Below are positions 1-47,705 of a stretch of DNA of 47,705 nt, one piece after another (positions within the stretch are counted from its first letter, which is position 1; the number at the start of each line of letters is the position of its first letter). The stretch spans positions 1 through 47,705 of the forward strand of contig JAJDUA010000056.1 in NCBI GenBank assembly GCA_022826905.1, in the 5' to 3' direction. The stretch is from Candidatus Dadabacteria bacterium (lineage in GTDB: Bacteria > Desulfobacterota_D > UBA1144 > Nemesobacterales > Nemesobacteraceae). Made by a program: the position numbers and the translations under genes. Below the pieces are notes generated by a model, which saw only the letters and a program-made list of their open reading frames with translations, made no database searches and had not been told where the DNA came from.

Positions 1-14
1 GGATAAGCAGGCGG

Positions 15-60
15 TTTCAAATCAGACTCTTCGGGCTCGCCCTTCGAGTCTGATTTGAAA
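15..60. repeat. Perfect 15-bp inverted repeat (hairpin)
   Basis: The arms at 15-29 and 46-60 are exact reverse complements. The 16-nt centre contains a further GGGC/GCCC pairing (33-36 with 39-42), so the transcript would fold into a long rod. An A-rich tract follows on the + strand (61-90) instead of a T-run, so it is not a standard intrinsic terminator in either direction. It could be the end of an upstream unit, a processing site or a dispersed repeat; no second copy was seen in this window. Confidence 0.75.
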
Positions 61-87
61 GAAAAAGAAAAGAAAAAGAAAAAAACA

Positions 88-128
88 AAAACCGGACAAT
101 TAAAAAATTCTAAAACCGGTCAATTTAA
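88..128. repeat. Imperfect direct repeat upstream of rpsB
   Basis: Two copies of AAAACCGG(A/T)CAATT lie at 88-101 and 112-125, 24 bp apart, in otherwise AT-rich sequence about 35 bp upstream of the rpsB -35 box. The purpose is unknown. It could be a regulator site or simply a local duplication. Confidence 0.4.
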
Positions 129-158
129 TTTACTCCCTACACAATGATACCCTACAAC

Positions 159-187
159 TTGATTAATAATTGTTTTTCTGGTATTAA
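159..187 (+). promoter_or_regulatory. Sigma-70-type promoter for rpsB operon
   Basis: TTGATT (159-164), a 17-bp spacer and TATTAA (182-187). Transcription would start near 194, leaving a leader of about 29 nt before the rpsB ATG at 223. A good GGAGG ribosome-binding site lies in that leader at 210-215. Confidence 0.6.
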
Positions 188-222
188 AACCTGATTTGCA
201 AAAGGAATCTGGAGGATATTTA

Positions 223-1143
223 ATGACAGAAGAAGTCGTAGCCAGCGAAAAACTCAGCATGAAAAGCCTGCTTGAAGCGGGGGTACATTTCGGACACCAG
301 AAAAGCCACTGGAATCCGAAAATGAAATCCTTCATCTTCGGAGCAAGAAACGGCATTCACATAATCGATCTTCAGCAGACCGTCACGCTTTTTAACAGGG
401 CGCATAATTTCGTGAAAGACACAGTGGCGGATGGAGGAACCGTTTTGCTGGTGGGAACCAAGAAACAGGCCCGGGGAATAATCGAAGAAGAATCGATCCG
501 ATGCAACATGCCCTACATAAACACGCGTTGGCTGGGGGGAACCCTTACCAATTTCAACACGATACGTTCGAGGGTTGATTACCTGCTGGAACTGAAGAAA
601 CTTGAGGAAGACGGGCAGATGGAGATGCTTCCTAAGAGGGAAGCGAAAAACCTTAGAAGAGAGATAGCAAAGCTTGAGGGGCTTTTGGGTGGAATAGTAA
701 GCATGAGGCGGGCTCCCGACGCCATCTTCGTCGTAGATACGAAAAAAGAGCACATAGCCATAAGAGAAGCGAGAAACCTCTCGATACCGGTTATAGCGAT
801 CGTGGACACGAACTGCGACCCCGCAAATGCGGATTATCCGATTCCGAGTAATGACGACGCCATAAGGGCGATAAAGCTGTTCACTTCAAAAATAGCGGAC
901 GCCTGCATTGAAGGAAGTCACATATACCAGGAGAAACTGGTGAGCGGAGAGGTCGAACAAGTAAAAGAAGACAGCCTTGATGGCGTAGTGGTAGAAAGGA
1001 AGGTGTTTGTTTTCAAAGAAGCTGAGTCCGACGACAATGAGGAAAACTTTGTTTCTGTAGCGATCTCCGAGTCTTCGCAGAGTGAAGACGCCCAGGCACA
1101 GAAAGAGATGTCAGAGAATACAGAAGATAAAAAAGAGGATTAA
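223..1143 (+). CDS. rpsB: 30S ribosomal protein S2
   Basis: S2 binds at the head-body junction of the small ribosomal subunit and is needed for S1 association. The N-terminal part ([13 protein letters not shown], then WNPKM and [14 protein letters not shown]) is the family signature, and the middle carries [11 protein letters not shown] chose ATG 223 rather than an earlier in-frame ATG at 196 because GGAGGA sits about 7 nt before it. The protein is 306 residues, against about 240 in E. coli. The extra 60 or so residues form an acidic, low-complexity C-terminal tail rich in Glu, Asp and Ser. It is first in an operon with tsf (2-nt gap), pyrH and frr, a widely conserved order. Confidence 0.97.
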
Positions 1144-1145
1144 AA

Positions 1146-1742
1146 ATGGCTGAGATCAAAGCAACAATGGTAAAGGAGTTGAGAGAAAAAACAGGAGCTC
1201 CTTTTATTGACTGCAAGAACGCGCTTGTGGAAACCGACGGGGATTTCGAAAAAGCTTCCGAAGTCCTGAGAATAAAGGGCGTCGCGAAAGCTTCTAAAAA
1301 AACTACCAGAAAAACCGACCAGGGAATCATATCCTCATACGTTCACGCGGGTGGCAAGATCGGCGTAATGCTCGAGGTTAACTGCGAAACGGATTTTGTG
1401 GCCAGAAACGACGAGTTTCAGAATCTCTGCAGGGAAGTCGCTATGCAGATAGCGGCAAACAATCCGATTTACGTAAGAAAGGAAGAAGTCTCGGAAAAAG
1501 AAATAGAAAATGAAAGGCGGATTCTCAAGGCAGAAGCTATGGAATCGGGAAAACCCGAGAATATAGCGGAAAAAATGGTTGCGGGGAGAATAAACAAGTT
1601 TTTTGAGGAAATATGCCTTCTCGAGCAACCCTACATAAGAGATCCCAAGATAAAAGTCACGGACCTTGTAAACAACCTGATAGCCAAGATCGGCGAAAAC
1701 ATAGTTGTCAAGAGATTCGTAAGATATCAGCTAGGCGAATGA
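1146..1742 (+). CDS. tsf: Elongation factor Ts, compact form
   Basis: EF-Ts is the nucleotide exchange factor that recharges EF-Tu with GTP. The N-terminal UBA-like helix bundle (KELREKTGAPFIDCKNAL) is present, followed by the CETDFVARN signature that inserts near the EF-Tu nucleotide site. The C-terminal end (LIAKIGENIVVKRFVRY) is also conserved. At 198 residues it is about 85 shorter than the E. coli protein, resembling the short Thermus-type version that lacks part of the duplicated core. It starts two bases after rpsB, so the two are surely co-transcribed. Confidence 0.97.
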   Translation: MAEIKATMVKELREKTGAPFIDCKNALVETDGDFEKASEVLRIKGVAKASKKTTRKTDQGIISSYVHAGGKIGVMLEVNCETDFVARNDEFQNLCREVAMQIAANNPIYVRKEEVSEKEIENERRILKAEAMESGKPENIAEKMVAGRINKFFEEICLLEQPYIRDPKIKVTDLVNNLIAKIGENIVVKRFVRYQLGE

Positions 1743-3067
<1,325 letters not shown>

Positions 3068-3079
3068 GAACCGCACGGA

Positions 3080-4360
3080 TTACCGGCCGATAACCCTGAT
3101 ACCATCCATATAGGGAACCAGCACCTCGGGAACTTCCACCGTTCCCTCTTCGGTCTGGAAATTCTCAACAATCGCCAGCAGAGCCCTGCCCACAGCCACC
3201 CCCGAACCATTAAGAGTATGAAGGTAGGCCGGTTTGGAGCCTTTTGATTTTCTGTATCTTATGTTGGCACGCCTCGCCTGAAACGCCTCAAAATTGCTGC
3301 AGGATGATATTTCCCTGTACCTGCCTTCGCTCGGCACCCATACTTCAAGATCATAAGTCTTGGCGGAAGAAAATCCCATGTCTCCCGTGCAAAGAACAAC
3401 AACCCTGTAAGGGATACCCAAAAGTTCAAGAATCTTAGCGGCATCGGCAGTCAGCATTTCAAGCTCCTCGTACGAGTTTTCCGGGTCAGCGAAGCGTACA
3501 AGCTCCACCTTGTTAAACTGATGCTGCCTTATTATCCCGTGTACATCCTTTCCATAAGAACCCGCTTCCTTTCTGAAGCACGGAGAGTAAGCAACGTATT
3601 TAATCGGAAGCATCTCCGCGGGAATTATCTCGTCGCGGTGAATGTTGGTAACGGGAACCTCCGCAGTGGGGACCATGTAATAGTCCGTATCGCTAAGCTT
3701 GAAAAGGTCTTCCTCAAATTTGGGGAGATTTCCCGTTCCAGTAAGACTCTCCGTGTTAGCTACGAAGGGAGTGAGGACTTCTGTGTAACCGTGCCGTCTG
3801 GTATGAACATCGAGCATGAAATTTATAAGGGCCCTCTCAAGCCGTGCGCCCGCATTTTTGTAAAGCGCAAACCGCGCACCCGCGATCTTCGTCGCCCTCG
3901 GAAGATCCAGTATGTCGAGCTCGGCTCCCAGCAACACGTGGTCCTTTATCTCGAAGTCAAAATCCCTTGGTTCTCCCCACTTCCTTATCTCGACGTTTGC
4001 CGTGTCGTCCAGGCCCTCGGGAACCGAGGAATCGGGCATGTTGGGAATGGTCAGGAGAAATCCCCTGAGAAGCCCCTCCACCTCCGCTTTCTTCTCATTA
4101 AGATCCTTTATCTCATCCGAGAGAGCCTTCAGTTCGGGCAGAAGTTCTGAAAGTCCCTGCTGATCCCCGGACCTCTTAAGGCCCCCCACCCTCCTTGAAC
4201 CCTCGTTTCTCTGGTGTTCCAGAGTCTCGACCCTTTTTATTATCTCTTTTCTCCGGGAATTCAGTACGGCAAACTCCGAGAGATCAGTCTCAAAACCGCG
4301 GGTGGCGAGTCTTTCACCCACAAGATCAATATTTCGCTCAATTAATTTGGGATCTAACAT
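3080..4360 (-). CDS. serS: Seryl-tRNA synthetase
   Basis: Class II synthetase that charges tRNA-Ser (and tRNA-Sec where present). The N-terminal [10 protein letters not shown] leads into a helical-arm region (about residues 30-105) that grips the long variable arm of tRNA-Ser. Class II motif 2 is seen around [10 protein letters not shown] and motif 3 around [19 protein letters not shown] chose the ATG at 4360 because the family begins with MLD, giving 426 residues. A GTG nine bases upstream (4369) has a slightly better-placed GGA and cannot be excluded. It is monocistronic and convergent with frr. Confidence 0.96.
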
Positions 4361-4410
4361 CTGAATCACATGTTCCGCCGGAACTTGAAAAAACAAAAAG
4401 TCAGGTTTCT

Positions 4411-4438
4411 AATTTACACTCACAGCCGATATTTTCAA
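4411..4438 (-). promoter_or_regulatory. Candidate promoter for serS
   Basis: On the minus strand, TTGAAA (4438-4433), a 16-bp spacer and TAAATT (4416-4411). Transcription would start about 45 bp before the serS ATG. Reasonable but not consensus. Confidence 0.4.
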
Positions 4439-4451
4439 ACAGCACGGAACT

Positions 4452-4480
4452 TTGCACAAAAGGTTCTTTTCGGGTTTAAT
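4452..4480 (+). promoter_or_regulatory. Candidate promoter for UPF0173 hydrolase gene
   Basis: TTGCAC (4452-4457), a 17-bp spacer and TTTAAT (4475-4480), which would give a leader of about 40 nt before ATG 4526. It is divergent from the serS promoter in the same intergenic region. Confidence 0.4.
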
Positions 4481-4525
4481 AACCACAGATATAAAGCTGA
4501 AAGAGCGTCAAAAAGGGAGCAAGCA

Positions 4526-5245
4526 ATGAAAATACTGAATAACGGAATAGAAATAACCTACTTTGGACATTCCACTTTCTCAGTAAAATCACCCGCCGGC
4601 AAAACGGTGATGATAGACCCTTGGATTGAGGGAAACCCCTCATGTCCGGAACAGCTCCGTGAAGTCGGTCATGTTGACATCATAGCAGTCACGCACGGAC
4701 ATTTTGACCACATAAGTAACGTAATTCCTCTGTGCAGCAAATATAATCCCAAAGTGGTGGCAAACTGGGAGATCTGCGACTGGCTGGGCTCAAAGGGAAT
4801 TCAAAACTGCATGCCGTGTAACAAGGGAGGCAACGTGGTCATAGACGGAATAAGATTCACAATGACCCACGCACAGCACAGCAGCAGCATGAAGGAGGAA
4901 GACGGAACCGTTATCTATGGCGGGGAACCGGCAGGCTACATAATAAAATTTGAAAATGACTACACAATATATCATGCCGGAGATACCAACATTTTCGGCG
5001 ACATGAAACTTATATCAGAGATATACAAACCGCAGCTGGCAATGCTGCCCATCGGAGATCTTTTCACGATGTCTCCGCTTGAGGCATCATACGCATGCAG
5101 GCTGCTCAACGTGAAATGGGTCGTCCCCATGCACTACGGAACTTTTCCGCTCCTGGTGGGAACTCCGGATGAACTGAAGTCGCTGACCAAGGGCATGGAT
5201 TCGCTGAGCGTGGTTGCCTTGGAACCGGGACAGCAGATCACATGA
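4526..5245 (+). CDS. UPF0173-type metal-dependent hydrolase (MBL fold)
   Basis: Metallo-beta-lactamase-fold protein of 239 residues. The start ITYFGHSTF and the metal-binding motif THGHFDH (HxHxDH) are clear. Later ligands are likely the His in MTHAQHSS, the Asp in YHAGDTN and the His in PMHYGT. This pattern matches the widespread UPF0173/YtkL family, whose physiological substrate is not settled. I chose ATG 4526, preceded by AGGGAGC, over upstream in-frame starts because homologous sequence begins at MKILNNG. The product is presumably cytosolic, since no signal peptide is seen. Confidence 0.88.
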   Translation: MKILNNGIEITYFGHSTFSVKSPAGKTVMIDPWIEGNPSCPEQLREVGHVDIIAVTHGHFDHISNVIPLCSKYNPKVVANWEICDWLGSKGIQNCMPCNKGGNVVIDGIRFTMTHAQHSSSMKEEDGTVIYGGEPAGYIIKFENDYTIYHAGDTNIFGDMKLISEIYKPQLAMLPIGDLFTMSPLEASYACRLLNVKWVVPMHYGTFPLLVGTPDELKSLTKGMDSLSVVALEPGQQIT

Positions 5246-5321
5246 CTTGCAGAGGCCTTTTACTTCAGAACTAAAGGAGCTTTTTTATCTTCATAAAAAG
5301 ACAGCTTCACAAAAAAGAGTT

Positions 5322-6008
5322 ATGAAAAACCCGGCAAAATTATTAGTCACCATTGCCCTGCTCCTTACAGTTTCCTGCGGGGGAAAGCAAGCGATCTATG
5401 AAGGGACAGCAGAGCAGCTTAACGACGAAGTGGTTGAAGAACTTAACAAGGAAGGCGGTTTTCCCTGGATATTCGGTGGAACAAATTACGACAAGGTATT
5501 TGACATACTAAAGGAAATACAGATCCGCTATCCCTATACCAAGTACGCTGCGCTAGCGGAACTCAGAAGTGGCGACGTCTATTTCAAAAAAAAGGAATAC
5601 ACTCTAGCCGCTGAGGAATACGAAAATTTCATAACGAACCATCCGGGTCACAAAGAGCTTGATTACGCAATGTATCGCCTCGGACTCTCATACTATAAGA
5701 TGAAAGCTGGAAAGGACAGAAACCATTCAAAACGGCTTCAATCAATAAAGTGGTTTACTCTGCTTAAGAAAACCTATCCAGACTCCCCGTACGCTGAGCA
5801 GGTCCAGGATAAAATCGAGAAAGCCAGAAGAATGCTCGCGGAAAGAGAAATCTACATAGGAAGATTCTACCAGAAGAAAAAGAACTACGAGGCCGCGGCG
5901 CAAAGATATAGAAACGTTCTTGAAAATTACTCCGACACCAAGTACGCCGAGAAAGCTAGGAAGTTCCTCAGAGAGACTGAGGAGAAATTATCCGAGCAGT
6001 CATCCTAG
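5322..6008 (+). CDS. bamD: Outer-membrane assembly lipoprotein BamD-like
   Basis: BamD is the essential lipoprotein partner of BamA in inserting beta-barrel proteins into the outer membrane. This 228-residue protein has a lipoprotein signal peptide (hydrophobic LLVTIALLLTVSC with a Cys followed by GG). Several TPR-like helical pairs follow, with the family's recurring IRYPYTKYAALAELR, NHPGHKELDYAMYRLGLSYY and VLENYSDTKYAEKA segments. I start at ATG 5322 because the signal peptide begins there; an in-frame extension upstream is not convincing. It lies 76 bp after the hydrolase, probably in a separate unit. Confidence 0.85.
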   Translation: MKNPAKLLVTIALLLTVSCGGKQAIYEGTAEQLNDEVVEELNKEGGFPWIFGGTNYDKVFDILKEIQIRYPYTKYAALAELRSGDVYFKKKEYTLAAEEYENFITNHPGHKELDYAMYRLGLSYYKMKAGKDRNHSKRLQSIKWFTLLKKTYPDSPYAEQVQDKIEKARRMLAEREIYIGRFYQKKKNYEAAAQRYRNVLENYSDTKYAEKARKFLRETEEKLSEQSS

Positions 6009-6156
6009 CAAAAGGAGAAACTTTTCCTCGAAGCTACGGCAGGCAATCCGCCACGTGAACTTAAAGACACGATAATTCACCGGGTGGCTGTGCGTATCGA
6101 TGCGGAACGTGTGTCTTGATCAAACGTGTAATCCCACCCAAAACAAAAAAACAGAC

Positions 6157-6615
6157 ATGGTGACGACATACAAGCTGCTTGCATATCTGGTTGCGATTAT
6201 CTTTCTCGCCTCCTGCGGGTCTTCTGATGAAGAGAAGATAAATCTGCTTCTGGACAAGAGGATCAGCGCCTTTGAGCTAAAAAACCCTGAAATATATTCT
6301 GAGTGCATACACGAAGATTACAGAGTAACCTCAGGGGAAGAAGTAGTTGACAAGAACAAGCTGGTAAGCAGATTCGGGGATCACGTATCCATCATTGACA
6401 CGGTATCGTTCGGTGAATCCGAGAGGTACATATACATCAACGGAACAGACGCAAGGGTAATGATGCTCTCCTCGATTGACGTAAAGGTAGATGGTTATTC
6501 AATGACATATAAAGCCAAAGAAGTTATTAACTTATCGAAAGTACTGGGAGAATGGAGAATAACCAAAGAGTCTATGCTTAACTTGCTCAGCGGAAGTATG
6601 ATTCTTGACAACTAA
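6157..6615 (+). CDS. Small lipoprotein, possibly NTF2/SnoaL-like
   Basis: A 152-residue protein with a lipoprotein signal peptide (LLAYLVAIIFLASC, then GSS). The mature part begins with a charged helix (EEKINLLLDKRISAFELKN) and continues with alternating strands ending in GEWRITKESM. This layout resembles the cone-shaped NTF2/SnoaL fold, but I do not recognise a family. The start at ATG 6157 is inferred from the signal peptide; an in-frame ATG at 6100 would add 19 polar residues. No good ribosome-binding site precedes either. It may sit in the periplasm attached to a membrane; its function is unknown. Confidence 0.65.
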   Translation: MVTTYKLLAYLVAIIFLASCGSSDEEKINLLLDKRISAFELKNPEIYSECIHEDYRVTSGEEVVDKNKLVSRFGDHVSIIDTVSFGESERYIYINGTDARVMMLSSIDVKVDGYSMTYKAKEVINLSKVLGEWRITKESMLNLLSGSMILDN

Positions 6616-6618
6616 GAA

Positions 6619-6978
6619 CTAGCCGAATTTTTTTTCAATATCTTCCTGTTCTTCCTTGCACTCTAGGCAAAGAGTAGTCTCCGGTCTTGCAATCAGTCTC
6701 TGCTCAGAGATCTCCTCTTCACACACCTCACAGATTCCGTAAGAACCATTTTCAAGCCTCGCAAGCGCGTCGCGTATTTTCCGAAGCAGTTTTCTTTCCC
6801 TATCCCTTTCCCGAAGTTCGAGAACCCTGTTTGACTCGGATAGTGCCCTGTCAAGCGGGTCCGGGAAAGAATTGGACCCCTTGCTCATCCTATCAACAGT
6901 GTCATAGGCAATGCCCAGTATATCGGACATCTTCTGAATCAGGATGGTCCTTACCGTCTCTCTGGTTTCTGCCTTCAT
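6619..6978 (-). CDS. DksA/TraR-family zinc-finger protein
   Basis: A 119-residue protein with a coiled-coil N-terminal half and a four-cysteine zinc finger (C83, C86, C104, C107) in the family context GSYGICEVCEEEI and RPETTLCLECKEE. DksA-family proteins bind in the RNA polymerase secondary channel and adjust transcription, often with ppGpp. The conserved DPLDRALSES region matches the coiled-coil approach to the polymerase. It is shorter than E. coli DksA (151). It converges on the lipoprotein gene with a 3-bp gap. A second paralogue without the zinc ligands lies 2 kb away at 8981-9439. Confidence 0.9.
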   Translation of the reverse strand: MKAETRETVRTILIQKMSDILGIAYDTVDRMSKGSNSFPDPLDRALSESNRVLELRERDRERKLLRKIRDALARLENGSYGICEVCEEEISEQRLIARPETTLCLECKEEQEDIEKKFG

Positions 6979-7053
6979 AAAGAATATTATATATACCCAC
7001 GCTTTTTTGTAAATTTGACGAAACGCAACAATATAGCTAGGTAATTATCCGCC

Positions 7054-7941
7054 ATGATGAGAATGAAGAGACTTACGATTGAGCTGCCAGAAGAGATGGC
7101 TGCACTTGTTTCGGACCTGCTCTTGGGTCTTGAAGCCGGAGCCGTAAGTGAGGAGCAAAGAGAACACGGAGAACCATTAATCCATGCGTATTTTAAGGAA
7201 GAAACGGATATTGCGGGAATCATAACAACCGTAAGGGAGTTCTCTACGCTTTTTGGCAAAAACTCCGAGGCAGTACGGTTTACCACCCGACACATCAATC
7301 AAGCGGACTGGGAAGGCTGGAAGTCCTATCTGAAGCCAGTAAGGGCGAGTCATCGAATAGTTATCAAACCTCCATGGGAAAAAGAATACAAGGCGAAGCG
7401 GGGAACCAAGGTAGTTGAGATAAATCCGGGAACCGCTTTTGGGACGGGACATCACGAAACAACAAGAATATGCGTAAGTTATCTGGATGAAATTATCGAA
7501 AAATCCCCCGGGTGTTCCGTTTTTGACGTGGGATGCGGAAGCGGCATTCTGGGTATCTGCTCAATTAAACTGGGAGCATGCATTTCATTTTGCGCAGATA
7601 TTGATTTCAAGGCCGCAAAAGAAACCATCTCGAATTCCGCAAGAAACGCAACTTCCGACAAGGTGAAAGTCTGGTGTGGTTCTGCGGAATGCACACGGGA
7701 AAAATTCGACGTGGTTGTTTCCAACACATCCAAGGACACCCTTATCTCGATGAAGGAGAGTCTAAAAAAGAGACTTCTCCCGCTAGGACATCTTATAGTG
7801 TCCGGAATACAGGAAAAGGAGAAACGTGAAGTGGCCGAAATTTACGGAAACTCGGGTTATGATATTATCAGCGAAAAGGTGGAGGGCGGATGGGCCGGGC
7901 TGCTGCTTAATTTAAAGAAAACGAGGGAACCTACAGGATGA
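7054..7941 (+). CDS. prmA: Ribosomal protein L11 methyltransferase-like
   Basis: SAM-dependent methyltransferase, 295 residues, with a typical PrmA layout: an N-terminal substrate-recognition domain, then a Rossmann-fold domain. The linker has the PrmA-typical PPWEKEY and NPGTAFGTGHHETTR segments, followed by the SAM motif VFDVGCGSGILGI. The usual N-[IV]-L-A catalytic-loop motif is replaced by VSNTSKD, which is divergent; substrate identity rests on the overall layout. Its stop overlaps the mtnA start (ATGA), so the two are coupled. Start ATG 7054 is uncertain by three codons, since ATG 7063 is also possible. Confidence 0.85.
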   Translation: MMRMKRLTIELPEEMAALVSDLLLGLEAGAVSEEQREHGEPLIHAYFKEETDIAGIITTVREFSTLFGKNSEAVRFTTRHINQADWEGWKSYLKPVRASHRIVIKPPWEKEYKAKRGTKVVEINPGTAFGTGHHETTRICVSYLDEIIEKSPGCSVFDVGCGSGILGICSIKLGACISFCADIDFKAAKETISNSARNATSDKVKVWCGSAECTREKFDVVVSNTSKDTLISMKESLKKRLLPLGHLIVSGIQEKEKREVAEIYGNSGYDIISEKVEGGWAGLLLNLKKTREPTG

Positions 7942-8987
7942 ATTCCTTTAAAACTATAGAATGGAAAAACAACAAGGTCCTAATGCTTGACCAGAGAAAA
8001 CTTCCAGCAGAGGAAGTCTACTTTGAATGCACCACTTTTGAAGAGGTGGCCGAATGTATAAGGAAACTGGTTATCAGGGGAGCCCCGGCGATAGGAATAG
8101 CGGCCGCCATGGGGATGGCTCTCGGGGCCACGGGTATCGGGAACGACTGCTCCTACGAAAATTTCGAAGAGCGCATGAAAGCCATATCGGAGCACCTGGC
8201 CCTGACGCGACCTACAGCCGTAAATCTGTTTTGGGCCATCGGCAGAATGAACGGACTGATTTCCAAGTGCAGAGGCAAAGAGGTTGAAGAGATAAAAAAC
8301 CTTCTCATAACCGAGGCAGTCAATATACAGAAAGAAGACTTTAGAACATGCATGCAGATTGGGGAAAACGGGTCCAGACTCATAAGGGAGAACTCTGTTA
8401 TCCTCACGCACTGCAATGCCGGAGGACTCGCAACCGCCGGTTATGGAACAGCTCTAGGAGTAATAAGGTCAGCCTTTGGCCAAGGCAAAAATATAAGCGT
8501 AATATCATCAGAAACCAGACCTGTTCTCCAAGGAGCAAGGCTCACTACGTGGGAGCTTGAGCGGGATGGCATCCCGGTCAGTTTGATAACCGACAGCATG
8601 GCCGGGCATCTGATGAGTAAGGGGATCGTGGATTCAGTCGTGGTTGGGGCTGACAGGGTAGCTTCAAATGGAGATACGGCAAATAAGATAGGGACCTACT
8701 CCCTGTCCGTTCTGGCTAAGCATCACGGCATCCCCTTTTACGTAGCGGCTCCAACTTCAACCATAGATACAGGATGTTTAAGCGGAGAGGATATTATAAT
8801 TGAGCAAAGGGAACCCGAAGAAGTAACGCACATAGACGGGAAACGAATAAGTGCGGAAGTGACCGCAATCAATCCCGCTTTTGACATTACGCCGGCTGAA
8901 AACATCGAATGCCTGATAACTGAAGTCGGGCTGTTCAAAAAACCCTATACCAGATCTCTCGACAGGCTTAAAAAGAAAGATCAGTAA
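7938..8987 (+). CDS. mtnA: Methylthioribose-1-phosphate isomerase
   Basis: MtnA converts methylthioribose-1-phosphate to methylthioribulose-1-phosphate in the methionine salvage pathway. The protein (349 residues) belongs to the eIF2B-like family. Family signatures include VIRGAPAIGIAAA near the N terminus, LTHCNAGGLATAGYGTALG with the catalytic-site Cys, SETRPVLQGARLTTWEL, and GADRVASNGDTANKIGTY. No other methionine-salvage gene is visible in the window. The gene overlaps prmA upstream by 4 bp, and its last 7 bp overlap the end of the converging DksA-like gene. Confidence 0.95.
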   Translation: MNSFKTIEWKNNKVLMLDQRKLPAEEVYFECTTFEEVAECIRKLVIRGAPAIGIAAAMGMALGATGIGNDCSYENFEERMKAISEHLALTRPTAVNLFWAIGRMNGLISKCRGKEVEEIKNLLITEAVNIQKEDFRTCMQIGENGSRLIRENSVILTHCNAGGLATAGYGTALGVIRSAFGQGKNISVISSETRPVLQGARLTTWELERDGIPVSLITDSMAGHLMSKGIVDSVVVGADRVASNGDTANKIGTYSLSVLAKHHGIPFYVAAPTSTIDTGCLSGEDIIIEQREPEEVTHIDGKRISAEVTAINPAFDITPAENIECLITEVGLFKKPYTRSLDRLKKKDQ

Positions 8988-9439
8988 TCTCCCCTTTCGA
9001 TTTCTTCTTGGGCTTCGACACTCAGTTTCGTAAAGGGCATGACCATCAGCCTCTCTTCCCCTATTTTTTCCCCTGTAACTTCGCAGAAACCATATTCCCC
9101 GTTTTCAATCCTCTTTAGAGCATCATCTATCTGATGCAGTTTACTGCGCTCCCTGTTCGAAAGAGTAAGGGCAAGTTCTCTCTGCCTGTCTTCGGATGCG
9201 TGATCATAAAAATCTCCGACATTGAAACGCAGATGATCCGATTCCTCTTTCATTGATCGGGTTACATCTTTAAGTAGTTCCTCTTTCATCTCTTTAAGCA
9301 TAGCAGTCATCTGGTTAAGGAACTTCTTTGTATATTTTCTAGGGTTGGTTCTCCTCGACTTAGCTTTTGTTCCGGTCGTAGCGGAAGAACTTTTCTTCAA
9401 GGTCTTTTTTTCAGGTTTTTCCTTCTTTACTCTGGGCAC
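8981..9439 (-). CDS. DksA-like protein lacking most zinc ligands
   Basis: The 152-residue product has a basic, Lys-rich N-terminal tail, then a helical region with FYDHASEDRQREL, typical of DksA proteins, and a C-terminal finger-like region. In the finger, only the first cysteine position remains (C119). The other three are Thr122, Ser140 and Ala143, in exact register with C86, C104 and C107 of the neighbouring paralogue. A DksA without structural zinc is known in Pseudomonas (DksA2), so this may be a zinc-independent form; that is inference. GTG 9439 is chosen because AGGAG lies 5 nt upstream. A TTG seven codons earlier is the alternative. Confidence 0.85.
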   Translation of the reverse strand: MPRVKKEKPEKKTLKKSSSATTGTKAKSRRTNPRKYTKKFLNQMTAMLKEMKEELLKDVTRSMKEESDHLRFNVGDFYDHASEDRQRELALTLSNRERSKLHQIDDALKRIENGEYGFCEVTGEKIGEERLMVMPFTKLSVEAQEEIERGDY

Positions 9440-9547
9440 GCTGACTCCTCTGGCAATCAAAGTCTAAATTTTTCAAGGGTGAATTAAGATAAAATTATTA
9501 TTCCTTTTGTCAATACCGGTTATTGCTAACAATTAGGGGGTATTATC

Positions 9548-9575
9548 TTGTCATATTTCCCGCCTCGGTGATAAT
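9548..9575 (+). promoter_or_regulatory. Candidate promoter for NSS transporter
   Basis: TTGTCA (9548-9553), a 16-bp spacer and GATAAT (9570-9575) in an AT-rich intergenic region. Predicted start is near 9582, about 22 nt before the transporter ATG, which itself has a poor ribosome-binding site. Confidence 0.5.
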
Positions 9576-9604
9576 ATAGTTTTCTTGATTGTCACTCTTC
9601 CGAA

Positions 9605-11161
9605 ATGAAAAACGGTTCTAACAAGAGAGATGCCTGGGCAACCAAGACAGGCCTTATATTAGCCATGGCTGGCAACGCGATAGGCCTCGGCAACTTTCTT
9701 AGATTTCCAACGCAGGCCGCGGAAAACGGCGGCGGCGCTTTTATGATTCCCTATTTCATAGCATTTATCTTGATAGGAATTCCGATCATGTGGATGGAAT
9801 GGGGAATGGGAAGGTATGGAGGGTCTCGCGGGCATGGAACAACCCCCGCGATATTCAATCTTTTCTGGAAAAGCCCCATTTCCAGAACCCTTGGCGTTAT
9901 AGGACTCTGGATACCCCTTGTTGTAACAATTTACTACGTTTACATTGAATCCTGGACTTTGGGATACGCCTTGCACTTTCTCTTAGGAAGCAATCCCAGC
10001 CTTGATCCAGGGTCGGTTTCAAACGCTACGGAGTACGTAAAACCCTACAGCAACTTTCTTGCCAATTATCTTGGTGTGGGGGACGGGGTGTTCCTTAGCC
10101 CTTCCAAAATGGCTATTACCGCCTTTGTAATCACAATCGCCGCAAATTTCTACATCATGCTGAGAGGAATATCGGGAGGCATAGAGATATTCGTCAAGTA
10201 TGCCCTCCCCATGCTGTTTGTTCTTGCGATAATACTCGTAGTAAAAACTCTGACACTCAAAACTGATTACGGAACCGCAGTAGAGGGACTTAACTTCCTC
10301 TGGAATCCTGACTTTGAAGCCCTTAAGAACCCGAAAGTATGGATAGCGGCGGCCGGGCAGATTTTCTTCACACTGAGCCTGGCTTTCGGAGCAATAGTTG
10401 CGTACGCATCTTACATAAAGATCGATGATGACGTAACCCTAAGCGGTCTGACTTCGGCAACTCTTAACGAAACAGTGGAGGTGGTTCTTGGGGGATCGAT
10501 AGCCATTCCGGCGGCAGTGGCGTTCTTCGGAGTCGCAAGCGTGGTCACCGTAGCACAATCAGGTGCCTTCAGCTTGGGATTCGTAAGCCTCCCCGCAGTG
10601 TTCAGCAGTATTTCGGGTAGCCTAGGAGGGGTTGAGGCAGGCAGAATCTTCGGATTCTTGTGGTTTTTTCTCCTGTTTTTCGCCGGTATGACCTCGTCCG
10701 TAGCTATAGCATATCCCGTAGTAACTTTCCTTCAGGATGAATTCGGCATCTCGAGGCAAAGAGCTGTCGTATACACCATGCTGATAATAATTGTAAGCGT
10801 GCTGCCGGTGATATTGGTAAGTCAGGTCCTTGACGAATGGGATTTCTGGGCCGGCACCATAATGCTCGTCGTATTCGGATTCATTGAAATAGTAATGTTC
10901 ATGTGGGTATTCGGGGCCGATAGGGCTTGGAATGAAATAAACTCGGGAGGGTTTATACAGGCACCACGGATTTTTTACTACATTCTAAAATATCTGACAC
11001 CATTTTTCCTTCTGATTCTCGTATCGTGGTGGGGATACAGCAGTCTGCCTTCGGTAATCGGAGAAACCAGCTGGAACATCTGGTTCGCTAGGTTTTATAT
11101 TGTGGGGTTGTTTGTTTTCCTTTCAGTTATGGTTTATATTGCCGGCAGGAGGGAAAGGTAA
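9605..11161 (+). CDS. Sodium-dependent transporter, neurotransmitter:sodium symporter family
   Basis: A 518-residue inner-membrane protein of the LeuT/NSS fold with about 12 hydrophobic segments. The N terminus has the family hallmark [20 protein letters not shown] followed by FLRFP; the unwound TM1 there forms the Na+ and substrate site. It is expected to co-transport amino acids or related amines with sodium; the exact substrate cannot be read from the sequence. Its TAA stop overlaps the ATG of a 32-residue membrane peptide gene (TAATG), as in transporters that have a MetS-type small subunit. Confidence 0.93.
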
Positions 11162-11259
11162 TGGATTTCGCCGCTGCACTCTTCATGTTCATCTCTTGGG
11201 GAAGCGTCTTGAGCCTTCTCTCTTTCTGCCTTATAAAATTCCACAGAAACCCCAGATAG
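11161..11259 (+). CDS. MetS-like small subunit of NSS transporter
   Basis: A 32-residue reading frame begins in the transporter's stop codon (TAATG at 11159-11163) and ends at TAG 11257. The peptide is one transmembrane helix (roughly residues 4-25) with a basic C-terminal end (KFHRNPR). Some bacterial NSS transporters, such as corynebacterial MetPS, need a very small membrane subunit encoded directly downstream. Size, position, coupling and topology fit that pattern. It is too short for many gene callers. A weak inverted repeat (AGCTGC/GCAGCT) lies just after it, without a T-run. Confidence 0.75.
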   Translation: MDFAAALFMFISWGSVLSLLSFCLIKFHRNPR

Positions 11260-11321
11260 CTGCCTCGGTAGCAGCTTAAAATGTTCTGCGACTCGTTTGG
11301 TAACCAGCAGGTATTGCCGGC

Positions 11322-12671
11322 TTAGCTCTGTTCCGTTTCTTTTTGAAGAACTTCCTTGGGTTTTCCAATGCGGAAAATTTTTACAACATCTTCAAGCTGA
11401 TGTATCAAAAAGAGAGTAAGAGCAAAAGACGTAGCGAAAAGAACTAGGGAGTTTCCCCCGATTATCGCTATGAGAACTAATCCGGCCGAATAATAATTCC
11501 TCCTCCCCAAAAAGCGAAGACGGGCAAGCAGTTTCCTTGGAAGGGAAAGTTCCTCGGGGTTAATATGCTTGTCGACTTCAAAGTACGCAACCAGACTGCC
11601 GGAATTCGTGTACTTTATCAGAAAATAAAACGACCATATCAAAAACAGGATGAAGACGATGATGTTATAGCTTCCGAGGATCACCGCAACGGTGCTTCCG
11701 GTCTGAAGATAATATCCAACAGGAACTCCAATCAGGAAGGAAAGTACTGTAAACTGGTCACTTATAGTATCAACCCACTGCCCTTTTTTCGTCTCCATAA
11801 GCTTTATTCTCGCAACTTCTCCGTCACACCTGTCCAAAACAGTTGCCGCCTGCATGAAAAGAGCTCCGAGCACCGGATGACCAAGGGCGTAAAACGGCCC
11901 GCAGAGCACTCCTATAAGATTAATCAGAACGCTAACAGCGTTAGGTGTAAGAGATGTTTTTATCAGGAGCTTGCTCAGAGGAAGAGACATCCGGCCGTTT
12001 ATATTTCTAGCTATCCATCCGGTGGCCGTTTTACCTACGTGAGAAAAAATAATTCTTTCCGCTTCTTTTTGAGATTCCTTGGTATCCGAAAGACGGTACC
12101 AATACCCGCTGTCAGCACCAAAGATTTTCATGCGGTTCCGCGTGGCCTCGTCACCAAGCCAAGTATCGAGCCCAGCAGTTGAAAGTACAGATGCGACTTC
12201 TGTGAAATTTACGGAGAAAGCACCAAAAACGCTACTTCCTCCACCGAAATATTTGCTTACGTAACCAGTTTCCCTATCGATACCAACAACAGGATCAGCG
12301 TCCTGCTGAACAAGCACAGAAAATTCATCCTCAAGGCAATCAGATGAATCACGAATGAATTTTTCAAGGGAATCGGAGTTTGTGACGACCAGAGAGGATT
12401 CTAAAAGAAGAACCCTGCCCGAATCTATCGACACCGGTCCTCCAGGTAGGACCCAGTTTATGTCGGATGTAATTCTCGGGTCGTCAATAAGGAGGTTTTT
12501 AAGAAGACCCGGATTATCGGTAATTATATGAAACTGCTCAGTTCCGGCACGTTGACAATTTATAATAATTCTTTTCAGTTGAGGGACTTGCGCTATCGAT
12601 CTGCTTGGGAATCTGGATAGATCCTCGCCATTTGTTCCCATACCAGAACAAAGTACAATAGCGTTTTTCAT
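11322..12671 (-). CDS. Fused degenerate nucleotidyltransferase / CDP-alcohol phosphatidyltransferase
   Basis: A 449-residue two-domain protein. Residues 1 to about 215 have the shape of a sugar/alditol nucleotidyltransferase, but the usual GxGTRL loop is altered to SGMGTNG, so catalysis is doubtful. Residues 240-440 form a membrane CDP-alcohol phosphatidyltransferase with the full motif D280-x2-DG-x2-AR-x8-G297-x3-D301-x3-D305 and several hydrophobic helices. The architecture recalls archaeal/thermophile enzymes that make di-myo-inositol phosphate or inositol phospholipids from CDP-inositol. It is 6 nt downstream of a complete LicC-like nucleotidyltransferase, so that enzyme probably supplies the CDP-activated alcohol. 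The exact product is unknown. Confidence 0.85.
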   Translation of the reverse strand: MKNAIVLCSGMGTNGEDLSRFPSRSIAQVPQLKRIIINCQRAGTEQFHIITDNPGLLKNLLIDDPRITSDINWVLPGGPVSIDSGRVLLLESSLVVTNSDSLEKFIRDSSDCLEDEFSVLVQQDADPVVGIDRETGYVSKYFGGGSSVFGAFSVNFTEVASVLSTAGLDTWLGDEATRNRMKIFGADSGYWYRLSDTKESQKEAERIIFSHVGKTATGWIARNINGRMSLPLSKLLIKTSLTPNAVSVLINLIGVLCGPFYALGHPVLGALFMQAATVLDRCDGEVARIKLMETKKGQWVDTISDQFTVLSFLIGVPVGYYLQTGSTVAVILGSYNIIVFILFLIWSFYFLIKYTNSGSLVAYFEVDKHINPEELSLPRKLLARLRFLGRRNYYSAGLVLIAIIGGNSLVLFATSFALTLFLIHQLEDVVKIFRIGKPKEVLQKETEQS

Positions 12672-12677
12672 GGCAGA

Positions 12678-13460
12678 TTATTCAGAGGAGTCAACAACTC
12701 TCAGAAGATTTGGGGCACGGTATTCCTTTTTCAGGAATCTGTCGGCCTGTTTTCTCGCCCTGAAAAGATCCAGTGGACAGTCGACATCCATCCAGTAAAG
12801 TTCGCCTATATCGAGGGGCTTGATTTTATACCCCTTGCTTATAAGCCTGTGTATTGAGGAAATGTACCATTTCCCTTCGGCACCGGGATTCCTCATTTCT
12901 TCCTCGACTGCCCTTTTGAGCAGCTCAACTCCTGTATCCCTGAACACTCTTATGCCGACTGATTCAGCAGAAGTCTCGGCGTTTGATATCTCCTTGCTGA
13001 TCTTCGTAATTCTGCTGTCGTTGACAACAACTTTCATGTCCTCCCTTTCATACCGAGGTCTCTTTTTTATGGGAAGACAGATTTTTTCATCCCTGACCGC
13101 AAGCGCCTTGTCCAAAACACCTATCTCGTACACATCGTCTCCGTTCATGACCACTAAATCTTCGTCAAATTCGCTTCTAGCTATCCACAGAGACACAAGG
13201 CTGTTCGTAGACTGGTAGAATGGGTTGTAAAGAGTGTTGATTCTCATTCCCAAGCCATCGTAACTTCTTAGGAAATCCTCCACTCTTTCAAAACCAAAAC
13301 CTACGACGATCACGACTTCGTTTATGCCGCAGTCCCTTATAAGATTTATCTGGTGTTCAAGTATGGATATGTTCCCAATATCAAGAAGACACTTGGGCTT
13401 ATCATGAGTGTAGGGATATAGCCTAGTTCCCCTACCCGCTGCAAGTATTATAGCTTTCAT
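12678..13460 (-). CDS. LicC-like NTP transferase (CDP-alcohol forming, predicted)
   Basis: A 260-residue cytosolic nucleotidyltransferase. It has the loop AAGRGTRLYPYT with the following DKPK lysine, the metal-binding MNGDD (residues 105-109) and a late MDVDCPLDL. The segment NPFYQSTNSLVSLWIA is characteristic of the LicC/choline-phosphate and inositol-phosphate cytidylyltransferase group rather than of sugar-1-phosphate enzymes. It likely activates a phosphorylated alcohol with CTP for the adjoining transferase. The substrate could be phosphocholine, inositol phosphate or another polyol phosphate. It is first in a two-gene operon with a good upstream promoter. Confidence 0.85.
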   Translation of the reverse strand: MKAIILAAGRGTRLYPYTHDKPKCLLDIGNISILEHQINLIRDCGINEVVIVVGFGFERVEDFLRSYDGLGMRINTLYNPFYQSTNSLVSLWIARSEFDEDLVVMNGDDVYEIGVLDKALAVRDEKICLPIKKRPRYEREDMKVVVNDSRITKISKEISNAETSAESVGIRVFRDTGVELLKRAVEEEMRNPGAEGKWYISSIHRLISKGYKIKPLDIGELYWMDVDCPLDLFRARKQADRFLKKEYRAPNLLRVVDSSE

Positions 13461-13500
13461 AAGTCAGAGTTCTTAAATAGACAGTTATCCACCCGTAGAA

Positions 13501-13563
13501 TCAAGAGAAGAAGGCAATAATCCCGGCGAAAAACACAAGGAGTAAGGCCTTATTCTTCAACAT
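13501..13563 (-). CDS. Possible 20-residue hydrophobic peptide in leader
   Basis: Between the promoter at 13604-13576 and the nucleotidyltransferase start lies an ATG frame of 20 codons: Lys-containing start, then an almost entirely hydrophobic stretch (LLLVFFAGIIAFFS). It looks like one short membrane helix or a signal-peptide-like leader. A GGGGG tract touches the ATG and an AGG lies further upstream, so the ribosome-binding site is poor. A frame this short can arise by chance; there is no proof of translation. Confidence 0.25.
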   Translation of the reverse strand: MLKNKALLLVFFAGIIAFFS

Positions 13564-13575
13564 CCCCCGAAACCT

Positions 13576-13604
13576 AATTTAACTATAGGTATTAGCTATG
13601 TCAA
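13576..13604 (-). promoter_or_regulatory. Promoter for nucleotidyltransferase/CDP-alcohol transferase pair
   Basis: On the minus strand, consensus TTGACA (13604-13599), a 17-bp spacer and TAAATT (13581-13576). This predicts a leader of roughly 110 nt before the ATG at 13460, long enough to hold the short peptide frame at 13563-13501. Confidence 0.55.
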
Positions 13605-13657
13605 ACAGAGCTTTAATCCGTAAATCTTACGCGGGTTTTGGCTGAAACGAGGGGAAG

Positions 13658-14050
13658 TCACCCATCGGTTGCAAGTTTAAGATCGTTAATTCCAGATTTT
13701 ATGCTGCTTATATTGTTCATCTCATCCACATATACAAGCTTGGGTCTGTGTGTTTTGCTCTGTTCTTCATCATAGATTGCAAAATCCGCTATTATCAGGC
13801 AATCGCCTTTTCTCGCAAGGTGCGCCGCCGCACCGTTTACACAAACTATGTTTGAACCTCTCGCGCCTTCAATCACGTAGGTTGAAAAACGATGGCCATT
13901 GGTCAGATTGAAGATGTGAACCTCTTCGTAGGGGAACAGGTCCGCAGCGTCCATGAGATTTCTGTCAAGCGTAAGGCTCCCTTCGTAATCCAGATCTGCC
14001 TCGGTTACCGTAATTCTATGTATCTTGGACTTCAGAAGTACTCTCTGCAT
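13658..14050 (-). CDS. panD: Aspartate 1-decarboxylase
   Basis: PanD makes beta-alanine from aspartate for pantothenate and coenzyme A. It is made as a proenzyme that cleaves itself before a serine to form a pyruvoyl cofactor. The site is clear: Tyr22-Glu-Gly24-Ser25, with cleavage between Gly24 and Ser25. Lys9 and Tyr58-region residues also fit. The true start is ATG 14050, preceded by AGAGG, giving 130 residues; a longer upstream frame is not supported. It is last of rlpA-panB-panC-panD, 10 bp after panC. Confidence 0.96.
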   Translation of the reverse strand: MQRVLLKSKIHRITVTEADLDYEGSLTLDRNLMDAADLFPYEEVHIFNLTNGHRFSTYVIEGARGSNIVCVNGAAAHLARKGDCLIIADFAIYDEEQSKTHRPKLVYVDEMNNISSIKSGINDLKLATDG

Positions 14051-14060
14051 TGCCAACCTC

Positions 14061-14918
14061 TTAAAGCACAATATTATCAATAAGCCTAGTGTCATCCAGC
14101 CTAACGGCCACCGCCACCAAGTCACCCTCCACAGCTCTGTGCCGGAGTTCAAGCGTTTTAGGGTCTCTTATCTCAATATAATCAATATCATTAATTTGAG
14201 CCATACGCAACACCTTATCTGCCTCGGCAAGCAGAATTTTGCAGTCATCGCAACCGCTTTTGAACTTCTTCCCGATCTCCCGCAGTGCTTTGTTCACCGA
14301 AGCCGCCCTGATTCTCTGCTCCGCACTGAGGTAAGCGTTTCTTGAACTCATAGCAAGTCCGTCAGGTTCCCGCACTATCGGCATTTCCACTATCTCAATA
14401 TCCATATCGAAATCCCGGACCATCTGCTGAACAATCTTAAGCTGCTGGTAGTCCTTTCTTCCAAACACTGCGAAATCCGGTCGGACAATGTTAAACAGCT
14501 TAAGCACGACTGTTGCTACCCCGTCAAAATGCCCCGGCCTGAAAGGACCGCAGAGGCAGTCTCCAAGTTTTCCCACAGAAACCTTGGTCTGAAAACCATC
14601 GGGATAAATATCGCTTACATCCGGGTAAAACAGATAGTTAACGCCGCAGCACGCAAGTTTCTCCATGTCGCCTTCGTAGTCCCTTTCGTAACGATCAAAG
14701 TCCTCACCGGGTCCGAACTGCGTGGGATTAACAAAAACACTCGCGACTGTCACATCCGCCCTTCTAACCGATTCCTCAACGAGGGTAATATGCCCTTTGT
14801 GCAGAGCCCCCATAGTGGGAACAAAGCCGAGTTTTTTGCCCGCTTTTCTGCAAGCATCGGAAATCTCCTTCATGTTGGAAGGGCAATTGAGCACAGAAAG
14901 CGCCCATACACTATCCAT
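14061..14918 (-). CDS. panC: Pantoate-beta-alanine ligase
   Basis: PanC joins pantoate and beta-alanine with ATP, via pantoyl-adenylate, to give pantothenate. The 285-residue protein shows the nucleotidyltransferase motif FVPTMGALHKGHITL (HxGH), then VFVNPTQFGPGEDF and the pantoate-binding region FGRKDYQQL, with MSSRNAYL near the KMSKS position. It overlaps the end of panB by 8 bp, with an AGGAG ribosome-binding site inside panB, and is followed by panD. Together with panB these three genes give the whole route from ketoisovalerate and aspartate to pantothenate except ketopantoate reductase, which is not in this window. Confidence 0.97.
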   Translation of the reverse strand: MDSVWALSVLNCPSNMKEISDACRKAGKKLGFVPTMGALHKGHITLVEESVRRADVTVASVFVNPTQFGPGEDFDRYERDYEGDMEKLACCGVNYLFYPDVSDIYPDGFQTKVSVGKLGDCLCGPFRPGHFDGVATVVLKLFNIVRPDFAVFGRKDYQQLKIVQQMVRDFDMDIEIVEMPIVREPDGLAMSSRNAYLSAEQRIRAASVNKALREIGKKFKSGCDDCKILLAEADKVLRMAQINDIDYIEIRDPKTLELRHRAVEGDLVAVAVRLDDTRLIDNIVL

Positions 14919-15711
14919 AAGAATGCTCCTGTGAAGGAAAAGTCCCTTTTTTTACCTCTTCCACGTATTTTTTTGTTGAATCGGAGATTGTCTCTGCAAC
15001 CTTCGCGTATTTCTTGACAAACTTGGGGAGCGGGTCAGGCGTCAGGCCGACCATATCGTTTACGACAAGCACCTGTCCGTCGCAATCCACTCCGGATCCT
15101 ATCCCGACTGTCGGTACTCCCAGAATTTCGGTAACATCTCTGGCCACCTCAGATAAAACGCTTTCGATAAGCACCATGAAAGCACCCGCCTGCTCACAGG
15201 ACTTGGCAAGATCCAAAAGCTCCTCACGCTCGCCCGGCAGACTTCCCTGTACCTTGTAACCACCCATTACGTGAATAGACTGTGGACAAAGCCCTATATG
15301 AGCGACAACGGGAATCCCGGCTTTCCGAATGCGGTACACGGTATCGACGTATGCTTCATTTACCTCAAGCTTAACAGACTCAGCCCTCCCCTCCTTTAGA
15401 AGTCTTCCGGCGCTCTCTATAGCATCTTCGGGAGACTTCTGATAGGAAAGAAAGGGCATATCCGAGCACAAATGAGCCCGGGCCACACCTCTTGAAACAA
15501 TCTTCGTGTGATAAATCATTTCATCCAGAGTAACGGGAAGCGTATCCTCAAGGCCCTGAACCACGTTGCCAAGAGAATCCCCAACCAGAACCACATCTAC
15601 TCCCGCCGCGTCCACTATCGCGGCAATGGTAGCATCATACGCCGTTATCATGGCGATTTTCTCGCCCTGCTCCTTCATCTTGCGAAAATCAGTTGTTCTC
15701 AGCTTCTTCAT
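14911..15711 (-). CDS. panB: Ketopantoate hydroxymethyltransferase
   Basis: PanB transfers a hydroxymethyl group from methylene-tetrahydrofolate to 2-ketoisovalerate, giving ketopantoate, the first step of pantothenate synthesis. The 266-residue TIM-barrel protein has AMITAYDATIAAIVDAAGVD, VGDSLGNVVQG with the metal-binding Asp, HIGLCPQSIHVMGGYKVQG and IGIGSG-like VGIGSGVDCDGQVLV. It is the first pan gene of the group and lies 36 bp downstream of rlpA on the same strand. Confidence 0.97.
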   Translation of the reverse strand: MKKLRTTDFRKMKEQGEKIAMITAYDATIAAIVDAAGVDVVLVGDSLGNVVQGLEDTLPVTLDEMIYHTKIVSRGVARAHLCSDMPFLSYQKSPEDAIESAGRLLKEGRAESVKLEVNEAYVDTVYRIRKAGIPVVAHIGLCPQSIHVMGGYKVQGSLPGEREELLDLAKSCEQAGAFMVLIESVLSEVARDVTEILGVPTVGIGSGVDCDGQVLVVNDMVGLTPDPLPKFVKKYAKVAETISDSTKKYVEEVKKGTFPSQEHSYG

Positions 15712-15747
15712 TATTCGACTCTATCTCTTTTTCAAAACTTTGAGGGG

Positions 15748-16413
15748 TCACTCAACGTATATTCTGGCTGAGTACCCCCGCCTTCTCAAAACTACGCGAA
15801 CCATCTCAGCATCTTTCCTTTTCTTGAACCTACCCACCCTCACTCTGTAATAAGTATCCCCCTCAAAGGTAAAAGATTCTACTCTCACATCTTCGTCCGT
15901 GACACGTAAAAGCTTTCTTTTGAGCTCATTGGCCGCCGCCTTGCCTCGAAAAGAACCAGCCTGGACTGTGTAAAGAGAAACGAAAAGGCTTTCTGACCTT
16001 TTAGAGGGCGTCGACAGCACTTCTATCTTAACCTCCGCAACACCACTTCTAACAAGTCCGATGGATTTTGCGGCCGCATATGAGAGATCTATAACCCTGC
16101 CCACTATGTAAGGACCCCTGTCATTTATCCTGACCTCCACCTGCCGGCCATTCTCGCGATTGGTAACACGTACGACGGTACCAAAAGGAAGCTCCTTGTG
16201 TGCCGCAGTATAGGCATTTCTGTTGAATACCTCGCCACTTGCAGACCTCTTTCCATGCTCCTTGTCCCCATACCAGGAAGCCTTGCCGTACTGTACGGTA
16301 TCCGTCGACCTGGGGCGCTGAAAATCCCGGCTTTCCCACCTCGGGGAACCCGAAGGAAAAAAACAGCCGACCGCAAAAAACGCAATCAAAACAGCAAATC
16401 TGACCCAGATCAT
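15748..16413 (-). CDS. rlpA: RlpA-like septal-ring lytic transglycosylase with SPOR domain
   Basis: RlpA cleaves peptidoglycan strands that lack peptide side chains during cell separation. The 221-residue protein starts with a lipoprotein-like signal (FAVLIAFFAVGC). A double-psi beta-barrel domain follows (GKASWYGDKEHGKRSASGE, then NRNAYTAAHKELPFGT and VRINDRGPYIVGRVIDLS). A C-terminal SPOR domain (about 145-221; YTVQAGSFRGKAAANEL and YYRVRVGRFKKRKDAEMV) binds denuded glycan at the septum. Three family landmarks are the conserved His in AAHK, Asp in NDRGP and Asp in IDLS. It appears to lead the panBCD operon. Confidence 0.93.
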   Translation of the reverse strand: MIWVRFAVLIAFFAVGCFFPSGSPRWESRDFQRPRSTDTVQYGKASWYGDKEHGKRSASGEVFNRNAYTAAHKELPFGTVVRVTNRENGRQVEVRINDRGPYIVGRVIDLSYAAAKSIGLVRSGVAEVKIEVLSTPSKRSESLFVSLYTVQAGSFRGKAAANELKRKLLRVTDEDVRVESFTFEGDTYYRVRVGRFKKRKDAEMVRVVLRRRGYSARIYVE

Positions 16414-16543
16414 AAGGTTTTATTTTACCATAACGGATTCCCTAGCAGACATCGACATGCTGGAAATACCCGTTTACCGGCCGCAATCTTGAGATTATAA
16501 GCGGTTATAATAAAATAGTGCCACCAAAAAATAGGCAGATACA

Positions 16544-17740
16544 ATGAACCGTCTGGATCATAATTTTTCCCTGATAAACCGAATTCCCCCTTATGTGCTC
16601 GGCGTAGTCAACGAACTTAAACACCAAGCGCGCGCCAGAGGAGAGGATATAATCGACCTCGGCATGGGGAATCCTGATCAGGCAACGCCGGACCATATAG
16701 TGGAAAAACTGCGCGAGGCAGTAAGAGAACCCAGAAACCACAGATACTCCGCTTCCGCCGGACTGCCCAAGCTCCGTCTGGCCATAACCGACTGGTACAG
16801 AAGAAAATTCGATGTTGACCTTGACCCAGATTCCGAAGCCGTCGTCACGATAGGGTCAAAAGAAGGCATATCGCATTTAATGCTTTCCATACTCTCCCCG
16901 GGAGATATAGCGATAGTTCCCGATCCTACCTACCCAATACACGGCTACTCCGTAATCATAGCAAGAGGAGACACTCACAGTTGTCCCATGGGTAAAAAAG
17001 AAGACTTGATACAGTCAATAGAAAAAGCGATAAAGGAAGTGTGGCCAAAACCCAAAGTGCTTATTCTTTCATTCCCCAACAATCCGACCACACAAGTCAT
17101 GGACCTTGATTTCTTCGAAAAAATCTGTGATCTGGCACATGAAACAGGTCTTATAGTGGTGCATGATTTGGTTTACGCAGAACTGTGTTATGACGGATAC
17201 AAGGCCCCGAGCATAATGCAGGTAAAGAGAGCCAAAGATGTTGCGGTGGAATTCTATTCACTTTCCAAAACCTACAACATGCCCGGCTGGAGAGTCGGCT
17301 TCATGGTGGGAAACCCGGAAATCGTTTCCGCACTCAAAAGGGTAAAAAGCTACCTTGACTACGGAATATTTCAGCCAATTCAGATAGCCGCAATTACCGC
17401 TCTCAACGGACCTCAGCAACCCATAGAACATATAAGGGAGACCTACAGATCCAGAAGAGACAAGCTGATCGAATCATTCGCAAGGGCCGGATGGGAAATC
17501 CCAAAACCGAAAGCCACGATGTTCGTATGGGCACAAATACCTGAAGAGTTTGCGGAAATGGGGTCGCTTGAATTCTCGAAACTTCTTATAGAAAAATCTA
17601 AAGTTGCCGTATCCCCCGGAGTGGGATTCGGAAACTACGGAGAAGGATTCGTAAGACTTGCGCTTGTTGAGAACGAGAACAGGATAACTCAGGCGGCAAG
17701 GGGAGTAAGGAAGCTTCTTCAGGGCAACCGCGGCTACTAA
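16544..17740 (+). CDS. Class I aminotransferase (AlaC-like)
   Basis: A 398-residue PLP-dependent fold-type I aminotransferase. The N-terminal IPPYVLGVVNELKHQARARG and DLGMGNPDQATP, the SFPNNPTTQV region and the PLP-lysine motif SLSKTYNMPGWRVGF match the group that includes alanine transaminase AlaC and LL-diaminopimelate aminotransferases. Late in the protein, FVRLALVENENRI contains the carboxylate-binding Arg. It most likely exchanges amino groups between glutamate or alanine and a keto acid; exact substrates cannot be read. The last 4 bp overlap the converging TamA-like gene. Confidence 0.9.
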   Translation: MNRLDHNFSLINRIPPYVLGVVNELKHQARARGEDIIDLGMGNPDQATPDHIVEKLREAVREPRNHRYSASAGLPKLRLAITDWYRRKFDVDLDPDSEAVVTIGSKEGISHLMLSILSPGDIAIVPDPTYPIHGYSVIIARGDTHSCPMGKKEDLIQSIEKAIKEVWPKPKVLILSFPNNPTTQVMDLDFFEKICDLAHETGLIVVHDLVYAELCYDGYKAPSIMQVKRAKDVAVEFYSLSKTYNMPGWRVGFMVGNPEIVSALKRVKSYLDYGIFQPIQIAAITALNGPQQPIEHIRETYRSRRDKLIESFARAGWEIPKPKATMFVWAQIPEEFAEMGSLEFSKLLIEKSKVAVSPGVGFGNYGEGFVRLALVENENRITQAARGVRKLLQGNRGY

Positions 17741-19629
17741 AAAGCCTGCCCTATGCTTATAAAAATCTTGAACCTGTCATCTCTCTCCTCGTCCTCAGGG
17801 TTTAAAAGGTAGCCGAAATCCGCCCTGATCGGCCCGATAATCGTATGGTATCTCAGCCCGGCACCGGCTGCGTACTTCAGATCGGAAACACTGAAACCGA
17901 AACTCTTTGAGTAAACATTTCCGTAATCGAAGAAAATTACCGCTCCAAACTTGTTAAAAAGCCCGAAGCGGGCTTCAGCGTTGCCAACCATCATGGAATT
18001 GCCCCCCAGAGGGTCCCGATCCGAATTAAGCGGGCTCAGATGCTGAAATGAATAGCCCCTCATGCTTGCACTGCCTCCAGCGAAGAACCTTTTGAAGATC
18101 GGTACGTCAAGCGGGTCAGTTTCCCCAAGTGTGCTTATATTTCCAATCGTCGCCCTTTTCCCAAGAACAACCCCGGAAATGTCCTTGTAGTATCTTAACT
18201 CGGCCAGAAACTTCAGGTAATCGGTGCGGGCGGAGCTAGTGGTCTGAATCGGTGTTTCCATGAAGAAGAACAGCCGCATTCCACTGGTAGGATTTATAAG
18301 GCTGTCGGTCAGGTCATACTCAACTCCCAGATCAATAGCTGTCAGGAAGACGCTGTCTCGGGCACTTTCAATCGGCGTTCTTACCACCTGAGACTCTATA
18401 TCCGCGTATACGACGTTTAGGGAACTAAAAAGTGTGAGATAATCAAAAAACTCCTTGGACAAAGTACTGTTGAAATCGAAACTCAAACCCTCATAGCCCG
18501 GGAAATCATCCCTTCTCACGTCAAGCAGAAAAGCAAGACTGGAATTCCTGCCGACTAAGTGGGGCTGATCAAGTCTGGCCAGCAATCCCCGTGTCAGAGA
18601 TGAATAACTGGAAGTAATCTGCAGGGTCCTTCCGCCATCGAAAAAATTCCTCTGGCTCCAAGACAGCTGTGCCCTTAAATTGTCTTCCGTGGCGTATCCA
18701 ACTCCAAGCCTTATCGTCCCGAGTTTCCTCTCGGTAACGCTGTATATAGTCTGGACCTCAAACTCCTGCTCGTCGTAATCAGTATCCACTATAACGGAAT
18801 TAAAAAGGCCGGTTTCAAAAATGTTCGCTCGTGATTTCTGAGTCTCTCTGAGAGAAAACAGCTCCCCTTTTTCGTACTCTATCTCCCGCTCGAGAAGTCT
18901 GGTGGCAATATCGGAATTTCCCCTGAATATCACGTCGCCGAAATAATACTCCTGACCTGGATCAATGGTGAATTCAACATTAACCTCCTTGCTTCTCAGG
19001 CTTACAATCGCCTCGGATTTTACATCCGCCAGAGGATAACCCCTATCGGAAAACAGCTCCGTGATAAGAATTTTTGACTTTTGGTAGCTTATCTGGGAAA
19101 AAGGTTTCCCCTCTTCCAGAAGAATCACCTCGGCGACATCGGAGACGTAATCATCCTGCTGGTTCCCAAGAACTGCTATGTTCAGAGTCTTCACTATTAC
19201 TGGATCTCCTTGATCCACTTTTATTTCTATATCCACTTTTCGGTCTTCATCCCGGAAATCCAAGGTATAGGTTACGGTGGAACCGTAATAACCATGCTCC
19301 CTGAGAACCTGCTCTATTCTTTTTATATCGTCCTCAAGGAACTGCTCGTTGAATTCCGGGCGCTTTCTCCAAGGTCTCCTTGAGGGAAAAGGAGTTATCA
19401 TGGAGTCCTTTATTCTCTCGAGTTCTATATCTTTTAACCCTTTTATACTGATCCCGGAGATAAAAACTGTTTCGTCATTCTCCGCTTCCTCGGCGCTAAC
19501 GTCCGAAGTCAAGGGGGAAAACACAAGAAGAAAAAAGAATCCCAAAAGTAAGAAAACGACGTATCGAGATATGCAAAGGAATTCGCTGTTATCGTTGCGG
19601 TCAGAAAAAGAAGATATAGGACTATCCAT
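17737..19629 (-). CDS. TamA/BamA-type outer-membrane protein (Omp85)
   Basis: A 630-residue Omp85-superfamily protein. A hydrophobic signal or anchor segment (about residues 20-45) is followed by about three POTRA domains up to roughly residue 310; the linkers show GYYGSTVTYTL and RGYPLADVKSE. A 16-strand-type barrel follows, with the diagnostic GGSASMRGYSF (RGY/F motif) and a C-terminal Phe ending in GQAF. Three POTRA domains fit TamA better than BamA. A TamB partner is not seen. ATG 19629 is used because the upstream in-frame start is a TTG embedded in a tandem repeat. Confidence 0.9.
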   Translation of the reverse strand: MDSPISSFSDRNDNSEFLCISRYVVFLLLGFFFLLVFSPLTSDVSAEEAENDETVFISGISIKGLKDIELERIKDSMITPFPSRRPWRKRPEFNEQFLEDDIKRIEQVLREHGYYGSTVTYTLDFRDEDRKVDIEIKVDQGDPVIVKTLNIAVLGNQQDDYVSDVAEVILLEEGKPFSQISYQKSKILITELFSDRGYPLADVKSEAIVSLRSKEVNVEFTIDPGQEYYFGDVIFRGNSDIATRLLEREIEYEKGELFSLRETQKSRANIFETGLFNSVIVDTDYDEQEFEVQTIYSVTERKLGTIRLGVGYATEDNLRAQLSWSQRNFFDGGRTLQITSSYSSLTRGLLARLDQPHLVGRNSSLAFLLDVRRDDFPGYEGLSFDFNSTLSKEFFDYLTLFSSLNVVYADIESQVVRTPIESARDSVFLTAIDLGVEYDLTDSLINPTSGMRLFFFMETPIQTTSSARTDYLKFLAELRYYKDISGVVLGKRATIGNISTLGETDPLDVPIFKRFFAGGSASMRGYSFQHLSPLNSDRDPLGGNSMMVGNAEARFGLFNKFGAVIFFDYGNVYSKSFGFSVSDLKYAAGAGLRYHTIIGPIRADFGYLLNPEDEERDDRFKIFISIGQAF

Positions 19630-19640
19630 CTTTACTAATG

Positions 19641-19680
19641 TTAACAAGGACAAACTGATTTTAACAAGGACAAACTGAAA
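19641..19680. repeat. Tandem 20-bp direct repeat upstream of TamA-like gene
   Basis: TTAACAAGGACAAACTGA occurs twice in tandem (19641-19658 and 19661-19678), a 20-bp period with only the 2-bp linkers differing. It lies immediately upstream of the TamA-like ATG. The period is about two DNA turns, so it could place two regulator molecules on one face, or be a simple slippage duplication. Confidence 0.7.
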
Positions 19681-19912
19681 AAAACCGGCGGACTAGAAAC
19701 AGACGTAGCACTTTAACTGTACAAAAGTTAACGATAAACGGTCGTGTGCGTAAAACCAAATGCAGAGGAGTTCCAAACTAAGAGACATTGATGAAATGCC
19801 GTATCCATGTCGCCCAAGAAGCAATAACTCGCATTCATAGCAGCGAAAAACAAGACTGCTTATACAGAATAACCCGGCAATATGATATTATTTTTACCGA
19901 GGTCGCTTAACC

Positions 19913-20233
19913 ATGGAACTTTTACTGCTCATTCTGTTTGTTCTTCTCGGATTTTTCGCCGGTACATATATACTGGGGACTTTTTTCTTCCTCGTTTTCA
20001 TGCAGTTACCGGAGGTTTTCAGATCAAGAGCCAGGGGGGATTCTGAAGTGCCGGTACAGAGGCTCGTGCATCTAATTCTAGAAACCATAGGATGGTTTCT
20101 CTTGCTTATCTCACTTATATTCCTGGTAAACAAGTATCTTGCCAGCTATCAGAAGCTTTTTCTCTGCGGTATATACGTAGCCTTGGCTTTCCACATAGGA
20201 ACTCTTCTGAATCTTTACAGAAAACCTTCATAA
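19913..20233 (+). CDS. Unknown small membrane protein
   Basis: A 106-residue protein with three likely transmembrane segments: residues 2-30, about 57-72 and about 82-99. Between the first two is a short basic region (FRSRARGDSEVPVQR). No motif lets me name a family. ATG 19913 has no strong ribosome-binding site, but the reading frame is uninterrupted and its hydrophobic pattern is coherent. It stands alone between genes on the opposite strand, so its partners are unknown. Confidence 0.6.
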   Translation: MELLLLILFVLLGFFAGTYILGTFFFLVFMQLPEVFRSRARGDSEVPVQRLVHLILETIGWFLLLISLIFLVNKYLASYQKLFLCGIYVALAFHIGTLLNLYRKPS

Positions 20234-20375
20234 AGTGCAGAGAGAAAAATAGGGAGGACCGCTCCGCTTTCCCACGCTGTGTCAGTCCTAGGAGTGCCCT
20301 CAAACTCATCTAATCTGGTTTTAAGAATTCGCAACAAGTTGCAAGATCCAAGAGAAGGACCATTGTCTTTGAGGG

Positions 20376-20996
20376 TTAGCGTTTTTTCTGTGCTGAAAAG
20401 TTGCTATCAATAAACATCTGTCTGGCAGGATCTCCTGGATCATCCCTGCGTTTGCGGCGCAGATCCTTCGCCGTCTTTTTTTCCAGAACAGGTTTATGAA
20501 TATATTCAATTTCTATTGTTCTTCTTTTAGAGTTCAGACTTGCAAGTACTACTGTGTCCGAAAGATTCCACGACATAACTTCGTAAGAAAACATTTTCTC
20601 CCGCTCGAAAGTGTCGCCGAGAACATTAGTGAGATCACTGACAAGTTCGCTTTTCGCAAATGCAAAACGGGCCTCATCCTCAAAACTGAATAAGATGGAG
20701 CTTGACATAAGATTGTCTTTATAGAATTCAAGCCGGGTTTCATGGTCGGGCGGCGGGTCAAGAGCAACTCTGGACAAGGAACCATCCAGAACGACTTTTC
20801 GTAGATCGTTTGAGTATTTGCGATCGGAAACAACCTCGAGTTTGGAAGATTCAATCAGGTTAAGTGCGTCTTTTCTAGAAATCCCAAATTCAAAACCGTG
20901 AGGAGTCCTGAGATTCAGCTGGCTTCCCTCAAGAGGAAAGGGAAAGAAGAAGCAAACTGAAAAAATAAGCGCAAGCCAAGTTCTTGTGCAATGCAT
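20376..20996 (-). CDS. Unknown exported protein
   Basis: A 206-residue protein with a clear Sec-type signal peptide (basic start, LALIFSVCFFFPFPLEGS, probable cleavage near residue 25). The mature part is mixed alpha/beta, contains GFEFGISRKDALNLI and EFYKDNLMSSSILF, and ends in a basic, Lys/Arg-rich tail (KKTAKDLRRKRR). The start resembles secreted proteins in which a short domain gauges helix-strand alternation, but I do not recognise a family. It is single-gene and divergent from the LOG-apt operon. Confidence 0.6.
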   Translation of the reverse strand: MHCTRTWLALIFSVCFFFPFPLEGSQLNLRTPHGFEFGISRKDALNLIESSKLEVVSDRKYSNDLRKVVLDGSLSRVALDPPPDHETRLEFYKDNLMSSSILFSFEDEARFAFAKSELVSDLTNVLGDTFEREKMFSYEVMSWNLSDTVVLASLNSKRRTIEIEYIHKPVLEKKTAKDLRRKRRDDPGDPARQMFIDSNFSAQKKR

Positions 20997-21031
20997 TGAG
21001 GTTTCCCCGTGATATAAATCGCTTAAACCCG

Positions 21032-21040
21032 TGGTATACT
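21032..21040 (+). promoter_or_regulatory. Extended -10 promoter for LOG-apt-aroB-trmB
   Basis: TG-G-TATACT (TG at 21032-21033, TATACT at 21035-21040) fits an extended -10 element; no good -35 box is seen at the normal distance. The first gene of the operon starts about 60 bp downstream at 21103. Confidence 0.4.
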
Positions 21041-21102
21041 TTGGGAATTGTGATTTTAACCGTTTTATACAAGCTTGTTAAACACAACGCGGTAAAACTT
21101 TA

Positions 21103-21570
21103 ATGGAAACGATCATAGGAGTAATCGGAGCGGCTAACGCAAGCGAGGAGGAAAAAAGAATTTCACAAGAGGTGGGAGTTCTTGTTGCCGGAAGGAAGTG
21201 TTTTCTGCTCTGCGGCGGAATGGGAGGAGTTATGGAAGCTGCGTGCCGGGGAGCCAAATCATCCGGGGGCACCACAATCGGAATTCTCCCCGGCCCTGAA
21301 TCCTCCTCCGCCAACAGATTCATTGACATACCAATAGTTACGGGGATGGGTGAAGCAAGAAACGTGATAGTAGCGAAGTCAAGCCATTCTATAATCGCCA
21401 TTGGAGGCAGTTTCGGCACCCTGTCGGAAATATCGTTCGCGCTTAAGTCTGGAATTCCCGTCATTGGGCTTGACACCTGGGATGTCTCTGAGGAAATTAT
21501 CAAATGTGAAACCCCGGAAGAAGCAGTGAGAACAGCTTTTGAGCTATCCTCCCTCAGGAAAAAAGCCTGA
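21103..21570 (+). CDS. LOG-family / TIGR00725-type protein
   Basis: A 155-residue Rossmann-like protein. The start IIGVIGAANAS, the LLCGGMGGVMEAACRGAKSSGG loop and the IAIGGSFGTLSEISFAL motif correspond to the nucleotide-binding PGGxGTxxE-type signature of LOG (lysine decarboxylase-like) proteins. Plant and some bacterial LOG enzymes release cytokinin bases from nucleotides; the role of this shorter bacterial group is not established. Its stop overlaps the apt start (TGATG), so it is coupled to a purine-salvage enzyme, which suggests a nucleotide-related role. Confidence 0.85.
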   Translation: METIIGVIGAANASEEEKRISQEVGVLVAGRKCFLLCGGMGGVMEAACRGAKSSGGTTIGILPGPESSSANRFIDIPIVTGMGEARNVIVAKSSHSIIAIGGSFGTLSEISFALKSGIPVIGLDTWDVSEEIIKCETPEEAVRTAFELSSLRKKA

Positions 21571-22133
21571 TGAAAACCTCCCCGAGCAAGCAAACAGAAA
21601 AGGAAATAGCACTGGAAGAGATCGAAAACCAAATAAGGCGCGTTCCCGATTTCCCGAGCAAGGGAATACTCTTCTACGATATAACCACGCTTGTTAAAAA
21701 CCCTGGAGCTTTTCGAAAATCTGTTGACATGATGGCGGAAATTCTCACCGACAAGGAAATAACCTCATTTGTCGCACCCGAGAGCCGAGGTTTCATATTC
21801 GCCGCCGCCTTATCCTACAAGCTTGAAAAAGAGCTGATCCTGATGAGGAAACCCGGCAAGCTGCCAAGCGACACTGCAAGCGTTTCATATGATCTTGAGT
21901 ATGGGAAAGACATTCTGGAAATTCACAAAGACGCGATAAACGGCAAAAGCAGGGCAGTAATCGTCGACGATCTTCTGGCCACGGGAGGAACAGCGCACAG
22001 TGCCGGACATTTGGTGGAAAAACTGGGAGGAAGCGTTGTAGGATACCTTTTCCTTATGGAACTTACCGGACTCAAGGGAGCCGATACTCTTTTCCCCCAC
22101 CCGGTCTGGTCCCTACTTAAAATGCCGGGGTAA
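21570..22133 (+). CDS. apt: Adenine phosphoribosyltransferase
   Basis: Apt salvages adenine by joining it to PRPP to make AMP. The PRPP-binding motif VIVDDLLATGGTA (residues about 130-142) is canonical, and the N-terminal VPDFPSKGILFYDITTL and ESRGFIFAAALSYKL are family landmarks. The length of 187 residues is slightly longer than usual because of a polar N-terminal extension. It starts within the stop codon of the LOG gene, and aroB follows after 3 bp, so all are in one operon. Confidence 0.96.
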   Translation: MKTSPSKQTEKEIALEEIENQIRRVPDFPSKGILFYDITTLVKNPGAFRKSVDMMAEILTDKEITSFVAPESRGFIFAAALSYKLEKELILMRKPGKLPSDTASVSYDLEYGKDILEIHKDAINGKSRAVIVDDLLATGGTAHSAGHLVEKLGGSVVGYLFLMELTGLKGADTLFPHPVWSLLKMPG

Positions 22134-22136
22134 AGA

Positions 22137-23237
22137 TTGAAGAAGATAGCAGTTAAAGTCAGCTCAAACGAAGATAATTCCTATGAAATCCTGATCGGCC
22201 AAGGTCTTGTGAGCCAAGTTGCCGGCGATCTGGCCGAGGCCTCCATAGCTCACTCCTACGCTCTGGTAACCGATTCAAACGTCGCGGATATCTATGGAGC
22301 GAAACTTCTGAGCGATCTTGAGAAAGCACTCCCTGAAGTCAGTATGGTTGTCTTCCCTGCGGGAGAACAAAGCAAAACCAGAGAAATCAAGTCCTTCATA
22401 GAAGACAGGATGCTTGAATCGGGATTCGGCAGGGATTCTTCGGTCATAGCACTCGGCGGCGGGGTCGTTGGAGACATAGCAGGATTCGTGGCCGCTACTT
22501 ACATGAGGGGGGTCCCCTGCATTCAGGTGCCCACAAGCCTAGTTGCCTGCGTTGACAGTTCGGTGGGAGGAAAAACTGCTGTAGACACCCCTCACGGAAA
22601 AAACCTCATTGGCGCCTTCTATCAGCCGTGGCGAGTGTATGTTGACACAGACACGCTTAAAACCCTCGAACCGAATCAAATCGCGGAGGGACTCGCCGAG
22701 ATAATCAAATACGGTGTGATAAAGAGTGAGGATTTCTTCCAGTACCTAGAAGAGAACATCGAGAAAATCTACGAATTCGACGACGTTACGCTGCTTGAGG
22801 TGATAGAGACAAGCTGCAGGATCAAGGCGGAGGTGGTCGAGAAGGACGAAAAGGAGCGGAATCTGCGGAAAATCCTTAATTTCGGACATACGGTCGGCCA
22901 TGCAATCGAGCAGCTCTCCGACTATACAATCTCCCACGGAGAAGCAATTTCCGCGGGAATGATAATTGAAGGAAAAATCGCCCTAGGTGAAACAGGGTGG
23001 AGCGAGAAAGATCAGGACAGGCTCACCCTTCTTCTGGAGAGAGCGGGACTTCCCATTGAGCCTCCACGCGGGGTAAACGTCGGGAAGATAATCGACGTCA
23101 TGAAGATCGACAAGAAAGCCAGAAAAGGCAAGATAGAAATGTCGCTTCCCGAGTGCATAGGCAAGATGAAAGAACATGTAGGAGATTACGGAATAAAGAT
23201 CGGGGAGCAGACCATAATTTCCGCTTTTAGATCCTGA
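22137..23237 (+). CDS. aroB: 3-Dehydroquinate synthase
   Basis: AroB closes the ring of DAHP to give 3-dehydroquinate, step two of the shikimate pathway, using NAD+ and a metal. The protein has 366 residues. Visible landmarks are LGGGVVGDIAGFVAATYMRG, VDSSVGGKTAVD, KNLIGAFYQP and the metal-site region NFGHTVGHAIEQ. The start is TTG at 22137, with a GGGG tract upstream, three bases after apt. The first shikimate enzyme, aroF, is also nearby (23959), in its own transcription unit. Confidence 0.96.
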   Translation: MKKIAVKVSSNEDNSYEILIGQGLVSQVAGDLAEASIAHSYALVTDSNVADIYGAKLLSDLEKALPEVSMVVFPAGEQSKTREIKSFIEDRMLESGFGRDSSVIALGGGVVGDIAGFVAATYMRGVPCIQVPTSLVACVDSSVGGKTAVDTPHGKNLIGAFYQPWRVYVDTDTLKTLEPNQIAEGLAEIIKYGVIKSEDFFQYLEENIEKIYEFDDVTLLEVIETSCRIKAEVVEKDEKERNLRKILNFGHTVGHAIEQLSDYTISHGEAISAGMIIEGKIALGETGWSEKDQDRLTLLLERAGLPIEPPRGVNVGKIIDVMKIDKKARKGKIEMSLPECIGKMKEHVGDYGIKIGEQTIISAFRS

Positions 23238-23246
23238 CACGGAATA

Positions 23247-23855
23247 ATGAAGTTAACCGACCCTGCGGTGGATATTTCCTTGTTTTCGCTTCCCATCGGT
23301 AAAGAAGACATCTTCTGCGACGAAAAACCCCTGGTACTTGAAATCGGCTTTGGAGAAGGAGAATTTCTCATAAGCGCAGCGCAGTGCGACGCAAGCAGAA
23401 ACTATCTTGGCCTTGAGATCAAGAGAGGAAGATTCCGAAAAGCGGTGCGTACTGCGAAAGATCTCTCCCTGAAAAACTTAAAATTCCTCCACATTGAGGC
23501 TGAAATTGCACTCAGACAGGTCTTCAGGGAAGGAATGTTTGACCTTGCTCTGGTGAACTTCCCCGACCCCTGGCCGAAGAAGAGACATTCAAAACACAGA
23601 ATGTTCAACCGGGAATTTATAAGCTGCTTAGCAAGAGTGCTTGTGAGAAGTGGAAAGACTATAATAAAAACCGATCAGTTGAGCTACATTGAGCAGATAG
23701 TGTCCGAATTCAGAAGAAGTGGCCTGTTCCGCCCCGCGTACCCCTCACCCGGTTTTGTTAAAGCTCAAAGAGAAGAAACACAAACGAAATTCGAAAAGCA
23801 TTTCAGGGAAGCCTCGCAGGAGATATTCAGTACCGTTTTTCTCAATCTGCCCTAG
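23247..23855 (+). CDS. trmB: tRNA (guanine-N7-)-methyltransferase
   Basis: TrmB methylates G46 in the variable loop of many tRNAs using SAM. The 202-residue protein has the SAM-site VLEIGFGEGEFL, then NYLGLEIKRGRF, VNFPDPWPKKRHSKHR (the TrmB signature with PDPWPK) and a C-terminal TKFEKHF. The start ATG 23247 is 9 bp after aroB and has a weak CGGA ribosome-binding site. It ends the LOG-apt-aroB-trmB operon. Confidence 0.96.
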   Translation: MKLTDPAVDISLFSLPIGKEDIFCDEKPLVLEIGFGEGEFLISAAQCDASRNYLGLEIKRGRFRKAVRTAKDLSLKNLKFLHIEAEIALRQVFREGMFDLALVNFPDPWPKKRHSKHRMFNREFISCLARVLVRSGKTIIKTDQLSYIEQIVSEFRRSGLFRPAYPSPGFVKAQREETQTKFEKHFREASQEIFSTVFLNLP

Positions 23856-23869
23856 CAAACAAGCTCAAC

Positions 23870-23900
23870 ATGTCAATTATAATGACATTATAATTGACAT
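23870..23900. promoter_or_regulatory. Perfect 15-bp palindrome overlapping aroF -35 box
   Basis: The arms 23870-23884 and 23886-23900 are exact reverse complements around one central base. This is the form of a dimeric regulator's operator. The right arm contains the TTGACA -35 box of the aroF promoter (23894-23899), so a bound protein would block RNA polymerase. It would also form a hairpin just after trmB, but no T-run follows, so a terminator is unlikely. Confidence 0.7.
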
Positions 23901-23921
23901 TAAGAATGTTCTATGTATTAA
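23894..23921 (+). promoter_or_regulatory. Promoter for aroF
   Basis: Consensus TTGACA (23894-23899), a 16-bp spacer and TATTAA (23916-23921). Transcription would begin near 23928, 31 bases before the aroF ATG, with a strong GGAGG ribosome-binding site in between. Confidence 0.65.
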
Positions 23922-23958
23922 GTTTGTCCGTTCCGCACAAAAAATGGAGGTTTTTTAA

Positions 23959-24978
23959 ATGATAGTAGTAATGAAGCCAAAGGCGACCAATGAAGAGATA
24001 GACAAGGTCAAATCCATTATAAAGGAACTTGGCTACTCGCCGCACCCGATTGAAGGAATTCTCAGGACTGTCATCGGAGTGGTCGGAGACGAAAGAGGAA
24101 AGCCGCATGATCTCGACATCCTCAAACAGCTCCAAGGGGTCGAGAAGGTTGTTCCCGTGCTTCAGCCCTACAAACTAACAAGCAGGGAAGTAAACGATGA
24201 AACCTCCATTTTCAATGTGGATGGCGTTACAGTAGGGGACAGCAAGATCCCCATAATCGCAGGACCGTGCTCGATTGAGAACGAAGAACAGATAATGACA
24301 ATTGCAGCCTCCATAAAAGATTCAGGGGCGTCAATGCTCAGAGGCGGTGCGTTTAAGCCCAGAACTTCACCCTATTCTTTCCAAGGTCTTGGAAAAGAGG
24401 GACTGGAACTTCTCGTCAAGGCAAAAGAAATGACCGGGCTGCCCATAGTGACCGAAATAATGAGCCCGGACGATCTTGAACTGGTCGAGGAATATGCGGA
24501 TGTGCTTCAGATCGGAGCCAGAAATTCCCAGAACTACTCGCTTTTAAGACATGTCGGCAAGTCAAAAAAGGCCGTCTTGCTAAAACGGGGAATGTCAACC
24601 ACGATAAACGAATTTCTCATGTGCGCAGAATATATACTGTCGGAGGGAAACAGTAATGTAATGCTCTGTGAACGGGGGATAAGGACCTTTGAGACTGCGA
24701 CCAGAAATACTTTCGACCTAAACGCTATTCCGGTACTCAAAGAAAAGACCCATCTGCCCGTTTTCGCCGACCCCAGCCACGGAACCGGCTATTGGCAGTA
24801 TGTAATCCCGGTAACTCTAGCTTCAATAGCCGCCGGAGCTGATGGAGTAATAGTCGAGGTTCATAACAACCCGGAGATCGCCGTTAGTGACGGAGCTCAG
24901 TCGCTTAAACCGAAAACATTCAAAAACCTGATGGAAAAAGCTGCCCCAGTTGCCGAAGCCATTGGAAGAACCGTTTAG
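23959..24978 (+). CDS. aroF: 3-Deoxy-7-phosphoheptulonate (DAHP) synthase, Thermotoga-type
   Basis: DAHP synthase condenses phosphoenolpyruvate with erythrose-4-phosphate, the first shikimate step. The 339-residue protein has a ferredoxin-like N-terminal regulatory domain (about 1-70) before the TIM barrel, as in the Thermotoga enzyme, where this domain mediates feedback control by aromatic amino acids. The barrel shows [40 protein letters not shown] and FADPSHGTG. It has its own promoter with a palindromic operator-like site, suggesting regulation by supply of aromatic amino acids. Confidence 0.95.
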
Positions 24979-24992
24979 GAATTTCTCAGACC

Positions 24993-25595
24993 TCAGGAGG
25001 AAATCAGGACTCTTTTTCCACTGAGAGTCAGTTTTCCCTCGCAGAAAAGCCTCACGGCTTCAGGCAGTATCCTGTGTTCCTCCGCATGGACTTTTTCAAG
25101 AAGAGTCTCTTCCGTATCTTCCTCCGTGACCGGAACAACTGCCTGAAGAATAATGGGACCAGAGTCAACTTCCTCTCCCACGAAGTGAACAGTACACCCC
25201 GTCTGTCTCACTCCGTAGTCAAGTGCCTGTCTTACTGAATTTGTTCCCGGAAAAGAAGGAAGCAAAGAAGGGTGAATATTGATGATGCGGTTTGCGAAAC
25301 GGCCTATGAAATAAGGAGTAAGTATCCTCATGAATCCGGCAAGTACGACAAGGCCTATGTCATATCTGTCGATTTTTGCGACTATCTGTCTTTCGAATTC
25401 TTCCCTTGAGTCAAAATCCTTGCTGTTTACGAGTTCTACCGGGATATCGTGATTCTTAGCCCTGTCAATTGCCATGACTCCTGGAGTATCACAGACAACC
25501 ACGGATATGTTTGCGGATTCTATGCCGGAATCTATCATCGCCTGAAGATTTGTTCCGCTTCCGGAAACAAGCACGGCAACATTGATCTTTGACAT
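24993..25595 (-). CDS. purN: Phosphoribosylglycinamide formyltransferase
   Basis: PurN formylates GAR with 10-formyl-THF in purine synthesis. The product is about 200 residues, with N-terminal VAVLVSGSGTNLQAMID, the LAGFMRIL region, INIHPSLLPSFPGTN carrying the catalytic Asn-His pair, and the TVHFVGEEVDSGPII segment with the catalytic Asp. ATG 25595 is preferred over a GTG three codons upstream, though neither has a strong ribosome-binding site. It lies downstream of the 5S rRNA gene and may need its own promoter, because the 5S ends in a T-run. Confidence 0.93.
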   Translation of the reverse strand: MSKINVAVLVSGSGTNLQAMIDSGIESANISVVVCDTPGVMAIDRAKNHDIPVELVNSKDFDSREEFERQIVAKIDRYDIGLVVLAGFMRILTPYFIGRFANRIINIHPSLLPSFPGTNSVRQALDYGVRQTGCTVHFVGEEVDSGPIILQAVVPVTEEDTEETLLEKVHAEEHRILPEAVRLFCEGKLTLSGKRVLISS

Positions 25596-25636
25596 CTCAG
25601 GCACTGGAAACTAGATAAAGCAAGGAAAGAAAAAAA

Positions 25637-25747
25637 GGGCAGCCACCTACTTTCCCACTCCTGAAAGGAGCAGTATCATCGGCCTATAAGGACTTAACTT
25701 CCGGGTTCGGGATGGGACCGGGTGCTTCCCCTTCAGCATAGCCACCC
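25637..25747 (-). rRNA. rrf: 5S ribosomal RNA, not linked to 16S/23S
   Basis: About 111 nt. The minus strand reads GGGTGGCTATGC..., then GAAGCACCCGGTCCCATCCC, GAACCCGGAAGTTAAG, GCCGATGATACTGC and finally AGTAGGTGGCTGCCC. These are the standard 5S landmarks (loop A to helix IV), and the ends pair to form helix I. Seven T residues follow the 3' end, making it its own terminator. There is no 16S or 23S in the window: it sits between rpoD and purN. Ends are placed by helix pairing and could be off by a few bases. Confidence 0.93.
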
Positions 25748-25757
25748 TAGAACGAGT

Positions 25758-25785
25758 AACCTACCACTAAGAAAAATAATGTCAA
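25758..25785 (-). promoter_or_regulatory. Candidate promoter for 5S rRNA
   Basis: On the minus strand, TTGACA (25785-25780), a 16-bp spacer and TAGGTT (25763-25758). Its expected start is at about 25750, almost exactly the 5S 5' end. The -10 is weak. It lies in the 47-bp gap after rpoD. Confidence 0.45.
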
Positions 25786-25794
25786 ACTAGAATA

Positions 25795-27288
25795 TCAGTC
25801 AGTGTTAAAACCCCGTACGGGAAGAGCTCTTCCGAACCTTTTAAGCTTCTTAATAGCCTTTACTTCGATTTGTCTTATCCTCTCGCGGGTAACATTCAGT
25901 TTTTTCCCTATTTCTTCAAGGGTATATTCCTTGTCTTCGTCTATGCCAAAACGCATTTTAACTACTCCTTCCTCCCCGTTGCTGAGGTTGGTGCAGAGTG
26001 CATTGCGCATGATCCGGTTCAACTCTTTGGTTTCGAGCATTTCAAGCGGGGAACTGGAAGACGGGTCCGAGATAATATCCATAAGCCTGCAGTCATCCTC
26101 GCCAATCGGTGACTCCAGAGAAATCGGGTCGCGCGACACCTTCATGATCTTCAAGACCTTATCAAGAGGTAGGTCCATTGCCTCGGCTATCTCTTCCGGT
26201 CTGGGTTCCCTTCCTAATCCCTGCATCAGGGATCTCGAAACTTTGTTTAGCCTGTTTATATTTTCGGTCATGTGAACAGGAATTCTTATAAGACTTCCCT
26301 GATCTGCTATTGCGCGAGTAATTGCCTGTTTTATCCACCAAGTTGCACAGGTTGAAAATTTGTATCCCATCCCATGTTCAAACTTCTCAACCGCTTTCAT
26401 CAACCCCATATTGCCTTCTTGAACCAGATCGAGAAACGGCAGTCCTCTGTTAACGTATTTTCTCGCTATACTGACTACCAGTCTAAGGTTGCACTCGATA
26501 AGTGTTTTTCTAGCTTTCTTTGTAGCCTTCTTTGCTTTTTCAAACCTTCTAAGCACCTTTTTAAGAGAAGCGATTTCTTCCTCGGAATATTCAGATATTG
26601 AACCATTGCCAATCGCATCGTCTGAGCCATTCACCATACAGTCACAATTTCCGCCCTCGACCCTGTCCACATATTCGACGGCCAGATTGTATATCCTACT
26701 GGCCTGCGTAGAGGAAAAATCGATTTCGTCAAGAAGTTCTACGGTCCGCTCGTTGTTCTTTCTGATTTGTTTAGAAATCTTCGCTCTTTCGCTATCCGAA
26801 AGCTTTGGTGTGTCGAGTTTTCTTCTCAGTTCTTCGGTCTCAGCAAAAAGTTCTTTGATTGGAAGAAAGTTCTTCGCGGAATTTCTATATGTTTGGCCGT
26901 CAGCGGAGGATTCTATCTGTTCGTCTTGATAGGAATTCTCGCCCGCACCGAGCACCCCCTCCTTTATCTCTTCTTCGAGTTTAAGAACCTTTTTCATCAT
27001 GAAGGGGTTCTCTATTATCATTCTTGCGATTATTTTTTTACCTTTTTCAATTTGTCTTGCTATCTCAACCTCTTCCTCCTTGGAAAGAAGGGAGTGCTGC
27101 GCAATAGCGAGAATATACGATCTTATAGGGTCTTGATCGGAATCGTGACTCTTTACGTGTTTGAGCTTGTCTTCCGCTCGAGAATCAGACGGGGTACCTT
27201 GGAAACCCTGTACGGACTCGGAGAATTCGCCTTCGTCCTGTCCGTCGATTTCGTTTCCCAACCCGTTAGTCTTGTCGGTCGGATTCAA
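25795..27288 (-). CDS. rpoD: Primary sigma factor (RpoD)
   Basis: The main sigma-70 factor directs RNA polymerase to housekeeping promoters. The 497-residue protein has region 1.2 (DPIRSYILAIAQHSLLSKEEEVEIA), a non-conserved middle, region 2 with the near-invariant GYKFSTCATWWIKQAITRAI, regions 3.0-3.2 and region 4.2 with EEIGKKLNVTRERIRQIEVKA. The start is TTG, overlapping the dnaG stop (TTGA), with AGAGGA 8 nt upstream, so translation is coupled. The acidic start (1-45) replaces a full region 1.1. It is third in rpsU-dnaG-rpoD. Confidence 0.97.
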   Translation of the reverse strand: MNPTDKTNGLGNEIDGQDEGEFSESVQGFQGTPSDSRAEDKLKHVKSHDSDQDPIRSYILAIAQHSLLSKEEEVEIARQIEKGKKIIARMIIENPFMMKKVLKLEEEIKEGVLGAGENSYQDEQIESSADGQTYRNSAKNFLPIKELFAETEELRRKLDTPKLSDSERAKISKQIRKNNERTVELLDEIDFSSTQASRIYNLAVEYVDRVEGGNCDCMVNGSDDAIGNGSISEYSEEEIASLKKVLRRFEKAKKATKKARKTLIECNLRLVVSIARKYVNRGLPFLDLVQEGNMGLMKAVEKFEHGMGYKFSTCATWWIKQAITRAIADQGSLIRIPVHMTENINRLNKVSRSLMQGLGREPRPEEIAEAMDLPLDKVLKIMKVSRDPISLESPIGEDDCRLMDIISDPSSSSPLEMLETKELNRIMRNALCTNLSNGEEGVVKMRFGIDEDKEYTLEEIGKKLNVTRERIRQIEVKAIKKLKRFGRALPVRGFNTD

Positions 27289-29078
27289 CTTGCAGTTCCT
27301 CTTATGGTCTTTTCCATACTCACCAGATCCCTGTATTGCTCAACAAGTTTTCTTTCAAGAGTTTTATCCGAAGAATCACGCTGCTTACGGATTCTCTCTA
27401 TTACTTCATTACGCTTAAAAGCTATATTTCTAAGTTCAAGCTCCTTCACGCAGTCATTTAATATTTTCTCCGAAGTCATTTCGTCTATCAAATCATCCGA
27501 AGAAAAAACTAACTCGCTCAGCAGTTGCTGCATCTCGATTTTCTCAAAAGAACTCATCAGGGAGGAAACTTCAGTAAACTCCCCTTCACCCACACGTTTG
27601 AGAATAACCTTTAATTCGCCATTTTCAAAATTCCTACTGATATTTTCAACCTTTTCGGCACTCATCAGGTGGGGAAATTTAAGTAGTATCCTCACAATTT
27701 CTCTCTCATGAATGTTTTTTTTCGGAATCAAGGTCGTCGGCGCAAGCGACCCGCGGTTTCTCTCTGGATTCGAGGTCTTTACCAGCGAGAGAAACTCAGA
27801 CTCCCTTATCCCGAAGATCCCTGTTGCCTTGGAAACGGCTTCAGCCCTCCGGACCGGGTCTTTTATTTTTGAAACCAAGTCCACAAGAAATTTTATCGAC
27901 TCTCCGGAAGACATTTTCTTTTCCCTGTACCTTGCGAAAGTGTCGTCAATAATAAAATCTGAGACATCAACGGGGGCCGCGATCAGTTCGGTGAAACTAT
28001 CAGGTCCGTGCTCCTCCAGATAATCATCGGGATCGAGGCCATCGGGAATACGGCAAATACTTGAAGAAATCCCCTGCTCAAGAAGAATCTCTCCGGCCCG
28101 GACGGCGGAACGTATCCCAGCGGCATCGCCGTCGTAGACAATCACCACCTCTTCACAGAAACGTCGCAGAATCCTGGCGTGCTCATTCGTAAAGGCCGTT
28201 CCCAAGGTGGCGACTACGTTGCGTATTCCATTTGCGTAGAGCTTTATGAAGTCCATGTAGCCCTCAACCAGAACGGCTTTTCGTTCTCTTCCGATCTCGT
28301 ATCTGGAGTGGTAAAGTCCGTAAAGAACACTCTTTTTGTCGAAAACAGGAGATTCAGGGGAATTCATATATTTCGGCTGTTTAGATTCGCCTTCGCTCAG
28401 AGTTCTGCCGCCAAAACCGCAAATTCGCCCTGTTATCTCGCTTATGGGAAAAATAATTCTGTTTCGAAACCGGTCGTAGTGCCCGCTTCCACCCTCCTTC
28501 GCAATGACAAGGCCAAGTTCTTCAAGTTCCCCGATGCGAATATTGTTTCTGGAAGCGAATTTCACCAGGGAATCCCAGCTGTCGTGGGCAAAGCCGAGGT
28601 TGAATTCCTTGATTATCTCTGGACTAATTCCCCTTGATTCAAGGTACCGCCTGGCTTGGGCAGAGTTTTTTCTCGAGGCTATGAGGTTCTGGCTGAAAAA
28701 CGAACAGACAAGGCCATTTACCTCAAAGAATCTCCCCGCGGCCGCCTCTTTTTTTCTCGCGCTCTTTGTGCGTGGACTCCTAGACGGAAGCCTTACTCCT
28801 GCCTTTCGCGCAAGCTCTTTTAAGGCTTCGGGAAAACTTACGTTGCTGTACCTCATGAGGAAGCCGAACATGTCCCCTCCGGCTCCGCAACTGAAGCAGT
28901 GGAAAAAACCCTTCTCATCATTTACGTGCATGGAAGGGTTGTTGTCATCGTGGAACGGGCAAAGCCCGATATGGTTTTTCCCGGATTTCTTAAGGGAGAC
29001 GAAGCCCTGTATAACGTCCACTATGCTAAGTCTTGCCTTTATATCCGCTATCGCTGATTTGGAAGAGGAATCTCTCAT
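27285..29078 (-). CDS. dnaG: DNA primase
   Basis: DnaG makes RNA primers for replication forks. The protein has 597 residues. The N-terminal zinc-binding domain is intact (C40, H43, C61, C64 in CPFHDDNNPSMH and HCFSCGAGGD). The catalytic core shows FRNRIIFPI, LVEGYMD and IVYDGDAAG of the TOPRIM fold. The C-terminal DnaB-binding domain starts after about 440. It lies between rpsU and rpoD and its stop overlaps the rpoD start. Confidence 0.97.
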   Translation of the reverse strand: MRDSSSKSAIADIKARLSIVDVIQGFVSLKKSGKNHIGLCPFHDDNNPSMHVNDEKGFFHCFSCGAGGDMFGFLMRYSNVSFPEALKELARKAGVRLPSRSPRTKSARKKEAAAGRFFEVNGLVCSFFSQNLIASRKNSAQARRYLESRGISPEIIKEFNLGFAHDSWDSLVKFASRNNIRIGELEELGLVIAKEGGSGHYDRFRNRIIFPISEITGRICGFGGRTLSEGESKQPKYMNSPESPVFDKKSVLYGLYHSRYEIGRERKAVLVEGYMDFIKLYANGIRNVVATLGTAFTNEHARILRRFCEEVVIVYDGDAAGIRSAVRAGEILLEQGISSSICRIPDGLDPDDYLEEHGPDSFTELIAAPVDVSDFIIDDTFARYREKKMSSGESIKFLVDLVSKIKDPVRRAEAVSKATGIFGIRESEFLSLVKTSNPERNRGSLAPTTLIPKKNIHEREIVRILLKFPHLMSAEKVENISRNFENGELKVILKRVGEGEFTEVSSLMSSFEKIEMQQLLSELVFSSDDLIDEMTSEKILNDCVKELELRNIAFKRNEVIERIRKQRDSSDKTLERKLVEQYRDLVSMEKTIRGTAS

Positions 29079-29143
29079 TCAAAGCGATTTAATCGGGGGG
29101 CTCCAGAAATAAGTTCTGGCGAAAACCGCCAAGCCAGAAAGAC

Positions 29144-29332
29144 TTACCTTCTCTTTCTGCTTGAACTGCGCTTTTTGGCGGCGAACAGCTTCTTTTTTTT
29201 CTTTTCGCTCGGTTTTTCGTAGTATTCTCTCTTCCTTACTTCAGAAAGAACCCCACCCTTCTCAACCTGTTTCTTAAACCTTTTTAAGGCGCTGTCAATA
29301 CTTTCGCTGCTACCTACTGTTATTCCTGGCAA
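29144..29332 (-). CDS. rpsU: 30S ribosomal protein S21
   Basis: S21 is a small, late-assembled protein near the Shine-Dalgarno binding site of the 30S subunit. The 62-residue sequence fits the family: [19 protein letters not shown], then [21 protein letters not shown] and a Lys/Arg-rich end. The start is TTG 29332, with GGAGG about 10 nt upstream; no ATG fits. It begins the classic rpsU-dnaG-rpoD macromolecular synthesis operon, 65 bp ahead of dnaG. Confidence 0.93.
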
Positions 29333-29423
29333 AAAATCAAGACCTCCATCCTGACGGGAGTAAGAACTCTAAAGAATAAAAAAAAGATTGTCAAATCACC
29401 TGCCGGCCAGCCTCTCCCGCCGA

Positions 29424-29612
29424 CTATTTTGATTGTTTGTCCAGAAGCGGGAATTTTCCGACCATCTCCCGGTTCTTTCTTATTTCTTCTTCAATTCTGT
29501 CAACGTTTCGTTTCTCGAATTCATGGTCGTAAGGCTCCTGGAAAACTCTCTGCTCTTCTAATCTCCGGCTCCAAGAATCCCGCCTGTTTCTGATTTCATC
29601 TACAAGTCCCAT
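29424..29612 (-). CDS. Small conserved-looking protein, unknown
   Basis: A 62-residue, highly charged, probably helical protein (VDEIRNRRDSWSRRLEEQRV, then EKRNVDRIEEEIRKNREM) with no cysteine and no membrane segment. It has a strong ribosome-binding site (AGAGGA, 5 nt before ATG 29612), which argues that it is real. It lies between the deacetylase and rpsU on the same strand. A charged coiled-coil like this may bind nucleic acid or another protein; its function is unknown. Confidence 0.6.
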   Translation of the reverse strand: MGLVDEIRNRRDSWSRRLEEQRVFQEPYDHEFEKRNVDRIEEEIRKNREMVGKFPLLDKQSK

Positions 29613-29648
29613 GATAATCCTCTTTCAGGTAATTTCCCCGCAACCATT

Positions 29649-30539
29649 TCAGTTCAAAGTGGCCGCCGATATTTTTATAAATTCAACCTTCTTCTCAATC
29701 TTGGGCAGATACTCCGTGAGAGCGTCTATCGTCTGCGGATAAGGATGGCCTATACCCACCGCTATACCGTTTTTCTCAGCGATCCTTACCAAGTGGTCAA
29801 GCTGTTCCATAGTATACTCCTTGCCCTGCTCGCTCTGGTCAATAAAAACATCCCTTTTAAGCGTCTTTACTCCAAACCGCCTCGCTACGCTGTATCCACG
29901 AGAGTTTGGAGTCGTAAGGCTGTCAACAAAATAAAGATCCCTATCCTTCAGTTCCCGCATTACCATTCTTACCGGCTCTTCATTCTCCATGAACTTAGAG
30001 CCCATATGATTGTTAACTCCGACTATGTTGGGGACGGCCATGATGTTTCTTCTGAGCTCTTCCCTCATCTGATCCATCGAGAACCCAAGCAGCAAAACTC
30101 CTTCTCCAGCGTCATCGGACGTATAACCGGAGGAATACTTGGGTTCCATGGGGAGGTGGAGAATCACGTCCTTTCCCCCGCGGTAAGCAGAACGCGCAGC
30201 GTACAGGGAATGGGGAAGATGCGGAAGCACGGCTAAGTTAAGCGGCTGCTTGATCCTGAGGAGCCTGTCAACAGATTCTCTGTCCTGGCCCAGATCATCT
30301 ATTATGAGGACAACTGCTGGACGCCGGGGCTTTTCCTCCGCAATCTTGTCCGCCGCAGTAGGCGTAGCCTCCCGGGGTGACCATCCGTCAAAAAATCTTT
30401 CGATATGCTTGAGACCGAAAATCGAAAAGACAAAAAAGAAAATTAGGACCAGAACCGCGTGGGTAAGTCTCGTCGTGCGTTTTTTATCGCCGGTTTTTGC
30501 CGTAGACTGTCTTTTTCTTGTTCGCTTCTTCTGACTCAA
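29649..30539 (-). CDS. Divergent polysaccharide deacetylase family protein
   Basis: A 296-residue protein with a very basic start, one membrane anchor (about residues 27-45) and a large domain matching the divergent polysaccharide deacetylase (DUF610/YibQ) family: VVLIIDDLGQD, LNLAVLPHLPHS, VILHLPMEPK and VNNHMGSKFM. The DD and the later HMG are likely metal-site residues. It probably works on cell-wall glycans at the periplasmic face. TTG 30539 is used (GAGGAG about 9 nt upstream). It is 13 nt after ctpA. Confidence 0.88.
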   Translation of the reverse strand: MSQKKRTRKRQSTAKTGDKKRTTRLTHAVLVLIFFFVFSIFGLKHIERFFDGWSPREATPTAADKIAEEKPRRPAVVLIIDDLGQDRESVDRLLRIKQPLNLAVLPHLPHSLYAARSAYRGGKDVILHLPMEPKYSSGYTSDDAGEGVLLLGFSMDQMREELRRNIMAVPNIVGVNNHMGSKFMENEEPVRMVMRELKDRDLYFVDSLTTPNSRGYSVARRFGVKTLKRDVFIDQSEQGKEYTMEQLDHLVRIAEKNGIAVGIGHPYPQTIDALTEYLPKIEKKVEFIKISAATLN

Positions 30540-30552
30540 ATCTCTTGTCTCC

Positions 30553-31692
30553 TCACATGCGTTTTACAGTTTTCAACGCCCTTGCAAGCTGCGGGTCCAA
30601 GGAAGCATCCTTGCCGCCACCTTCAACAAAAATATCAGGTTCTATGCCCTTGTCATCTATCAGGGTCCCCTTGGGGGTAAAAAGTCTCGCCGTGGTTATC
30701 TTCACTCCCGTTTCCCCCGAAAGTTCTATTACGGACTGAACTGAGCCCTTACCGAATGTTCTTGTACCGACTATCTTCGCCCTGCCGCTGTCTTTAAGTG
30801 CTCCGGCAAGAACTTCGGAAGCGCTGGCACTCCCCCGGTTTACGATTACGGCAACGTGATTGGTCGGTATCTCCATCCCCTCCCTAGCGAAATACTCCTT
30901 CGAAGTCAGTTCGGACCTTCCCTTCACGTTTAGGATAAGCCCTTTGTCCATGAACATGTCACTAAGCGCAAGCGCCTGTTCAAGCAATCCTCCAGGGTTG
31001 TTTCTGAGGTCAAGTACAAGTCCTCCGAGCTTTGCACCGTTTTCCTCTTCAAGCCCCCTGTAAGAACTGAGGAACTCATCCGCAGAATCCCTGTGAAACT
31101 GTGAGAGCTTTATATAACCTATATTTTTTTCAATCAACTTGGACTCGACGCTTCTAAGTCTCACTATCCGTCTTGTGATGGTGAACTTACGGGTTTCATC
31201 GGTTCCGTCTCTTCTGACAACGATATCAACTGTAGTTCCTTCTCTACCCCGTATGCGGTCCAGAGCGTCAACTATGTTGGTCTTCTCGGCACTTTCCCCG
31301 TCTATAGAGATGATCACGTCTCCCGATTTCACGCCGGCTTCCTGCGCAGGACTTCCTTCAATCGGAGATATAACGGTCAAAAACCCATCGCGCACCGTAA
31401 TCTCGACTCCTATGCCCTCAAACTCCCCCATAGTTCCTATCTCAAGGTTTCTCAGGTTCTCAGATGAAAGGTAAACCGAGTACGGATCAAGGGAATCGAA
31501 CATGCCTTTTATGGCGCTTCGAGTCAGTTGCTCGGATGAAACCTCTTCCACATAGTTTTTCTCTATCAGGTTCAGAGCCTTTGCGAAGTCGGAAAGGCCT
31601 CTGTATGTATCTTCTTTTGCGAGAAGTGGGGTTGAAAAAACAGAAGCCGGAATTAACGCGTATACTATGAAAAAAAAGCGGAACTTTGTCAT
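30553..31692 (-). CDS. ctpA: C-terminal processing peptidase (S41)
   Basis: A 379-residue periplasmic protease of the Prc/CtpA family. The N-terminal signal peptide (residues 1-25) precedes a cap helix, a PDZ domain (about 85-165, with EGIGVEI and AGVKSGDVIISIDG), and the S41 core. The serine is in GSASASE (likely S290) and the lysine is K315 in TFGKGSVQ, 25 residues apart as in Prc. Such proteases trim envelope proteins and control cell-wall hydrolases. It begins a long leftward unit including the deacetylase and rpsU. Confidence 0.95.
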   Translation of the reverse strand: MTKFRFFFIVYALIPASVFSTPLLAKEDTYRGLSDFAKALNLIEKNYVEEVSSEQLTRSAIKGMFDSLDPYSVYLSSENLRNLEIGTMGEFEGIGVEITVRDGFLTVISPIEGSPAQEAGVKSGDVIISIDGESAEKTNIVDALDRIRGREGTTVDIVVRRDGTDETRKFTITRRIVRLRSVESKLIEKNIGYIKLSQFHRDSADEFLSSYRGLEEENGAKLGGLVLDLRNNPGGLLEQALALSDMFMDKGLILNVKGRSELTSKEYFAREGMEIPTNHVAVIVNRGSASASEVLAGALKDSGRAKIVGTRTFGKGSVQSVIELSGETGVKITTARLFTPKGTLIDDKGIEPDIFVEGGGKDASLDPQLARALKTVKRM

Positions 31693-31760
31693 TGCGACCT
31701 ACGTTTCCTGTAGTTTACCTGAAAGGAATCTTTTTGGGACTAAGCAAGTAAAGTAGGGTT

Positions 31761-31785
31761 TTTCCCCTTGATGAAAAAGGGGAAA
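31761..31785. repeat. 9-bp inverted repeat between ctpA and the 72-residue gene
   Basis: TTTCCCCTT (31761-31769) pairs with AAGGGGAAA (31777-31785) across a 7-base loop. It sits in the divergent region between ctpA and the small membrane protein gene, so it cannot be a terminator for either. It could be a regulator-binding site. Confidence 0.4.
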
Positions 31786-31818
31786 TAAGATAGGTTTACG
31801 TTAGATCGGTTCACTTAT

Positions 31819-32037
31819 ATGTCCACACTTTTTACTGGAATAATATCAGGATTTGTCAAAAGCTGCGTTTCCGACCTTCCCGAAGCATCCCGGGAGTGGG
31901 TTCCGCTGAAAAGAGCCCTTTTTTACCTAGGGGCACTTCTCATCTACCCGGTTGCCCTGATCGTGGCAATGGTGGTAATTGCTACGGTCGTTCTGATCGC
32001 ATATCCCATTTCTTACATTTATCGGGCAGCGAACTGA
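31819..32037 (+). CDS. Unknown small membrane protein
   Basis: A 72-residue protein with a polar N-terminal half (SGFVKSCVSDLPEASREWVPLKR) and a strongly hydrophobic C-terminal half (residues 34-65), likely one long or two short membrane helices. It lies 40 bp ahead of uppS on the same strand and may share its mRNA. No ribosome-binding site is obvious, so translation is not assured. No known family is recognised. Confidence 0.5.
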   Translation: MSTLFTGIISGFVKSCVSDLPEASREWVPLKRALFYLGALLIYPVALIVAMVVIATVVLIAYPISYIYRAAN

Positions 32038-32077
32038 AACGACGGTTGTCAGCAAAGCTCTCAAACAGTGCCTCACA

Positions 32078-32818
32078 ATGCAGAAAAACCACAACATCCC
32101 CTCACCGGGTCCTATCCCCAGGCACGTTGTCATAATAATGGACGGCAACGGAAGATGGGCGCGACGAAAGAATCTTGACAGGCTGATCGGTCACAGGGAA
32201 GGAATAAAATCGGCAAGATCTGTGGTCCGTGCCGCGCGGGAGATCGGGATAGAATATGTAACTCTTTACGCGTTCTCCGCCCAGAACTGGAAGAGACCGG
32301 GGAAAGAAGTTCTCGCACTTATGGATCTTTTAAGGCAATACCTCTCAGATGAAGGGGAGAAGCTGCTTGCGCAGAACACCAGACTAAACGCGATCGGGGA
32401 TCTCTCGAACCTCCCCCAGGACATACGTGAACTCTTGGGGCGCGTGATGAAAATGACCGAACAATGCAACTCCCTGACGATAACCCTGGCTCTTAGCTAC
32501 GGGGGCAGGGAGGAGATAATCAACGCCGTCAACAGCATAATTGCGGAGGGAAAGAAAAAGCCGGTTTCCGAGGAGGATTTTCAGAAATATCTCTATACCT
32601 CCGGCCTGCCGGAACCGGACCTGCTCATAAGAACCGGGGGAGAAATGAGACTTTCGAACTTTCTGCTGTGGCAACTGGCCTATGCCGAAATATACGTCAC
32701 AAAGACACTGTGGCCGAATTTCAGAAAAAGGCATCTGCTAAAAGCCATAGCCAATTACCGCAACAGGGAAAGAAGATTCGGACTGACTGGAGAGCAGATA
32801 CGGGAGAAAGGGCGCTAG
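32078..32818 (+). CDS. uppS: Undecaprenyl diphosphate synthase
   Basis: UppS adds isopentenyl units to farnesyl diphosphate in cis to make the carrier lipid for peptidoglycan and O-antigen. The 246-residue protein has VVIIMDGNGRWARR (catalytic Asp and P-loop-like region), HREGIKSARSVVR, TLYAFSAQNWKRP and the RTGGEMRLSNFLLWQLAYAE signature. It heads uppS-dxr-rseP; the cdsA gene often found in between is missing here. The start ATG 32078 is plausible, with no strong ribosome-binding site. Confidence 0.96.
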   Translation: MQKNHNIPSPGPIPRHVVIIMDGNGRWARRKNLDRLIGHREGIKSARSVVRAAREIGIEYVTLYAFSAQNWKRPGKEVLALMDLLRQYLSDEGEKLLAQNTRLNAIGDLSNLPQDIRELLGRVMKMTEQCNSLTITLALSYGGREEIINAVNSIIAEGKKKPVSEEDFQKYLYTSGLPEPDLLIRTGGEMRLSNFLLWQLAYAEIYVTKTLWPNFRKRHLLKAIANYRNRERRFGLTGEQIREKGR

Positions 32819-32819
32819 A

Positions 32820-33977
32820 TTGAAGAAAATCTCCATACTCGGATCAACCGGCTCGATCGGGTCGCAGACGCTTGAGATAGTACGAAGATTCCCCGAGAGA
32901 TTCGAGGTGACAGGTCTATGTGCGGGGAAAAACATTGATCTTCTTGCGGAACAGATAGCGGAATTCGCTCCGAAGATCGTATCGGTTACCCGAAAAGAGG
33001 ACTCAGAACGACTCAGGGGAATTGCCGGCCCGAAAACACAGATACATTACGGAGACAAGGGGAATATCGCAGTTGCTACGGAAGGTGAGTGCGATCTGGT
33101 TATATCATCCATGGTGGGTTTCCCGGGGCTTCTGCCTACGCTGTCCGCAATACAGGCCGGAAGAAACATTGCGATAGCAAACAAAGAATCTCTTGTGGTT
33201 GCCGGAGGACTCCTTATTTCCGAGGCAAAAAACCAGGACGTTATCCTGCTTCCCGTGGACAGCGAGCATAGCGCCGTTTTCCAGACGCTTCTTGAAAAGG
33301 ACCGCGAATTTCTCAAACGAATCATTATAACGGCATCGGGCGGACCGTTTCGAAAAACCCCGAAAAAAGACATGGAGAAGGTTACTGTCGCCGACGCACT
33401 CTGCCATCCCACATGGAAGATGGGAGAGAAAATAACCATAGATTCGGCGACGCTGATGAACAAGGGATTTGAAATAATAGAGGCAAGGTGGTTTTTTGAC
33501 ATGCCTGCCGAAAAAATATCAATCTGGGTACATCCCCAGAGCATCGTGCATTCAATCCTTGAATATGTTGACGGCTCGTTCATAACCCATCTTTCCGCTT
33601 CTGACATGAAAATACCGATAGCCCAAGCACTCTCCTACCCCGAGAGACTCGACCTCGGACACCCCAAGGCCTCGCCGGAAGACCTTTCGGGTATCATGTT
33701 CGAGAAACTCGACACAGATAAATTCGAGGCCCCCGCGATGGCAATTGAATGTCTCAGAATGGGCGGCACTTATCCAACTGTGCTAAACGCCGCGAACGAA
33801 GTGGCAGTAACCGCGTTTCTTGATGAGAGGATCAGATTCACCGATATAATTCCGATAGTCAGGGAAACTCTCGAGCGTCACGACAAACTTGACTCGGGGT
33901 GTCTTGACAATATATTAGAGGCGGACAGGTGGTCGAGGAACACCGCCAGTTCTGTAATGGAGAACCTTCTTTCTTAG
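32820..33977 (+). CDS. dxr: 1-Deoxy-D-xylulose-5-phosphate reductoisomerase
   Basis: Dxr makes MEP in the non-mevalonate isoprenoid pathway that feeds UppS. The 385-residue protein has the NADPH site ILGSTGSIGSQTLEIV, NKESLVVAGG, the metal-site VDSEHSAVFQ, SATLMNKGFEIIEA and PQSIVHS. The start is TTG at 32820, one base after the uppS stop, with GGGAGAAAGGG upstream. Its stop is 2 bp before the rseP ATG, so uppS, dxr and rseP are coupled. Confidence 0.97.
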   Translation: MKKISILGSTGSIGSQTLEIVRRFPERFEVTGLCAGKNIDLLAEQIAEFAPKIVSVTRKEDSERLRGIAGPKTQIHYGDKGNIAVATEGECDLVISSMVGFPGLLPTLSAIQAGRNIAIANKESLVVAGGLLISEAKNQDVILLPVDSEHSAVFQTLLEKDREFLKRIIITASGGPFRKTPKKDMEKVTVADALCHPTWKMGEKITIDSATLMNKGFEIIEARWFFDMPAEKISIWVHPQSIVHSILEYVDGSFITHLSASDMKIPIAQALSYPERLDLGHPKASPEDLSGIMFEKLDTDKFEAPAMAIECLRMGGTYPTVLNAANEVAVTAFLDERIRFTDIIPIVRETLERHDKLDSGCLDNILEADRWSRNTASSVMENLLS

Positions 33978-33979
33978 TG

Positions 33980-35566
33980 ATGACTACTATCCTGGCTTTT
34001 ATCTTCGTAATAGGAATTCTGGTCTTTTTTCACGAGTTGGGACATTTTCTGCTCGCAAAAAGAAGCAATATCAGAGTTGAGAAGTTTTCTCTGGGTTTCG
34101 GCCCGAAACTCGTTTCTTTTGTAAGAGGCGAAACGGAGTACCTAATTTCGGCCCTTCCCCTCGGTGGATACGTGAAGATGTACGGTGAGGGCAAGGAAGA
34201 TAACGTAATTGTCGAAAGCGTTTCGGACACCGGATCGCCACTTGCCTCAGGGGACAGAATTGTCGGGATAAAAGGATTCAATCTCAAGGAGTATGAAAAC
34301 TGGGAAGGGCTTCTCTACGCGCTAAAATCAGAGCCGCACCAGGAAAAAGAAGTTGAAGTCGAAAGAGATGGGAAAGTCCACTCTTTCAGCGTCAGCAGCC
34401 TGGCCTTTTACGACATAGAGGCTTACTATGAAAAGGACTACCAAAGGGGATTTTCCGGCAAGTCTCTTACAGACAGATTCCTGGTGGTCATAGCGGGGCC
34501 CGCTATGAATTTCATAATTCCCTTTTTCTTCATGCCCCTTGTGTTCATGTTCGGCATAAGTGTCTCAGGTTATCTGGAAGATATTCCTGACATAACTTAC
34601 GTAACGAAAGATTCTCCCGCCCATCTCTCGGGATTCGCCGCGGGTGACAGGATACTCAGCATAAACGGAAAAGAAGTCAAAAACTGGAAAGACGTGAACA
34701 TTGCTGTTCACTCAAATCCTGATTCGCTGCTTGAATTCAGGGTAAAAACCGGAAACGAAACCAAGACTCTCACCCTTTTCGCCGAAGCCGGTCCCGAGGG
34801 CAGAGTGGAGACTGGATTCGCAAGGCCAATAGACGCAACCATAGCGGAAGTAGCCGAAGACCGCCCCGCCTGGAGAGCGGGGATACGTCCGGGAGACAGG
34901 ATCAAGGCGATAGACGGCGTAGAGGTTACGGACTGGAACCATATGTCGGACATAATAGCTGAAAGCAATGGCAAGGAACTTGATTTCACGATTGAGCGTG
35001 GGGAAGAAAAGATGCATTTCCGCTTGGCGGCACAAATGCAAGAAGACCTCGGACGCTACATAATCGGCATCACTCCAAGCACAGACAGAGTGCTTAAGAA
35101 ATACGGTTTCTTTGAATCGATTAGCAGGGGAATAGCAGAAGCGGCGCGCATGACGGTTGAGATCACCATTCTTTTCTTCGGTTTCCTGTTCAAGCTCGTA
35201 ACAGGAAAAATAGCGCTCGCAACAGCCGGAAAGACGGTCGCAGGGCCGCTTCTCATCGCCAAGGTATCAGGTGATGTCGCTCAAAGCGGCATATCAAATC
35301 TCCTCCAGTTCACCTCGCTTATAAGCATAAATCTCGCACTTATAAACCTCCTCCCCATACCGATGCTCGACGGAGGACACCTGCTTTATCTGGCTATTGA
35401 GAAAATAAAGAGAAAGCCGCTTAGCATAAAGACCCTCGAGATAACCCAGCGAATCGGATTTTCCTTTCTAATCTTCATCATGGCGGCAGCCCTGTATAAC
35501 GACATTATCAGGATGCGCGAAGACATATTCTCGCAGTTCGGCAGAATTTTAGACCTTTTCCGGTAA
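33980..35566 (+). CDS. rseP: RseP-type site-2 metalloprotease with three PDZ-like domains
   Basis: A 528-residue intramembrane zinc protease. The first helix has HELGH (18-22) and the last part has the metal-ligand LDGGH. Two PDZ domains are placed as in RseP (about 208-285 and 295-370, each with AGDRI or PGDRI). A third PDZ-like region (about 72-140; LASGDRIVGIKGFNLKEYENW) lies before the second helix, where E. coli RseP has only a short loop; this explains the 80 extra residues. RseP cleaves membrane anchors and leftover signal peptides. ATG 33980 follows the dxr stop. Confidence 0.94.
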   Translation: MTTILAFIFVIGILVFFHELGHFLLAKRSNIRVEKFSLGFGPKLVSFVRGETEYLISALPLGGYVKMYGEGKEDNVIVESVSDTGSPLASGDRIVGIKGFNLKEYENWEGLLYALKSEPHQEKEVEVERDGKVHSFSVSSLAFYDIEAYYEKDYQRGFSGKSLTDRFLVVIAGPAMNFIIPFFFMPLVFMFGISVSGYLEDIPDITYVTKDSPAHLSGFAAGDRILSINGKEVKNWKDVNIAVHSNPDSLLEFRVKTGNETKTLTLFAEAGPEGRVETGFARPIDATIAEVAEDRPAWRAGIRPGDRIKAIDGVEVTDWNHMSDIIAESNGKELDFTIERGEEKMHFRLAAQMQEDLGRYIIGITPSTDRVLKKYGFFESISRGIAEAARMTVEITILFFGFLFKLVTGKIALATAGKTVAGPLLIAKVSGDVAQSGISNLLQFTSLISINLALINLLPIPMLDGGHLLYLAIEKIKRKPLSIKTLEITQRIGFSFLIFIMAAALYNDIIRMREDIFSQFGRILDLFR

Positions 35567-35585
35567 AATTACCTAGGATAAGCCG

Positions 35586-36014
35586 ATGGCCATGAAAGAA
35601 GACAACGAAGAAATACTTAGGATCAACAGCCTTTTTTACGAGGCCCTTGGGACCAGGAATCTGGAGCTAATGGGAGAGGTCTGGGTAAAGGACTCAAGGT
35701 CCGGCTGCGTCCATCCGGGATGGACAGCTCTTCGCAACTGGGAAGCCATAAGGCAGAGCTGGGAAAGCGTTTTTGACCCTGAGGATCAGGTTGACATCAG
35801 CATTTCAAACGTGACCGTGGATATAAACGACAACATCGCCTGGGTTACCTGCCTGCAGGAGATGGTATACATAAAAAGGGATCCGGTAATGTTCAATCTC
35901 TCTCAGTCAACCAACATATTCGAGAAGCAAGACGACAGGTGGCTTATGATCTTTCATCATGCTTCGCCAATCCCCGTACGGGGTTACGAACCGGACAAGA
36001 AAACTATACAGTAA
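35586..36014 (+). CDS. NTF2-like (SnoaL-type) domain protein
   Basis: A 142-residue soluble protein. The pattern FYEALGTRNLELMGEVWVKDSRSGCVHPGW followed by ALRNWEAIRQSWESVF, IAWVTCLQEM and DDRWLMIFHHASP is that of a cone-shaped NTF2/SnoaL fold, as in ketosteroid-isomerase-like families. Several residues could line the pocket (Cys40, His42 in SGCVHPGW, His near the end). No reaction is known. An AGGAT ribosome-binding site precedes ATG 35586, and it starts 20 bp after rseP, so it may be in the same operon. Confidence 0.8.
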   Translation: MAMKEDNEEILRINSLFYEALGTRNLELMGEVWVKDSRSGCVHPGWTALRNWEAIRQSWESVFDPEDQVDISISNVTVDINDNIAWVTCLQEMVYIKRDPVMFNLSQSTNIFEKQDDRWLMIFHHASPIPVRGYEPDKKTIQ

Positions 36015-36089
36015 ATATCGGAAAGACAGATCAGTTCGTACGGACCGATGAAAAAGCAGTAGAATCCAAAAAAACTTGAATAAGCTTAT

Positions 36090-36163
36090 CATATGATTAA
36101 TTTATTGACATAGAGTTCTTTTTCGATAAAGTTAAATAGTCATATGATCAGACCATATAATCA
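36090..36163. repeat. Three CATATRATYA repeats around cassette promoter
   Basis: CATATGATTA (36090-36099), CATATGATCA (36141-36150) and CATATAATCA (36154-36163). The first includes a perfect 10-bp palindrome (ATCATATGAT, 36088-36097), and the second an 8-bp one (TCATATGA). They flank the promoter, one just upstream of the -35 box and two between the -10 and the first ATG. This is what one expects of operator sites for the HTH protein encoded downstream. Confidence 0.55.
36105..36132 (+). promoter_or_regulatory. Promoter for the toxin-like/HTH/ATPase cassette
   Basis: TTGACA (36105-36110), a 16-bp spacer and TAAAGT (36127-36132). The predicted start is near 36140, about 24 bases ahead of the first ATG (36163), overlapping two of the repeats. 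Confidence 0.5.
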
Positions 36164-36543
36164 TGTCGGAAAAGGAAAATCTGGATGCAGTCAGGGAAAA
36201 AATGTTGGAACTGATTGGATCAGGAAGAACAGATGCTACGTTTTCAAAAGAACAACCCGTGCGTTGGGAACCAACCAGAGTTATCAATCCCGACCCCGCT
36301 GTTGGGATGCCGTTCACACATAAAGGGTGCTGGTATTTTATCGAGAAACTGTTGCACAATAAACAGCAACCTATTGAAATTATCACCCTTGAAAAACCCC
36401 CGGGAGAAAAAGGGTATGTGATGTTGTTTAAACAGGAAACAGGACAGGATATATACATCAAATTGCAATTCGGAAAGGGCCAAAAATGGTTGTTTGGACG
36501 AAGCTTTCATTACAGTGACCGGGAGAGAAATAATCGCAGTTAA
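36163..36543 (+). CDS. Small toxin-like protein paired with MqsA-type gene
   Basis: A 126-residue, basic, soluble protein. N-terminal residues 1-20 look helical; the second half has WYFIEKLL (57-64), IEIITLEKPPGEKGYVMLF and IYIKLQFGKGQKWLFGRSFHYS. The strand-rich end with the final GRSFH resembles small proteins commonly sited next to YgiT/MqsA-type antitoxins, but I cannot name the family. Position ahead of a zinc-ribbon HTH gene with a 15-bp gap suggests toxin or partner; there is no proof. It lacks a good ribosome-binding site and could be leaderless or weakly made. Confidence 0.7.
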   Translation: MSEKENLDAVREKMLELIGSGRTDATFSKEQPVRWEPTRVINPDPAVGMPFTHKGCWYFIEKLLHNKQQPIEIITLEKPPGEKGYVMLFKQETGQDIYIKLQFGKGQKWLFGRSFHYSDRERNNRS

Positions 36544-36558
36544 AAGAGGAGTATCAAA

Positions 36559-37092
36559 ATGAACAGGAATAACGAGACTAATCCGTTTTCTTCAGAAGAG
36601 AATATTATCTGCCACATGTGCGGGTCTTCTGATGTGCACATAAGAAAAGAAGAAGACAGGTTTGAGTACGGAAATGCTGAACCAAGCGTTTTTCTGAGCG
36701 CAATTGTAGATGTCTACAGGTGTAATGAGTGCTCCATTGAATATACAGACAGCAAGGCGGATGATTTGAGACATGAAGCCGTATGTAATTACCTAGGGGT
36801 GCTGACACCCAAAGAGATACTTCGTATTCGAGAGTCTATGAATATGTCTCAGAAAGAATTTTCCCATGAAACGGGAATTGGCGAAGCATCTCTAAGCAGG
36901 TGGGAACGGGGTTATCTGATTCAGAATGAAGCCATGGACAATTTCCTCTACCTGTTAAGCCAACCAGGGAATCTTGAGATTCTGCGAAAAAGGCGGAGCG
37001 ATTCTGCTGAGGACGTGGAACCCATTTTCAGAAACATTCCCGACATGGAAGAAGCAAAGAATCGGCGGGATGCATTCAGTCTCTGGCACTGA
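36559..37092 (+). CDS. Zinc-ribbon/HTH protein, MqsA-like
   Basis: A 177-residue protein. Residues 15-60 have a zinc ribbon with C18, C21, C55 and C58 (CHMCGSS and YRCNECS). Residues 83-130 form an Xre-type helix-turn-helix (LTPKEILRIRESMNMSQKEF, then GEASLSRWERGY). This is the layout of MqsA/YgiT-type antitoxins and some stand-alone regulators. MqsA proteins bind their own palindromic operators and their toxin. A strong ribosome-binding site (AGAGGAG) lies 7 nt before ATG. It is second of three genes; the ATPase follows after 23 bp. Confidence 0.85.
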   Translation: MNRNNETNPFSSEENIICHMCGSSDVHIRKEEDRFEYGNAEPSVFLSAIVDVYRCNECSIEYTDSKADDLRHEAVCNYLGVLTPKEILRIRESMNMSQKEFSHETGIGEASLSRWERGYLIQNEAMDNFLYLLSQPGNLEILRKRRSDSAEDVEPIFRNIPDMEEAKNRRDAFSLWH

Positions 37093-37115
37093 GACCCTCA
37101 AGCAGAACTTAACAT

Positions 37116-38969
37116 ATGTACACAGTAACGTTTTATTCATTCAAAGGCGGAGTGGGAAGGTCCATGGCGATGATGAACACCGCATTCACCTTGATCGCCG
37201 AGGGAAAAAAAGTTCTGGTGGTGGATTTTGATCTGGAAGCACCAGGGCTGGATACCTTTGCTCTTCCCAATTCGGCAAACAAAAATCTGGGTGTTGTTGA
37301 CTTCGTATGTGATTACATAAAGACTGGAATAGCCCCCGAAATTGATGAGTACTGCTTCAGGAGTTCCACTGATGATTCTTCCGGGGGTGAACTGTGGCTT
37401 ATGCCTGCTGGGAGAAGAGATGAAAAGTACGCTGATCTCATGAACTCCATTAACTGGAGGGAACTTTACGACAAAAGAGACGGTTACCTGTTGCTTGAGG
37501 ACCTCAAAGCCCAGTGGAAAAGTTACCTGAAACCTGACTATGTGTTGATTGACTCAAGAACAGGACACACTGATGAAGGAGGCATTTGTACCCGGCAGCT
37601 TCCTAATGCTGTAGTATGTCTGTTTTTTCCGAATCGCCAAAATCTTATTGGGTTAACTCGCGCCGTCAATCGGATAAGAAAAGAAAATGATATAAGAAAA
37701 GAGAAATTCCCTGGCAAAGAATCTATAATTCTGCATTTTGTAACTTCAAATGTCCCTGACCTAGATGACGAAAACAGTGTTTTGGAAGAGACTTTGTCAG
37801 ATTTCGAGACCGAACTGCAATATAGTGAGCTTGCCGCAACAATTCATCATTATCCCAGTCTTGCTTTGCTAAATCAGGACATTTTCACGCGTGACAGACC
37901 CAAGAGTCGTCTTGCTGCCGAGTACCGTCAACTTGTAACCGCAATTCAGAAGGAAAATCCAAAAGACAAAAGAGGCTCTTTGATGTTTTTAAGTGATGAG
38001 CTCGAACAACTTGGCAAAGTACCACTTGAAAAAAGAAATGAAGAACATCTTAAGAGAATTTTTGAAAATCATGGGGAAGATGTTGAGGTACTAAAAAATC
38101 TTATAGATCTAAGATACAGACAAAGACAGTTTGAAGAGACAGAAGAACTTCTAAGTCGTGCACTTGGTTTAGACAACCATAACCCAGATTTGTTGTTCCG
38201 CAAGGTCATTCTATCAGATAAATTCGGCCAAACCAAACAAGCTATCGAAAACGCCTTGATGGCAGTACAGCAACCAGAATTAGGTGGCTTTGAATTAAAC
38301 CAAATTGTCCGTCTTCTAGCCAATAAAGAGCCTAGCACGCTCAAGAAGATTGACTCTTGGCCTGCCATTAAGAACATGAGTGAACATGAGTTGGTACTTT
38401 TAACAGAGCCGTTAAGCTTTACGAGGTCGCTACTTTCTTCGGCAGAGTTGTTGATTCGTTTTATACTAGCGAAATTAGATAGAAGCCCCCAAACTGAAGC
38501 CACTCTCATTTCGAAAATTAGGAATGGTCTTGTTTTAAACTTGATAGGCCAAAAAAGGTTTAGCGAGGCTATTGATATATGCAATAATATTATTAGAAAC
38601 GATCCTTTTGATCAAAGCTCTTTGTTTAATCTGGCCATTGCAACTTGGGGAGAAGCCCCTCTGAAAATGCCACCAGTGGATATGTTCCAGTCCGCGCTTG
38701 ACTTTGGAACAAATAAACCCAGCTACTCAGCAAATTACTTGCAGTGTATGAGTCTTGCAAATTGGGTTACAGGAAAATCCGTAGAGGCAAAAGAATTTCT
38801 CGGAAAAGCAAAACATAAGGTTGTTACTGCTGAGTTTTCCTGCTGGTCTTTTCTCTATCGCACACCTAGAAATTTTCTTCAGGAACTGGAACAGCAGGAA
38901 AAAATGTTTTCCGACAAGGAGATTCTTCCCGAGGTGATAGAGCCGCTCGGTTTTCCATTTTCAAGCTGA
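37116..38969 (+). CDS. KGGVGR-variant MinD/ParA-like ATPase with helical repeat tail
   Basis: A 617-residue protein. Residues 1-270 form a deviant Walker P-loop domain: K10-GGVGRS (Arg in place of the usual Lys), VDFDLEAPGLD (D37, D39) and LIDSRTGHTDEGGICT (D146), the group called KGGVGR-motif ATPases. Residues about 300-600 look like TPR-type helical pairs (for example RQRQFEETEELLSRALGLDN and KRFSEAIDICNNI). Such ATPases often sit with conflict-system effectors. It likely dimerises on ATP binding and the repeats bind a partner. Codons look more AT-rich than in neighbouring genes, suggesting transfer. No strong ribosome-binding site precedes ATG 37116. Confidence 0.85.
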   Translation: MYTVTFYSFKGGVGRSMAMMNTAFTLIAEGKKVLVVDFDLEAPGLDTFALPNSANKNLGVVDFVCDYIKTGIAPEIDEYCFRSSTDDSSGGELWLMPAGRRDEKYADLMNSINWRELYDKRDGYLLLEDLKAQWKSYLKPDYVLIDSRTGHTDEGGICTRQLPNAVVCLFFPNRQNLIGLTRAVNRIRKENDIRKEKFPGKESIILHFVTSNVPDLDDENSVLEETLSDFETELQYSELAATIHHYPSLALLNQDIFTRDRPKSRLAAEYRQLVTAIQKENPKDKRGSLMFLSDELEQLGKVPLEKRNEEHLKRIFENHGEDVEVLKNLIDLRYRQRQFEETEELLSRALGLDNHNPDLLFRKVILSDKFGQTKQAIENALMAVQQPELGGFELNQIVRLLANKEPSTLKKIDSWPAIKNMSEHELVLLTEPLSFTRSLLSSAELLIRFILAKLDRSPQTEATLISKIRNGLVLNLIGQKRFSEAIDICNNIIRNDPFDQSSLFNLAIATWGEAPLKMPPVDMFQSALDFGTNKPSYSANYLQCMSLANWVTGKSVEAKEFLGKAKHKVVTAEFSCWSFLYRTPRNFLQELEQQEKMFSDKEILPEVIEPLGFPFSS

Positions 38970-39277
38970 TTTCGGGCAAAGACAGTGACTGATCCCTCAC
39001 ATTCAAGCTGAGGTTCCTTATCAGTATCAAGCTGTATAATGGTTTCAGAAATTCCCACTAACTGTCGATGATGTTGAGATTTTTCGGCCATGTTGAAAAA
39101 AACCTTAAAATAAAGAGGATATAGGTTTTGCCTTCGTAGATTTTGCCCTCGAAAACAGGATAAAAATTACGAAAATACAATATTGGAAGCTTCAAAAAAT
39201 CCGCAGAATACAAAACTAGTGGGAATTGCTGCAATGGTTTGAGGAAATCAAGTATGGCAGCAAACTGATATAAAGTT
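38970..39277. other. 308-bp stretch without a convincing gene
   Basis: AT-rich region between the ATPase gene and purE. The motif TCAAGCTG occurs at 38961 (inside the ATPase end), 39003 and 39027, but it is short enough to be chance. A minus-strand frame of 70 codons (39091-38879) exists but half lies antisense to the ATPase gene. No tRNA, terminator with T-run or mobile-element end was seen. Confidence 0.5.
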
Positions 39278-39820
39278 TCAGGAAGATTCCACCTTCTCGC
39301 CAGTCCGCCCAAGATAAACCGAGGCACCCATCTTTTCAAGTCGTGCTGCCTTTTTCTTTACTTCGGAAGAAAGCTTCTTTTTGTATCCGGCCACGGCGCG
39401 CGCAAGTTCGGGGTTTGCGACCGAAAGAATCTCAACCGCGAGAATGCCGGCGTTTTTCGCCCCGCCTAGGGCAACCGTGGCGACTGGAACGCCAGAGGGC
39501 ATCTGCAGGATGGAGAGCACTGAATCCCACCCGTCAATCGAATTTGAGGATTTTATGGGAACACCTATGACTGGAAGAGGAGAAACGGAAGCCACCATTC
39601 CTGGAAGATGCGCTGCACCTCCCGCCCCGGCTATTATGACTTTAATCCCTCTTTTATGAGCTTTTTTTGAAAAGTCCACAAGCCGTTCCAGAGTCCTGTG
39701 CGCCGAGACTATGGTAACTTCATGCTCTACGCCGAATTGTTCCAGAACCTCAACCGCTTCTGCCATAACCGGAAGATCCGAGTCAGAACCCATAATAACG
39801 CTTACTAAAGCAGGCTTCAT
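39278..39820 (-). CDS. purE: N5-carboxyaminoimidazole ribonucleotide mutase
   Basis: PurE class I mutase converts N5-CAIR to CAIR in purine synthesis. The 180-residue protein begins [14 protein letters not shown] and has [23 protein letters not shown] and [22 protein letters not shown]. The MGSDSD and SAHRT motifs form the active site. Its ATG overlaps the purK stop (ATGA), so it works with purK: PurK makes N5-CAIR and PurE rearranges it. Confidence 0.97.
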
Positions 39821-40968
39821 GCTATTGCCCTCAGATTGTTCATTATGAATCTCGCTTTCTCAATCGCACCTGAAAGATCATCGTCAAGCACTGTGACATG
39901 CCCCATCTTTCTGTAAGGCTTGGTAAGGGTCTTACCGTATATGTGGAATTTGGCTCCTTCAACGCCCATGCATCCACGAAGTCCCTCGTACCTTACCTCG
40001 CCCTCGAAACCCGGTTGCCCGAGAATGTTAATCATAACAGAAGGAGTTTTTATTTCAGTATCTCCCGGGGGAAGATCAAGAATCGATCTCAAGCACTGCT
40101 CATACTGCGAGGTGCGGGCCGCGTCAATCGTGTGATGCCCGCTGTTATGCGGTCTCGGAGCGGATTCGTTTATGAGGATACCGCCTTTTTTGGAAACGAA
40201 CATCTCAACTGCAAGTATCCCGCACATGTCAAAAGACCTTATCGTGCGCTCGGCAAGTTCACATGCCTGAGCGGACATTGCATCGTCAAGCTCGCAGGGA
40301 CTTATCAGAAATTCAACTATGTTCGCATTGCTGTTAAACAGCATTTCAACCGGAGGAAAACATTTAGTTTCTCCGGTTGAATTACGCGAGACTATAACGG
40401 AAATCTCCTTTTCCACATCAACGAGGTCTTCAATGACGGATTCTCCTTCTAAAAGATCGTCGAGCTGTTCCTTTTCTCTGACGACATAAACTCCTCTTCC
40501 GTCATAACCCGTCCTTGAAAGTTTCTGGACGAAAGGAATTTTTATCTCACCGGACCTGACGGCCGCAACTATAGCCTCTTTCCCCGGAAAGACCAAAAAA
40601 TCGGCTGTGGGGAGCCCCTTTGAAACGTAGAACTCCTTCTGTTTCGCCTTGTCCTGTATGAGTTCAAGCGCGTGGGGTTCAGGCCTTATGACGACTCCTT
40701 CCTCCCGCAGCCGGAAAAGCGCCTGCGGGTTCACGTGCTCAATCTCTATTGTCAGGATGTCGACATTCCTGCCAAACTCGTAGACATCCTCGTAATCCCT
40801 GAAATCTCCATGGGAAAAGCCGGTGCATACGGACGCTGCCGGACAATCAGCGGAAGGATCGAGCACATAGGTGCGAAGGTTCCAGTTGCTCGCAACTAGG
40901 CAAAGCATTTTCCCGAGCTGACCGCCTCCGAGAATTCCCAGTTTTACATGTTCAAAATCCATGGCCAT
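39817..40968 (-). CDS. purK: N5-carboxyaminoimidazole ribonucleotide synthase
   Basis: PurK carboxylates AIR with bicarbonate and ATP to give N5-CAIR. The product is about 383 residues of ATP-grasp fold with [13 protein letters not shown] (nucleotide site), [28 protein letters not shown] and [17 protein letters not shown]. Start uncertain: ATG 40968 (used), ATG 40962 or a start up to 40992 that would overlap gph by 11 bp. It lies between gph and purE. Confidence 0.94.
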
Positions 40969-40981
40969 TATACGCCGGAAG

Positions 40982-41641
40982 CTACAAGTCAATAATTGAG
41001 AGCAGTTCCATCGGAGTTTCTATAAGATGTTCGGCTCCGTTTTCACGAAGCTCATCCCCTGTTCGAAAGCCCCAGAGAACTCCTACCGGAAGCATACCTG
41101 CCCCGACGGCGGTAAGCATGTCCACCCCCGAGTCTCCAAGGTAAACCATCCGTGAAGATTCAATTCCGAGTTCCCTTGATATCCGCAGCGCTCCCGAAGG
41201 ATCAGGCTTTCTCGGAATTTCATCCCTCTGACCTATAACCACCTCGAAATTCCAGTCCGCTAGCAGCTCCTCAACGTATTTTTCGGTAAACACGTGCGGT
41301 TTGTTGGTAAGAATCGCCTTTTTCAGACCTCTATCTGAAATCTCGTTCAGAAGATCCGGTATGCCGTCATAAAGCGTGGTTTTCACGTTGAAAGAGCAGC
41401 TGTAGATTCTGTTGAAATCGTCAAGGCACTTTTCAACGACAGCATCATCGTTTCTTTTGTCCTCGGGAAGGGCTCTGGACACCATGACCTTTGGACCTTT
41501 TCCTATAAAGTACTTGTAGCATCCGGTCGCGCGCGCTGGAAACCCGCTTATGGCAAGCGCCTGATTCACGGCGTCAGCGAGATCCTCAAGAGAGTCAATC
41601 AGGGTTCCGTCAAGGTCAAATACAACTGCTCCGTAGCTCAT
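40982..41641 (-). CDS. HAD-family phosphatase, phosphoglycolate phosphatase-like
   Basis: A 219-residue haloacid dehalogenase-type phosphatase with motif I VVFDLDGTLIDS (nucleophile Asp), motif II AILTNKP, motif III Lys in PRKPDPS and motif IV LGDSGVDM. A helical cap domain lies between motifs I and II. It is closest to Gph, which removes phosphate from 2-phosphoglycolate; substrate assignment within HAD families is not reliable from sequence. It is first of the gph-purK-purE group. Confidence 0.88.
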   Translation of the reverse strand: MSYGAVVFDLDGTLIDSLEDLADAVNQALAISGFPARATGCYKYFIGKGPKVMVSRALPEDKRNDDAVVEKCLDDFNRIYSCSFNVKTTLYDGIPDLLNEISDRGLKKAILTNKPHVFTEKYVEELLADWNFEVVIGQRDEIPRKPDPSGALRISRELGIESSRMVYLGDSGVDMLTAVGAGMLPVGVLWGFRTGDELRENGAEHLIETPMELLSIIDL

Positions 41642-41720
41642 AGTTTCGCACTTAAGTCAGATAATGGGAATATAATATACCCAAAGAAAACGATTTGTTT
41701 TCCCACTACCAATCCAGATT

Positions 41721-41739
41721 CCGTGGTCAGAAACCACGG
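41721..41739. repeat. Inverted repeat between gph-like gene and trmFO
   Basis: CCGTGGT (41721-41727) pairs with ACCACGG (41733-41739) across a 5-base loop. No T-run follows on either strand, so it is not a clear terminator. A TATAAT (41786-41791) downstream may be a -10 for trmFO, without a good -35. Confidence 0.35.
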
Positions 41740-41867
41740 CCCCGAACAGTCGCATTTTTGATTCCCCGTCACTTCGAAATGATAGTATAATTTCTCAGAA
41801 TCAGGAGACTGTTCCAGACCGGACAGCCGGTATCCGGAACAGAAGCTAACTGTCTCGGGATTTTTTC

Positions 41868-43187
41868 ATGGACGAAAAACAGCCACCAATAATCATAATC
41901 GGCGCGGGACTCGCCGGAGTCGAAGCCGCGAACCAGATAACAAAGTTCGGAATAAGGGCGGTTCTCTACGAAATGAGGCCCCGCAGAAAAACCGCCGCGC
42001 ACAAGACCTCCGGACTCGCGGAGCTTGTGTGCAGCAATTCCCTGAAATCGGCATCCATGGAGAACGCCTCCGGAATACTGAAAGAGGAGATGAGATGCCT
42101 TGGCTCGCTTGTTATCGAAGCGGCCGAAGCGTCAAGGGTTCCGGCCGGGAAGGCACTTGCGGTCGACAGGGAGATATTCTCTGATTACATAACGCAAAAA
42201 ATCCAGGGCAACGGACTTATAGACTTAAGAAGGGAAGAGGTAACCAAAATACCAGAAGACGGAATCGTGATCGTGGCCACCGGCCCGCTTACATCCGATG
42301 CGCTTTGCGCCGAGATTTCCTCGCTCACCGAGTCCGAATATCTTTACTTCTACGACGCCATCTCGCCGATAATCGACGCGGATACAATCGACCGCTCGAA
42401 AACCTTCAGAGGATCAAGGTACGACCGCGAAGACTCGGGAGATGGAGACTATCTCAACTGTCCGCTCTCCCAAGACCAGTACTACGAGCTTGTGGATGAC
42501 CTCATTCACGGAGAAAAAGTGGAAACCAAGGAGTTTGAGAAGGCGATTTATTTTCAAAGCTGCATGCCGGTTGAGGTCATGTGCGAGAGAGGAAGGGAGA
42601 CGCTTCGGTTCGGCCCATTAAAACCGGTTGGCCTTGTCGATCCGAGAACCGGCAAAATTCCCTTTGCCGTCCTGCAGCTGAGAACGGAGAACACCGAGGA
42701 AACCATGTACAACATGGTGGGTTTTCAGACAAAGCTCAAATACCCTCAGCAAAGGGCTGTTTTCAGAAAGGTTCCGGGGCTTGAGAGGGTGGAATTTCTA
42801 AGATATGGAAGCGTGCACAGAAACACATACATAGATTCCCCGAGGCTGCTTGAGAAAGACCTTTCCCTGAAATCCCGCCCGAGCGTTTTCTTCGCCGGAC
42901 AGATCACGGGAGTCGAAGGGTACGTCGAGTCCGCGGCAACCGGGATTGTCTGCGGAATAAACGCCTCGAGAAAAGCACTCGGACTTGTGCCCGCCCCGGC
43001 CCCGAGGGAGACGTCCATAGGCTCTTTGCTTGAATACATCTCGGTTCCCGGAAAAACCGGGTTTCAGCCGATGAACATAAACTTCGGGCTTTTTCCCAAG
43101 GTGGAAGGCAGGATGGGAAAGGAAAAGAAGCGTGGAATTATCGCTCAAAGAGCCATCGAGAGCATACGCGCGTACGAACCTTTTTAG
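41868..43187 (+). CDS. trmFO: Folate/FAD-dependent tRNA (uracil-5-)-methyltransferase TrmFO
   Basis: TrmFO makes m5U54 in the T-loop of tRNAs with methylene-THF and FAD. The 439-residue protein has the FAD-site IIIIGAGLAGVEAANQIT, then EMRPRRKTAAHKTSGLAELVCSNSLKS (family landmark), YFQSCMPVEVM containing the catalytic Cys, and a late FFAGQITGVEGYVESAATG. The family uses this in place of the SAM-dependent TrmA. It stands alone; the following Fic gene is probably a separate insertion. Confidence 0.96.
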   Translation: MDEKQPPIIIIGAGLAGVEAANQITKFGIRAVLYEMRPRRKTAAHKTSGLAELVCSNSLKSASMENASGILKEEMRCLGSLVIEAAEASRVPAGKALAVDREIFSDYITQKIQGNGLIDLRREEVTKIPEDGIVIVATGPLTSDALCAEISSLTESEYLYFYDAISPIIDADTIDRSKTFRGSRYDREDSGDGDYLNCPLSQDQYYELVDDLIHGEKVETKEFEKAIYFQSCMPVEVMCERGRETLRFGPLKPVGLVDPRTGKIPFAVLQLRTENTEETMYNMVGFQTKLKYPQQRAVFRKVPGLERVEFLRYGSVHRNTYIDSPRLLEKDLSLKSRPSVFFAGQITGVEGYVESAATGIVCGINASRKALGLVPAPAPRETSIGSLLEYISVPGKTGFQPMNINFGLFPKVEGRMGKEKKRGIIAQRAIESIRAYEPF

Positions 43188-43220
43188 CGTGTATCCGCCT
43201 TTTGCTGAAACCATAGCATT

Positions 43221-43266
43221 TGCCCTATAGCCCAGAAATAGGTAAAAATGTGGGCTATAGGGGGCA
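43221..43266. repeat. Inverted repeat before the Fic gene
   Basis: CCCTATAGCCCA (43223-43234) and TGGGCTATAGGG (43251-43262) are a perfect 12-bp inverted repeat across a 16-base loop; outer bases TG/CA extend it with a 2-base bulge. The right arm holds an AGGGGG tract 13 bp before the Fic ATG, so the RNA hairpin could mask the ribosome-binding site. As DNA, the same sites could bind a repressor. It could also be the trmFO-side boundary of an insertion. Confidence 0.7.
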
Positions 43267-43278
43267 TTCTTATCGCTC

Positions 43279-44418
43279 ATGAAATGGGTATGGCAACATT
43301 CTGACTGGCCAAACTTTACATGGGACCGGTCTGCTCTGATACCTCTGGAGAAGCGATTCCTGCACGAGTCGGGGCGCAGAATCGGCGCCTGGCGTCAGCT
43401 CACCAATGAAGATCAGTCCGAACTGCGGGTCAAGTGGTTAAGCGGCGAAGCCGTTGAGACATCCGCAATTGAAGGTGAAATTCTCGACCGGGAATCAGTG
43501 CAAGCCTCTATCCGCCGACGATTCGGGTTAACTACCGGCAAGGAGACTGCTTCACCTGAAGAAGAAGGGGTAGCTGAAATGATGGTAGCGCTCTTCCATG
43601 AGTATGACCGCCCGCTGAACCACGAAACGCTGTGGCGCTGGCACCGGATGCTCATGCGAGACCGCACTTACCTAGAAGTTGTCGGCGGCTATCGTCGCCA
43701 CCCCGAACCTATGCAGGTGGTTTCCGGGCCCGACTACAAACCAAAGGTTCACTATGAAGCACCCCCTTCGGAGCGGATGACAGAGGAGATGGAACGTTTC
43801 GTAGCATGGTACGGCCAGACCGCATCCATCGGGGATAGGCTATCTTCTTTGACCTGGGCGGGAACCGCACACTTGTACTTTGTGCGTATTCATCCCTTCG
43901 AGGATGGAAATGGGCGCATAGCCCGCGCCTTGGCGGAAAAAGCTCTCGCTCAGTCACTCGGCGAACCGAGCCTAGTTGCGCTTTCCCGCACCATCGCCCG
44001 ACGACGCAAAGCCTACTACGACATTTTGGATGAGAGTTCCAGATCGCTTGATATCACCGACTGGCTTAGGTGGTTTGCGAATACCGTATTAGACGCTCAG
44101 ATCTGGAGCGAACGCCGTCTGACCCGGTCAATCCAGCAGACACACTTGTTCAATCAGCTCCGCGGCTCGCTGAACCTACGCCAAGAGAAAATTTTGCTAC
44201 GACTCTTCGACGCCGAACCAGAAGGCTTTGAGGGTGGGCTCAGCGCACAGAACTATCACAGGATAACCGGGGCAACGGCTTCAACGGCGACGCGAGATCT
44301 CTCCAATCTGGTAGACATGGGCGCGCTTCGCAGAACAGGCCAGCGACGCCACACGCGCTACTGGCTCAACCTGCCTCCGTTTGAGGAACCGAACCGGCAG
44401 GAAACAAACGGTCAATAA
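43279..44418 (+). CDS. Fic-domain protein with N-terminal DUF4172 and inhibitory helix
   Basis: A 379-residue Fic protein. Fic enzymes usually add AMP to a hydroxyl of a target protein. The active site HPFEDGNGRIAR (205-216) is complete. TSAIEG (61-66) matches the [S/T]xxxE[G/N] inhibitory motif, so it is a self-inhibited (class II-like) Fic. The N-terminal WVWQHSDWPNFTWD region resembles DUF4172, and a winged-helix-like end (about 290-370; GLSAQNYHRITGATASTATRDL) may bind DNA or protein. It looks more GC-rich than neighbours and splits trmFO from glyQ, suggesting transfer. Confidence 0.93.
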   Translation: MKWVWQHSDWPNFTWDRSALIPLEKRFLHESGRRIGAWRQLTNEDQSELRVKWLSGEAVETSAIEGEILDRESVQASIRRRFGLTTGKETASPEEEGVAEMMVALFHEYDRPLNHETLWRWHRMLMRDRTYLEVVGGYRRHPEPMQVVSGPDYKPKVHYEAPPSERMTEEMERFVAWYGQTASIGDRLSSLTWAGTAHLYFVRIHPFEDGNGRIARALAEKALAQSLGEPSLVALSRTIARRRKAYYDILDESSRSLDITDWLRWFANTVLDAQIWSERRLTRSIQQTHLFNQLRGSLNLRQEKILLRLFDAEPEGFEGGLSAQNYHRITGATASTATRDLSNLVDMGALRRTGQRRHTRYWLNLPPFEEPNRQETNGQ

Positions 44419-44530
44419 ACAACCTCATAGCAATCATGCTTGTAGATTACTGAACGTACTTGCGGTTAAAGCCTCAACGAACAAAGCGGCGTATTTGATT
44501 CTTCTATTTTAGTGGTAGTATTTTCCGGTC

Positions 44531-45418
44531 ATGACCTATCAGGAACTTATTCTGGCTCTCCAAGACTACTGGTCATCCAAGGGATGTTTGGTGGTCCAGC
44601 CGTACGACATAGAAAAAGGCGCCGGAACTTTTCATCCGGCTACATTCCTGCGCTGCCTTGGTCCTGAACCCTGGCACGTAGCTTACGTCGAACCTTCGAG
44701 AAGACCAACGGATGGAAGATACGGAGATAATCCCAACAGGCTCCAGCACTACTACCAGTTCCAGGTGATAATAAAGCCCTCCCCTGACGACATTCAGGAA
44801 CTTTTCTTGGACAGCCTCAAGTCATTCGGCATAAACCCGCTTGAGCACGACATAAGGTTCGTCGAGGATGACTGGGAATCCCCGACGCTCGGAGCGTGGG
44901 GACTTGGGTGGGAAGTATGGCTTGACGGCATGGAAATAACGCAGTTCACCTATTTTCAGCAGGCGGGCGGCATAGACCTTGATCCGATATCGGCCGAGAT
45001 AACGTACGGAACCGAAAGAATAGCGATGTACCTGCAGGAAGTTGAAAGCGTTTACGATCTTGAATGGACAAAGGGGATAACGTACGGGGAGATTCATCAT
45101 CAGAGCGAAGTCCAGTTCTCAAAGTACAACTTCGAGGAATCCGACCCCGCGATGCTAAGCGACCTGTTTAACATGTACGAACAGGAATGTAGATCTCTTA
45201 TCGAAAAGCAGCTCCCCCTCCCCGCTTACGAATACTGTCTTAAAAGTTCGCACACCTTCAACCTGCTTGACGCGAGAGGGGCAATAGGGGTAGCCGAGCG
45301 GGCCTCATACATAGCGAGGGTAAGGGCGCTTGCGAATCTGTGCGCGACTTCATATCTGCAGACCAGAGAAAACCTAGGATTCCCCCTCCTGAAAAACAAC
45401 CCATGGAAAAAGAACTGA
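44531..45418 (+). CDS. glyQ: Glycyl-tRNA synthetase alpha subunit
   Basis: The alpha subunit carries the class II catalytic core and works as a hetero-oligomer with the beta subunit. The 295-residue sequence is typical: [74 protein letters not shown] and [13 protein letters not shown]. It overlaps glyS by 16 bp. The presence of glyQS shows this organism uses the bacterial two-subunit enzyme rather than the single-chain type. Confidence 0.98.
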
Positions 45419-47493
45419 TACTCGAAATCGGAACGGAGGAAATACCCGCTCTTTTCCTTGAAAAAGCCCGGGGGGATCTGGGCAATATCCTAAGCGGAGA
45501 GCTTCGCGACAAGGGTATTGAATTCGAGGAGATAGAAATCCTCTACACCCCGAGAAGGCTTTCGGCAAGGGTAAGCGGACTTGAGAGAAGACAGAAGGAC
45601 CGAACAACGGAGAGCTTCGGGCCACCAATACGCATAGCATTTGACGAAAACGGAAAGCCCACAAAAGCAGCGTTGGGTTTCGCAAGGTCCCAGAAGGTCG
45701 ATGTCGATAAACTCGTCATCGCAAAAAGGGATAACGGGGAGTTTCTCTGCGTAAGGAAAATGATAAAAGGGAGAAAAACTTCATCCGTTCTAAAAGAAAT
45801 TCTTCCGGGAGTAATCTCATCGGTCCCCTTCCGGAAATCAATGAGATGGGGCGATGGAAAACTGACCTTCGCAAGACCCATAAGGTGGATAGCGGCTCTT
45901 TACGACGGCAAGCCCGTAAAATTCAGCGTTGAGAACATCAAAAGTTCTGATCAGAGCTTTGGTCACAGGTTTACTTCCCCGAAGCCGTTTCGAGTGGTTT
46001 CCTGGGGAGACTATCTGAAGACGCTTAAGAAAAGCAACGTAGTAGCTGATCCCGAGAAAAGAAAGGACATCATAAGAAAAGACACTGAGGCGGCGGCGAA
46101 AAAAATAGGCGGAACCGTAAAAGAGGACCCTGAACTGCTTGAGACCGTCATAAACCTGGTGGAGCACCCAACGGTGCTTGTCGGAGAATTCGAGAAGAAA
46201 TACCTGCGTTTGCCCGAGGAAGTGCTGATAAGCGTAATGAAAAACCACCAGAAATATTTCCCCGTTTATTCCCAGAAGACCGAGAAACTTCTCCCAAATT
46301 TCATCTTTGTCTGCGGAACTCCGGTCAAGGACAAACAGGTGATTATAAGAGGAAACGAGCGGGTAATAAGAGCAAGACTTAACGACGCCGAATTCTTTTT
46401 CTCCGAAGATACGAAAAAGAACCCAAGCGATTACACAGAAGATATTGAGAGCATGGTGTTCCTATCGGATATAGGAAGCTACAAGGCAAAGGTCGAGCGG
46501 ATGAGAATGCTTGCAGCCGATATGTTTGATAACCCTGACCTCGAGAGGGCCGCTGAACTTTCAAAGTCTGATCTCGCGACCCAGATGGTCTTCGAATTCG
46601 CTGAGCTCCAAGGAGTGATGGGCAAGTACTACTCGCTTGCCTCCGGGGAGAAAAAAGCCGTCGCAAACGCAGTCGAAGAGCAATATATGCCGCTTACGAG
46701 AACCGGCGAGCTTCCCCGCACCAAGACCGGAGCACTTCTAAGCATCGTGGACAAGGTGGATAATATCTGCTCTTGTTTCATCGCAGACCTCGCACCTACC
46801 GGGTCTTCCGATCCCTATGCTCTGAGAAGGCAGACCCTCGGAATAATAAGAATCGCCATAGAGAAAAAGCTCGATATTTCCGTCTCCACACTCCTTGAAC
46901 ACAGCATAAAGCTCGTCTTCGAGTCCATGGAAACGCAAAAAACCCGCGAGGTCAAACTATCCGAAGAAGAGCTTAAAGAAAATATCCTCGCATTTTTCTC
47001 CGAGAGGTTCCGCAACCTAATGACAGAGTCGGGCTACGAGAGAAACATTGTCGAATCCGTGATCTCGGCAGGTTTTGACAACCCCCTTGACGCCTATCGC
47101 AGGATAAACGCGCTTGGAAAATTCGCGAGGCGGAAAGATTTTGAAGCCCTGGCGACGGGCTTTAAGAGAGTTTTCAACATAGCGAAAACCAGACCGTCTT
47201 CGCCGCTTGACAAGAAGCTGTTCAAGCAAAAAGAGGAAAAGAATCTCCATAAAGTTTTTACCAAGACACAAACTGTGGTACTAAAAAGACTAAGCGACTC
47301 TGGAAAAGCCCCCAGGCAAAGTGATTACCTGAGTTGCCTTGAGTCCATAAAAATGCTCGCGGGTCCCATAGATCGTTTTTTTGACGCGGTAATGGTAATG
47401 GACAAAAACAAGAAGGTCAGAGACAACCGTCTGGCTTTGCTCAATGAGATAAAAGATCTGTTTTTCATGATCGCCGATTTCTCGAAAATCTGA
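45403..47493 (+). CDS. glyS: Glycyl-tRNA synthetase beta subunit
   Basis: The beta subunit binds tRNA-Gly and is needed for activity. The 696-residue protein begins [19 protein letters not shown], with later [45 protein letters not shown] and [14 protein letters not shown], and a C-terminal anticodon-binding region (DALR-type). ATG 45403 lies inside the end of glyQ; an earlier in-frame start (45340) is not supported by the family. Confidence 0.97.
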
Positions 47494-47598
47494 CCCGCAA
47501 CCAGCTGTCAGGCGACTGCGTGTTCGACGCGATGCCTACAAGCGTGAGCCAGACCGAAAGGCCACCTAGTATAGCATCAGTTTAGTAGTGGCGGGTAT

Positions 47599-47627
47599 TT
47601 GGGGCAGATGAGAGATTGTGGTAGAAT
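47599..47627 (+). promoter_or_regulatory. Promoter-like sequence near window end; gene may follow
   Basis: TTGGGG (47599-47604), a 17-bp spacer and TAGAAT (47622-47627). A GGAGG (47629-47633) follows, then open frames that run off the edge: one from TTG 47647, another without a standard start ending in ARWWNDSA. The gene, if any, cannot be identified. Positions 47494-47598 show no clear feature. Confidence 0.3.
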
Positions 47628-47705
47628 CGGAGGAAAAAACAAGAGCTTGAGATTCGGCAGGCAATTCAAGGTGTCGTGTCTGCGCGTTGGTGGAACGATA
47701 GCGCA

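Follow-up and report, generated by a model that had tools for sequence, protein, structure and literature searches.

The gene pair and its fusion protein

The window, a 47,705-nt stretch of a Candidatus Dadabacteria genome, carries two adjoining genes on the minus strand, and both open reading frames were confirmed as an earlier, sequence-only reading had given them. The first encodes a LicC-like cytidylyltransferase and the second a fusion of a dead nucleotidyltransferase domain with a CDP-alcohol phosphotransferase. The features are as follows:

12678..13460, minus strand: LicC-like (CpgD-type) cytidylyltransferase, 260 aa, by Pfam NTP_transferase, signature, CpgD-type residues and AF2 model
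13392..13442, minus strand: AAGRGTRL...PK nucleotide-binding/catalytic loop, residues 7-23, in which R13 and K23 correspond to CpgD R16 and K26
13137..13145, minus strand: NGD triplet, residues 106-108, corresponding to CpgD N110-G111-D112; IPCT rows have M-(A/S)-D
12672..12677, minus strand: intergenic gap of 6 nt between the LicC-like stop and the fusion start (0-10 nt at the 14 loci measured)
11322..12671, minus strand: fusion protein, 449 aa, by Pfam and AlphaFold2 fold
12042..12671, minus strand: dead IPCT-type N-terminal domain, approximately residues 1-210, by fold match, with catalytic residues lost
11361..12032, minus strand: CDP-alcohol phosphotransferase membrane domain, approximately residues 214-437, by Pfam and 4MND fold match
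11757..11834, minus strand: complete DxxDGxxARx8GxxxDxxxD catalytic motif, residues 280-305, from a 37-row alignment
11583..11609, minus strand: TNSGSLVAY segment, residues 355-363, at the position of the DIPP synthase YTxxKYD, from a motif alignment

Among 60 genomes searched, 54 carry the fusion, and in every one the LicC-like gene is followed directly by the fusion on the same strand, a strict pairing far beyond chance. In some relatives, a dead fusion stands without a LicC-like gene next to it. Our literature searches found neither a description of the pair in Dadabacteria nor a paper describing the polar lipids of the class. A promoter scan returned 11 matches, with 4.2 expected, an outcome we treat as uninformative.

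In the fusion, Pfam recognised no domain ahead of CDP-OH_P_transf (PF01066), which covers residues 242-344 (8.7e-10; 39.6 bits against a cut-off of 22). The AlphaFold2 model (mean pLDDT 85.9) places a nucleotidyltransferase fold in the N-terminal part. Its best whole-length VIA match was 4MND, the IPCT-DIPPS of A. fulgidus (Z 26.0, 375 residues, rmsd 3.9), which gives the fusion the two-domain fold of that family; Foldseek ranked 4MND second. The active N-terminal cytidylyltransferase of the family is absent. The AAGxGxR...K signature occurs in 0/32 fusions, that of this genome included, as against 4/4 canonical IPCT-DIPPS, 3/3 proteins of the active-operon type and 17/17 LicC-like partners. 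With the NF041135 model for bifunctional IPCT-DIPPS, the fusion scored 87.3 bits, below the curated cut-off of 580, although this model was built for Thermococcales and the canonical-looking L050 likewise reached just 319 bits. Comparison with these proteins shows, at the level of sequence and modelled fold, that the N-terminal domain is of IPCT descent and no longer has the catalytic residues.

The phosphotransferase domain belongs to PF01066 by both its motif and its Pfam gathering score, and the motif residues D, D, G, A, R, G, D and D are invariant across 37 aligned homologues. A TxSGSLxxY-type segment is found in all 35 fusion and active-operon rows and in none of the 14 other rows; we propose that TNSGSLVAY, in place of YTxxKYD, marks a change in the acceptor site. 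These results bear out the earlier description of a degenerate nucleotidyltransferase domain joined to a complete phosphotransferase, and the comparison with IPCT and LicC that it had called for returned an IPCT/LicC fold, now dead, rather than an unrelated one.

A 49-row tree left the deep forks unresolved and carried a long-branch warning. It was rebuilt with 39 rows, leaving out 10 (six 'other' forms, two of a second family and two PIPS-like). In the 39-row domain tree, the rows with a dead N-terminal domain fall together on one side (support 93/86), and the dead and active-operon rows together are separated from DIPPS (100/100). The fusion is closest to inositol enzymes and distant from the phosphotransferases of ceramide-phosphoglycerate-type clusters (23% over 187 aa). 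It shares its two-domain architecture, fold and complete phosphotransferase motif with A. fulgidus IPCT-DIPPS (NF041135, 4MND), but differs in its dead cytidylyltransferase, its GSL segment and its proposed activation in trans. AF2299 (4O6M/4O6N), the best PDB sequence match of the fusion (Z 25.6), likewise joins a cytidylyltransferase-like soluble domain to a CDP-alcohol phosphotransferase; its soluble domain is shorter, and its donor is described in passages of PMC4634129 as CDP-glycerol.

The LicC-like partner

Pfam assigned the LicC-like protein to NTP_transferase (7.1e-14) and NTP_transf_3 (2.1e-11), and its AF2 model has a pLDDT of 92. With its catalytic signature intact, as in every partner compared, it is complete, as first described. 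A close point of reference is CpgD, the Caulobacter CTP:phosphoglycerate cytidylyltransferase (CCNA_01210, equal to CC_1152), taken together with the CDP-alcohol-type protein CC_1159 (CpgA). Both are COG1213/LicC-type cytidylyltransferases encoded beside a CDP-alcohol phosphotransferase, in the case of CpgD within a lipid pathway. The catalytic residues R16, K26 and D112 of CpgD are present in 14/14 Dadabacteria LicC-like rows, as are its glycerate/CTP-site residues N110, M147, K161, S170 and W201; these contacts were taken from PMC13228409, with CpgD numbering transferred via a plasmid homologue and the placement of S170 tentative. K161 is common to IPCT rows, whereas N110, M147, S170 and W201 occur in 0/10 of them: positions 110, 147 and 170 read M, T and D in IPCT and N, M and S in all 14 Dadabacteria rows. 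The IPCT DTG/ATKV-type residues are absent from the LicC-like protein, and W201 is absent from the LicC-like partners of the related phylum. Asn90, through which CpgD contacts glycerate directly, corresponds to Ser in 14/14 Dadabacteria rows, where the preceding column holds an Asn; because of this replacement, we term the protein CpgD-like and do not assign it as CpgD.

In the cytidylyltransferase tree, IPCT rows (93/94) stand apart from LicC-like rows (92/88), neither split being starred, and the LicC-like partner groups with proteins of ceramide-phosphoglycerate-type clusters (87/90), away from IPCT. Its nearest named homologues lie in such clusters, as do proteobacterial homologues. Two differences from the CpgD system stand beside this grouping: no ceramide genes were seen in the 47,705-nt window, and the Dadabacteria transferase falls in the IPCT-DIPPS branch, not with the cluster transferases.

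The best PDB sequence match of the LicC-like protein is LicC (1JYK; 58.8 bits, N-terminal part), the best full-length PDB match in a profile search is T. maritima IPCT (66.5 bits), and the best fold match of the model is PntC (Z 31.0); CpgD was not among the PDB matches. LicC, a CTP:phosphocholine cytidylyltransferase, has the same fold (Z 27.8-28.1) but, by eye, an Asp opposite N110. The LicC/COG1213 family is broad, its substrates including phosphosugars, phosphocholine, phosphoglutamine and phosphoglycerate (PMC12275187), and one member sits in a phosphonate cluster. Together with the LicC and PntC matches, this breadth would suit the same two-step lipid pathway working on another phospho-alcohol, such as glycerol phosphate, phosphocholine, phosphoethanolamine or an amino-acid-type alcohol. 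We regard this as unlikely. The homologue in the phosphonate cluster is without the CpgD-type residues, matches to PEP mutase in the source genome are weak and local (one being panB), and a search with one kinase family, PF01633, found no choline kinase there; across the 60 genomes, PF01633 matched in five, once above the cut-off.

Gene neighbourhoods and inositol supply

In a related phylum, a lipid-export-type operon of HpnL/OEP/HpnM/HpnN-like genes is occupied either by a LicC-like gene together with a dead fusion or by a single intact IPCT-DIPPS-like protein, an apparent move of activation from cis to trans. A hopanoid pathway was considered and set aside: these neighbours score under the curated cut-offs for HpnL, HpnM and HpnN (150.5 of 195.65, 71.1 of 160.1 and 277.3 of 751.85, respectively), hence "Hpn-like". 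In Dadabacteria, no HpnN-like match reaches the cut-off in any of the 60 genomes, and the marine family mostly lacks such matches. Downstream of the fusion, 12 of 25 Dadabacteria loci have an OlsC/LpxO-like hydroxylase, 52% identical to one in a Pseudomonas plasmid cluster, where it lies beside a LicC-like/CDP-alcohol phosphotransferase pair. The genes panB, panC and panD adjoin the pair in 22-23 of the 25 loci; this looks like plain synteny, as no pan genes were recognised next to those pairs of the related phylum that were compared.

Lipid-type neighbours thus accompany the pair or its homologues in three lineages, and because of these conserved neighbours the choice between lipid and solute, previously left even, leans towards a lipid, which we consider a reasonably probable product. 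A soluble phosphodiester serving as a compatible solute, for instance di-myo-inositol phosphate or an analogue with glycerate, would fit two statements in passages of PMC4634129: neither AF2299 nor AfDIPPS, the nearest relatives of solved structure, acts on lipids, and eukaryotic enzymes with lipid acceptors usually have extra helices, while the fusion domain aligns full-length with DIPPS. We consider a solute very improbable given the neighbours, the exchanged YTxxKYD segment and the hosts, most of which are MAGs of sponge, ocean or groundwater type rather than hyperthermophiles, judging by record titles and habitats partly taken from names.

Inositol was favoured initially because of the homology to IPCT-DIPPS, the replacement of the pair by one intact protein at the same operon place, and the presence of inositol-1-phosphate synthase (MIPS). 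Jorge, in 2015, is said to have named CDP-inositol-dependent inositol phospholipid synthesis for thermophiles. Parts of Heaver 2022 (PMC9246714) predict a similar route in a Bacteroidetes cluster, where an NTP transferase and a CDP-alcohol phosphatidyltransferase lie beside MIPS and a lysylphosphatidylglycerol-synthase neighbour. As in that route, a nucleotidyltransferase would make a CDP-head-group and a CDP-alcohol phosphotransferase would add it to a lipid, with the LicC-like protein acting as an inositol-1-phosphate cytidylyltransferase of divergent sequence and the fusion making an inositol phospholipid. The whole-length fold of the fusion and the T. maritima IPCT profile match are consistent with this, and the source genome has one IPCT-like match and no other. 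MIPS is present in the source genome, in 53/60 genomes searched, in 18/18 other genomes with a homologue and, within the related phylum, in 48/49 against 9/15.

Several observations weigh against inositol as the settled answer. MIPS is common in the related phylum in any case (57/64) and unlinked to the pair, lying on contig C9 with the pair on C43. Neither MIPS nor a HAD hydrolase, both part of the Bacteroidetes cluster, was found beside the pair, the nearest HAD gene within the window being at 40982-41641. A PIPS/AIPS-like enzyme of the same genome could consume inositol phosphate. Neither the tree nor the residues make the partner IPCT-like, and even its profile match to IPCT has a precedent in CpgD, whose best structural match is also T. 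maritima IPCT, yet whose substrate is phosphoglycerate (PMC12275187). We therefore rate the CDP-inositol route as unlikely. The genome search proposed in the sequence-only reading thus found the inositol-1-phosphate synthase but no PF01633 choline kinase, and another gene supplying the substrate, named there as a counter-indication, is at most half in evidence, since the PIPS-like enzyme could draw off the product.

A proposed head-group transferase fed in trans

With the cytidylyltransferase domain of the fusion dead and the signature of its partner live, the earlier proposal that the first gene supplies a CDP-head-group and the second transfers it holds up, and we consider this two-step logic likely. 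The LicC-like protein would make the CDP-alcohol in trans, its likeliest substrate being phosphoglycerate, to give CDP-glycerate. To judge from its intact catalytic motif, the fusion would then move the phospho-alcohol part onto a lipid acceptor and release CMP. The dead domain is probably retained as a structural base for the membrane domain and perhaps also to dock the LicC-like partner.

The inositol history of related fusions, which had been offered as a guide to the head group, did not serve as one: the partner lies outside the IPCT clade and has CpgD-type glycerate-contact residues. The statement that the product could not be identified was a little too pessimistic, with phosphoglycerate now a concrete first candidate. 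On these residues, glycerate leads the candidate head groups but falls somewhat short of probable, because of the Asn90 replacement and the wide occurrence of inositol-1-phosphate synthase across the clade. Our best reading as a whole, held just as tentatively, is a lipid head-group transferase fed with CDP-glycerate, in which the dead IPCT domain is left over, as a fossil, from a CDP-inositol route used earlier. The lineage appears to have shifted from activation in cis to activation in trans, and perhaps changed its head group too. We speculate further, on a scenario that is somewhat unlikely in full, that an ancestral bifunctional IPCT-phosphotransferase, whose product was an inositol lipid, lost its own cytidylyltransferase and, re-fed in trans by a CpgD-like enzyme, became a glycerate-lipid synthase.

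If this were so, the Dadabacteria as a class, their streamlined lineages of ~1 Mb among them, would possess an anionic phosphoglycerate lipid not described before. The dead domain, which may now dock the new partner, would bear witness, as a molecular fossil, to the head group used previously. Little is known of most lipid head groups in uncultured phyla, and the pair yields a concrete prediction, CDP-glycerate and a phosphoglycerate lipid. It also suggests how a pathway could change its head group: the activating domain in cis dies, and an enzyme in trans takes over the supply of that transferase, whose fold still includes the dead domain. It also cautions against inferring a head group from the family after which a fused domain is named; here, the fold says inositol and the live partner hints otherwise.

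A conserved gene pair in Dadabacteria

The sequence-only reading had placed both genes correctly, and they are separated by 6 nt. The source assembly (1.78 Mb, 93% complete; the window is its contig C43) holds three CDP-alcohol phosphotransferase genes. The pair and the other transferases are as follows.

12678-13460, minus strand: LicC/MobA-type nucleotidyltransferase, 260 aa
11322-12671, minus strand: fusion, 449 aa, with a CDP-alcohol phosphatidyltransferase domain (Pfam) at residues 242-344
Own genome: pssA-like CDP-alcohol phosphotransferase, adjoining a psd-like ORF
Own genome, contig C26: PIPS/AIPS-like CDP-alcohol phosphotransferase

Pfam detected no other domain in the fusion, whose best NCBIfam model, bifunctional IPCT-DIPPS NF041135, scored 87.3 bits (cut-off 580). 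Scores for the PIPS/AIPS-like protein were 116.4 bits (cut-off 170) and 139.2 bits (cut-off 180).

The fusion was found in 54 of the 60 genomes searched (own included; E 2.4e-49 or better), with a LicC-like match just upstream on the same strand in all 54; the six without it comprise three from the same order and three from other phyla. Base-by-base reading of 14 loci gave gaps of 0-10 nt. Outside the genus, the LicC-like partner is the more conserved, at 49-75% identity versus 28-58% for the fusion. The two-gene pathway is real and spans the Dadabacteria class. Nine of ten records with fusions 81-94% identical are labelled Candidatus Dadabacteria and one Poribacteria; the latter (L082, labelled Candidatus Poribacteria, fusion 86% identical to the Dadabacteria one) is probably a mislabelled or mixed MAG.

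Second LicC-like copies, 97% and 89% identical, occur elsewhere in two same-genus genomes (G007:C1:840837-841616 and G011:C42:362-1141, respectively). A few Dadabacteria carry a canonical, intact IPCT-DIPPS-like gene besides the pair (L050:5039-6352, L051:3815-5131, L052:2163-3506, L053:7977-9305), perhaps for a solute pathway in those genomes. At 36163-38969 the window also encodes an MqsA-type antitoxin/HTH protein and, after it, a KGGVGR-motif AAA ATPase that bears TPR-like repeats (model match 173 bits, cut-off 90). A Fic/DOC protein that begins with a DUF4172 domain lies at 43279-44418, and two minus-strand genes of the DksA/TraR zinc-finger type, spaced by about 2 kb, at 6619-6978 and 8981-9460.

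A dead nucleotidyltransferase domain on a complete phosphotransferase

An AlphaFold2 model built for the fusion from 37 alignment rows (pLDDT 85.9) aligned over residues 1-435 with the A. fulgidus IPCT-DIPPS structure 4MND (Z 26.0) and matched AF2299 (Z 25.6). The N-terminal domain thus has a nucleotidyltransferase fold. Compared with intact IPCT-DIPPS homologues, it carries GTN in the loop where they have G(T/S)R, lacks the PK lysine and has not retained the acidic site. The AAGxGxR...K signature occurs in none of 32 fusions, versus 3/3 intact proteins from HpnL/OEP/HpnM/HpnN-like operons of a related phylum (active-operon proteins), 4/4 canonical IPCT-DIPPS and 17/17 LicC-like partners.

The phosphotransferase motif of the fusion is complete and invariant across the 37-row alignment. 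At the position of the DIPP synthase YTxxKYD, all 35 fusion and active-operon rows carry a TxSGSLxxY-type segment, found in 0/14 other rows. In PIP synthases, Ser and Lys of this region, with two Arg, are implicated in inositol phosphate binding (PMC4634129), and the segment suggests a changed acceptor. CDP-alcohol phosphotransferases of 490-500 aa whose N-terminal parts are degenerate occur as tandem pairs at L134, L137 and L209:6871-10116; the L209 pair adjoins two second-family transferases, with a DUF3047 gene near.

Comparison shows an intact cytidylyltransferase signature in the LicC-like protein, a dead one in the fusion, a complete phosphotransferase motif and strict pairing. The LicC-like protein would convert CTP and a phospho-alcohol, putatively phosphoglycerate, to a CDP-alcohol; the fusion would then combine this with a lipid acceptor, yielding a phospho-alcohol lipid and CMP, and the dead domain would act as a scaffold and possibly also as a docking site. 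The pair represents a variant form of CDP-alcohol phosphotransferase pathway.

Candidate head groups

Our initial interpretation was an inositol head group. Inositol-1-phosphate synthase (MIPS) is present in 53/60 genomes searched, in 18/18 non-Dadabacteria genomes with a homologue and, within one phylum, in 48/49 genomes with the transferase (E <1e-40) versus 9/15 without (Fisher p 0.0004, ignoring kinship and completeness). However, MIPS is common in that phylum regardless (57/64), and the own genome has a separate PIPS/AIPS-like enzyme, similar to a PIPS-like protein whose gene immediately precedes MIPS at L193:3-2073. These neighbours suggest that Dadabacteria may additionally produce phosphatidylinositol phosphate.

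The nearest named homologues of the LicC-like partner, among the matches listed (296 records matched, 20 listed, five LicC-like regions read), are plasmid-borne. In Diaphorobacter pDCB2 and Roseomonas p546-2, the homologue occurs with a PLP aminotransferase, acyl carrier protein, fatty acyl-AMP ligase, LptF/LptG permeases, a metallophosphoesterase, a second nucleotidyltransferase and CDP-alcohol phosphatidyltransferases; in Pseudomonas pPNP1, genes for a CDP-alcohol phosphatidyltransferase and an Asp/Asn hydroxylase lie next to it. Of the remaining two regions, one was uninformative and one a phosphonate cluster. This gene set is reminiscent of the Caulobacter ceramide-diphosphoglycerate region, in which CC_1152 is described as a LicD-like nucleotidyltransferase and CC_1159 carries a CDP-alcohol-type domain (PMC11324152). 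By matching roles, CC_1152 appears to be the same gene as CCNA_01210, the CTP:phosphoglycerate cytidylyltransferase CpgD (PMC12275187), shown to produce CDP-glycerate though T. maritima IPCT is its best structural match (PMC12275187). The present finding holds the same trap.

In CpgD, Asn90, Asn110 and, through water, Ser170 contact glycerate (PMC13228409, preprint), Met147 and Lys161 lie above it, and Arg16 and Trp201 lie near CTP and Mg (PMC13228409). We applied CpgD numbering via a plasmid homologue, which fits exactly at G12, R16, K26, N110, G111 and D112 and is off by at most one residue at later sites. In the 37-row alignment, N, M, K, S and W occupy positions 110, 147, 161, 170 and 201 in 14/14 Dadabacteria LicC-like proteins and 4/4 proteobacterial cluster rows; four related-phylum partners retain all but W201. 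In the ten IPCT rows, the first four positions hold M, T, K and D and position 201 is not W; all five residues are missing from the phosphonate-cluster homologue. In PDB alignments read by eye, T. maritima IPCT, A. fulgidus IPCT and PntC lack N and M opposite 110 and 147, and LicC lacks N opposite 110. The Asn90 equivalent, Ser in 14/14 Dadabacteria rows, counts against the glycerate reading. In a 38-row tree, Dadabacteria, related-phylum and proteobacterial cluster LicC-like rows group together (87/90, not starred), apart from IPCT rows (93/94, not starred). Glycerate is the leading, putative head-group candidate.

Searches for choline kinase (PF01633) gave no match in the own genome and matches in 5/60 genomes. 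PEP mutase gave only weak local matches in the own genome, and full-length relatives of its superfamily are present in other Dadabacteria. Directly after the fusion, 12 of 25 Dadabacteria loci carry an Asp/Asn-hydroxylase-type gene, which those of the window's own genus and of the marine family lack. The one hydroxylase scanned shares 52% identity with the gene of the Pseudomonas cluster and matched OlsC at 307 bits (cut-off 450) and LpxO at 140 bits (cut-off 500). The gene suggests that the same lipid may undergo acyl hydroxylation.

Pair and bifunctional protein in related phyla

The closest non-Dadabacteria relatives come from MAGs labelled Gemmatimonadetes, Latescibacterota and Handelsmanbacteria, with a recurring order of LicC-like gene, dead fusion, HpnL/LPG-synthase-type membrane protein, TolC-type OEP, DUF3047, MlaC/HpnM-like and MMPL/HpnN-like genes. 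Three same-phylum genomes have a single 486-489-aa protein with an intact IPCT domain amid OEP, HpnM-like and HpnN-like genes, with an HpnL-like gene beside it in two; the one such protein scanned scored 268 bits to NF041135. Since the neighbours are the same, the pair and the bifunctional protein occupy the same place. In a 39-row phosphotransferase-domain tree, one branch sets the 32 dead-N rows apart (93/86, not decisive), and another splits dead plus active-operon rows from DIPPS (100/100); with ten more rows, some long-branched, the deep order does not resolve.

In four relatives read, HpnL-like and DUF3047 genes accompany a dead fusion that has no LicC-like gene next to it; in one of the four, an IPCT-like gene lies about 4 kb off. 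Two genomes from another group likewise showed no LicC-like neighbour for the fusion. In the related phylum, a divergent second LicC-type gene and another CDP-alcohol phosphotransferase, of about 413-420 aa, were observed close to the pair (L122:3481-7087, L183:12802-14750, L128:5653-6402), L122 also having a 549-aa ORF that lacks a Pfam match. This second transferase is about 30% identical to those of the plasmid sphingolipid clusters.
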